Shown here in pieces: positions 1 to 38,772 of a DNA stretch of 38,772 nucleotides. The notes beneath the pieces are model-generated. The model was not told where the DNA came from, made no database searches, and worked only from the letters and a program-made list of their open reading frames with translations. Source of the stretch: Chrysiogenes arsenatis DSM 11915 (GTDB lineage: Bacteria > Chrysiogenota > Chrysiogenetes > Chrysiogenales > Chrysiogenaceae); contig NZ_AWNK01000005.1 in the NCBI RefSeq assembly GCF_000469585.1, forward strand, positions 164,327 to 203,098. The letters are read 5' to 3'. Within the stretch, counting starts at the first letter, position 1, and every line of letters starts with the position of its first letter. The position numbers and the translations under genes were made by a program.

Positions 1-685
1 CTTTTTCCGTCGCAAATGCAGTGCCGTAAACACGTTGCAACATAGGGCGTTTTTCATCGCCACGCCAATAGGCACCGGCAATGCTTAACAGCTTAAAAGC
101 ACCAATATGGCGGTAGCTTGGCACATGCGGCCCGCGGCAGAGATCAGTAAAAGAGCCACAGCAATAGAGGCTCACCGTTGGCGCGTCAATTCCTGCAAGC
201 AATTCAACCTTATAGGTTTCTTGCTGCCGAGTAAAAATATCAACCGCGGCCTGATGTGTTACTTCTTGGCGCGTAAAACTTCCATCGGTGGCAATGATCT
301 CGCGCATCCGCTGTTCAATTCGCTCAAGATCTTCTGGCGCTAAACGATACTCCATATCGAAATCATAATAAAAACCTTCACTTATGGCCGGACCGATAGC
401 GACTTTAACTTTTTCGCCACCAAAAAGATCTTTTACGGCTTGAGCCATAACATGCGACGTAGAATGACGGAGTATTTCCCGCCCTTCATCAGAAGCAGGT
501 GTTATCAAGGCAACACGCGCGTCCTGAGTAATTGGAGCATATAAATCGCTCATGCGACCATCAACCTGCGCCGCTAAGGCCTCTTTTGCCAGACGATTTC
601 CAATGGAGGCGGCCACGTCGTACGGCGTAATGCTCGCACTCTCGAATGTTTTTACTGAATTGTCAGGAAGTGTAATAGTTAACAT
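1..685 (-). CDS. thrS: Threonyl-tRNA synthetase, N-terminal part (3' end outside window)
   Basis: Cytoplasmic ligase that charges tRNA-Thr. The visible 228 codons cover the N-terminal TGS domain (about residues 1-62, starting MLTITLPDNS) and the editing domain. The editing-site HxxxH is present as HSTSH (H74, H78), and the second half as DLCRGPH (C183, H187). These positions match the family's H73/H77/C182/H186 within one residue. The frame is open to the window edge, so the catalytic class II core and anticodon domain lie to the left. The start is the ATG at 685; an AAGGA lies about 14 nt upstream, so the ribosome site is loose. It sits 42 nt after the CheW-CheZ gene and is probably the last gene seen of that operon. 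The start is less sure than the identity. Confidence 0.96.
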   Translation of the reverse strand, partial: MLTITLPDNSVKTFESASITPYDVAASIGNRLAKEALAAQVDGRMSDLYAPITQDARVALITPASDEGREILRHSTSHVMAQAVKDLFGGEKVKVAIGPAISEGFYYDFDMEYRLAPEDLERIEQRMREIIATDGSFTRQEVTHQAAVDIFTRQQETYKVELLAGIDAPTVSLYCCGSFTDLCRGPHVPSYRHIGAFKLLSIAGAYWRGDEKRPMLQRVYGTAFATEK

Positions 686-727
686 GAATAACGCTTTGAT
701 CCTTTCATAAAAAATACCAACAAGCTT

Positions 728-3304
728 CTAGTCGAGACCCATTTCACGCAGTAACGCGTCAATCGCCAGTTGATCCTTTGCGGCTTCAGGGGTTTCAACC
801 TCCTCTTCGCCAAAGAACATTGAGAGGTCAACGCTATCATCTTCTTCATTATCAAGGCACTTAATTAAGCCACGCATATCAACTAACGTCGCTTTGAGTC
901 CCTGAACTTTCTTTTCAAGCTTCTGAATCCGTTGCTTCGTAATATCCTGGAACTCTAACGCACCCATAATTTCGAAAATATTATCTATCGAAGTATCAAC
1001 TTCACTTTGCAAGGCAGAAAGCTTTTTCTCACGCTTCTCTGGGTCAAGCGCCGAAAAGCTCTGTTGTGTCTGTCCGAAATCGTCCAAAAATCGGGTATTA
1101 CTCGCCAAAATCCGTTCCGACAAATCGAGGATAGTATTCGTACTGCTTTCAGCATAACGCGAACTTTCATAGAGCGAATCTATAATTGCCGGCACTTCAT
1201 CACGTGCGCTTGATGCAGTTATACGCGCCGCCATAAGGAGCGATTGAATCTGCCCGAGATAGGTTTCTATTTCGGGGGCAACGTCAAAGGTCGCATCGAG
1301 ATTCCCCTGCAAAAGTGCATCGAGATAGGCACAGATCGATTCGACCTCTGCATCGCCACCAGACTCCACCAAGGACGCGTGTTTCGTCTTGGTAACGATT
1401 TCTGACTTTTGCGCCTCAGCATGCCTTGCTTCTGATTCAATAAAATCGAGCGACTCTTCAAGTTCACTCAGCAACGTCTCATCTATCTCAAAGAGCTCAT
1501 CAACTTCAGCATCATAGGCGCGCAACTCATCAGATAGCTCTTGTTGGTCGTCGACAGCGGTAGGGGCATCCGACACCGAAGCGGTTTCAACTTCACCAAG
1601 GTATGCCAACAATTCATCATCTGCGGCAAACACATCGACGTTCCACTCTTCATCAGCCTTGGATTCCACGTGTGGAGTTGATTGACTCTTGTCGATCTCA
1701 CCGACGGCTTCCGCTACAGGTTGCTCTTCAATAACATCGACCTTTACCCCGCCATCCAACGCTACGCATGCTTCCGTTTCAAGCACCGATGAGTCATCGG
1801 CACTATCCTCGATAGTGAGAACCGCATCTTCGTCATCTAGCGGCAACTCGTGTAACGCTTCGGGTTCAGCCAGTGTTTCACACGTTTCGTCAAGTATGGT
1901 TTCGGGGGTCTCACCCCCGACTGCGTTTCCCAGTAAGTCCTCATCGTGCTCTAGATCAGGGTTAACGGCAGCATGAAGCTCTTCTTGAAGTGCCGCAAAT
2001 TCATCAAGCGAAACATGCATCGCATGTTCCTCGGTTATGCGATTAACCTCAACGCGTTGATCCGCAATTTGCGACAGGATATCCCCCATGATCGCGCTAA
2101 TAGCGGTATCATCAGAGGTGGCAACATCATCCTGAATCACAGATTCGTCGCCAGAAACTTCTGGAAATGCAGAGTCAGCCTCATACACGTCATCCATCAG
2201 AGAGTCAGGCTGAGTGACACTCGTGTCTTCTGATGGACTATTCTTTTTTCCAGCTTCCCCTTGGATGAGCGCCAGCCGCTCCTCGTTTTCGCGTTCGCGC
2301 TTTTCCAATTCCAGCGCAATCAAATCGTCAAGATGGGTGGCATCGTCTTTTGCCAATAAGGCGGTCGCCTCTCCATCCTCTTCCATCTGGCGCAACTGAG
2401 CAATACGCAAGGCATCTTCTTCTTCACGCTTGCGCAACTCTATAGCAATCAAGTCGTCAAGATCACCAACCTCTTCTGGCGGCACGGCAGCACCACGTGC
2501 GACCAGCGCCTCGCGATCTTTGCGATCCTCTGCAAGCATTGCGAGGCGGATTTCATCTTCCTCTTCGCGTTTTTGCAACTCAAGGGCAATCAGGTCATCA
2601 AGATTATCCGATGATGCACTCACTTTTTTAGAGGCGCTCGCGTCACGGTCTTCGGCAAGTGCTAATCCATGTATTTCCGGTTCAGCTTTTTTCTCAGCCT
2701 TGGGCTTGGGTTCGGCTTCTTTCTCTTTAGCTGAACGAGTAGGACGGGGCGGAGCTTCTTCTTTCAGTAATCCATGCGCTTTTTTGATTGTCCGTTCGAG
2801 TTCGGAGAGGTACGGGCGGCCATCTTCATTAACAAAACCCGCCACGCGGTTCAGATCAAGAATAATAAGCAGACGATCATCAGTTTTCCCAACTCCCAGC
2901 AAGTATTCGTTGCTGATATGGCCAATCAAGGGCGGTGTCGGGTCAACCCGTTTCACTGGAATGCGGATAACTTCGGTCACACTATCGACAATAAATCCCA
3001 TCGTTTCCTTCGCAAGGTCGATCACCATAATGCGGGTATTATTATCAAAATTTTCTTCTGGCAAATGAAAACGACGACGTAAATCAATAACCGAAATAAC
3101 CTTCCCACGGAGGTTAATGACCCCTTTCACATACGGAAGCGCCTTCGGAACACGCGTGATGTGCATCCGCTTGTTGATCTCCTGAACCGAAAGGATATCA
3201 ATACAATACTCTTCCGAGCCGAGGGTAAACCCTACAAGCTGCAACATGCTGTCAAGATTTTCATTTTCCTCCGAGGTTTTCTTCCCCTGAGCTTCTGTTG
3301 TCAT
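728..3304 (-). CDS. CheW-CheZ-like fusion protein (array-tethered CheY-P phosphatase, predicted)
   Basis: An 858-residue chemotaxis protein. Residues about 21-165 form a CheW domain, with the typical GVINLRGKVISVIDLRRRF stretch at 61-79. Residues 235-350 hold three charged helical repeats beginning LDDLIALEL/LDDLIAIEL/LDDLIALEL at 235, 282 and 325. Residues about 370-650 are an acidic, low-complexity linker. Residues about 651-820 are helical and contain FQDITKQ (D787, Q791), which matches the CheZ phosphatase signature (E. coli D143 and Q147, also four apart). The last residues, DQLAIDALLREMGLD, resemble the CheY-binding C-terminal peptide of CheZ. The ATG at 3304 follows a strong GGGAGGG; an in-frame TTG at 3331 lacks this support. 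The gene lies 23 nt after the MinD/FlhG-like gene. Domain identities come from motifs; the joint function is inferred. Confidence 0.85.
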   Translation of the reverse strand: MTTEAQGKKTSEENENLDSMLQLVGFTLGSEEYCIDILSVQEINKRMHITRVPKALPYVKGVINLRGKVISVIDLRRRFHLPEENFDNNTRIMVIDLAKETMGFIVDSVTEVIRIPVKRVDPTPPLIGHISNEYLLGVGKTDDRLLIILDLNRVAGFVNEDGRPYLSELERTIKKAHGLLKEEAPPRPTRSAKEKEAEPKPKAEKKAEPEIHGLALAEDRDASASKKVSASSDNLDDLIALELQKREEEDEIRLAMLAEDRKDREALVARGAAVPPEEVGDLDDLIAIELRKREEEDALRIAQLRQMEEDGEATALLAKDDATHLDDLIALELEKRERENEERLALIQGEAGKKNSPSEDTSVTQPDSLMDDVYEADSAFPEVSGDESVIQDDVATSDDTAISAIMGDILSQIADQRVEVNRITEEHAMHVSLDEFAALQEELHAAVNPDLEHDEDLLGNAVGGETPETILDETCETLAEPEALHELPLDDEDAVLTIEDSADDSSVLETEACVALDGGVKVDVIEEQPVAEAVGEIDKSQSTPHVESKADEEWNVDVFAADDELLAYLGEVETASVSDAPTAVDDQQELSDELRAYDAEVDELFEIDETLLSELEESLDFIESEARHAEAQKSEIVTKTKHASLVESGGDAEVESICAYLDALLQGNLDATFDVAPEIETYLGQIQSLLMAARITASSARDEVPAIIDSLYESSRYAESSTNTILDLSERILASNTRFLDDFGQTQQSFSALDPEKREKKLSALQSEVDTSIDNIFEIMGALEFQDITKQRIQKLEKKVQGLKATLVDMRGLIKCLDNEEDDSVDLSMFFGEEEVETPEAAKDQLAIDALLREMGLD

Positions 3305-3327
3305 ACACCCTCCCGCAAAAGAGACAT

Positions 3328-4242
3328 TCAAGAATTCTGGTTAATGAAATTGATCTGCCCCACTAGGTGCTTCAGTGATTTAAGCGCCAAGGAGTTTTCG
3401 CCCATGCTCACTATCGGCTTTGATTCACGAACAGAACGGACGATCGCTGCTTCATACGGCAAATAGCCAATAAAGCGTGCATTTAATAAGAGATATTGCC
3501 GCAGTATATCTTCTAAACCTTGACCGACGCGACGATCAGACTCTTCGCGCACCATGTTCATGATGAGTAGTGGTGAAATTCTGGTCAGCTCTTCTTGCAA
3601 GCGCCGCCCAAATTCTGGCTTAAACTCCCACAGCGCACGCAACAGCGTCTCCGTTTTAAACGTCTCTTTGGGATTTTCAAATATTTCTTTCACAATCCGA
3701 CGCACCACAACATTATTTTTGAATGTTTGCAGTGTTAAGCGACGGATGCAGTTTTTTAGAAAACTATAGGCATTTTCCACACTGGTTGGTTCGGGTGTCA
3801 CAACAATGATCCCTTGGTCAATCTCCAAAAAAATATCGATCTTTTCGCGCGAACTCCCCGCACCTAAGTCGATAATCACACAGTCAACTGGAAGGCGTTG
3901 CATTGATTTAAGGATCCTGTCCCACGTAGAATGGTGCATATCCGTCAACGTTCCCGTATCAACGTGTGCACTCACGAGATTAAGATTCGGGTATGGCGAC
4001 GCGACGAAGGTTTCCTCCAAGGAGGCCACGCGTCGATCGACAAAGTCTGCCAGCGAACGTTCCGGACGTCCCATGCCGAGGCAGGTATGGAGATTTGAGC
4101 AACCGAAATCAGCATCAAACGCTACTGTTTTGCGACCGTAGTGCGCAAACAGGATAGCGATATTGGCGGATATCAGGCTTTTCCCGACCCCACCTTTGCC
4201 GCCTCCGATTGCAATAATTTTTGGACTATTTTGACTTTCCAT
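3328..4242 (-). CDS. MinD/ParA-family ATPase, FlhG-like
   Basis: A 304-residue deviant Walker A ATPase of the MinD/ParA/FlhG group. The P-loop is GGGKGGVGKS (residues 13-22, with the signature lysine K16 and catalytic K21), followed by a Walker A' region FDADFGCSN and a Walker B VIIDLGAG. These ATPases dimerise on ATP and set the place or number of large structures such as flagella or the division site. The N-terminus is short and lacks the DQAxxLR motif that FlhG uses to activate FlhF, so calling it FlhG proper would go too far. Placement just before the chemotaxis fusion supports a motility or polarity role. The ATG at 4242 is preferred over an in-frame GTG at 4251. It overlaps the DUF2062 gene by 17 nt, indicating translational coupling. 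Confidence 0.85.
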   Translation of the reverse strand: MESQNSPKIIAIGGGKGGVGKSLISANIAILFAHYGRKTVAFDADFGCSNLHTCLGMGRPERSLADFVDRRVASLEETFVASPYPNLNLVSAHVDTGTLTDMHHSTWDRILKSMQRLPVDCVIIDLGAGSSREKIDIFLEIDQGIIVVTPEPTSVENAYSFLKNCIRRLTLQTFKNNVVVRRIVKEIFENPKETFKTETLLRALWEFKPEFGRRLQEELTRISPLLIMNMVREESDRRVGQGLEDILRQYLLLNARFIGYLPYEAAIVRSVRESKPIVSMGENSLALKSLKHLVGQINFINQNS

Positions 4243-4729
4243 TATTTCCACTTCTGTAACGAATTATGAAAGAACGGAGTAAGAAATAGAAAATTACTCC
4301 AAAAGCAGTGCCAACAATAGCACATCCCAACAAAAACTCAACTAAGTGTGGTTTGACAAACGCTAAAACCTGTTCCAAATCCATACCGCTTCCTAGGGGA
4401 AAAGGCTCTATTTCACCAGGTTGCGGAAAAAGCCATGATCCAACCTTAAAAGCTAGGCCGTAAAACGGAAGGAACGTCAGCGGGTTCGTAATCAATGAGC
4501 CAGACACCACGGCAACCGCGTTCAGCCGAAAAAGCCATGCTCCCCCTAAAGATAGCACTGTCTGCACTCCCAATATCGGCACAAACCCAATGACGACACC
4601 AATTCCAAAGGAAAGCGCAATGTGGTGAGCAGAATCATTCAGGCTCAGCAGGCGTCGCAGTACTCCGCGAACATCAAAATACTTATGGAGCTTCCTTCTC
4701 ATCAGGCGCAGATACGCCAATTTCCTCAT
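4226..4729 (-). CDS. DUF2062 membrane protein
   Basis: A 167-residue protein of the DUF2062 family, function unknown. A basic N-terminus (many Arg/Lys in the first 30 residues) precedes a hydrophobic region with GIGVVIGFVPILGVQT and SGSLITNPLTFLPFYGLA, both typical of the family. A last hydrophobic segment, about residues 128-152, is probably transmembrane, followed by a basic tail. This suggests two to four membrane passes in the inner membrane. The ATG at 4729 lies 47 nt inside the 3' end of lon; a second ATG at 4702 is possible, and neither has a strong ribosome site. It is embedded in the hsp20-lon-MinD-CheW/CheZ operon. No specific role can be given from sequence. Confidence 0.85.
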   Translation of the reverse strand: MRKLAYLRLMRRKLHKYFDVRGVLRRLLSLNDSAHHIALSFGIGVVIGFVPILGVQTVLSLGGAWLFRLNAVAVVSGSLITNPLTFLPFYGLAFKVGSWLFPQPGEIEPFPLGSGMDLEQVLAFVKPHLVEFLLGCAIVGTAFGVIFYFLLRSFIIRYRSGNNGKSK

Positions 4730-7166
4730 CCCGCACCACCGGCTCCAGTTTTTTGACGAGGGCTATTTTCAAGACCTCCCGCATGTGCTCCACCGTATGA
4801 ATTTTTAGTGAATCTCTCACTTTTTGCGGAATATCAGCAATATCTTTTTTGTTCCCGAGCGGAATAATTATTTCTCGGATATGTGCCCGTGCTGCTGCCA
4901 GTGCTTTCTCCTTCAGGCCACCAATCGGCAGAATATTACCGCGGATCGTCACCTCACCCGTCATAGCAACCTTATGACGCACGGCGACCTGCGCCACATC
5001 GCTTATCAAGCCAGTAGCGATGGTCATGCCGGCACTCGGGCCATCCTTAGGAATAGCTCCAGCCGGAACGTGAACGTGGTAATCGCGCTTGCCAAAAAGC
5101 TCGGGCTTATAGTTCAAATCAATCGCTAAATGCTTCACATAGGTGAAAGCCGCATGGGCGGATTCTTTCATCACATCGCCTAATTGCCCCGTTAGCGTTA
5201 ATTGTCCCTTGCCGACCATACTAGCAACCTCGATAAGGAGAAGCTCTCCACCGACCTGCGTCCATGCGAGACCGTTTACGACACCGACAGCATCCTGTTT
5301 ATTCTCTTCTTCCTGTAGCACTTTCGGGGTGCCAAGGTATTTATGCAAGTTCGCTGCAGTCACCTTAAAGAGTTTTTTCTCGCCATCGGCAACCTTTTTC
5401 GCGACTTTACGGCAAACCCGCCCCAGCTCGCGCTCAAGATTTCGTACACCAGCTTCTTTTGTGTACTGCCTGATAATCTGTGTCAGTACGGGGTCGGTTA
5501 AATCAAGATAGTCACAACTGATGCCATTCGCTTCCAACTGTCTTGGTTGAAGATACTTGCGCGCAATCTGCAATTTTTCTTCTTCGGTATAGCTTGAGAG
5601 CTCAATAATCTCCATACGGTCGCGCAGAGCGGCAGGTATAGAGTGAATATTATTGGCCGTGCAGATAAACATAACCTTACTCAAATCGTACGGCATGCCA
5701 ATATAATGATCGGCAAACGTGCTATTTTGTTCAGGATCCAGCACCTCCAGCATAGCACTCGAAGGATCGCCTTTATAGTCGTAGCCAAGCTTATCAATTT
5801 CATCGAGCATAAAAAGCGGATTGACTGTTCCTGCCGTCTTCATCCCCTGAATAATTTTCCCCGGCATGGCGCCGACATACGTCCTGCGGTGGCCGCGGAT
5901 TTCCGCTTCATCCTTAACACCACCAAGAGAAATGCGGATGAATTTTCGCCCTAAAGCGCGTGCGATCGAGCGGCCAAGCGATGTCTTGCCAGTTCCCGGA
6001 GGGCCGGCAAAACAGAGAATAGGGCCGTGCATATCGGGTTTGAGTTTTTTCACTCCGAGATATTCGACTATCCGATCCTTGATATCCTTTAATCCATAAT
6101 GATCCTCGTCAAGAATCGTTTGGGCAGCATTCAGATCAAGATTATCACGCGTCCGTTTTTTCCACGGCAACTCGATCAACCAATCGAGGTGCGTGCGGAT
6201 AATATTCGCTTCCGAAGCATCCTGATGCATCCGCTTATAGCGCCCCAGTTGCTTCAGCGCTTCTTTTTCTACCTCTTTAGGCATTTTCGCTTTTTGAATC
6301 TTCTCTTCCAACTCCGTGATCTCTTCGCCAACTTCGTCGGTGTCACCGAGCTCCTTCTGAATAGCTTTTAACTGCTCACGCAAGTAGTAGTCGCGTTGCA
6401 ATTTATCCATTTCGCCTTTGGCTTCCGACTGAATTTTCACTTGCATATCAAGGAGTTTCAGCTCTTTTGCTAGTACTGTATAGACCTTCCGCAACCGCTT
6501 AACAGGATGGTCTTCTGCTAAAATAGCTTGAGCGTCTTCAATTTTTAGCGCCATGTTTGCGGCAACAATATCCGCCAGCTTTCCGGGATCATCGAGTGTT
6601 TCTATCAACGCAAGCACATCAGGAAGTATCATTTTCCCATACTGAACCACCTGGTTCAGTTGCTCTTTTACGTTGCGAATTAACGCTTCAACGCGCAACC
6701 CCTCAATGCTTACCGGCTTATCGTACAGTTTCTTCACATTGACCAACAGGTAATCATTTTCCGGCACGAATTCAGAGATAGATCCCTTATGCAAACCCTG
6801 CACAAGCACTTTCACGCGACCATCAGGTAGCTTGAGCATACGAATAATTGACGCGGCAGTTCCAACGCGATACACGTCATCAGCGCCAGGATTTTCCTGA
6901 GTGGTATCTTTTTGTGTTGCCAGAAAAATATAACGATCTCCGGCAAGTGCTTTATTAATGGCACTAACCGAAACGTCACGCCCAATAAACAGCGGCAAGA
7001 GCATAAACGGGTAGACCACAATATCGCGGATAGGCAGTAGTGGCATTTGGTCAGGAATGTTTTCGACCAACGTCCCTTGCCCATCAAAAAGGGTATGGCT
7101 ATCTGTACTATTACCATTTTTATTTGTCGGAGATTGGTTGTTTTCGTTATTGCTATTGTTTTCCAT
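4683..7166 (-). CDS. lon: ATP-dependent protease Lon (endopeptidase La)
   Basis: An 827-residue cytoplasmic AAA+ serine protease that degrades misfolded and regulatory proteins. Order: N-terminal substrate domain (about 40-240), coiled coil (about 240-310), AAA+ module with Walker A GPPGTGKT (388-395) and Walker B LFMLDEIDK (452-460), then the protease domain. The catalytic dyad is S711 in PKDGPSAGMT and K754 in GGLKEKALAA, 43 residues apart as in E. coli S679/K722. The first 35 residues are Asn/Ser-rich and extend beyond the usual start, but AAGGAT stands 7 nt before the ATG at 7166, supporting it. The gene follows hsp20 by only 3 nt, so the small heat-shock protein and the protease are cotranscribed. 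Confidence 0.98.
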   Translation of the reverse strand: MENNSNNENNQSPTNKNGNSTDSHTLFDGQGTLVENIPDQMPLLPIRDIVVYPFMLLPLFIGRDVSVSAINKALAGDRYIFLATQKDTTQENPGADDVYRVGTAASIIRMLKLPDGRVKVLVQGLHKGSISEFVPENDYLLVNVKKLYDKPVSIEGLRVEALIRNVKEQLNQVVQYGKMILPDVLALIETLDDPGKLADIVAANMALKIEDAQAILAEDHPVKRLRKVYTVLAKELKLLDMQVKIQSEAKGEMDKLQRDYYLREQLKAIQKELGDTDEVGEEITELEEKIQKAKMPKEVEKEALKQLGRYKRMHQDASEANIIRTHLDWLIELPWKKRTRDNLDLNAAQTILDEDHYGLKDIKDRIVEYLGVKKLKPDMHGPILCFAGPPGTGKTSLGRSIARALGRKFIRISLGGVKDEAEIRGHRRTYVGAMPGKIIQGMKTAGTVNPLFMLDEIDKLGYDYKGDPSSAMLEVLDPEQNSTFADHYIGMPYDLSKVMFICTANNIHSIPAALRDRMEIIELSSYTEEEKLQIARKYLQPRQLEANGISCDYLDLTDPVLTQIIRQYTKEAGVRNLERELGRVCRKVAKKVADGEKKLFKVTAANLHKYLGTPKVLQEEENKQDAVGVVNGLAWTQVGGELLLIEVASMVGKGQLTLTGQLGDVMKESAHAAFTYVKHLAIDLNYKPELFGKRDYHVHVPAGAIPKDGPSAGMTIATGLISDVAQVAVRHKVAMTGEVTIRGNILPIGGLKEKALAAARAHIREIIIPLGNKKDIADIPQKVRDSLKIHTVEHMREVLKIALVKKLEPVVRDEEIGVSAPDEKEAP

Positions 7167-7169
7167 TAT

Positions 7170-7595
7170 TTATCCTTCTAGCCGAATTTCTATTGTTTTT
7201 TCACCACTTTTAAAAATGGTAATCGTTAAAATCCCCAGAGTATAGTCCATTTTTGTATTCTCAATATCCACAAGATCACTTAAATGGATTACGCGTGTAA
7301 AGGTGCCCGTTGGCCTTTCCGCCTGTATATAGCTGGCTCCCTCAGGAAGGGACGATGAGCGCAGAAGCCCCGTTAAAATCAGGTTGCGATCAATATAACG
7401 CAACGAAATGTCTTCTTTTTTTAGCCCACCAGGGAGTTCAATTTCCAGCACATACCGATCAGCATACTCAAAAATATCAAGCGCCGGAACCGCCAACGCG
7501 TGCGGCGACCCTGTAAGGCGTGTCAAATACTCCTGAATAAGCGAATCATCCGTATGCGGAAAGCGACCAATCCCACTGGCACCATAAAAGGCCAT
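7170..7595 (-). CDS. Small heat-shock protein, Hsp20/alpha-crystallin family
   Basis: A 141-residue ATP-independent holdase. The alpha-crystallin domain spans about residues 40-135, starting PALDIFEYADRYVLEIELPG, with the family's conserved late segment seen as DYTLGILTITI (consensus A-x-x-x-n-G-v-L). The N-terminal arm is short and the usual C-terminal I-x-I motif appears only as IEIRL. The start ATG at 7595 has GGAAGGG about 8 nt upstream. It is the promoter-proximal gene of the lon operon, 3 nt ahead of lon, and faces two plus-strand hsp20 genes across a 252-nt control region. Heat induction is likely from family and context, but no classical heat-shock promoter could be picked out. Confidence 0.93.
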   Translation of the reverse strand: MAFYGASGIGRFPHTDDSLIQEYLTRLTGSPHALAVPALDIFEYADRYVLEIELPGGLKKEDISLRYIDRNLILTGLLRSSSLPEGASYIQAERPTGTFTRVIHLSDLVDIENTKMDYTLGILTITIFKSGEKTIEIRLEG

Positions 7596-7847
7596 ACACG
7601 CACCCTTCCAATCACCTTGAGCCTAAAAGCGTCGCCACTTTACTACAATTCCACTCCACTGGCTACGACTGAATACACACGTTGCGGGCGTGGCAAATAC
7701 CACACATGCAACGGCATTTGCCACGCCAACAGCACAACGTGCCCGCCAAATGATCTCACGTAAACAATGTTAAATCAACACATTAACAATATGGCATTCC
7801 ATTTGAAAACACCTATGCCAGCACATTACATTATGAGGAGGTTTTCC
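7596..7847. promoter_or_regulatory. Divergent heat-shock control region
   Basis: A 252-nt gap between the minus-strand hsp20-lon operon and the plus-strand hsp20 pair. It holds no convincing gene. It contains the long inverted repeat listed separately and must carry both promoters, but no good sigma-70 or sigma-32 hexamer pair stands out on either strand. The CIRCE element (TTAGCACTC and its complement) is absent. A plus-strand reading frame could begin at 7767, but the strong AGGAGG at 7836-7841 fixes the hsp20 start at 7848. Confidence 0.6.
7687..7727. repeat. Long inverted repeat (candidate operator) between divergent hsp20 genes
   Basis: The arms GGCGTGGCAAATACC (7687-7701) and GGCATTTGCCACGCC (7713-7727) are complementary at 14 of 15 positions, with one G/T pair, around an 11-nt spacer. 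No T-run follows on either strand, so it is not an intrinsic terminator. It lies about 90 nt from the minus-strand hsp20 start and 120 nt from the plus-strand hsp20 start. A dimeric repressor or activator site serving both units is the simplest reading. The regulator cannot be named. Confidence 0.65.
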
Positions 7848-8270
7848 ATGAGTTATTTGAACATTCTCAACGGAATGGACATGCTGATGAAGGATTTTGA
7901 CTTCGCGGTGCGCCCTCGCACAAGTCGAAATCTCAACGGATACGACACAACGTACCCCGCAATGAACTTGTATGAGGACGAAGAGGCCTACTGCGCTGAA
8001 CTTTCGTGTCCAGGAATTGCCAAGGAAAATATCGACATGAACGTCAACAAAAACATGCTGACAGTCGAACTGGAACGAAAGCCCATCTCCGAAGAAGGGG
8101 TTGAATATAGCCGCCGCGAAAGACGAATCGGAAAATTTAAGCGCAGCATAACCCTAAACGGAGATATCGACACGGAAAAGATAAGCGCTCACTACATTGA
8201 TGGCATTCTCAAAATCCGTATCCCCAAAGCTGAGCACACAAAAGCTCGCAAAATTGCGATTTCGCAATAA
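7848..8270 (+). CDS. Small heat-shock protein, Hsp20 family (second copy)
   Basis: A 140-residue Hsp20 holdase starting MSYLNILNGMDMLMKDF. The alpha-crystallin domain runs from about residue 42 (YPAMNLYEDEEAYCAELSCPG) to about 132. It has the conserved ISAHYIDGILKIRIPK segment and the C-terminal IAIS in place of I-x-I. It keeps the longer loop (ERKPISEEGVEYSRRERRIGKF) with the family's RxxGxF motif. The start is set by AGGAGG at 7836-7841, six nt before the ATG at 7848; the in-frame ATGs further upstream have no such site. It heads a two-gene plus-strand unit, the only plus-strand protein genes in the window. Confidence 0.93.
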   Translation: MSYLNILNGMDMLMKDFDFAVRPRTSRNLNGYDTTYPAMNLYEDEEAYCAELSCPGIAKENIDMNVNKNMLTVELERKPISEEGVEYSRRERRIGKFKRSITLNGDIDTEKISAHYIDGILKIRIPKAEHTKARKIAISQ

Positions 8271-8289
8271 ATAATAAAGGAGGGCTCCC

Positions 8290-8700
8290 ATGAGCGAACA
8301 TACACTGGCCACAATACATTCAGCAGGTACTGACATGACGCAACACGAAGAATCTGCTTCAATAACCAAAAAAGGCGATACAAAACCAGCATTACCATTT
8401 GTCGACATCCTGGAATACAGTGATCACCTTACACTGGCGTTTGATTTGCCTGGTGTCGCACGCGAAAACCTTGCCATCAGCGCAGAAGGCGACACACTGA
8501 CGATTAGCGCGACATTAGCACATGAAACGCGGCCTGAATGCCATCACCGCGAATTTACACCGCGTGACTTTTACCGCCAGTTCCGTATTAACAGAAAGTT
8601 CGATCTCGGACGGATTCAGGCAAAATACGAAAATGGCGAACTTTTGCTTACCATTCAAAAATCACCCGACGAAAAACCGCGCAAAATCACCATTCAGTAG
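8290..8700 (+). CDS. Small heat-shock protein, Hsp20 family (third copy)
   Basis: A 136-residue Hsp20 homologue. The N-terminal 35 residues are polar and unlike the other two copies. The alpha-crystallin domain starts at about LPFVDILEYSDHLTLAFDLPG and ends with IQAKYENGELLLTIQK and a C-terminal ITI that fits the I-x-I motif used for oligomer assembly. AAGGAGGG lies 4-5 nt before the ATG. It follows the second hsp20 by 19 nt and ends just before a bidirectional terminator, so the two form one operon. Three divergent paralogues around lon suggest mixed oligomers or different clients, which is inference. Confidence 0.93.
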   Translation: MSEHTLATIHSAGTDMTQHEESASITKKGDTKPALPFVDILEYSDHLTLAFDLPGVARENLAISAEGDTLTISATLAHETRPECHHREFTPRDFYRQFRINRKFDLGRIQAKYENGELLLTIQKSPDEKPRKITIQ

Positions 8701-8703
8701 CAT

Positions 8704-8745
8704 AAAAAATGGCGCACCCTGATACCTCAAGGTGCGCCACTATAT
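8704..8745. terminator. Bidirectional terminator between hsp20 pair and cheV
   Basis: A 9-bp perfect stem, TGGCGCACC (8710-8718) with GGTGCGCCA (8731-8739), and a 12-nt loop. On the minus strand the stem is followed by six T residues (A-run at 8704-8709), a strong terminator for cheV. On the plus strand it is followed by the weaker CTATATTTATT, which serves the hsp20 pair. Confidence 0.88.
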
Positions 8746-8765
8746 TTATTAGACAACTATTCACT

Positions 8766-9743
8766 CTAACCTCGCGGAACATCCCACTGGCTCGTAAGTT
8801 TATTTACTTCCACACCAAGCAATCCATCGACCGCTTCAACAACGGCCACCATATCACTCTTAGAAAGCATAATTGGACCACCATTGCTGGCTTGCTTCGC
8901 GCTATCCAAGGAAACAGCATTGGATAGCGAAGTAATAATAAGACCTGGTATGTCAGCTAGGTTTGTGTTGCTCTTGACCCGCTCTAAAAGCTCCTGTCCA
9001 TCCATTTGCGGCATCTCAAGGTCAGTCAGAATAAAGTCAATTTGCAAATCTTTTCGTGTTTCAAGGATGCGATACGCTTCGACACCATTTTCCGCACCAA
9101 CAACATTATAGCCAACTGTCGTAAAGACTTTTTCGGCAAAATCACGTGAAAAAACAGAGTCGTCAACCACTAATACGCGGAAATTCTCCCGTTCTTCAGA
9201 ATAAAGCGCCTCAAAACGGCTGATATCTGGAAGCATTTTTGAGCGTCCAATTTTAGCTAAAATTGTTTCGAAGTCGAGCACCATAATCAAATGCCCTTGC
9301 AGACTGATAATACCCGCAATAAATTCAGCACTCTCTTTATCGATCTTATCGGGAACTTTGACATCATCCCAACTCAAGTGGTGAATTTTCTTAATTCCAC
9401 TCACAAGAAATCCGTTAAAATTATCACTTAGTTCGGTAACGATAACTACTTCATTTTGCGATCCCTCGCTGGATAAGCCCAACCATCCGGGCAGGTCAAT
9501 CAGCGGAATGAGGGTGTCGCGCAAGTTAAAAAGCCCTACAATAGCCGGATCGGTATCAATGATTTTAGTAAAAGCAGGACGCTTGATAATTTCCTTAACG
9601 CGGATAACGTTAATCGCAAATGACTTCTCGACGCGTTCGCCATTTTCATCATGGTCAATGTAAAATTCGAGTATTTCCAATGGACGCTTGCGAATTCCAC
9701 TCCCCGACGATTGCACTCCACTACCAGACACGTTCGGACTCAT
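8766..9743 (-). CDS. cheV: CheV chemotaxis coupling protein (CheW-REC)
   Basis: A 325-residue two-domain adaptor. The CheW domain (about 20-170) couples receptors to CheA, and the receiver domain (about 188-310) is phosphorylated by CheA to tune coupling. Receiver residues are complete: acidic pair D194/D195, acceptor D241 in ILTDLEMPQMDG, T271 in LIITSLS and K295. The first 17 residues are Ser/Gly-rich and disordered. GGCGGTGA lies 5 nt before the ATG at 9743. It is the last gene of serA-ribF-cheV, 3 nt after ribF, with a terminator behind it. Together with the CheW-CheZ fusion about 5.5 kb away, it is the second CheW-bearing multidomain protein in the window. Confidence 0.96.
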   Translation of the reverse strand: MSPNVSGSGVQSSGSGIRKRPLEILEFYIDHDENGERVEKSFAINVIRVKEIIKRPAFTKIIDTDPAIVGLFNLRDTLIPLIDLPGWLGLSSEGSQNEVVIVTELSDNFNGFLVSGIKKIHHLSWDDVKVPDKIDKESAEFIAGIISLQGHLIMVLDFETILAKIGRSKMLPDISRFEALYSEERENFRVLVVDDSVFSRDFAEKVFTTVGYNVVGAENGVEAYRILETRKDLQIDFILTDLEMPQMDGQELLERVKSNTNLADIPGLIITSLSNAVSLDSAKQASNGGPIMLSKSDMVAVVEAVDGLLGVEVNKLTSQWDVPRG

Positions 9744-9746
9744 ACT

Positions 9747-10748
9747 TCACCGCCCTTCGTCTTTAGCTGCTGCGGGGGCAATTGCCCTTGCAGCATTATA
9801 CGCTTCGAAACCATTGACCGCTCTCTCCCAGTCAGAAAAAAAGAGCCGTACACGTACCATGTCGGCCTGTATTTGGGTAATCAGCTCATCAGCACTGCTA
9901 AACTTGATTTCGTCACGAATCCGCAAAGCAAATTGAACTTCCATATCAAGCGTATAAATATCTTGATCAAAATCCAGAATATGCGTTTCGATTGATACGT
10001 GAGTCCCCTGCGAAAAAGTCGGCTTCTGGCCGATATTCGTCACCGAAGGAAAAAACTTATTCCCGATTTTACTGAGCGTAGCATAAACGCCATTCTTGGG
10101 CAAAAGTTCGTGTGAACATGACAGGTTCGCTGTGGGAAAACCAATTCCACGCCCCCGCCCATCACCATGCACAACCTGACCAAAAAGTGAATAGAGTCGC
10201 CCCATACAGCGTGGCACAAGATCAACCAAGCCCTCGGCAACCAAAGCGCGAATGCGGCTAGAGCTTACCACTTTTCCATCTTCAACGTGCGGCGGCACCA
10301 CCTCAAAAGCAAATCGACCCGCCTGTTGCTGCGCTTCAAAATAGGCAATATCGCCTTGGCGATCTTTGCCGAAAGCATAATCATAGCCAACAATAATCTT
10401 GGTCACGCGCAGTCGATCAACCAGCAGCCGTAAGAAATCGTCAGGCGTTAATGAGGCAAACAAGGCATTGAATGATTGAATAATTAACACATCAATACCA
10501 GATGCAGCGATAGCACGAATTTTCTCTTCGCGCGGTATCAGCAGTCGAATACCCTCAGGCCGAAGCACTTTCAGTGGATGCGGCTCAAACGTCAAACAAA
10601 GCGATGTACCACCAATTTCATCAGCTGATCGTGTTAGTGCCTGAAATATCTTCTGATGACCAACATGAACACCATCAAAATTCCCAATAGTTAAAACAGG
10701 TGCCGGAAAATCAGTAGTTACTTCGTGGATGCTGTAAAAAATTTGCAT
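9747..10748 (-). CDS. ribF: Bifunctional riboflavin kinase / FAD synthetase
   Basis: A 333-residue cytoplasmic enzyme that makes FMN from riboflavin and then FAD. The N-terminal nucleotidyltransferase domain starts with the family opening TIGNFDGVHVGHQ. The C-terminal riboflavin kinase domain has GRGRGIGFPTANL and NGVYAT. The ATG at 10748 (MQIFYSIHEV) aligns with the usual family start; an in-frame TTG at 10763 would add five residues. The start lies inside the end of the serA reading frame (overlap about 1 codon beyond the serA stop region, 4 nt gap), so translation is probably coupled. A C-terminal Ala-rich tail of about 20 residues is extra. Its use beside serA and cheV has no obvious pathway meaning. 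Confidence 0.96.
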   Translation of the reverse strand: MQIFYSIHEVTTDFPAPVLTIGNFDGVHVGHQKIFQALTRSADEIGGTSLCLTFEPHPLKVLRPEGIRLLIPREEKIRAIAASGIDVLIIQSFNALFASLTPDDFLRLLVDRLRVTKIIVGYDYAFGKDRQGDIAYFEAQQQAGRFAFEVVPPHVEDGKVVSSSRIRALVAEGLVDLVPRCMGRLYSLFGQVVHGDGRGRGIGFPTANLSCSHELLPKNGVYATLSKIGNKFFPSVTNIGQKPTFSQGTHVSIETHILDFDQDIYTLDMEVQFALRIRDEIKFSSADELITQIQADMVRVRLFFSDWERAVNGFEAYNAARAIAPAAAKDEGR

Positions 10749-10752
10749 CTGC

Positions 10753-12375
10753 TTAAGCGCCAATCACCGTAGCGCTTAGAATTCCATCAATAGTGTGCAA
10801 CGATTGAACGATATCTGCCGAAACAAGTTGATCAGTATTTAAAACTCCCAACGCTAGCGCGGCCTGAGCATCACGATTCAGACTGAAGTTTGAAATGTTG
10901 ATTTTTGCGCGTCCCAGCATTGACGCAACTTCTCCAATAACACCATTCTTATCAACATTTTTAAATAGCACCATCGGCGGAACAGGCTCAAAATCGACTT
11001 CATATTGATCAATTCGCACCACACGCGCCATATTGTTTTCATACACGGTACCGGCTATGGAAAGTGTGACGGTTTCGGTTTTGACGATAATTTCCATTGA
11101 ATGGTTGTAGTCGCGCGAGGCACGTATTTTGCTCTCTTCAATAGCGATACCACGTTCACGCATCACATATGGAGCGGCGATATAACTCACCCCGACTTCA
11201 AGTTTCGGCTCAAGTATCCCTTTCAAAGCAGCCACACTAAAAGGCAAAAGATTCAGCGGCACATCAAAAGATCGTGGCCCAAAGTCTTTTTCAAAGAGAG
11301 CCCCACGGTAGACACACGTACAGCTTTCAATAGCATCCACTACAAGGCTGCCCAATATCTTTCCCATACGTTCAGCAAGCTCAAAATAGATGCGAAACTC
11401 TACGTCAAGTTTGGTCAACACCGCAGGAATATTTACTGCACCTTCGTAATCGTTTCCTTTCAACACGTTGACCACTTGCTCTGCCACCATGACAGCGACG
11501 TTTATCTGACTCACATCAGTATTTGCCCCTAAATGCGGTGTTACAACCACATTAGGAAGCTCAAAGAGTTTATGCCCAACGGCAGGCTCTTTCTCGAAAA
11601 CATCAATAGCCGCAGCGCGAATATGATTCATCTTGCACGCTTCATATAAAGCGTCCTCGTCTATCAACCCGCCACGAGCCACGTTGACGACAATTGACCC
11701 TTTTTTCAGCAGTGCCAATTCAGCAGCACCGATCATGCCAATCGTTTCTGGAGTTTTCGGTGTATGCAGCGTGAGGACATCAACAGCACTCAAAAGCTCT
11801 TCAAGCGATCCGAGTAGTTTTACCCCAAGCGCTTCAGCTTTTTCTTTGCGAATATATGGATCAAAAGCAAATATATCCATATCGAAACCACGAGCTCGTT
11901 TGGCAACTTGTGAACCAATGCGACCGAGCCCGACAATGCCGATCTTTTTCTTAGAAAGCTCAAAACCGACAAAGCTCTTGCGATCCCACTTACCACCTAC
12001 GAGCGAATTATGCGCTCGGGGCAACATACGACACGCAGCCAGCATCATCGCCAGAGTATGTTCAGTGGCAGCTAATGTATTTCCCGTTGGGGTATTTAAC
12101 ACCACAATGCCTTTTTTTGAAGCGGCTTCAACATCGACATTGTCAAGACCAACACCAGCTCTGCCGATTACCCGCATGCGAGCGGTAACATGACGCAAAA
12201 GCTCTTCATCTACCGTTGTCATGCTGCGGGTAATCAACGCATCATACTCACCAACCACGGCATACAGTTCATCACGACTTAATTTCGTTTGGACATCAAC
12301 GTGAATTTCTGGGTCATTTTCGAGAAGGGCAATCCCTTCATCAGCAATGTCGTCTGAGACCAATATACGATACAT
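10753..12375 (-). CDS. serA: D-3-phosphoglycerate dehydrogenase, long form
   Basis: A 540-residue enzyme that oxidises 3-phosphoglycerate to 3-phosphohydroxypyruvate, the first step of serine synthesis. NAD-binding motif GLGRIG at 149-154. Catalytic residues R234 (VNVARGGLIDED), E263 and H281 (VVTPHLGANT) are in place. The length and C-terminal part (about 320-540) give the long type with an intervening (ASB) domain and a final ACT domain, as in mycobacteria and many deep lineages. The ATG at 12375 has GAGAGG about 10 nt upstream. It is the first gene of serA-ribF-cheV, downstream of the ribosomal superoperon terminator, so it needs its own promoter in 12376-12482. Confidence 0.97.
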   Translation of the reverse strand: MYRILVSDDIADEGIALLENDPEIHVDVQTKLSRDELYAVVGEYDALITRSMTTVDEELLRHVTARMRVIGRAGVGLDNVDVEAASKKGIVVLNTPTGNTLAATEHTLAMMLAACRMLPRAHNSLVGGKWDRKSFVGFELSKKKIGIVGLGRIGSQVAKRARGFDMDIFAFDPYIRKEKAEALGVKLLGSLEELLSAVDVLTLHTPKTPETIGMIGAAELALLKKGSIVVNVARGGLIDEDALYEACKMNHIRAAAIDVFEKEPAVGHKLFELPNVVVTPHLGANTDVSQINVAVMVAEQVVNVLKGNDYEGAVNIPAVLTKLDVEFRIYFELAERMGKILGSLVVDAIESCTCVYRGALFEKDFGPRSFDVPLNLLPFSVAALKGILEPKLEVGVSYIAAPYVMRERGIAIEESKIRASRDYNHSMEIIVKTETVTLSIAGTVYENNMARVVRIDQYEVDFEPVPPMVLFKNVDKNGVIGEVASMLGRAKINISNFSLNRDAQAALALGVLNTDQLVSADIVQSLHTIDGILSATVIGA

Positions 12376-12482
12376 ATCTAGCGACCTCTCATTGGTGTCT
12401 ATTCCGAGAAAGTAATTCGAGAAGATAGCAGTAATCTCTTCATTTTCCCATCACATTACCACTCTCATAGAGAAGAGAAAAT
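12376..12482 (-). promoter_or_regulatory. Putative serA promoter region
   Basis: A 107-nt gap between the rplQ terminator and serA. On the minus strand an extended -10 of the form TG-C-TATCTT is visible at 12422-12430, which would place the transcript start about 45 nt before the serA ATG. No good -35 hexamer is seen, which extended -10 promoters can tolerate. Nothing else recognisable lies in the gap. Confidence 0.35.
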
Positions 12483-12513
12483 AAAAAAAGGCATCGCGCT
12501 CTAGCGCAATGCC
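12483..12513 (-). terminator. Terminator of the ribosomal superoperon
   Basis: On the minus strand a 10-bp stem GGCATTGCGC/GCGCGATGCC with a TAGA loop and one G/T pair is followed by seven T residues (A-run at 12483-12489). It begins 24 nt after the rplQ stop. It is the only clear terminator with this geometry in the 17.7 kb from rpsL, apart from the weaker one ahead of infA. Confidence 0.9.
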
Positions 12514-12537
12514 CCGAAAAATCAGAACGCAACCAAC

Positions 12538-12927
12538 TTACTCAGCAGCAGCCTCAGGAGCTGATGGTGTAGACGCTTCTACGAGCTCGATGATAGCCAT
12601 AGGTGCGTTATCGCCCTTGCGGTTCCCCGTTTTAAATATTCTCGTATACCCACCGTTACGCTCTGCAAAACGGGGCGCAACGTCAGAAAAAAGGGTATTG
12701 ACAACATCTTTATTCGGAACTTTTGCGAGCACCAAGCGACGTGCATGCAAGTCGCCACGCTTGCCAAGTGTAATCAGCTTCTCCACCACAGGGCGCAGAG
12801 CCTTAGCTTTGGTCAAAGTGGTTTCAATCTTTCCGCTTACAATCAAGCTTGAAGCAAGAGCACGAAGCAACGCTTTACGTTGTGTGCTGTTGCGACCAAG
12901 CCGGACATGAGCATTATTATGACGCAT
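12538..12927 (-). CDS. rplQ: 50S ribosomal protein L17
   Basis: A 129-residue protein near the peptide exit side of the 50S subunit. The start [20 protein letters not shown] closely matches the family opening (MRHr..grkLgR...hR.al). The body includes [17 protein letters not shown], the usual core. The C-terminal Ala/Pro/Glu-rich tail (after about residue 115) is a modest extension. GAGGAAAG precedes the ATG. It is the last gene of the alpha-operon part, 26 nt after rpoA, and ends just before the terminator. Confidence 0.97.
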
Positions 12928-12953
12928 ATTCTTTCCTCATTTCAGGTTCAGGA

Positions 12954-14027
12954 TTATTCCTCATCAATATCGTCTAATTCGTCTTCGCCATCTTCAACAT
13001 CCATTACCGGACGTGGTTGAGGTCTTTCCCCAGTAGAAGGTGCTTTCACAAACCCAAGTTCATCAAGATTCATCCCGAGAGTTAAATTCATTTCTTTCAA
13101 GATTTCCTTGATTTCAAGCAGTGACTTCTTACCAAAGTTCTTCGTTTTGAGAAGCTCATTCTCTGTCTTAATTACCAAATCAGCAATCGTGTCGATGTTG
13201 ATATTATTCAGACAATTGTATGAACGAACACTCAATTCCAGCTCTTCGACAGACTTATTCAAAATACTGAAAAGTTCATCACGATCACCATCATCTTCAA
13301 CCAAGTCAACCGGAACATCCGATTCTTCAAAGTTGATAAAGATAGCCAGTTGATCTTTAATGATTTTAGCAGCAAAGGCGATAGCATCATCAGGTTTAAC
13401 GCTGCCATCTGTCCATACTTCGAGAATAAGTTTATCGTAGTTCGTGTTTTGACCAACGCGAGCACTCTCTACGTTAAAGTTTACTTTGCGAACTGGATTA
13501 AAGAGCGCATCCACCGCGATAGTATCGATGGTGTCATCCTGCGACTTATTATCTTCAGCCAAGCTATAGGCGCGGCCAATAGACACATTCAGCGACATCG
13601 ATAATTCAGCATCATCACGACCAAGCGTCGCAATGACCTGCTCTGGATTGAGCACTTCGACTTCATTCGGGCATGCCAGCATTGCTGCCGTAACTGCCCC
13701 AGCGCCTTTAGCATTGAGTGTAACCGTCTTTGGCCCTTGAGCATGCATCAAAAAGCGTAGTTGTTTGATGTTCAGAATAATATCCGTTACATCCTCAACC
13801 ACACCAGGTACCGTCGTAAATTCGTGCATGACACTATCAATACGAATCGACGTAACCCCAGCGCCTTCAAGGCTCGATAATAATACACGACGGAGCGCGT
13901 TCCCGAGAGTTACTCCAAACCCTCTTTCGAGCGGTTCCGCAATAAATTTCCCGTATGAACGGGTGAGCGTTGCCGTGTCGCACGCCAATGCTTTAGGCCT
14001 GATAATGTCGTTCCAATTCATCATCAT
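12954..14027 (-). CDS. rpoA: DNA-directed RNA polymerase alpha subunit
   Basis: A 357-residue scaffold subunit of RNA polymerase. The N-terminal dimerisation domain contains RGFGVTLGNALRRVLLSSL, the family hallmark. The C-terminal domain (about 265-325), which binds UP elements and activators, has LELSVRSYNCLNNINI, with the DNA-contact Arg (E. coli R265 equivalent) in VRSYNCLN. After it comes an extra acidic tail ending DVEDGEDELDDIDEE, making it nearly 30 residues longer than E. coli alpha. Three successive ATGs (14027, 14024, 14021) could start translation; the ribosome site is weak (GGGAT). It lies 39 nt after rpsD in the conserved order rpsM-rpsK-rpsD-rpoA-rplQ. Confidence 0.97.
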   Translation of the reverse strand: MMMNWNDIIRPKALACDTATLTRSYGKFIAEPLERGFGVTLGNALRRVLLSSLEGAGVTSIRIDSVMHEFTTVPGVVEDVTDIILNIKQLRFLMHAQGPKTVTLNAKGAGAVTAAMLACPNEVEVLNPEQVIATLGRDDAELSMSLNVSIGRAYSLAEDNKSQDDTIDTIAVDALFNPVRKVNFNVESARVGQNTNYDKLILEVWTDGSVKPDDAIAFAAKIIKDQLAIFINFEESDVPVDLVEDDGDRDELFSILNKSVEELELSVRSYNCLNNINIDTIADLVIKTENELLKTKNFGKKSLLEIKEILKEMNLTLGMNLDELGFVKAPSTGERPQPRPVMDVEDGEDELDDIDEE

Positions 14028-14066
14028 AGTTTAACCGATCCCACTTTGTTTCGTTAGTTGCGACAA

Positions 14067-14693
14067 TTACTTACTGTAAAGTTCGACAATCAGATGTTCA
14101 GTGATCGGCTCAGCTACGTCCTCGCGAGCAGGAAGTGCTTTCACCTGGGCGCGAAGAGCTTCCGCGTCAAATTCAAGCCACTGCGGAACAGTCCGTGATG
14201 GCCCAGATTCAATACAACCCTTGATAGTATCAAGATTATTTGAACGTTCACGAAGTGTAATAAGATCACCCTGACGTACACGCAGCGAAGGAATGTTAAC
14301 CTTTTTGCCATTTAGCAGAAAGTGACCATGGGTAACTAACTGACGAGCTGCGCTCCGACTTGGTGCCATTCCAAGACGAAAAACCACGTTATCAAGGCGG
14401 GTTTCCAGCAAAATCAACAGATTAGTACCGGTAATCCCTTGCATACGGTTCGCCTTATCGAAGGTCAGACGGAACTGCTTTTCGAGCATACCGTATGAGC
14501 GTTTAACTTTTTGCTTTTCGCGCAACTGGACAGCATAGTCACTTAGCTTACTGCGACGCTGACCATGTTGCCCTGGCGCATATCCGCGACGATCAAACGC
14601 ACACTTGCTTGTTTCGCAGCGAGTTCCTTTGAGATAGAGTTTTGTGTTCTCGCGTCTGCACAGACGGCAAACCGGTCCTGTATATCTAGCCAA
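14067..14693 (-). CDS. rpsD: 30S ribosomal protein S4, zinc-binding type
   Basis: A 208-residue primary 16S rRNA binding protein. The N-terminus [18 protein letters not shown] and the following CETSKC give a C-x2-C-x13-C-x4-C set, the zinc-binding S4 form. The S4 RNA-binding domain follows ([20 protein letters not shown], residues about 97-116). The only in-frame start that keeps this N-terminus is a TTG at 14693, backed by AAGGGGG with 5-nt spacing. It overlaps no neighbour; the gap to the rpsK stop is 10 nt. In many bacteria S4 represses this operon; no pseudoknot target was resolved here. Confidence 0.97.
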
Positions 14694-14703
14694 ACTTTCC
14701 CCC

Positions 14704-15090
14704 TTATACTCTTCTTCTCTTCGGTGGTCTGCAACCGTTGTGCGGGATAGGTGTTACGTCGCGAATCGCAGTAACCTTTAAACCCGCCGCAGCAACAGCA
14801 CGAATGGACGACTCGCGTCCTCCGCCAGGACCACTTACCTCGACTTCAACTTCTTTCATCCCGTTCTCAACAGCTTTTTTCGCGACAACATCAGCAGCAA
14901 TCTGTGCGGCAAAAGGAGTTGATTTTTTAGATCCCTTAAAGCCCTGCGCGCCAGCACTACCCCAAGCAACGGTGTTGCCTTGTTTGTCAGTAATGGTGAT
15001 AAGGGTGTTATTGAATGATGCCTGAATATGAACAGTCCCATTCGGGATATTCTTTTTCTCTTTTTTCCGAGTTCTCACCGGACGAGCCAT
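14704..15090 (-). CDS. rpsK: 30S ribosomal protein S11
   Basis: A 128-residue protein of the 30S platform, near the mRNA exit. Core motifs are [31 protein letters not shown] and the C-terminal [17 protein letters not shown], nearly invariant in the family. The second start codon of the operon type is a plain ATG at 15090 with GGGAGG 4-5 nt upstream. It lies 12 nt after rpsM. Confidence 0.98.
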
Positions 15091-15102
15091 AATGCCTCCC
15101 TG

Positions 15103-15468
15103 TTATTTCTTCCGTCCACCAGCGAGCTTTTTCGGCCCTTTTCTGGTTCTGGAGTTGTTCTTCGTATTCTGTCCACGCACTGGCAACCCGGCACGGTGGC
15201 GCAAACCACGATAGCAGCCCAGGTCTTTGAGGCGCTTAATATTCAGAGAGATTTCCTTGCGAAGATCTCCTTCAATTTTAACGCTATCGAGTGCTTTACG
15301 GATTGAGTTCACTTCATCTTCCGACAAATCGCGCACTTTCGTGTCAAAGTGAATAGAAAGATCCTGAAGCAACGTCCGCGACGTTGAGCGACCAACACCA
15401 TAGATATACGTCAGCCCGATTTCAACTCGCTTATTTTTGGGGATATCGACCCCAGCAATTCTTGCCAT
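15103..15468 (-). CDS. rpsM: 30S ribosomal protein S13
   Basis: A 121-residue protein of the 30S head that contacts 5S-side bridge B1 and P-site tRNA. It starts [21 protein letters not shown] and has the helix-two-turn-helix region through [18 protein letters not shown]. The basic tail [18 protein letters not shown] is standard. GGAG sits about 10 nt before the ATG. It follows rpmJ by 22 nt. Confidence 0.98.
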
Positions 15469-15490
15469 ACAGTATTTCTCCTTCCCTCAC

Positions 15491-15604
15491 TTAACCTTGT
15501 TTCTGCTTATGACGCGGGTTGTCACAAATAACACGAACAATCCCTTTGCGTTTAATCACCTTACACTTATCACAAATCGGCTTTACACTAGCTTTAACCT
15601 TCAT
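15491..15604 (-). CDS. rpmJ: 50S ribosomal protein L36, zinc-binding type
   Basis: A 37-residue protein, below the length of most gene calls, in its expected place between infA and rpsM. It starts [14 protein letters not shown] and ends NPRHKQKQG. The zinc ligands C11, C14, C27 and H32 are present, so this is the C+ paralogue. An AAGGAGT lies about 9 nt before the ATG at 15604. Confidence 0.96.
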
Positions 15605-15619
15605 CAGGATGACTCCTTG

Positions 15620-15838
15620 TTATTTAAAACGATACGTTATCCTACCTCTTGTAAGATCGTAGGGGGAAAGCTCTACTGTCACCCTGTCACCAGGAAGAAT
15701 TTTGATGAAATGCATCCGCATCTTTCCGGATATGTGAGCGAGAATCTTATGCCCGTTCTGTAATTCAACACGGAACATGGCGTTGGGTAAAGGTTCAACA
15801 ACAGTGCCTTCAACTTCGATAGCATCTTCTTTAGCCAT
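15620..15838 (-). CDS. infA: Translation initiation factor IF-1
   Basis: A 72-residue S1/OB-fold protein that blocks the A site during initiation. It starts [20 protein letters not shown] and includes [20 protein letters not shown] and the closing [15 protein letters not shown], all very conserved. The ATG at 15838 is preceded by GAGGAAAT; an in-frame TTG directly before it (15841) is not needed. It is separated from adk by 166 nt, the longest gap inside the superoperon, and map, which often sits here, is missing. Confidence 0.97.
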
Positions 15839-15902
15839 CAATTTCCTCTACAGCAAAATTTCATATTTTTGCGCTCCCACAAAGAAGTAGTCTCCACAGG
15901 AC

Positions 15903-15938
15903 TTTCAGCAGCATAACCCCTGTGGATAAACAAGTTAA
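15903..15938 (-). promoter_or_regulatory. Possible internal promoter for infA with a DnaA box in its spacer
   Basis: On the minus strand TTAACT (15933-15938) and TATGCT (15910-15915) are 17 nt apart, giving a plausible sigma-70 promoter with a start about 65 nt ahead of infA. A perfect DnaA box, TTATCCACA (15921-15929), lies exactly between the two hexamers. A single box is expected by chance about once in 130 kb counting both strands, so its meaning is unsure. Confidence 0.4.
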
Positions 15939-15939
15939 C

Positions 15940-15958
15940 AAAAAATGCCTCTCGGCAC
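15940..15958 (-). terminator. Weak hairpin terminator or attenuator after adk
   Basis: On the minus strand GTGCC-GAGA-GGCAT, a 5-bp stem with one G/T pair and a GNRA-type loop, is followed by a run of six T. It lies about 46 nt after the adk stop and just upstream of the possible infA promoter. The stem is short, so partial termination or mRNA processing is as likely as full termination. Confidence 0.45.
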
Positions 15959-16004
15959 GAAAAAAACGCTGAATTATTACACAAAGAAAGAGCCTCGTGC
16001 AATC

Positions 16005-16652
16005 TCATTTTTTCAACACGCACACGATATCAGAATAAATCTTTGCCATATCGCCCATGCCATCGATTTCACGCAACAACCCAGTCTGCTGGTAATAGTC
16101 CACAAGCGGTGCGGTTTGCTCATTAAATACTTGCAGCCGCGACCGAACCGTTTCCTCATTATCATCCTTACGCTGCGATAACTTTCCGCCACACTGATCG
16201 CATATTCCATCCGATTGAGGACGTGCTACCGCAACATGATAACTCGCACCGCATTGTTCGCAAACGCGACGACCTGCGATTCGCTCGACAAGCTCCTCTT
16301 CATGCACAACAATAGAGACCACCGCATCAAGCGTAACTCCATAATTTTGTTGCAACATTTTCCCAAGCGCATCCGCTTGAGCAACCGTACGAGGGAAGCC
16401 ATCAAGAATGAAGCCATTTGCACAGTCTGATTCAGCAAGGCGGTCACGCACAATGCCGATAATCACGTCATCAGGCACTAGCTTCCCTTGTTCCATAAAG
16501 GATTTTGCAAGAGTTCCAAGCGATGTCCCCGCCTTTACAGCGGCACGCAATATGTCTCCAGTCGAAATGACCGGAATTTGATATTCTGCAGAGAGTCGAG
16601 AACCCTGTGTCCCTTTACCCGCGCCGGGAGCGCCCAAAAGTATAAAACGCAT
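16005..16652 (-). CDS. adk: Adenylate kinase, zinc-lid type
   Basis: A 215-residue enzyme that interconverts ATP + AMP and 2 ADP. The P-loop is GAPGAGKGTQ (residues 8-17), with STGDILRAAV and FILDGFPRT for AMP binding. The LID domain is the long form with CEQC and CDQC, a Cys4 zinc site common in Gram-positive and many anaerobic lineages. GGGAGGAACTG precedes the ATG. It follows secY by 11 nt, the usual secY-adk pairing. Confidence 0.98.
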   Translation of the reverse strand: MRFILLGAPGAGKGTQGSRLSAEYQIPVISTGDILRAAVKAGTSLGTLAKSFMEQGKLVPDDVIIGIVRDRLAESDCANGFILDGFPRTVAQADALGKMLQQNYGVTLDAVVSIVVHEEELVERIAGRRVCEQCGASYHVAVARPQSDGICDQCGGKLSQRKDDNEETVRSRLQVFNEQTAPLVDYYQQTGLLREIDGMGDMAKIYSDIVCVLKK

Positions 16653-16663
16653 CAGTTCCTCCC

Positions 16664-17959
16664 TCAGCGTCGTTTCGCTAAAAACCCATCGTAGCTACGC
16701 GCCAGAAGGTGCGACTCGATCTGGTTCATGGTGTCCATACCAACAACAACAATAATCAACAATGCCGTCCCGCCAAAATAGAAAGGAACACTCATATACT
16801 TGATCAGAAATGTTGGCATAATTGAAACAGCTGACAGGTAAATTGCTCCGCCAAGTGTCAAACGACTCAATACATTATCAAGGTAATACGACGTTTCTGA
16901 TCCGGGACGAATCGAAGGAATATACCCCCCATTTCGCTTCAGGTTTTCCGAAACATCTTTGGTATTAAAAATGATTGCCGTATAAAAAAAGCAAAAGAAT
17001 ATAATGAACCCAACAAAAAAGAGCGTATAGAGCATTCCGCCAGGGGCGAACAGTTCCATAAACATTTCAACCGCAGGCGTACGTTCAAGCATTTCCGCGA
17101 GTGTAATCGGAAATACGATTATACTTGATGCGAAAATAACCGGAATAACGCCAGCGGTATTCACTTTTAAAGGAATATAGGTACTTTGCGATCCGCTCGG
17201 ACGCCCATTTCCAATCATTCTTTTAGCATAGGTTACGGGTATCTTCCGTTGCCCCCGTTCGATAAACACGATTGCCGCCGTAACGAACAATGCGATAAAA
17301 ACTAATGCAAGGATAAAGAAAACACTCATTTCGCCAGACTTCAGCAACGCTATCGAACTCAAGATGCCACCAGGAATCGCCGTAACGATACCGGCAAAAA
17401 TCAAGAGTGAGATACCATTTCCAACACCCTTTTCGGTGATTTGCTCACCCATCCACATCAGAAAGGTCGTTCCTGCCGTTAATGAAAGAGCTGTCATAAG
17501 CTGAAAACTTATTCCGGAATTCATTACTACCATAGAACCATCAGGAGACTGCATGGACTGCATCCCTATAGCCACACCCCAACCTTGGACAAAGGCGAGC
17601 GCTACGGTGCCATAACGGGTAAATTCAGTGACCTTTTTTCGGCCTTCTGGATCTTTATTGAGCTTTTCTAGAGTAGGAACAACCACAGTGAGAAGTTGTA
17701 TAATAATCGATGCACTGATATAGGGAACAATCCCCAGCGCAAACAGTGTAACTCGACCCAAAGCTCCACCACTGAACATATCAAGGAAATTCAGTAGAGA
17801 ACTTCCTTGAGATGCAAAGAAATCAGCGAGCGCCTGGGAGTCAATTCCAGGCAATGGAATATGTGCTCCCAAACGATAAATCGCCAACATACCTAAGGTA
17901 AACAGTACTTTCGAACGTAAGTCCGCAAGCGTAAATATGCTTTTACAGGCTGCTAGCAC
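16664..17959 (-). CDS. secY: Protein translocase subunit SecY
   Basis: A 431-residue inner-membrane channel of the Sec translocon with ten expected transmembrane helices. It opens MLAACKSIFTLADLRSKVLFTLG, includes the plug-region sequence FSGGALGRVTLFALGI and the cytosolic loop RMIGNGRPSGSQSTYIP. The start is a GTG at 17959 directly abutting the rplO TAA, with GAGG about 10 nt upstream, so translation is likely coupled to rplO. secE and secG are not in the window. Confidence 0.98.
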   Translation of the reverse strand: MLAACKSIFTLADLRSKVLFTLGMLAIYRLGAHIPLPGIDSQALADFFASQGSSLLNFLDMFSGGALGRVTLFALGIVPYISASIIIQLLTVVVPTLEKLNKDPEGRKKVTEFTRYGTVALAFVQGWGVAIGMQSMQSPDGSMVVMNSGISFQLMTALSLTAGTTFLMWMGEQITEKGVGNGISLLIFAGIVTAIPGGILSSIALLKSGEMSVFFILALVFIALFVTAAIVFIERGQRKIPVTYAKRMIGNGRPSGSQSTYIPLKVNTAGVIPVIFASSIIVFPITLAEMLERTPAVEMFMELFAPGGMLYTLFFVGFIIFFCFFYTAIIFNTKDVSENLKRNGGYIPSIRPGSETSYYLDNVLSRLTLGGAIYLSAVSIMPTFLIKYMSVPFYFGGTALLIIVVVGMDTMNQIESHLLARSYDGFLAKRR

Positions 17960-18397
17960 TTACACTACCTCAGCCGTGCCGCCCTTAGCCTCAATGGCAT
18001 CTTTGGCAGCCTTGCTGAACCCTTGCAATTTAACCGTAAGTTTCCTGTCGAGGTCACCTTCGGCCAGCACTTTTACGCCAACTGGTGAATTTTTCACAAG
18101 ACCCATTTTCAAGAGGGCATCAATGTCAACCACTGTGCCATCTTCAAAAATATTCAGATCATAGAGTTTAATGATCGCACACTTCGTCTGCATAGAAGTA
18201 AATCCACGCTTTGGAAGGCGACGATAAATAGGCATTTGACCACCTTCGAAACCAACGGCAACTTTACCGCCAGCACGAGACTTTTGCCCTTTATGACCTT
18301 TACCAGCAGTTTTTCCCCAGCCACTTCCGGGACCGCGTCCAATCCGCTTTCTGCTCTTCTTCGCCCCTTCAGGAGGGGTAAGTTCAAACAGTTCCAT
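17960..18397 (-). CDS. rplO: 50S ribosomal protein L15
   Basis: A 145-residue protein starting MELFELTPPEGAKKSRKR with the Gly/Lys-rich extended arm GRGPGSGWGKTAGKGHKG that threads into 23S rRNA. The fold follows with GFEGGQMPIYRRLPKRGF. The ATG at 18397 has GGAG seven nt upstream and follows the rpmD TAG by one base; a longer reading frame from a TTG at 18418 lies inside rpmD and is unlikely. Order rpmD-rplO-secY is standard. Confidence 0.97.
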   Translation of the reverse strand: MELFELTPPEGAKKSRKRIGRGPGSGWGKTAGKGHKGQKSRAGGKVAVGFEGGQMPIYRRLPKRGFTSMQTKCAIIKLYDLNIFEDGTVVDIDALLKMGLVKNSPVGVKVLAEGDLDRKLTVKLQGFSKAAKDAIEAKGGTAEVV

Positions 18398-18398
18398 T

Positions 18399-18584
18399 CT
18401 ATTGCTCCGCTTCTTCAATTTTCAGGAGGTGCTGGACTTTACGAACCTGCCCCTTAATAGCTGGTGTTCCATCAACCAGTGCGGAACTTCCAACCTTACC
18501 CAGACCCAACGAAATAACGGTCTTGCGTTGCGTCTCAGGACGACCGATAACACTTTTAATCAGTGTAAGCTTTAATTTAGACAT
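18399..18584 (-). CDS. rpmD: 50S ribosomal protein L30
   Basis: A 61-residue small 50S protein. It carries the family pattern [30 protein letters not shown]. The ATG at 18584 follows the rpsE stop closely (4 nt); the ribosome site GAGG lies in the end of rpsE, implying coupling. L30 is absent from some lineages, so its presence is mildly informative. Confidence 0.96.
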
Positions 18585-18588
18585 AACG

Positions 18589-19092
18589 TTAGTACCTCAA
18601 CTCAGGAACAGTCATCCCACGGGCTTCCGCGACCTCATCAGCAGATCTAAGCATTTGCAGACCCGCAATGGTTGCGTTGGCCATATTGTGTGGGTTGTTG
18701 CTTCCAAGGCTTTTGGTGAGAATGTTTGTGACCCCAGCAGCTTCAAGAACAGCACGCACTGCAGAACCAGCAATAACACCGGTACCGGCAGCGGCTGGCT
18801 TCAATAGCACCTGTCCGCCGCAAAATCTTCCAATAACCTGATAGGGGATAGTGCCTGATACCATAGGAATGGTAACCATGCTCTTTTTTGCTTTTTCAAT
18901 CCCTTTGCGAATAGCATCTGGAACTTCGCGAGCTTTCCCTTTTCCAATCCCAACATTGCCCTGACCATCACCAACGACAACCAGTGCCGTAAAACTGAAG
19001 CGGCGTCCACCCTTTACTACTTTGGCAACCCGCCCGATGTGAATAATTTTATCCTGAAGTTCAACTTGATCTTTTACTTCATGCTCGCGCAA
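18589..19092 (-). CDS. rpsE: 30S ribosomal protein S5
   Basis: A 167-residue 30S protein involved in decoding accuracy and mRNA helicase activity at the entry tunnel. It contains [20 protein letters not shown] and [17 protein letters not shown]. The start is a TTG at 19092, with AAGGGAGG five nt upstream; no in-frame ATG is available near it. It lies 11 nt after rplR. Confidence 0.97.
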
Positions 19093-19103
19093 GTGTGCCT
19101 CCC

Positions 19104-19469
19104 TTAAAACTTCAGACCATTCTCTCTAGCTGATTCAGCTAAAGCCTTGATCCTGCCGTGATAGATGAAACCCCCGCGGTCAAATACTACCTGAGAGATT
19201 TCTTTTTCCTGTGCCTTCTTAGCAATAAGCGCTCCCACTTTGCGAGCCGCTTCAATATTACCACCGCACGTTACTTCTGACAGCTCGCCACTCAGTGTGC
19301 TCGCAGATGCGAGGGTAACACCCTGAACATCATCGATCAACTGAGCGTAAATATGAGCGTTACTCTTGAAGACAGCGAGACGAGGTCTTGCAACAGTCCC
19401 ACTGACTTTCTTCCGTACACGGCGATGTCTGGTTATGCGACGTACCGTTGCATCATTCGTTTTACCCAC
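19104..19469 (-). CDS. rplR: 50S ribosomal protein L18
   Basis: A 121-residue 5S rRNA binding protein. The basic N-terminus [16 protein letters not shown] and the end [21 protein letters not shown] are characteristic. The start is a GTG at 19469 with GGAG eight nt upstream and no alternative ATG. It lies 12 nt after rplF. Confidence 0.97.
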
Positions 19470-19481
19470 GATAGCACTCCA

Positions 19482-20024
19482 CTACTTTTTCTTGCCGGAT
19501 TTGCCGGCCTTCATGCGGATTTTCTCACCAGCATAGCGAACGCCCTTACCCTTATACGGTTCAGGCCGACGGAAGAAACGAATCTTCGCGGCTACTTCGC
19601 CAACCTGTTGACGATCACTACCGGAAACATGAATCTTCGTTTGACCTTCCACTTCAACCGTAACACCCTGAGGAGGAGTAAAGATGACGGGATGGCTAAA
19701 ACCGAGAGTCATTTCAAGATTGCCACCTTTCAGTGCAGCACGATACCCAACCCCGACAAGTTCAAGGCTTTTCTTAAAGCCCGTCGAAACGCCAACAACC
19801 ATGTTGCTGATCAGGGTACGCGTAAGACCATGCAGACTGCGATAGATCCGTTGGTCGTCAGGGCGATTAATAACAATCGTATTTCCCTCTTGAACCACTT
19901 CCAGCTTCGGATTGTACGAATAGGTTAATTCACCCTTTGGCCCTTTGACCACAATCGTGCTTTTCGTGATAGTACAACTTACACCACTTGGTATTTCTAC
20001 CGGCTTATTTCCAATACGCGACAT
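19482..20024 (-). CDS. rplF: 50S ribosomal protein L6
   Basis: A 180-residue 50S protein near the GTPase-associated centre. It starts MSRIGNKPVEIPSGV and ends with the conserved RRPEPYKGKGVRYAGEKIRM segment and a short basic tail. GGGGGAG precedes the ATG. It lies 9 nt after rpsH. Confidence 0.98.
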   Translation of the reverse strand: MSRIGNKPVEIPSGVSCTITKSTIVVKGPKGELTYSYNPKLEVVQEGNTIVINRPDDQRIYRSLHGLTRTLISNMVVGVSTGFKKSLELVGVGYRAALKGGNLEMTLGFSHPVIFTPPQGVTVEVEGQTKIHVSGSDRQQVGEVAAKIRFFRRPEPYKGKGVRYAGEKIRMKAGKSGKKK

Positions 20025-20033
20025 GTCTCCCCC

Positions 20034-20435
20034 TTACCAAACGTAGGCGAGCAGTTCGCCGCCGACTTTGAGTTTCCGCGCAGATTTATCAGTTAATAAA
20101 CCCTGCGGGGTAGAGACAATCGCAATACCAAGCCCGTTCAAAACACGGGGAATCTCGGTACACTTTACATAAACACGGCGCCCAGGTTTAGAAACCTTCT
20201 GGATGCCGCTGATGATTCTTTCGCCATCATTGCCATATTTCAGACTCAAACGAATACTCTCAAACTTACCTTTTTTGATAACGTTGTAGCTTTTAATAAA
20301 TCCCTCTTCCTTAAGAAGCTTCACAATTTGCAACTTCAAACGTGAAAGTGGGACGTCAACTTTATCATGTTTTTCCTGGTTAGCATTGCGTATTCTGGTA
20401 AGCATATCCGCAACGGGATCAGATGTCAGATACAT
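20034..20435 (-). CDS. rpsH: 30S ribosomal protein S8
   Basis: A 133-residue primary 16S rRNA binding protein. It starts MYLTSDPVADMLTRIRNANQ and ends GLLTDKSARKLKVGGELLAYVW; the STPQGLLTD motif is invariant. AAGGAGAG precedes the ATG. In E. coli S8 represses the spc operon by binding a site near rplX-rplE; that exact site was not recognised here. Confidence 0.98.
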   Translation of the reverse strand: MYLTSDPVADMLTRIRNANQEKHDKVDVPLSRLKLQIVKLLKEEGFIKSYNVIKKGKFESIRLSLKYGNDGERIISGIQKVSKPGRRVYVKCTEIPRVLNGLGIAIVSTPQGLLTDKSARKLKVGGELLAYVW

Positions 20436-20448
20436 TCAACTCTCCTTC

Positions 20449-20634
20449 TCACCAGCTAGACTTGGTCACACCGGGAAGTTTACCGGAGCCCGCAAGTTTA
20501 CGAAAACATATACGACAGAGGCGAAACTTCCGCATGTAACCCCGTGGACGACCACAGCATTCACAACGACTGTATCCCTGTACCGCGAATTTCGGTTCTC
20601 TTTTCGCTTTAGCGATCATCGATTTTTTTGCCAC
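20449..20634 (-). CDS. rpsN: 30S ribosomal protein S14, zinc-binding short type
   Basis: A 61-residue type Z S14. The zinc ligands are in CECCGRPRG and CRICF, C-x2-C repeated. The start is a GTG at 20634 with a strong GGGAGG 5 nt upstream. It sits 12 nt after rplE in the usual order rplE-rpsN-rpsH. Confidence 0.97.
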
Positions 20635-20646
20635 AGTTACCTCCCG

Positions 20647-21189
20647 TTACAGCTTTTTGAGCGGCATGCCCATCTGACGGAGTAAAGCACGAGCCTCTTC
20701 GTCAGATTCGGCACTGGTTACCACCGTGATATCCATACCGCGGAGCTTGTCGATTTTGTCATAGGAAATTTCAGGAAAGATAATCTGTTCCTTGATACCC
20801 AGACTGTAATTGCCACGTCCATCAAACGACTTATCAGAAAGTCCTTTGAAGTCGCGCACACGCGGGAGCGCAATGTTGATCAAACGGCTCAAAAATTCGT
20901 ACATCCGCTCACCACGAAGGGTCACTTTTACCCCGATGGGAACGCCTTCACGGAGACGGAATGTAGCTTCTGATTTTTTTGCACGGCAAATCAGTGGCTT
21001 TTGACCAGCAATTGCCTTCATATCCTGTTCGGCAAATTCAATCGATTTTGCGTTTTGAACAGCATCACCGACGCCCATATTCAAAACTACTTTTTCTATC
21101 TTCGGAACCTGATTGACATTTTTGTAGGAAAATTCCTTCATCAATCCAGGAGCAACTTCTTCCAGATACTTTTTTTTCAAAGAAGACAT
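20647..21189 (-). CDS. rplE: 50S ribosomal protein L5
   Basis: A 180-residue 5S rRNA binding protein of the central protuberance. It has [29 protein letters not shown] and the strongly conserved [17 protein letters not shown]. The ATG at 21189 has GGAGAGG at good distance; an in-frame TTG one codon upstream is not needed. It lies 18 nt after rplX. Confidence 0.97.
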
Positions 21190-21207
21190 CAAGCCTCTCC
21201 TTCAACG

Positions 21208-21534
21208 TTAGTCGATGACTTTACCGGTCTGCTTGCAAAACCGGACTTTAGAGCCATCCTGCATCTTAAATCCTACGCGACAACCTTTTTTCGTGTCCGC
21301 GTCGTAATACATGACATTGGAAATATCCAGAGCCATTTCCTTCTCGATAATCCCACCGTCATTGCCGGTTTGCGGAGAAGCTTTTACGTGACGCTTAACA
21401 ACATTAATACCTTCGACGACCACCTTCTTGTCTGAAGGGTAGACTTTGGCAACGCGGCCAGTTTTACCCTTATCTTTTCCGGCGATTACAATAATCTGAT
21501 CGTCCTTTTTGATTTTCACTTTTGCCTGAGACAT
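21208..21534 (-). CDS. rplX: 50S ribosomal protein L24
   Basis: A 108-residue assembly-initiating 50S protein with a KOW motif (KKDDQIIVIAGKDKGKTGRV). The ATG at 21534 gives the normal length and N-terminus (MSQAKVKIKK). The AGGAGG is 12 nt upstream, an unusually long spacing. An in-frame ATT nearer to it (21543) would be a very rare start. The gap to rplN is 103 nt and contains a hairpin listed separately. Confidence 0.95.
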   Translation of the reverse strand: MSQAKVKIKKDDQIIVIAGKDKGKTGRVAKVYPSDKKVVVEGINVVKRHVKASPQTGNDGGIIEKEMALDISNVMYYDADTKKGCRVGFKMQDGSKVRFCKQTGKVID

Positions 21535-21592
21535 ACGCTCAATTAGCCTCCTGTGTACTCTGTGCACGTTTCACTGTGCCGAGTGGCTGAAG

Positions 21593-21628
21593 CCTTCCTT
21601 TTCCTCCCGAAAACGGAGGAAGTGAAGG
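21593..21628 (-). repeat. Hairpin between rplN and rplX
   Basis: The minus-strand RNA forms an imperfect stem of about 12 bp: a 7-bp GC-rich inner helix TTCCTCC/GGAGGAA around a GTTTTCG loop, then an internal loop, then an outer helix of about five pairs. It starts 10 nt after the rplN stop and ends about 58 nt before the rplX start. No T-run follows, so it is not a terminator. An mRNA stability, processing or protein-binding site is possible. Confidence 0.55.
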
Positions 21629-21637
21629 ATCCTTTAA

Positions 21638-22006
21638 TTAGACAACTTCCGGTGCAAGCGAAACAATCTTCATGAAGTTTTTCGCGCGCAACTCACGAGC
21701 TACTACCCCGAAAATCCGGGAACCAATAGGCTCGTTGTTTTTGTTAATAATGACCGCTGAGTTTTCGTCAAACTTAATATAAGATCCATCAGCGCGACGA
21801 ACCTCTTTTGTTGTTCTAACGATAACCGCTTTGACTACCGCCCCTTTTTTTACTGTTCCATGCGGAATAGCACTTTTTACGGAGCATACGATAATGTCGC
21901 CGAGAGTGGCATAACGCCGCTTCGAGCCACCGAGTACCTTAATACACTGTAACTCTTTCGCGCCTGAGTTATCTGCCACTTTCAGCCGAGTCTGCATTTG
22001 AATCAT
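21638..22006 (-). CDS. rplN: 50S ribosomal protein L14
   Basis: A 122-residue 50S protein at the subunit interface (bridges B5 and B8). It starts [19 protein letters not shown] and ends [20 protein letters not shown]-like (here [19 protein letters not shown]). The ATG at 22006, rather than the Met three codons later, has GGAGG six nt upstream. It lies 14 nt after rpsQ. Confidence 0.97.
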
Positions 22007-22020
22007 CTACATCCTCCGCC

Positions 22021-22281
22021 TTACTTCGCCTTCTCGATAATCTCAACCACGTTCCAGCGCTTATCTTTGCTCAACGGACGGGTTTCAATAATCCGTACCG
22101 TATCGCCTTCGCCACACTGGTTCTCTTCATCATGAGCTTTAAATTTTTTGCGAAAGCTCACGATCTTTTTGTACTTCTGATCTTTCTTTTTGGAGCTGAC
22201 GGAAACCACTACGGTCTTATCCATCTTGTCGCTCACTACCGTTCCTACGAAGGTCTTTTTCGTAGCAGACACTGATTCCAT
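22021..22281 (-). CDS. rpsQ: 30S ribosomal protein S17
   Basis: An 86-residue OB-fold 16S rRNA binding protein. Motifs are [16 protein letters not shown] and the late [28 protein letters not shown] precedes the ATG. The 72-nt gap before it (from rpmC) contains a nested inverted repeat. Confidence 0.97.
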
Positions 22282-22296
22282 TTCGTCTCCTTCATC

Positions 22297-22345
22297 ACGA
22301 GTAGAAAACTGCTGCGCACTTGTGCGACCACGCCTCTTTACTCGT
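22297..22345 (-). repeat. Nested inverted repeat between rpmC and rpsQ
   Basis: Outer arms ACGAGTA (22297-22303) and TACTCGT (22339-22345) are perfectly complementary, and enclose an inner hairpin CGCAC-AA-GTGCG. In the minus-strand mRNA this would fold into a compact structure ending about 15 nt before the rpsQ ATG, close to its ribosome site. It may affect rpsQ translation; no known ribosomal-protein leader was recognised. Confidence 0.5.
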
Positions 22346-22353
22346 ATACAAAC

Positions 22354-22536
22354 TTACTTCTCAGCAAGAACTGTTTTGACCCGGGCAATCTCGCGCTTCA
22401 CTTTACCAACTTTTGACGTATCTTCAAGCTGATTCATCGCCAGTTGATACTTCAGGTGGAATATATCTTCACGCATTTTTTGCTCGTGGGCCTTGAGTTC
22501 CTCTACGGACATCTCTCTGAGTTCGGCAGTTTTCAT
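22354..22536 (-). CDS. rpmC: 50S ribosomal protein L29
   Basis: A 60-residue two-helix protein at the peptide exit tunnel, a docking site for SRP and trigger factor with L23. Pattern [20 protein letters not shown] and [20 protein letters not shown]. Its ATG overlaps the rplP stop in an ATGA arrangement, so translation is coupled. Confidence 0.96.
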
Positions 22537-22955
22537 GCTTGCTCACCCACTTCTTTTTTCACAAACTTACAGCGGATTGGCAACTTGTGCATCGCGAGGC
22601 GCATAGCTTCGCGTGCAATCGTCTCATCTACGCCGTTCATTTCATACAACATCGTACCTGGTTTCACGATAGCAACGTATCCCTCAACACTCCCTTTCCC
22701 CTTCCCCATCCGCGTTTCAGCAGGACGTGAAGAGATAGGCTTATGTGGGAAGATACGTATCCAGATTTTTCCACCCCGCTTAATATAGCGAGTCATGGCA
22801 ATCCGGGCAGCTTCAATTTGACGACTGGTAACCCACGCGGTGTCTAAGGACTGAAGTCCGTATTCACCGTAGCTTACTTCGTTGCCTTTTTGTGCAACAC
22901 CCTTCATTTTTCCGCGGAATTGTTTGCGGAATTTTGATCTTTTCGGCATTAACAT
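22533..22955 (-). CDS. rplP: 50S ribosomal protein L16
   Basis: A 140-residue 50S protein near the A-site tRNA elbow. It starts [19 protein letters not shown] and includes [20 protein letters not shown], the segment that holds the conserved Arg and basic loop. GGAGATAG lies upstream of the ATG at 22955. It overlaps rpmC by 4 nt. Confidence 0.98.
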
Positions 22956-22974
22956 GTGAACTATCTCCTACAGC

Positions 22975-23691
22975 TTAGTTCGCGCTTTTGCGCACTCTGC
23001 GGTTTTCTTCCGCCCCTTCGCCATCCTGCGGCGCAACAAGCTCAACCGGCTGCTGCTTCTTAACATTCAGGATTTCACCGTGCGAAACCAGCACTTTGAC
23101 GCCGATAATACCATACGTTGTCTTTGCTTCAGCCATGCCGTAGTCGATATCTGCACGCAACGTGTGGAGGGGAACCCGTCCTTCACGATACCATTCAGTC
23201 CGAGCAATTTCAGCGCCGCCAAGACGACCAGCACAGGTGATTTTAATCCCTTCTGCGCCGAATTTCAGTGCCATCCCAACCGCTCTTTTCATCGCGCGGC
23301 GGAAAGCGATACGGCGCTCAAGCTGCATAGCTACGTTTTCAGCAATAAGCTGAGCATCAACTTCTGGCTTCTTGATCTCTTTCACATTGACAAAAACACT
23401 TTGCGTCGTGAGAGAAGCAAGGCTTTTCTTCAGCTTTTCAATCTCTGCCCCTTTTTTGCCAATGACAATGCCAGGACGAGCGGTGAAAACGGTTACGTTA
23501 ATTTTTCCAGGAGCGCGCTCGATTTCCGTTTTAGAAATTCCAGCGTGTCCGAGTTCTTTCTTTACAAATTTCTCAATGCGCAAATCTTCGTGAAGAAAAT
23601 TTGCATACTCTTTTTTGTTTGCGTACCACTTAAAGTCCCAGCCTCGTGTGATACCGAGTCGCAAACCAATTGGATTTACCTTCTGACCCAA
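22975..23691 (-). CDS. rpsC: 30S ribosomal protein S3
   Basis: A 238-residue 30S protein at the mRNA entry site. The N-terminal [18 protein letters not shown], a type II KH domain with [17 protein letters not shown] and the C-terminal S3 domain ([20 protein letters not shown]) are complete. The start is a TTG at 23691 supported by GGAGG seven nt upstream. It lies 15 nt after rplV. Confidence 0.97.
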
Positions 23692-23706
23692 ACTAGCACC
23701 TCCGAG

Positions 23707-24039
23707 TTAGTTGCCAAGAACGATTGTGATGTGGCTCGTCCGCTTCCGAATGCCATATGCACGACCCTGAGCTCGTGGCATAAAGCGTTTCAAAGTTGGA
23801 CCTTCATCAACAACGGCCTTGGCGACAACCATATCGTCGATGTTCGTCAGTTTGAAGTTTTCACGAGCATTTGCTACTGCACTGTCGAGAACTTTTTTTA
23901 CATCTCTCGCAACAGCTTTTTGAGAGAACTTCAAGACTCTGCTCGCTTCGCCAACCTTCTGGCCACGAATCAAGTCGACTACAAGTCGTGCTTTCCGTGC
24001 CGATACCCTTACATAGCGGGCTACTGCTTTAACTTCCAT
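23707..24039 (-). CDS. rplV: 50S ribosomal protein L22
   Basis: A 110-residue 50S protein whose beta-hairpin lines the exit tunnel and is a site of macrolide resistance. The core [20 protein letters not shown] and the loop region [20 protein letters not shown] look normal, with no deletion in the loop. AGGAT precedes the ATG. It lies 22 nt after rpsS. Confidence 0.97.
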
Positions 24040-24061
24040 ACTTATCCTACTCCGTCAAAAA

Positions 24062-24343
24062 CTATCTTTTAGAGCCCTTTTTCTTATCCTTCTCGTGACC
24101 ACGATAGGTACGGGTAGGACTGAACTCGCCCAACTTATGTCCAATCATTTCGTCTGTGACGTAGACGGGAATAAATTGTTTCCCGTTATGGACAGCGAAT
24201 GTATGGCCGATAAACTCCGGCAGTATGGTGCTACGACGCGACCATGTTTTAATAACTTTTTTCTCGTTACCACTGTTTGACTTTTCCACCTTATTCATAA
24301 GGTGGTCGTCAACGAATGGCCCTTTTTTTACTGAACGTGGCAA
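24062..24343 (-). CDS. rpsS: 30S ribosomal protein S19
   Basis: A 93-residue protein of the 30S head. It starts [19 protein letters not shown] and has the conserved [20 protein letters not shown] and [15 protein letters not shown]. The start is a TTG at 24343 with GGAGG six nt upstream; the nearby ATG is out of frame. It lies 16 nt after rplB. Confidence 0.97.
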
Positions 24344-24359
24344 GTGTAACCTCCATCCC

Positions 24360-25184
24360 TTACTTTCTACGGGTCACGATAAACTTGTTCGAAGGTTTCG
24401 ACTTCTTACGTGTTTTCGCACCTTTGGTTGGTTTACCCCATGGAGTAACCGGGTGACGACCACCACTCGTACGACCTTCACCACCACCATGCGGGTGATC
24501 AATCGGGTTCATAACAACCCCACGCGACTGTGGACGAACGCCCAACCAACGCATACGACCAGCTTTACCAAGGTTACGCTGTTCAAACTCTAAGTTGCCA
24601 ACTTGGCCAATAGTTGCCATGCACTCAGCAAGAATATAGCGCACTTCACCGCTGGTCAAACGAACGAGGACATACTTTTCTTCTTTCCCCATTACCTGAC
24701 CAAATGTTCCAGCACTACGGCACAACTGTGCCCCTTTTTTAGCTTTGAGTTCGATGTTATGAATAACTGTCCCAACAGGGATGTTCTTCAGCTTCATCGC
24801 GTTCCCAACCAGTACGTCGGTTGCATCGCCAGCGATAATAGTATCGCCGACTTTGATTTTATGTGGCGCGATTATATAGCGCTTTTCACCATCCACATAG
24901 TTAATCAAAGCAATTCGAGCATTGCGGTTCGGATCATACTCGATCGTGGCAACCTTGCCAGGGATATCATACTTATCGCGCTTAAAGTCGATAATACGAT
25001 ACTGACGCTTGTGCCCGCCGCCACGGTGGCGACTCGTAATGTGTCCGTTATTATTCCGGCCGCCAGTTTTAGAAATTGGAGCCAACAAGCTCTTCTCTGG
25101 ACGACTGGTGGTTAACTCAGCAAAGTCTGAAAGAGCAAGCTGTCTGCGGCTTGGTGATGTTGGTTTATGCTTTTTAATTCCCAT
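24360..25184 (-). CDS. rplB: 50S ribosomal protein L2
   Basis: A 274-residue protein required for subunit joining and peptidyl transferase. It has [20 protein letters not shown] and the conserved [13 protein letters not shown], which contains the His long studied for peptidyl transferase activity. GCGAGGAT precedes the ATG. It follows rplW by 11 nt. Confidence 0.98.
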
Positions 25185-25195
25185 CGTATCCTCGC

Positions 25196-25480
25196 TTACT
25201 CTTCAAAAAGCTTGATTGTCGACCCATCAGCGAGGGTAACAAACGCTTTTTTCCAGTCATTGCGTTTCCCCATGCCAAACTTGGTACGTTTCACTTTACC
25301 TTTGACAATAGAAACACTTACTTTAGAAACCTTCACGCTGAAGATCTTTTCCACAGCAGCTTTGATTTCAATTTTGTTGGCCCGCTTGTCAACTTCGAAC
25401 ACGACTTGATTGAACTTCTCGTTCAAAATAACCGCACGCTCAGTAGCTACCGGACGCTTAATGATGCTATACAGCTCCAT
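25196..25480 (-). CDS. rplW: 50S ribosomal protein L23
   Basis: A 94-residue exit-tunnel protein, the docking point for trigger factor and SRP. It includes [20 protein letters not shown] and [20 protein letters not shown]. Its ATG overlaps the rplD stop by one base (TAATG), coupling the two. Confidence 0.97.
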
Positions 25481-26106
25481 TATTCACCCCTTTTTTCAAT
25501 CAGTGAAGCGACCGACTGCTCAAAAACAAGCGCGTTCGAATTCACGACATCATATACGTTCAAACCTTCAGGGCGAATGATTTTCACGTATGGGAGGTTG
25601 CGCAATGCAAGAACCTGCGGAGCATCGTAGTCGCCAACAACAAAGAGTACTTTGCGGTTCAAAGAACACTTCTGCATTACACCGTGAGCCAGTTTGGTCT
25701 TCGGAGCTTCTAATGCAAACGAGTCGAATACCACGATACCTTGCGAACGAGCTTTATCAGTAAGAGCTGATACAAGAGCCAGTTTGCGTACTTTTTTGTT
25801 GACTTTTTTCTCGTACGAACGTGGTTGTGGGCCGAAAATCACCCCACCTTTACGCCATAACGGTGAACGAGACGTACCAGCGCGAGCGCGACCAGTACCC
25901 TTTTGGCGCCATGGCTTAGAGCCACCGCCACTGACAGCTGAGCGATTCTTTACGGCATGCGTCCCTTGACGCTTTGCTGCCTGCTGCGCTACGACCACTT
26001 CGTGCATCAGGTGAGTCTTCACCTCGCCGCCGAAGAGAGCGTCGCTCAGTGCGATTTCGCCAACTTTTTCATTGTTGATATTTATTACATTCACTACAAC
26101 TGGCAT
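25480..26106 (-). CDS. rplD: 50S ribosomal protein L4
   Basis: A 208-residue 50S protein whose extended loop lines the exit tunnel. The loop appears as KNRSAVSGGGSKPWRQKGTG followed by RARAGTSRSPLWRKGG. In many bacteria L4 also represses the S10 operon; no leader of that type was found before rpsJ. The ATG at 26106 (MPVVVNVININ) has GGAGAAAG upstream; a longer frame to 26199 runs into rplC and is not used. Confidence 0.97.
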   Translation of the reverse strand: MPVVVNVININNEKVGEIALSDALFGGEVKTHLMHEVVVAQQAAKRQGTHAVKNRSAVSGGGSKPWRQKGTGRARAGTSRSPLWRKGGVIFGPQPRSYEKKVNKKVRKLALVSALTDKARSQGIVVFDSFALEAPKTKLAHGVMQKCSLNRKVLFVVGDYDAPQVLALRNLPYVKIIRPEGLNVYDVVNSNALVFEQSVASLIEKRGE

Positions 26107-26140
26107 GACTTTCTCCGAAATCACTTTCTCTCGAAACGCA

Positions 26141-26770
26141 TCAACCCTTAAGGGCCTGACGAATCTCCACAATTCCACCTTTGGCACCCGGAACCGCACC
26201 CTTAACCAGGATAAGATTCTGTTCGGCCATTACCTTGACAACTTCGAGCTTTTCAACCGTCACCTGATCGCCACCCATACGGCCTGGCATCTTCTTATTC
26301 TTGAAGGTACGGCTCGGAGTCGCACACATCCCGATAGAACCAGGTGCTCTGTGAAAAGTCGAACCGTGAGTCGCACGTCCGCCGCCGAAACCATGACGCT
26401 TGATAACCCCTTGGAACCCTTTTCCTTTAGAGATACCAGTAACGTCAACTTTTTCGCCCGCGTTGAAAATTGTAGCGGTAAACTCTTGCCCGACGTTGAA
26501 CGGAGCCACATCGTCAACCCGTACCTCACGGAGATAACGTTGAGCTTCAACACCCGCTTTGGCAAAGTGACCTTTCAAAGGCTTCGACACTAACTTCTCT
26601 TTGACAATTTCTTCAAAGCCGATTTGAACAGCTTGGTAGCCATCAATTTCGACTGTTTTCACCTGAACCACCTTACATGGACCAGCCTGAAGAACTGTAA
26701 CTGGTATGGCTCTTCCATCTTCAGTAAAGAGCTGAGTCATACCTATTTTTTTTCCGATTATTGACTTCAT
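26141..26770 (-). CDS. rplC: 50S ribosomal protein L3
   Basis: A 209-residue early-assembly 50S protein. It starts [20 protein letters not shown] and has the extension reaching the peptidyl transferase centre ([20 protein letters not shown]) with the Gln that PrmB methylates in related species. GAGGG lies about 10 nt before the ATG. It lies 41 nt after rpsJ. Confidence 0.98.
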
Positions 26771-26811
26771 CCGAATGTACCCTCTTACACTTTTTTCCCG
26801 GGCTTCTCGAA

Positions 26812-27120
26812 TTACAGCTTGATCTCGACTTCTACCCCGCTCGGCAAGTTCAACTTCATGAGCGCGTCGGTAGTTTTGGAAGTCGGATCCAGGATATCGA
26901 TCAGCCGACTATGAGTCCGCATTTCAAACTGTTCTCTGGACGTCTTGTTGACATGAGGGCTTCTAATAACACAAAACTTCTCAATGCGAGTAGGCAAGGG
27001 AACCGGGCCAGCAACACTGGCACTTGTCCGCTTTGCCGTCGCAACGATCTCTTTCGCTGCAGCATCAAGCACTTTGTGATCATAAGCTTTGAGCTTGATC
27101 CGGATCTTTTGATTTGCCAT
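26812..27120 (-). CDS. rpsJ: 30S ribosomal protein S10
   Basis: A 102-residue 30S head protein, also known as the antitermination partner NusE. It starts [19 protein letters not shown] and has the loop [28 protein letters not shown] precedes the ATG at 27120; the longer upstream frame reaches into fusA and is not used. It follows fusA directly (31 nt); tuf, which is often between them, is absent. Confidence 0.98.
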
Positions 27121-27137
27121 TCTGTCCTCACACAAGA

Positions 27138-27155
27138 CTAAGGCGGCAGCCTTAG
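27138..27155 (-). repeat. Small perfect hairpin over the fusA stop codon
   Basis: The arms CTAAGGC and GCCTTAG are perfectly complementary around a 4-nt loop, and one arm includes the fusA stop codon. No T-run follows. It lies exactly where tuf is found in many genomes, 18 nt before the rpsJ start. Confidence 0.5.
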
Positions 27156-29227
27156 CCTTTAACCTTTTCAATGATTTCTTTAGCGATATTCGTAGGCACT
27201 TCTTCGTAGTGATCAAACTGCATGGTATACGAAGCGCGTCCTTGAGTAGCACTGCGCAGATCGGTCGCATAGCCAAACATTTGCGCTAGCGGAACCTTCG
27301 CGTTAATGATCTTGGCGTTACCACGATCACCCATACCCTCAATACGACCACGGCGCGAGCTCAAATCGCCCATTACGTCACCCATGTAGTCCTCAGGAGT
27401 AACTACTTCTACGCCCATGATGGGCTCCAGCAGCGCTGGATTCGCCTTCTTGGTAGCTTCCTTGAAGCAGATACTCGCAGCAATCTTAAACGCCATTTCC
27501 GATGAGTCAACTTCATGGTAAGAACCGTCATAGACGGTAACTTTCACGTCAACAATCGGATAGCCCGCCATAATACCGCTGTCAAGCGCTTCTACGACAC
27601 CCTTTTCAACCGCAGGAATGTATTCACGTGGAATAACCCCGCCAGTGATGGCGTTAACAAATTCAAAGCCTTCGCCTGGAGCTTTCGGCTCAACTTTCAA
27701 GTGAACATGGCCAAACTGACCCTTACCACCCGACTGCTTCGCGTACTTGTACTCGTGGTTGACCGCATTACGAATCGTTTCACGGTAAGCAACCTGAGGA
27801 GCACCAACGTTTGCTTCAACTTTAAATTCGCGCAACATACGATCGACAATGATTTCGAGGTGAAGCTCACCCATACCAGCAATAAGCGTCTGACCAGTCT
27901 CCTCGTTAGAGAAAACACGGAAAGTCGGGTCTTCTTGCGCCAGCTTTTGCAGAGCAACGCCCATCTTCTCCTGATCGACCTTTGTTTTCGGCTCAATCGC
28001 AACCGAAATTACCGGATCAGGGAATACCATTGACTCCAGAATTACCGGATGGTCAGGATCGCATAACGTATCGCCAGTGGTGGAATACTTCAAACCAACC
28101 GCAGCAGCGATATCGCCTGCATACACTTCTTTAATCTCTTCACGCTTATTCGCGTGCATTTTCAAAATACGACCAATCCGCTCTTTTTTGTCTTTTGTCG
28201 AGTTAATGACATACGAACCGCTTTGCATAATTCCCGAGTAAACTCGGAAGAAGGTCAGCGATCCAACAAATGGATCCGTCATAATTTTGAATGCCAGTGC
28301 TGAAAACGGCTCTTCATCAGATGCGTGGCGCTCAATTTCTGCTCCATCCATATCAAGTCCCTTAATCGCAGGGATGTCAAGTGGGCTTGGCATATAATCG
28401 ATTACCGCATCCAAAAGGGTTTGAACCCCTTTGTTTTTGAACGATGAACCACACATTACCGGCGTAAACAGGAGGTTAATGGTTCCCTTACGGATAGCGT
28501 CTTTTACTTCTTCAAGTGAAAGCTCTTCTCCGCCCAGATATTTTTCTAGGAGGGTGTCATTAACATCAGCAACTGCTTCGAGAAGTTTTTCACGGTATTC
28601 GTCAGCTTTCGCCTGCATATCAGCAGGAATATCGATGACATCGTACATGGCGCCCATAGTCTCGTCATTCCAGACGATCCCCTTCATCTGCACCAAGTCG
28701 ACAATACCTTTGAAATTCTCCTCAGATCCAATCGGAAGACATAGCGGAACCGGATTAGCCCCAAGGCGCTCGCGAATCATATTCACGCCACGGTAAAAAT
28801 CGGCACCTATGCGATCCATCTTGTTAACAAACGCCAAACGGGGTACGTGGTACTTATCCGCTTGTCTCCAGACCGTTTCGGACTGGGGCTCAACACCACC
28901 AACAGAGCAGAACACGGCAACAGCCCCATCCAATACACGGAGGGAGCGTTCAACTTCTACGGTAAAGTCGACGTGACCTGGGGTATCGATGACGTTAACG
29001 CGGTTCTCTTTCCAGAAACAAGTTGTCGCAGCAGAAGTAATCGTGATCCCACGTTCCTTCTCTTGCTCCATCCAGTCCATGGTCGCCGCGCCGTCGTGTA
29101 CTTCGCCAAGTTTGTGATTAACACCAGTGTAAAACAAAATCCGTTCTGTCGTCGTCGTCTTACCAGCATCAATGTGAGCCATGATGCCGATATTGCGAGT
29201 CTTTGCGAGTGAAATAGCGCGTGCCAC
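27152..29227 (-). CDS. fusA: Elongation factor G
   Basis: A 691-residue translocation GTPase. G-domain motifs are [11 protein letters not shown] (G1, residues 18-28), DTPGHVDF (G3) and [10 protein letters not shown] (G4). Domain IV appears as [18 protein letters not shown] and the closing domain V as [20 protein letters not shown], so this is a typical full-length EF-G. The start is a GTG at 29227 with GGGAG six to seven nt upstream. It follows rpsG by 12 nt. Confidence 0.99.
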
Positions 29228-29239
29228 AATCGTCTCCCT

Positions 29240-29713
29240 TTACCAGCGATAATGAGCAAAAGCTTTGTTCGCTTCAGCCATTCTGTGAGTATCTTCTTTT
29301 TTCTTCACCGACTCGCCAGTACTTTTTGCAGCATCAAGGATTTCCGCAGCTAATTTATCGACCATCCCTTTACCCTTACGCTTCTTTGAATACGCAATGA
29401 TCCAACGAATACTCAGAGTTTCCTGACGGCGAGGAGCCACTTCGACAGGCACTTGATAGTTCGCCCCGCCAACACGGCGCGACTTAACTTCCAATGACGG
29501 CTTAACATTTTCCACCGCAGCATTAAACACATTCAGCGTCTCAGCTTCGCCAACCTTTTCAGTTAACTTCGCCAATGCGCCATACAGGATACTCTCCGCG
29601 ACGCTTTTCTTGCCATCGCGCATTAGCCGGTTGACAAACTTAGACACCAAAACACTCCCGTACAAAGGATCGGGAAGGACGGGTCTTTTCTCCGGCACTC
29701 TTCTCCTAGGCAT
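29240..29713 (-). CDS. rpsG: 30S ribosomal protein S7
   Basis: A 157-residue nucleator of 30S head assembly. It starts [20 protein letters not shown] and has [16 protein letters not shown] and [24 protein letters not shown] precedes the ATG. It lies 19 nt after rpsL in the normal str order. Confidence 0.98.
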
Positions 29714-29732
29714 GAATACACTCCTTTAAACT

Positions 29733-30119
29733 CTACTTCTTATTGCCACTCTTTGGCCGTTTTGCGCCGTACTTAGAACGGCTCTGCAAGCGGTCTTTCA
29801 CGCCTGCCGTATCAAGGGCTCCGCGTACAATCTTGTAGCGAACACCAGGAAGATCTTTCGTTCTTCCACCTCTGCACAGAACAACTGAGTGCTCTTGCAA
29901 ATTGTGTCCAATACCAGGAATGTACGATGTTACCTCGATACCATTCGTCAATCTTACCCGTGCAACCTTCCGCAGAGCCGAGTTTGGCTTCTTTGGCGTA
30001 GTTGTGTAAACACGAGTACAGACCCCCCGCTTTTGGGGACATTCCTTCAGAGCAGGTGAGCCAGTTTTAGTAACTTGCTTCTCCCGATTCTTCCGGACCA
30101 GCTGGTTAATCGTGGGCAT
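29733..30119 (-). CDS. rpsL: 30S ribosomal protein S12
   Basis: A 128-residue decoding-centre protein, first gene of the superoperon. The ATG at 30119 gives [19 protein letters not shown] is 10 nt upstream, and the longer frame to 30179 lies in the 5' leader. The segment [19 protein letters not shown] keeps the lysine (E. coli K42 region) that is changed in common streptomycin-resistant mutants, so the wild-type sensitive form is present. [14 protein letters not shown]-like region reads [19 protein letters not shown], also normal. Confidence 0.98.
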
Positions 30120-30189
30120 ACTGCCTGTACCTCCAGAAACTCTTTTTCCATAAACAATTAACAAAATGTTCTTGCGCAAAAACCCAGCG

Positions 30190-30218
30190 AGAATATCAAC
30201 AAGACCCTACAGTGTCAA
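30190..30218 (-). promoter_or_regulatory. Main promoter of the ribosomal superoperon
   Basis: On the minus strand a perfect -35 TTGACA (30213-30218) is followed after exactly 17 nt by TATTCT (30190-30195). The transcript should start near 30183, giving a leader of about 64 nt before rpsL. A GC-rich discriminator (CGCTGGG) follows, typical of growth-rate and ppGpp control. No second promoter of this quality was seen in the operon. Confidence 0.88.
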
Positions 30219-30285
30219 GCATTTATAATCATTTACACCAAGAATAATAAATTACCTTCTTGTCACCATGCCCACAAAAATATCC

Positions 30286-30314
30286 TTGCATTTTCACCTC
30301 ACGAACAGTACATT
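30286..30314 (+). promoter_or_regulatory. Promoter of tRNA-Ser
   Basis: TTGCAT (30286-30291) and TACATT (30309-30314) are 17 nt apart, followed by the GC-rich TCACGCCCG. The start would lie about 7 nt before the mature tRNA 5' end. It diverges from the rpsL promoter. Confidence 0.75.
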
Positions 30315-30327
30315 TCACGCCCGTTGC

Positions 30328-30417
30328 GGAAAGGTGTCCGAGAGGCCGAAGGAGCACGCCTGGAAAGTGTGTATACTCGCAAGAGTATCGAGGGTTCGAA
30401 TCCCTCCCTTTCCGCCA
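30328..30417 (+). tRNA. tRNA-Ser (anticodon GGA)
   Basis: A class II tRNA of 90 nt. Acceptor arms GGAAAGG and CCTTTCC pair fully. The anticodon stem CACGC/GTGTG encloses the loop CTGGAAA, with GGA at 34-36, reading UCC and UCU. The long variable arm GTATACTCGCAAGAGTATC and the T-arm GAGGGTTCGAATCCCTC are present. Discriminator G and an encoded CCA end it at 30417; a second CCA follows directly. Confidence 0.97.
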
Positions 30418-30435
30418 CCAAAACTTACAATATCA

Positions 30436-30465
30436 AAAAGCCGACAGTGTTAACTGTCGGCTTTT
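30436..30465. terminator. Bidirectional terminator between the two tRNA genes
   Basis: A perfect 13-bp stem AAAAGCCGACAGT/ACTGTCGGCTTTT with a GTTA loop. The flanking A and T runs serve both strands, so it ends tRNA-Ser (plus) and tRNA-Leu (minus), which converge on it. Confidence 0.93.
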
Positions 30466-30474
30466 AATGTTTGT

Positions 30475-30561
30475 TGGTACTGCGAGGGGGAATCGAACCC
30501 CCACTCCGTCACCGGAACCAGATTTTGAGTCTGGCGTGTCTACCAGTTCCACCATCGCAGC
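30475..30561 (-). tRNA. tRNA-Leu (anticodon CAA)
   Basis: A class II tRNA of 87 nt. Acceptor arms GCTGCGA and TCGCAGT pair with one G/T at the end. The D-arm region GTGGAACTGGTAGACACG is typical for leucine. The anticodon stem CCAGA/TCTGG holds the loop CTCAAAA, with CAA at 34-36, reading UUG. A short variable arm (TTCCGGTGACGGAGT) and T-arm GGGGGTTCGATTCCCCC follow; discriminator A and CCA are encoded. Confidence 0.97.
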
Positions 30562-30575
30562 AAAAGACGGACGGA

Positions 30576-30604
30576 AGAATGACAAAATCCGCCCGCATTG
30601 TCAA
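30576..30604 (-). promoter_or_regulatory. Promoter of tRNA-Leu
   Basis: On the minus strand a perfect TTGACA (30599-30604) and CATTCT (30576-30581) are 17 nt apart, with a start about 8 nt before the mature tRNA. It lies in the 52-nt gap after lysC, so the tRNA does not depend on readthrough of the threonine operon. Confidence 0.75.
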
Positions 30605-30613
30605 ATGAATTGT

Positions 30614-31861
30614 TTACTTCAGCTCTTTTACCTGTTCTTTTTCCAAACCGAAGCACTCATGCAATACGCGCACAGCCAGTTCGGTGTACTTTTCCGAGAT
30701 AACGCAAGAAACTTTGATTTCCGAAGTAGAGATCATCATAATATTAATCCCTTCTTTCGCAAGGGCGCTAAACATTTGCGCTGCAACACCAGCATGTGAC
30801 TGCATACCAACGCCAATAATAGAAACTTTTGCAACCTTATTGTCCGCCAATACATCAGCAATTTTAAGCTCCTTGCGCAGCTCTTCAACCGCCGCAAGCG
30901 CCATGTTCATTTCATTTTTCGGAACAGTGAAAGATAAATCGGTCGTCGCATGATCCTTAGACACGTTCTGCACGATCATGTCGACGTTGACGTTTTTTGC
31001 GGAGATTGCGGTAAAGATGGTACTGGCAACACCTGGCGCATCAGCGACGCCAGAAAGGGTAATTTTTGCTTCATTCTTATTATACGCAATGCCTGACACG
31101 AGAACTTTTTCCATCTTAATATCCTCCTCACGGGTAACAAGTGTGCCTTCATCTTCAGGCTTAAACGTAGAACGGACGCGCACAGGCACGTTGTATTTCT
31201 TGGCAAATTCGACACTGCGGGTTTGGAGCACTTTGGCACCCAAGCTTGCCATTTCCAGCATTTCGTCATACGAAATAACGGGGATGCGGCGTGCTTCTGG
31301 CACGATGCGTGGGTCCGTAGTGTAGACGCCATCAACATCGGTATAGATGTCGCATACATCCGCTTTCAGGCCAGCAGCGACGGCAACAGCGGTAGTGTCT
31401 GATCCTCCGCGCCCAAGGGTTGCAATATCGCCCGTATGTTCTGTAATGCCTTGGAACCCAGCAACAACGACAACTTTACTTTCTGCTAGTGCTAGTTTGA
31501 TTCGCTCAGCAGAGATCGTCCGAATACGTGCTTTCGAATGCGCTGCATTGGTTACCATCCCCATCTGCCAGCCGGTAAACGAGATCGCCGGCACACCGAT
31601 TTCCTGAAGTGCCAACGCCAGCAGGCCAATAGTTACCTGCTCTCCAGTTGAAACAACCTGATCATACTCACGCCAATCGGGATTCGCGGAGATTTCATTG
31701 ACAAATCCAACCAGCTTATCGGTTTCACCCGACATCGCACTAACCGCAACGACAACATCGTTGCCTTTCGCCTTTTCGTTGGCGACAATCTTGGCAACCC
31801 CTTTGATTTTCTCGCAGTTGCCAACACTGGTTCCGCCAAACTTCATTACAATGAGTGCCAT
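30614..31861 (-). CDS. lysC: Aspartate kinase
   Basis: A 415-residue enzyme that phosphorylates aspartate, the entry to lysine, threonine and methionine synthesis. The kinase domain opens MALIVMKFGGTSVGN (catalytic K7) and has LGRGGSDTTAVAVAAGLKAD. Two ACT domains follow (about 265-340 and 345-410), the site of feedback control by lysine or threonine. AAGGAAGG precedes the ATG. It is the last gene of hom-thrC-phosphomutase-lysC, 12 nt after the phosphomutase gene. The single-chain length suits a monofunctional alpha/beta type; an internal beta-subunit start cannot be excluded. Confidence 0.97.
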   Translation of the reverse strand: MALIVMKFGGTSVGNCEKIKGVAKIVANEKAKGNDVVVAVSAMSGETDKLVGFVNEISANPDWREYDQVVSTGEQVTIGLLALALQEIGVPAISFTGWQMGMVTNAAHSKARIRTISAERIKLALAESKVVVVAGFQGITEHTGDIATLGRGGSDTTAVAVAAGLKADVCDIYTDVDGVYTTDPRIVPEARRIPVISYDEMLEMASLGAKVLQTRSVEFAKKYNVPVRVRSTFKPEDEGTLVTREEDIKMEKVLVSGIAYNKNEAKITLSGVADAPGVASTIFTAISAKNVNVDMIVQNVSKDHATTDLSFTVPKNEMNMALAAVEELRKELKIADVLADNKVAKVSIIGVGMQSHAGVAAQMFSALAKEGINIMMISTSEIKVSCVISEKYTELAVRVLHECFGLEKEQVKELK

Positions 31862-31873
31862 AGTCTGCCTTCC

Positions 31874-33073
31874 TTAGAGTATTCCGAGCAATCGGCGCAT
31901 AAGCTGACTGCTTTCCTGTGGGTGAAATGAACCGCACTGCTCAAGCGATTCGTCGTAGCGATTGCACTCGTCAGACGCAATGCCCGCCCCCATGAGAGCA
32001 AACGGTACACGGTCGCGAGTATGGGTTTTGAGCGCAACGGGGGTTGGATGGTCAGGGAGCGACATCGCCCGAAATGCACCGGGATATTTCTGCTCCAAAT
32101 GATCGATAATCGGCCCGACAACCTTCGCATCAAAGTCTTCTATCGCTTGGATTTTATACTGCACATTACCCGCATGACCTGATTCATCAGGGCTTTCGAC
32201 ATGCACGAACACAAGATCGACCCGCTCAAAGGCGTCAATACACGCCTGAGCCTTCCCCGCATAGTTGGTGTCAATCCAGCCGGTTGCCCCCTCTACGGCA
32301 ATATTTTCAAAGCCGATATAGTTGGCAATACCGCGCATAAGATCAACCGCCGTAATCATCGCCCCAGTTTTCCCATACAGGTCAACAAATTTCGGGAAAC
32401 TCGGACGACTTCCTTGCCCCCAGAGCCAAATCGAACTGACTGGCTTTTTTCCGGCGGCAATCCGTTTCTGGTTTACTGGCGCACTACACAGGATCGCCTG
32501 CGAGCGTTGCATTATATCAAGCAATTCTGCCGCTCCGTCGCCACGCGGCAGATACTCTGTAATTTCACGATCAGAAATATCGTGCGGTGGCGTGGTTACC
32601 ATCTTCTCTTTCCCACCATGCCAGACAAGCAGGTGGCGGTAACTAACCCCAGGGTAGAATGAAAACGCGTCGCTTCCAAGCTGCTGTTGAATCAGGGCGA
32701 TAACCTCATGCGCTTCGTCCGTCGTAATGTGACCAGCGCTGAAATCATCCATCACCGTGCCATTTTCACGCAGCGTAACGAGATTGCAGCGAAAGGCGAT
32801 ATCGCCATCGGCGAGCTCAACTCCCATCGCCGCCGCCTCAATTGGCGAACGCCCAGTATAGCCACTGCCAAGGTCATAGCCCAGCACACTCAGATTACAA
32901 ACGTCGGAACCTGGTGGGAGGTGCGGCGGCACATTCAGCGTTGATCCACCAATGCCACACTGCACCATGCGGTCAAGATTTGGCGTACGCGCCACCATCA
33001 ACGGGGTTTTGCCACCAAGTTCTGGCAGCGGAAGATCGCTCATCCCATCACCAAGGAGCACAACGTACTTCAT
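31874..33073 (-). CDS. Phosphoglycerate mutase-like protein, proposed homoserine kinase
   Basis: A 399-residue member of the archaeal-type cofactor-independent phosphoglycerate mutase (ApgM) branch of the alkaline phosphatase superfamily. The metal-site motifs are GDGMSD near residue 8, GSDVCNLSVLGYD (nucleophile region), HVESPDESGHAGN and LPDHPTPVALKTHT. In Deltaproteobacteria a subgroup of this family found among threonine genes is proposed to act as the missing homoserine kinase (TIGR02535). Here it lies between thrC and lysC with hom upstream, and no thrB is in the operon, which fits that role. True phosphoglycerate mutase activity is the main alternative. It starts at the ATG at 33073, 3 nt after thrC. 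Confidence 0.88.
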   Translation of the reverse strand: MKYVVLLGDGMSDLPLPELGGKTPLMVARTPNLDRMVQCGIGGSTLNVPPHLPPGSDVCNLSVLGYDLGSGYTGRSPIEAAAMGVELADGDIAFRCNLVTLRENGTVMDDFSAGHITTDEAHEVIALIQQQLGSDAFSFYPGVSYRHLLVWHGGKEKMVTTPPHDISDREITEYLPRGDGAAELLDIMQRSQAILCSAPVNQKRIAAGKKPVSSIWLWGQGSRPSFPKFVDLYGKTGAMITAVDLMRGIANYIGFENIAVEGATGWIDTNYAGKAQACIDAFERVDLVFVHVESPDESGHAGNVQYKIQAIEDFDAKVVGPIIDHLEQKYPGAFRAMSLPDHPTPVALKTHTRDRVPFALMGAGIASDECNRYDESLEQCGSFHPQESSQLMRRLLGIL

Positions 33074-33076
33074 GAG

Positions 33077-34129
33077 TTACAACCCAAGCGCTTTCAACAC
33101 CGATGGCATATCGCCACCCGCCTTCGTGAGGTCGATATCTTGCTTCATCGCAGTATCAGGATCTTTCAGACCGTGGCCAGTCAGCGTGCAGACGAGGCGG
33201 CACGGCTTGGTAAAGAACCCAGCATCATTGAGTTTACAGATACCAGCAATGGTGGCCGCACTGGCGGGCTCACAGTAAATCCCTTCGTGACGCGCGAGCA
33301 GAGTGTAGGCTTTTAGAATTTCCTCGTCGGTGACCATGTCAATGAGCCCACCCGATTCGTCACGCGCGGCTTCGGCTTGCTTCCAGCTGGCAGGGTTGCC
33401 TATGCGGATAGCAGTGGCAATAGTTTCCGGCTTTTCAACCGGATGACCAAGAACAATTGGCGCCGATCCCGCCGCTTGAAAACCAAGCATTTTCGGGAGG
33501 TGCGTTGACTTACCAAGGGCGTGGTATTCGCGATATCCCTTCCAATAGGCGGTGATATTCCCCGCATTACCAACCGGAATCACGTGATAATCAGGGGCAT
33601 CGCCCAGTGCTTCGATCACTTCAAAGGCACCGGTTTTCTGCCCTTCGATGCGGTTCGGGTTGACACTATTAACGAGCGCAATCGGATATTTGTCCGAAAT
33701 TTCGCGCACCAAGTTAAGCGCATCATCGAAATTCCCATCGATCTGAATAACTTTTGCGCCGTGCATAACGGCTTGCGAAAGTTTGCCAAACGCGATTTTT
33801 CCATCAGGAATCAGCACATACGCCTTAATGCCGGCACGAGCAGCATACGCGGCGGCCGAAGCCGATGTATTGCCAGTGGAAGCGCATATAATCGCTTTAG
33901 CTCCCTCTTCAACCGCCTTCGCGACTGCCATGAACATGCCGCGATCCTTAAACGAGCCAGTAGGGTTTAACCCTTCGTATTTCAGGTAGATATCAAGATT
34001 CGGATTGATAAGGCGCGGCAAATTTTCACAACGAACCAGCGGCGTGTTCCCCTCGTTCAGTGTCAGACGCGGCGTTTTTTCCGTTACCGGCAAGTATTGC
34101 GTGTATTCGTTGATAAGGCCTTTCCACAT
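33077..34129 (-). CDS. thrC: Threonine synthase
   Basis: A 350-residue PLP enzyme converting O-phosphohomoserine to threonine. The cofactor lysine is K61 in [28 protein letters not shown] is the phosphate and carboxylate loop; [14 protein letters not shown] holds the PLP phosphate site. The length matches the short class (as in Bacillus and many anaerobes), not the 430-residue E. coli class. GGAGGAG precedes the ATG. It lies 5 nt after hom. Confidence 0.97.
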
Positions 34130-34134
34130 ATCGC

Positions 34135-35439
34135 TTACTCCTCCACTCGGATCATCACCGTCGGGGCTGTTGTGATGCCAAGATTTTCTATCTCTCGTAT
34201 CGATTTATTTATCTGTAGGCCGGAAGCTTCGTGGGTAATCACAACAAAAGGGACACTCGCCGTACTATCGTTGCTCCTCCCTTTTTGGATGGCGGACGCG
34301 ACAGAAATATCGTTATCCGCCAGGATACGCGAAATTTCACGCATCACTCCAACCGTATCTTTCACCGTAAAACGGACGTAAAACGATGAGTGGATTTCGT
34401 CGATCGGGACGATTTGTGCTGGACGTAGCGTCGCAAAACTAAACGGAGCTATCCGTTTTCCTGCAACGCCACACGCCATATCGCGCGCGAGGTCGATAAT
34501 ATCGGCGACCACCGCACTCCCAGTCGGCATTTTCCCCGCCCCACGCCCGTAAAACATGGCTGGGCCAAGGGCATCGGCTTCCAAATAGACTGCGTTAAAG
34601 ACCCCATCCACCGCCGCAAGGGGATAGGTACTGGGAATCATGGTCGGATGAACGCGAATATCAATGCGCCCATCGGCTTCTGGCTCGGCAATGGCAAGAA
34701 GCTTAATCGTATTGCCAAGCTCTTGAGCTAACTCAATATCAACCGGCGAAATCGAAGAAATCCCTTCCGTGTACAAATCGTCAAAATTCAATTCGACACC
34801 CCAACAAAGGAGCGCCAGAATGAAAATTTTATGCGCCGCGTCAATCCCTTCGATATCGAAAGTCGGGTCGGCTTCGGCATACCCTAACTGCTGCGCTTGC
34901 GCTAACGCTTCATAAAATGAAATCGAATTCTGGGTCATTTGCGTCAGAATATAGTTCGCAGTTCCGTTGATAATCCCCTGCACCGTTTCAATCCGGTTCC
35001 CGGCAAGACTTTCCTTTAAGGCTTTAATAATCGGAATCCCGCCAGCAACCGAGGCTTCGAACAGGTAATCGACGCCATGGAGCTGCGCTGCTTCCAAAAG
35101 TTCACGGTAGTGCTTGGCAACGCAGGCCTTGTTCGCCGTAACCACATGCTTGCCCGCCTGAAGCGCCAATAATGAATACGTGCGGGCAGGCTCGTAGCCG
35201 CCCATCACTTCGACAATAATATCAATGTCTGGATCGTCGATAAGGGACGAAGGATCAGTGACAACCTCAATGCCCACAGGCAAAGGATTCACTTCGCTCA
35301 GGCATTTCACAAGTGCCTTTTTTACAACGATTTCAACTCCAGTGCGCTGAGTGATGACGTCACAGTTTTGGCGCAGAATGTCAGCAGTTCCCTGCCCGAC
35401 CGTACCAAATCCGAGCAGTCCAACGGTAATTCGCTTCAT
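34135..35439 (-). CDS. hom: Homoserine dehydrogenase
   Basis: A 434-residue NAD(P)-dependent enzyme reducing aspartate semialdehyde to homoserine. It opens [17 protein letters not shown] (Rossmann GxGxxG at 10-15), has [12 protein letters not shown] and [12 protein letters not shown] (catalytic Lys region), and [16 protein letters not shown]-terminal ACT domain (about 350-430) suggests threonine feedback. The ATG at 35439 has CAGGAGA 5 nt upstream; an in-frame ATG at 35454 lacks a ribosome site. First gene of the threonine operon. Confidence 0.97.
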
Positions 35440-35468
35440 GAAATCTCCTGTCAACTTGCAATCGCGAG

Positions 35469-35498
35469 AATGTACGATAGATGCTTTCCGGGTGTCAA
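35469..35498 (-). promoter_or_regulatory. Promoter of the threonine operon
   Basis: On the minus strand a perfect TTGACA (35493-35498) and TACATT (35469-35474) are 18 nt apart. The start would be near 35462, leaving a leader of only about 23 nt, too short for a leader-peptide attenuator. Control of this operon is therefore probably by enzyme feedback or a DNA-binding regulator. Confidence 0.78.
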
Positions 35499-35576
35499 GG
35501 GGAGCCGAAACGGCAAAGCGATTTTTTCAAAAAGAGTTAGCACGGAAAAATAAAACTTTGTTCTTCTTTGCGCATT

Positions 35577-36302
35577 TTACCGCGATGCCAGCGCAATCGC
35601 CTCGGCAAGATCAATCGCCCCCGTATAAATAGCCTTCCCCGCAATCACGCCACTAATGCCATCGGCTTCGTGCAGCTTGAGCTGCCGGATATCATCCAGC
35701 GTGGCAAGTCCACCGCTGGCAATAACTGGAATAGAAATTCCGCTTGCCATACGGGCACATTCAGCAACGTTCACCCCTTTGAGCAGTCCATCGCGTGCAA
35801 TATCCGTATAAATAATGGCATCAACACCATAGTCAGCAAAGCGGCTCGCAAGTTCGGTCGCGAGCACATCGGTCACTTCGGCCCAGCCGTTTACCGCCAC
35901 CATACCACCGCGTGCATCGATGCCGACGCGGATTCGGCCTGGCCATTCACGACACGCATCGCGAACCAACTCAGGATTACTCACCGCAGCCGTACCAATA
36001 ATGGCATAATGCACGCCAAGCGCAAAAACGCTCTCCAGTGTCGCCATATCGCGAATACCGCCACCAAGCTCGACGGGAACATCAACCGTCGTCAGAATTT
36101 GGCGCACCACTTCAAGGTTGACGGGCTTTTTCGCAAATGCCCCATTGAGGTCTACGAGATGGAGAATCTCCGCCCCTTCGCTCACCCAACGTTGTGCCAT
36201 TTCGACGGGATTAGCACTGAACACCGTCGCCTGATTCATATCGCCCTGCACCAATCGCACGCACTGGCCATCTTTCATGTCAATAGCGGGAAGAATAACC
36301 AC
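35577..36302 (-). CDS. hisA: ProFAR isomerase (histidine synthesis)
   Basis: A 241-residue (beta/alpha)8 enzyme for the fourth step of histidine synthesis. It opens VILPAIDMKDGQCVRL with the catalytic Asp (D8), has VELGGGIRD (phosphate loop), and IIYTDIARDGLLKGVN with the second catalytic Asp region. The start is a GTG at 36302 with AAGGAT about 10 nt upstream. It lies 6 nt after hisH. hisF, often next, is not found; hom follows instead across 137 nt. Confidence 0.97.
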   Translation of the reverse strand: MVILPAIDMKDGQCVRLVQGDMNQATVFSANPVEMAQRWVSEGAEILHLVDLNGAFAKKPVNLEVVRQILTTVDVPVELGGGIRDMATLESVFALGVHYAIIGTAAVSNPELVRDACREWPGRIRVGIDARGGMVAVNGWAEVTDVLATELASRFADYGVDAIIYTDIARDGLLKGVNVAECARMASGISIPVIASGGLATLDDIRQLKLHEADGISGVIAGKAIYTGAIDLAEAIALASR

Positions 36303-36308
36303 GGAAAT

Positions 36309-36926
36309 TTATCCTTTCTCAGCAAAATTTTTCAAAACTTTCAGTCCAGCATCAGCGGACTTTTCGGGGTGAAACTGAGTGCCGTACAAGCGGCCACGCT
36401 CCAGCGCCGCGCAGTAGCGAATGCCAAAGTCGCATTCACCAAGTACCATGGCGGGATCGCTCACGTCACAGTAATAGGAATGGACAAAATAGAAATATTC
36501 CGATGCACCCAACCCTTCCGTCAGGATACTTGGGCGTACAAATGTCACTTTATTCCAACCCATTTGCGGTATTTTTAAACCTGCAGTCGTCGCTTGATCA
36601 CGAAACGGGCGAACAGAGCCTGTAATGATGCCCAGCCCAGCGTGCTCGCCAAATTCATACGAACATTCCAGCAACATCTGCATACCAACGCAAATTCCTA
36701 ACAGAGGCCTTTCCTTACGAATCCAGTCACGCACCAATGGCTCTAAATCAGCCTTTTGCAACGCCGCCATGCAATCGCCAAACGCCCCGACACCAGGGAG
36801 AATCAGTTTTTCACATTGCTCAAGCGCGGTGCGATCACGAAAAAGACCCGCTTCTACCCCTTGAATCTCGAAAGCTTTTTGCACACTACGGAGGTTACCA
36901 ATGCCATAGTCGATAATGCCAATCAT
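36309..36926 (-). CDS. hisH: Imidazole glycerol phosphate synthase, glutaminase subunit
   Basis: A 205-residue class I glutamine amidotransferase that feeds ammonia to HisF. It starts MIGIIDYGIGNLRSV; the nucleophile is C79 in LLGICVGMQML, and the His and Glu are H186 and E188 in YGTQFHPEKS. AAGGGA precedes the ATG at 36926, which overlaps the hisB stop in an ATGA arrangement. The longer frame to 36989 lies inside hisB and is not used. Its partner HisF must be encoded elsewhere. Confidence 0.97.
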   Translation of the reverse strand: MIGIIDYGIGNLRSVQKAFEIQGVEAGLFRDRTALEQCEKLILPGVGAFGDCMAALQKADLEPLVRDWIRKERPLLGICVGMQMLLECSYEFGEHAGLGIITGSVRPFRDQATTAGLKIPQMGWNKVTFVRPSILTEGLGASEYFYFVHSYYCDVSDPAMVLGECDFGIRYCAALERGRLYGTQFHPEKSADAGLKVLKNFAEKG

Positions 36927-37507
36927 AACGTCCCTTTCGTCGAAAGGATTTCGCTCGAACCAGCACGAACCATGACCGCTTGACGACACGCATGCGCGAG
37001 CGCTTTAAACGCCGCTTCGACTATATGGTGACGATTGCTACCATAGCGAACGTTAAGATGAAGATTCATTTCGGCGCTCATCGCCAACGCCTGAAAAAAC
37101 TCATGCGTCAATTCAACAGCAAATGTGCCGATAGTCCCTTCGCGCGGCAGGCCATTGACGACGCAATAACCTCGCCCACCAAAGTCAACGACCGCTTCGG
37201 CGAGCGCCTCATCCATCGGAATCGTCGCACTCCCAAAACGCGCCATCCCTTGCTTCTCGCCGATGGCTTGCTTGAGCGCTAGCCCAAGACAGATGCCGAC
37301 GTCTTCAACAGTGTGGTGATCGTCAACGTGCGTGTCGCCAGCGGCTTCTATTGTCAAGCACCAGCCAGAGTGCTTCGCAAATGATTCCAGCATGTGGTTG
37401 AAAAACCCCACCGGAGTGTTAATCGCACCGCCAGTCGCATCAAAATCGAGCGTCAGCGTAATATTGGTTTCGCGGGTTTTCCGCTGAAGTGTAGCCTTGC
37501 GTGCCAT
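36923..37507 (-). CDS. hisB: Imidazoleglycerol-phosphate dehydratase
   Basis: A 194-residue monofunctional dehydratase (no phosphatase domain). The Mn-binding His clusters are visible in FFNHMLESFAKHSG, DTHVDDHHTVEDVG and NRHHIVEAAFKALA. The ATG at 37507 lies 7 nt after AGGAGG; an in-frame GTG at 37513 is too close to that site. First gene of hisB-hisH-hisA. Confidence 0.97.
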   Translation of the reverse strand: MARKATLQRKTRETNITLTLDFDATGGAINTPVGFFNHMLESFAKHSGWCLTIEAAGDTHVDDHHTVEDVGICLGLALKQAIGEKQGMARFGSATIPMDEALAEAVVDFGGRGYCVVNGLPREGTIGTFAVELTHEFFQALAMSAEMNLHLNVRYGSNRHHIVEAAFKALAHACRQAVMVRAGSSEILSTKGTL

Positions 37508-37533
37508 GTTCACGCCTCCTGAGTCAAACTCTT

Positions 37534-37554
37534 ACGGAACGTGATCAGTTCCGT
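37534..37554. repeat. Inverted repeat upstream of hisB
   Basis: ACGGAAC and GTTCCGT, 7-bp perfect arms around GTGATCA, 27 nt before the hisB start. No T-run follows on the minus strand, so it is not a terminator. It could be an operator or act on the mRNA leader. No good promoter was picked out in the 99-nt gap. Confidence 0.45.
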
Positions 37555-37606
37555 GAATTACTCATAATGTCAGAATACACGTTGAGGTGCGAGTGGTTTT
37601 TGACTG

Positions 37607-38772
37607 TCAGTCGGTTATCCCCCTCCACCCGTGTGGCAACCGTGCGTCAATAATCAACCGTCCATTACGCACTTTTAGTCGATCCGGCGCCAATCCGTGG
37701 TTAATCATTCTCCAGAGCCACCACCTTGGGCTTTGCAATTTCCACTCTTTTTCCCCGAGAATAACTGGCCTTCTGGGGCAAACCTTTTCCTTTTGCATTT
37801 CCGGTCTCAGATCAAAGATCCATCCATCTCCCCACAATAAAAGCGCCCTCGACCAATCTGCACCTGCGCAAAGCGCAAAAAGATGACCTTTATCACACAG
37901 CGCCCTTCCATCAGATACCAAACAAAGCAGTTTGGCACGCTGAAACCACGGAATGGTTGCCAATTGAGCAAGGAATGCCTTGCGACTTTCCCAAAAAGTA
38001 TCATCAACGCGCAGCACACTGACCCCATGATAGACCCCTTCGGGCATGAGGTGCCATTCGATAAAACCAGGGATTGCCGCACGCAAAAGCGGAGTAAAGA
38101 GTCTCTCCCACGCTTTGCCAAAAAGAAGATTCTCGGCTGGCGGAATACCGACCAGCGTAGCGGATACAAAAGGAGCAGCGACGGAAAACATCTGACACAT
38201 ACGGAACAATGGGCGCGCCACTGGTATAGTGTAGCCGCCCGTATGGTTTCCAAACGGCCCTTCGATTGCCATTTCACCCGGATGAATTTCACCTTCAACA
38301 ACGATGGGCGCACTCGCAGGGACAGGAAGATGATTACCGGGAGAACAGCGCAGCGCGATCGGCGCATTCCCTGCCCATCCAGCAAATTCAAATTTATCAA
38401 TATGATCCGGCAATGGCGTAGCTGCCGCCAGCAGCATTGACACTTCCGCCCCAAGCACAATCGTGACCGGCAATGACGTGCCGCAACTCGCCGCCACGTT
38501 CAAGTGTTTTCCCAACACACTATTCGGTAACGCATTGAGCGTTGCCGTGGTGCAACTCTGCACTTGCACCCGATAAATACCGAAACTCACGGTGGCATTC
38601 AACGGGTGTCGGGATATGACCACCGCGAGGCTCCAATACGGCGCAACGTCGCCCGCATAGTGCCAAAGCGCAGGAATCTCTGCCAAGCTCCATGATGTTG
38701 CCTTCCAACGAGTATTATCAGGAGTGCACTGCGGCGCAAATGGCGCGATGCTCCGCGCGAGCATTGCCTCCC
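37607..38772 (-). CDS. UbiD-family decarboxylase-like protein, partial, with altered active site
   Basis: At least 388 codons of a UbiD-like protein; the frame is open at the right edge. By comparison with E. coli UbiD about 110 N-terminal residues lie outside. An ATG at 38764 is too close to its only GGGAGG and is not the likely start. Counting from that Met: FGIYRVQV holds R65 (Fdc1 R173 position), EGEIHPGEMAIEGPFGNHTG holds E168 (E277 position). The E282 position is N173. The prFMN-phosphate metal ligands N168, H191 and E233 appear to be S60, N81 and K124. These are alignments by eye. It may be a divergent enzyme, a partner subunit or inactive. It lies 99 nt before hisB. Confidence 0.8.
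   Translation of the reverse strand, partial: EAMLARSIAPFAPQCTPDNTRWKATSWSLAEIPALWHYAGDVAPYWSLAVVISRHPLNATVSFGIYRVQVQSCTTATLNALPNSVLGKHLNVAASCGTSLPVTIVLGAEVSMLLAAATPLPDHIDKFEFAGWAGNAPIALRCSPGNHLPVPASAPIVVEGEIHPGEMAIEGPFGNHTGGYTIPVARPLFRMCQMFSVAAPFVSATLVGIPPAENLLFGKAWERLFTPLLRAAIPGFIEWHLMPEGVYHGVSVLRVDDTFWESRKAFLAQLATIPWFQRAKLLCLVSDGRALCDKGHLFALCAGADWSRALLLWGDGWIFDLRPEMQKEKVCPRRPVILGEKEWKLQSPRWWLWRMINHGLAPDRLKVRNGRLIIDARLPHGWRGITD

Follow-up and report, generated by a model that had tools for sequence, protein, structure and literature searches.

A single gene in the window (the whole stretch of Chrysiogenes arsenatis DSM 11915 DNA analysed here, 38,772 nucleotides) joins a CheW adaptor domain to a homologue of the CheY-P phosphatase CheZ, and in its phylum this gene probably encodes an array-tethered CheY-P phosphatase that is made, by slippage, as two products. 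The basis for this overall reading, which we hold with reasonable though not high confidence, is read from sequence and consists of domain homology, catalytic residues, an A tract, stop codons and split reading frames. We also lean towards a phylum-wide control of the array phosphatase by a slippage site in cheW-cheZ, in which lineages would have swapped the mechanism, between A10 slippage and ribosomal frameshifting by -1, and also the product made by default, between the fusion and CheW alone, with the two-product output kept. The fusion layout itself is already established in genomes; the slippery site is the new part, and was absent from the first-pass annotation of this DNA.

Domain architecture, distribution and gene neighbourhood

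The fusion gene is confirmed at the coordinates of the first-pass annotation and reads on the minus strand; its parts and its conserved neighbours lie in the window as listed here, and an alternative in-frame TTG upstream of the ATG, at 3331, would give a protein of 867 aa.

728..3304 (-): cheW-cheZ fusion gene, 858 aa, ATG at 3304 and stop at 728
2843..3241 (-): CheW domain, residues 22-154, Pfam PF01584 at E=4.9e-38
2528..2602 (-): linker repeat 1, LDDLIALELQKREEEDEIRLAMLAE, residues 235-259
2387..2461 (-): linker repeat 2, LDDLIAIELRKREEEDALRIAQLRQ, residues 282-306
2258..2332 (-): linker repeat 3, LDDLIALELEKRERENEERLALIQG, residues 325-349
731..1354 (-): CheZ-homologous domain, residues 651-858, from Pfam and the family profile
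932..952 (-): FQDITKQ, residues 785-791, with D787 and Q791 equivalent to CheZ D143/Q147 in the alignment to 1kmi
731..778 (-): C-terminal CheY-binding-like tail, KDQLAIDALLREMGLD, residues 843-858
3328..4251 (-): FlhG/MinD-type ATPase gene, sharing 4 bases with the fusion if that starts at the TTG
4226..4729 (-): DUF2062 protein, a member of the conserved neighbourhood
4683..7166 (-): Lon protease, with which the conserved run lon-DUF2062-ATPase-cheW-cheZ begins upstream

The first-pass annotation had described an N-terminal CheW domain, and this was borne out by a PF01584 match far above the Pfam cut-off (130.3 vs 23.5 bits), by closest solved structures that are CheW, and by a genome-wide scan in which the fusion was the top of ten CheW matches (134.6 bits). 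The CheW part is expected to be seated in the receptor/CheA array, at the receptor tip and CheA P5. It is followed by a long, acidic linker with LDDLIAxEL repeats, which are conserved among orthologues and contribute to a CheW-to-CheZ spacing of ~500 residues. We also considered the repeats as extra CheY-docking peptides, using a CheZ tail matrix built from the second phylum in which the fusion occurs (that of genome G310, see below), and set this aside as a weak idea, with p of 0.002-0.016 in some families and 0.70 for the window.

The same annotation had proposed a CheZ-like phosphatase at the C-terminus on the strength of the FQDITKQ motif, with Asp and Gln four apart, and of a CheZ-like tail; both observations were correct, with D787 and Q791 placed ~630 residues after CheW and the tail, KDQLAIDALLREMGLD, aligning to the tail of E. 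coli CheZ. Its suggested search with Pfam PF04344 succeeded for the family (22 of 22 scanned relatives match, some over the cut-off) and fell short for the window protein by itself, in which residues 757-856 score 21.3 bits (E=2.8e-4) against a cut-off of 30.7, so that CheZ homology had to be examined at the level of the family. There, the family profile found E. coli CheZ (1kmi_Z) as the clear best among solved structures (1.8e-10, with a match that starts at residue 17 and reaches the last one), and hhalign matched it at E=5e-31 to stand-alone CheZs, most of them from within the phylum. All 43 fused relatives retain the catalytic D and Q, in a motif of the FQD(I/L)TxQ type with one variant (FEDISDQ), and the tail is kept in most members and is weak in families f7 and f8. 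In CheZ, this D/Q pair promotes the loss of the phosphoryl group from CheY-P. AlphaFold, given a two-sequence alignment of the CheZ domain, returned an all-helical model with a pLDDT of 49, too low to serve as evidence on the long helical hairpin and dimeric four-helix bundle of CheZ. Judged by homology, the C-terminus is a genuine CheZ homologue joined to a genuine CheW domain.

The window's genome (2.8 Mb, 22 contigs) also encodes a stand-alone CheZ beside cheY and cheA, found as the first-pass annotation had suggested looking for them, together with several further CheW domains. The identity between this stand-alone CheZ and the CheZ part of the fusion is ~26% overall, and a profile search of the genome contigs with the CheZ alignment yielded nothing but a stand-alone CheZ. 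Other chemotaxis-like proteins were seen along the way. The best PF04344 match of the genome is a 319-aa protein on contig C5 (L001:1033-1992, +) with an FQDISRQ motif and the N-terminal FliM/CheZ-tail-like peptides QDDIDALLAGF and DIDALMAEAG, and PF04344 also matches frames of similar size in genomes G001 and G002 (318 and 331 aa). On contig C3 (L005:1246-2580, -), a 444-aa MCP-like membrane protein with FQDINRQ and a weak PF04344 match adjoins cheA, cheY and STAS genes. The window itself holds, at 8766-9743 (-), a CheV-like CheW-receiver protein whose neighbours are small heat-shock genes and a riboflavin kinase/FAD synthetase gene.

Two family members of the window carry this fusion with the same genes around it, and among the loci first fetched in the phylum CheW and CheZ parts occur together at 35, as a single frame in 27 and in two frames in 8. 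CheW-CheZ fusions are common, too, in the phylum to which genome G310 belongs, at 390-525 aa, and the two that were scanned carry both domains above the Pfam cut-offs and in the same order. The layout is thus not unique, contrary to the suggestion of the first-pass annotation that no such protein had been described, being both phylum-wide here and common in another phylum; our search of the open-access literature, with subscription journals outside its coverage, found no paper on CheW-CheZ fusions. In trees of CheZ, the window family's CheZ clusters with its own stand-alone CheZs and not with the other fusions, and a single clade for all fusion CheZ parts is not rejected (p-AU 0.14), so that the trees are compatible with one fusion origin, which the window family's CheZ part may share with the rest.

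An FlhG/MinD-type ATPase gene adjoins the fusion across the phylum, with the fusion usually directly after it, and among solved structures FlhG/FleN is closest to this ATPase. The DUF2062 and lon genes are often nearby, and the order lon, DUF2062, FlhG/MinD-type ATPase, cheW-cheZ (in the window, 3328-7166 plus the fusion) is common to much of the phylum. A second, separate FlhG-like ATPase is found in the genome at C4:52396.

The A tract of the relatives and its alternative explanations

Between the linker repeats and the CheZ part, 17 of the 18 genera of the phylum have a tract of A10-A14. A tract of at least A10 stands at every relative's junction that was read, leaving the CheZ part in frame in 13 genera and out of frame in 4, and its usual length is exactly A10 across distant genera with GC contents of 30 to 57%; by the criterion of the Thermus dnaX type, a run of at least nine As is conserved in the same fraction of genera (17/18). 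Past the tract, stops follow in both other frames within five codons in 32/33 in-frame members, where positions elsewhere in these genes give 18%, and within two codons in 82%, where they give 4%. Exact A10 runs are scarce in these genomes, with 1-9 per 2.4-3.2 Mb (both strands together), even where AAG is common (e.g., G002 at 57% GC), and because they are so scarce the chance of a sense-strand A10 in the fusion gene is ~0.002-0.003 per genome tested. Genome G021 has three A10 runs in all, two of them inside cheW-cheZ. Of 20 A10 sites that were read, most others are intergenic or near the ends of reading frames. No A10 tract was found when sought in the fusions of the G310 phylum.

In the split members, the CheW frame ends just past 10-14 As and the CheZ frame stays open upstream as far as the tract, over a long stretch ahead of the CheZ domain, so that in four genera CheZ is reached solely by slipping. 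An independent start of CheZ in these loci was considered and ruled out: 29-650 nt separate the junction from the first ATG, which in most cases has no ribosome site, one locus has no ATG at all before the CheZ domain, and no start with a ribosome site was found near the junctions. The frame state is fixed within genera, the members read being in frame in g13 and out of frame in g14 and g11, and g5 is in frame throughout though its tracts vary from 11 to 13. From these features we consider programmed slippage in the A10-bearing relatives very probable, and the A10 sequence would fit slippage by RNA polymerase and by the ribosome alike.

Further tracts were noted beside this one. A second tract of A9-A11 lies upstream in the linker at L062, L064, L068, L070, L071, L075, L076, L078, L082-L084, L086 and L092, with other-frame stops at once in several genera, and three products may arise from some of these genes. 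The CheZ part of L068 (G019) has two in-frame stops, TAA and TAG, beyond the A-tract split, and may be decayed or mis-assembled. In G014 and G015, A10 also occurs in dnaX (L112 and L114, identified by NCBIfam), where the other frames meet a stop 2 and 1 codons later, and programmed slippage is probable there too.

Four other explanations have to be weighed against this one. The gene could be a plain constitutive fusion that makes one CheW-CheZ protein, the A tract and the heptamer described below being by-products of a lysine-rich linker; consistent with this are the window's own gene, which has no long A tract, the 27 fetched loci that are single open frames, the preference for AAA codons at lysine-rich linker ends and the tractless fusions of the second phylum. 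However, the genome-wide rarity of A10 even in AAG-rich G002, the immediate stops in both alternative frames and the shift required for CheZ in four genera make a plain fusion unlikely in our view. A long homopolymer found in both in-frame and out-of-frame states could also act by replication slippage, switching the CheZ part on in some cells and off in others. Such phase variation was ruled against by a frame state that is constant within genera, rather than in frame one third of the time, and exactly 10 As being the usual length across distant genera also speaks against it; we regard a random on/off switch as very improbable.

We give similarly little weight to the proposal that cheW-linker and cheZ are simply separate genes in the split genera, with ordinary fusions elsewhere, or that the splits are homopolymer sequencing errors: several of the genomes are drafts or metagenome-derived and the CheZ part of G019 has its extra in-frame stops, but there is no usable start near the junction, and the split recurs in four genera, always at the tract. 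One of them is represented by the single-contig genome G015, which makes it unlikely that assembly error accounts for all splits. Finally, the CheZ-like domain could be an inactive, degenerate module for CheY binding or scaffolding, as might be expected where the genome has, beside cheY and cheA, a canonical cheZ with so little identity to the fused copy, but invariant catalytic residues in all 43 fused relatives and a largely retained tail render this improbable. Among these readings, we favour programmed slippage.

A candidate frameshift site in the window's gene

The window's gene has no A run longer than 6 and is the sole gene without the tract among those read, so that its case leans on a weaker element, a heptamer located where the third linker repeat ends.

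2243..2249 (-): in-phase A_AAA_AAG (codons GGA AAA AAG), a candidate heptamer for -1 frameshifting
2238..2240 (-): TAG in the -1 frame, one codon past the heptamer, for a predicted 355-aa product of CheW and repeats without CheZ
2192..2238 (-): candidate stimulatory stem of 10 bp, beginning 4 nt past the heptamer

The heptamer is at the same site, with a -1 stop at the same distance, in all three genomes of the window's family, and the window's two relatives have an A10 further downstream in addition. Given the residues GKK, the chance of this codon choice is 4-5% per genome, and a sample of 43,756 codons of long frames from these genomes held 19 such heptamers, of which three had an equally close -1 stop, the same number as the cheW-cheZ sites themselves. 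A stem of 9-10 pairs starts 4-6 nt downstream in each of the three genes, with stem sequences that differ, and stems as good at such a distance are found at 1.2% (window), 0.8% and 0.4% of positions. The folding energy of the whole region is ordinary (z=-0.04 in the window, with ordinary z-scores in the family), and the Shine-Dalgarno-like signal upstream is of unexceptional strength, being equalled at 4, 15 and 18% of the positions in the respective genes. Taken together, these features tip the balance slightly towards -1 frameshifting in the window's gene.

Proposed mechanism and comparison with known systems

In the mechanism that we propose, the CheW domain would insert into the receptor/CheA array and the acidic LDDLIAxEL-repeat linker would extend into the cytoplasm, where the CheZ part would meet CheY-P leaving CheA and dephosphorylate it at its site of production via D787/Q791. 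Slippage at a point past the repeats but ahead of the CheZ part would yield CheW-linker as well as CheW-linker-CheZ, by RNA polymerase slippage on A10-A14 in most members, in the manner of Thermus dnaX, and probably by -1 ribosomal frameshifting at A_AAA_AAG in the window's family, in the manner of E. coli dnaX. The ratio of phosphatase-bearing to phosphatase-free adaptors would thereby be fixed co-transcriptionally or co-translationally, and because slippage would leave a share without phosphatase, array composition, and not expression alone, would set the phosphatase density. Array incorporation, phosphatase activity, the short product and the product ratio are parts of this scheme that we infer. 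The first-pass annotation had expected a covalent CheW link to place phosphatase in every unit, but the relatives, and probably the window's gene too, look built for a CheW-only product as well, and the genome has other CheW domains and a stand-alone CheZ. By analogy with ParP/ParC (see below), the conserved neighbour ATPase may point to polar placement.

If true, this would be a programmed frameshift in a core component of bacterial chemotaxis, of which we found no earlier case in the literature searched (no report of slippage in chemotaxis genes in open-access sources, with subscription journals outside the coverage). It would offer a simple means to fix the share of phosphatase-carrying adaptors, a quantity for which E. 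coli relies on CheA-short and free CheZ, and would make the reason for having CheZ at the array directly testable, as a cell with a recoded tract should be locked into making either the adaptor alone or the adaptor with phosphatase. For the study of polymerase slippage, the A10 tract found throughout the phylum would also provide a second, independent example beside dnaX.

The CheZ part resembles E. coli CheZ (1kmi, PF04344) in near-full-length homology, in D and Q four apart and in a CheY-binding-like tail, but E. coli CheZ reaches the array through CheA-short, whereas the CheZ of the fusion is covalently tied to CheW by ~500 residues. The E. coli CheA gene gives two products, of which CheA-short, CheA without its first 97 residues, recruits free CheZ to the array (PMC7750401). 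One gene with two products, one of them tying CheZ to the array, is common to both systems; in the fusion, however, the phosphatase is carried by the longer product, and slippage would do the switching. For slippage itself the closest parallel is dnaX tau/gamma. In Thermus, polymerase slippage on dnaX gives about half full-length product (PMC5009743), and in slippage test cassettes 11, 9 and 7 As gave 63, 40 and 10% shift (PMC3711429). The cheW-cheZ genes have either the same A tract with two-frame stops as Thermus dnaX or, like the -1 site of E. coli dnaX, A_AAA_AAG with a -1 stop and a stem, and long and C-terminally truncated products, known for dnaX (PMC5009743, PMC3711429), are likewise predicted for the fusion. 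The products differ in kind, dnaX encoding a polymerase clamp-loader subunit and the fusion a chemotaxis adaptor-phosphatase.

The fusions of the G310 phylum have the same two domains in the same order as the window's but are shorter and lack A10, and the member that was read through has no LDDLIAxEL repeats. In Vibrio, ParP/ParC couples an array-integrating domain to a polar positioning partner (PMC5706961), which recalls the ParA/MinD-type ATPase beside the fusion; unlike the fusion, ParP has no phosphatase, and the fusion's neighbour ATPase is nearest to FlhG/FleN. The CheA-CheC/CheX fusions of Leptospirae, finally, also place a CheY-P phosphatase covalently in an array core protein (PMC10542144), as the cheW-cheZ fusion would, but with another phosphatase family and another core protein than CheW-CheZ.
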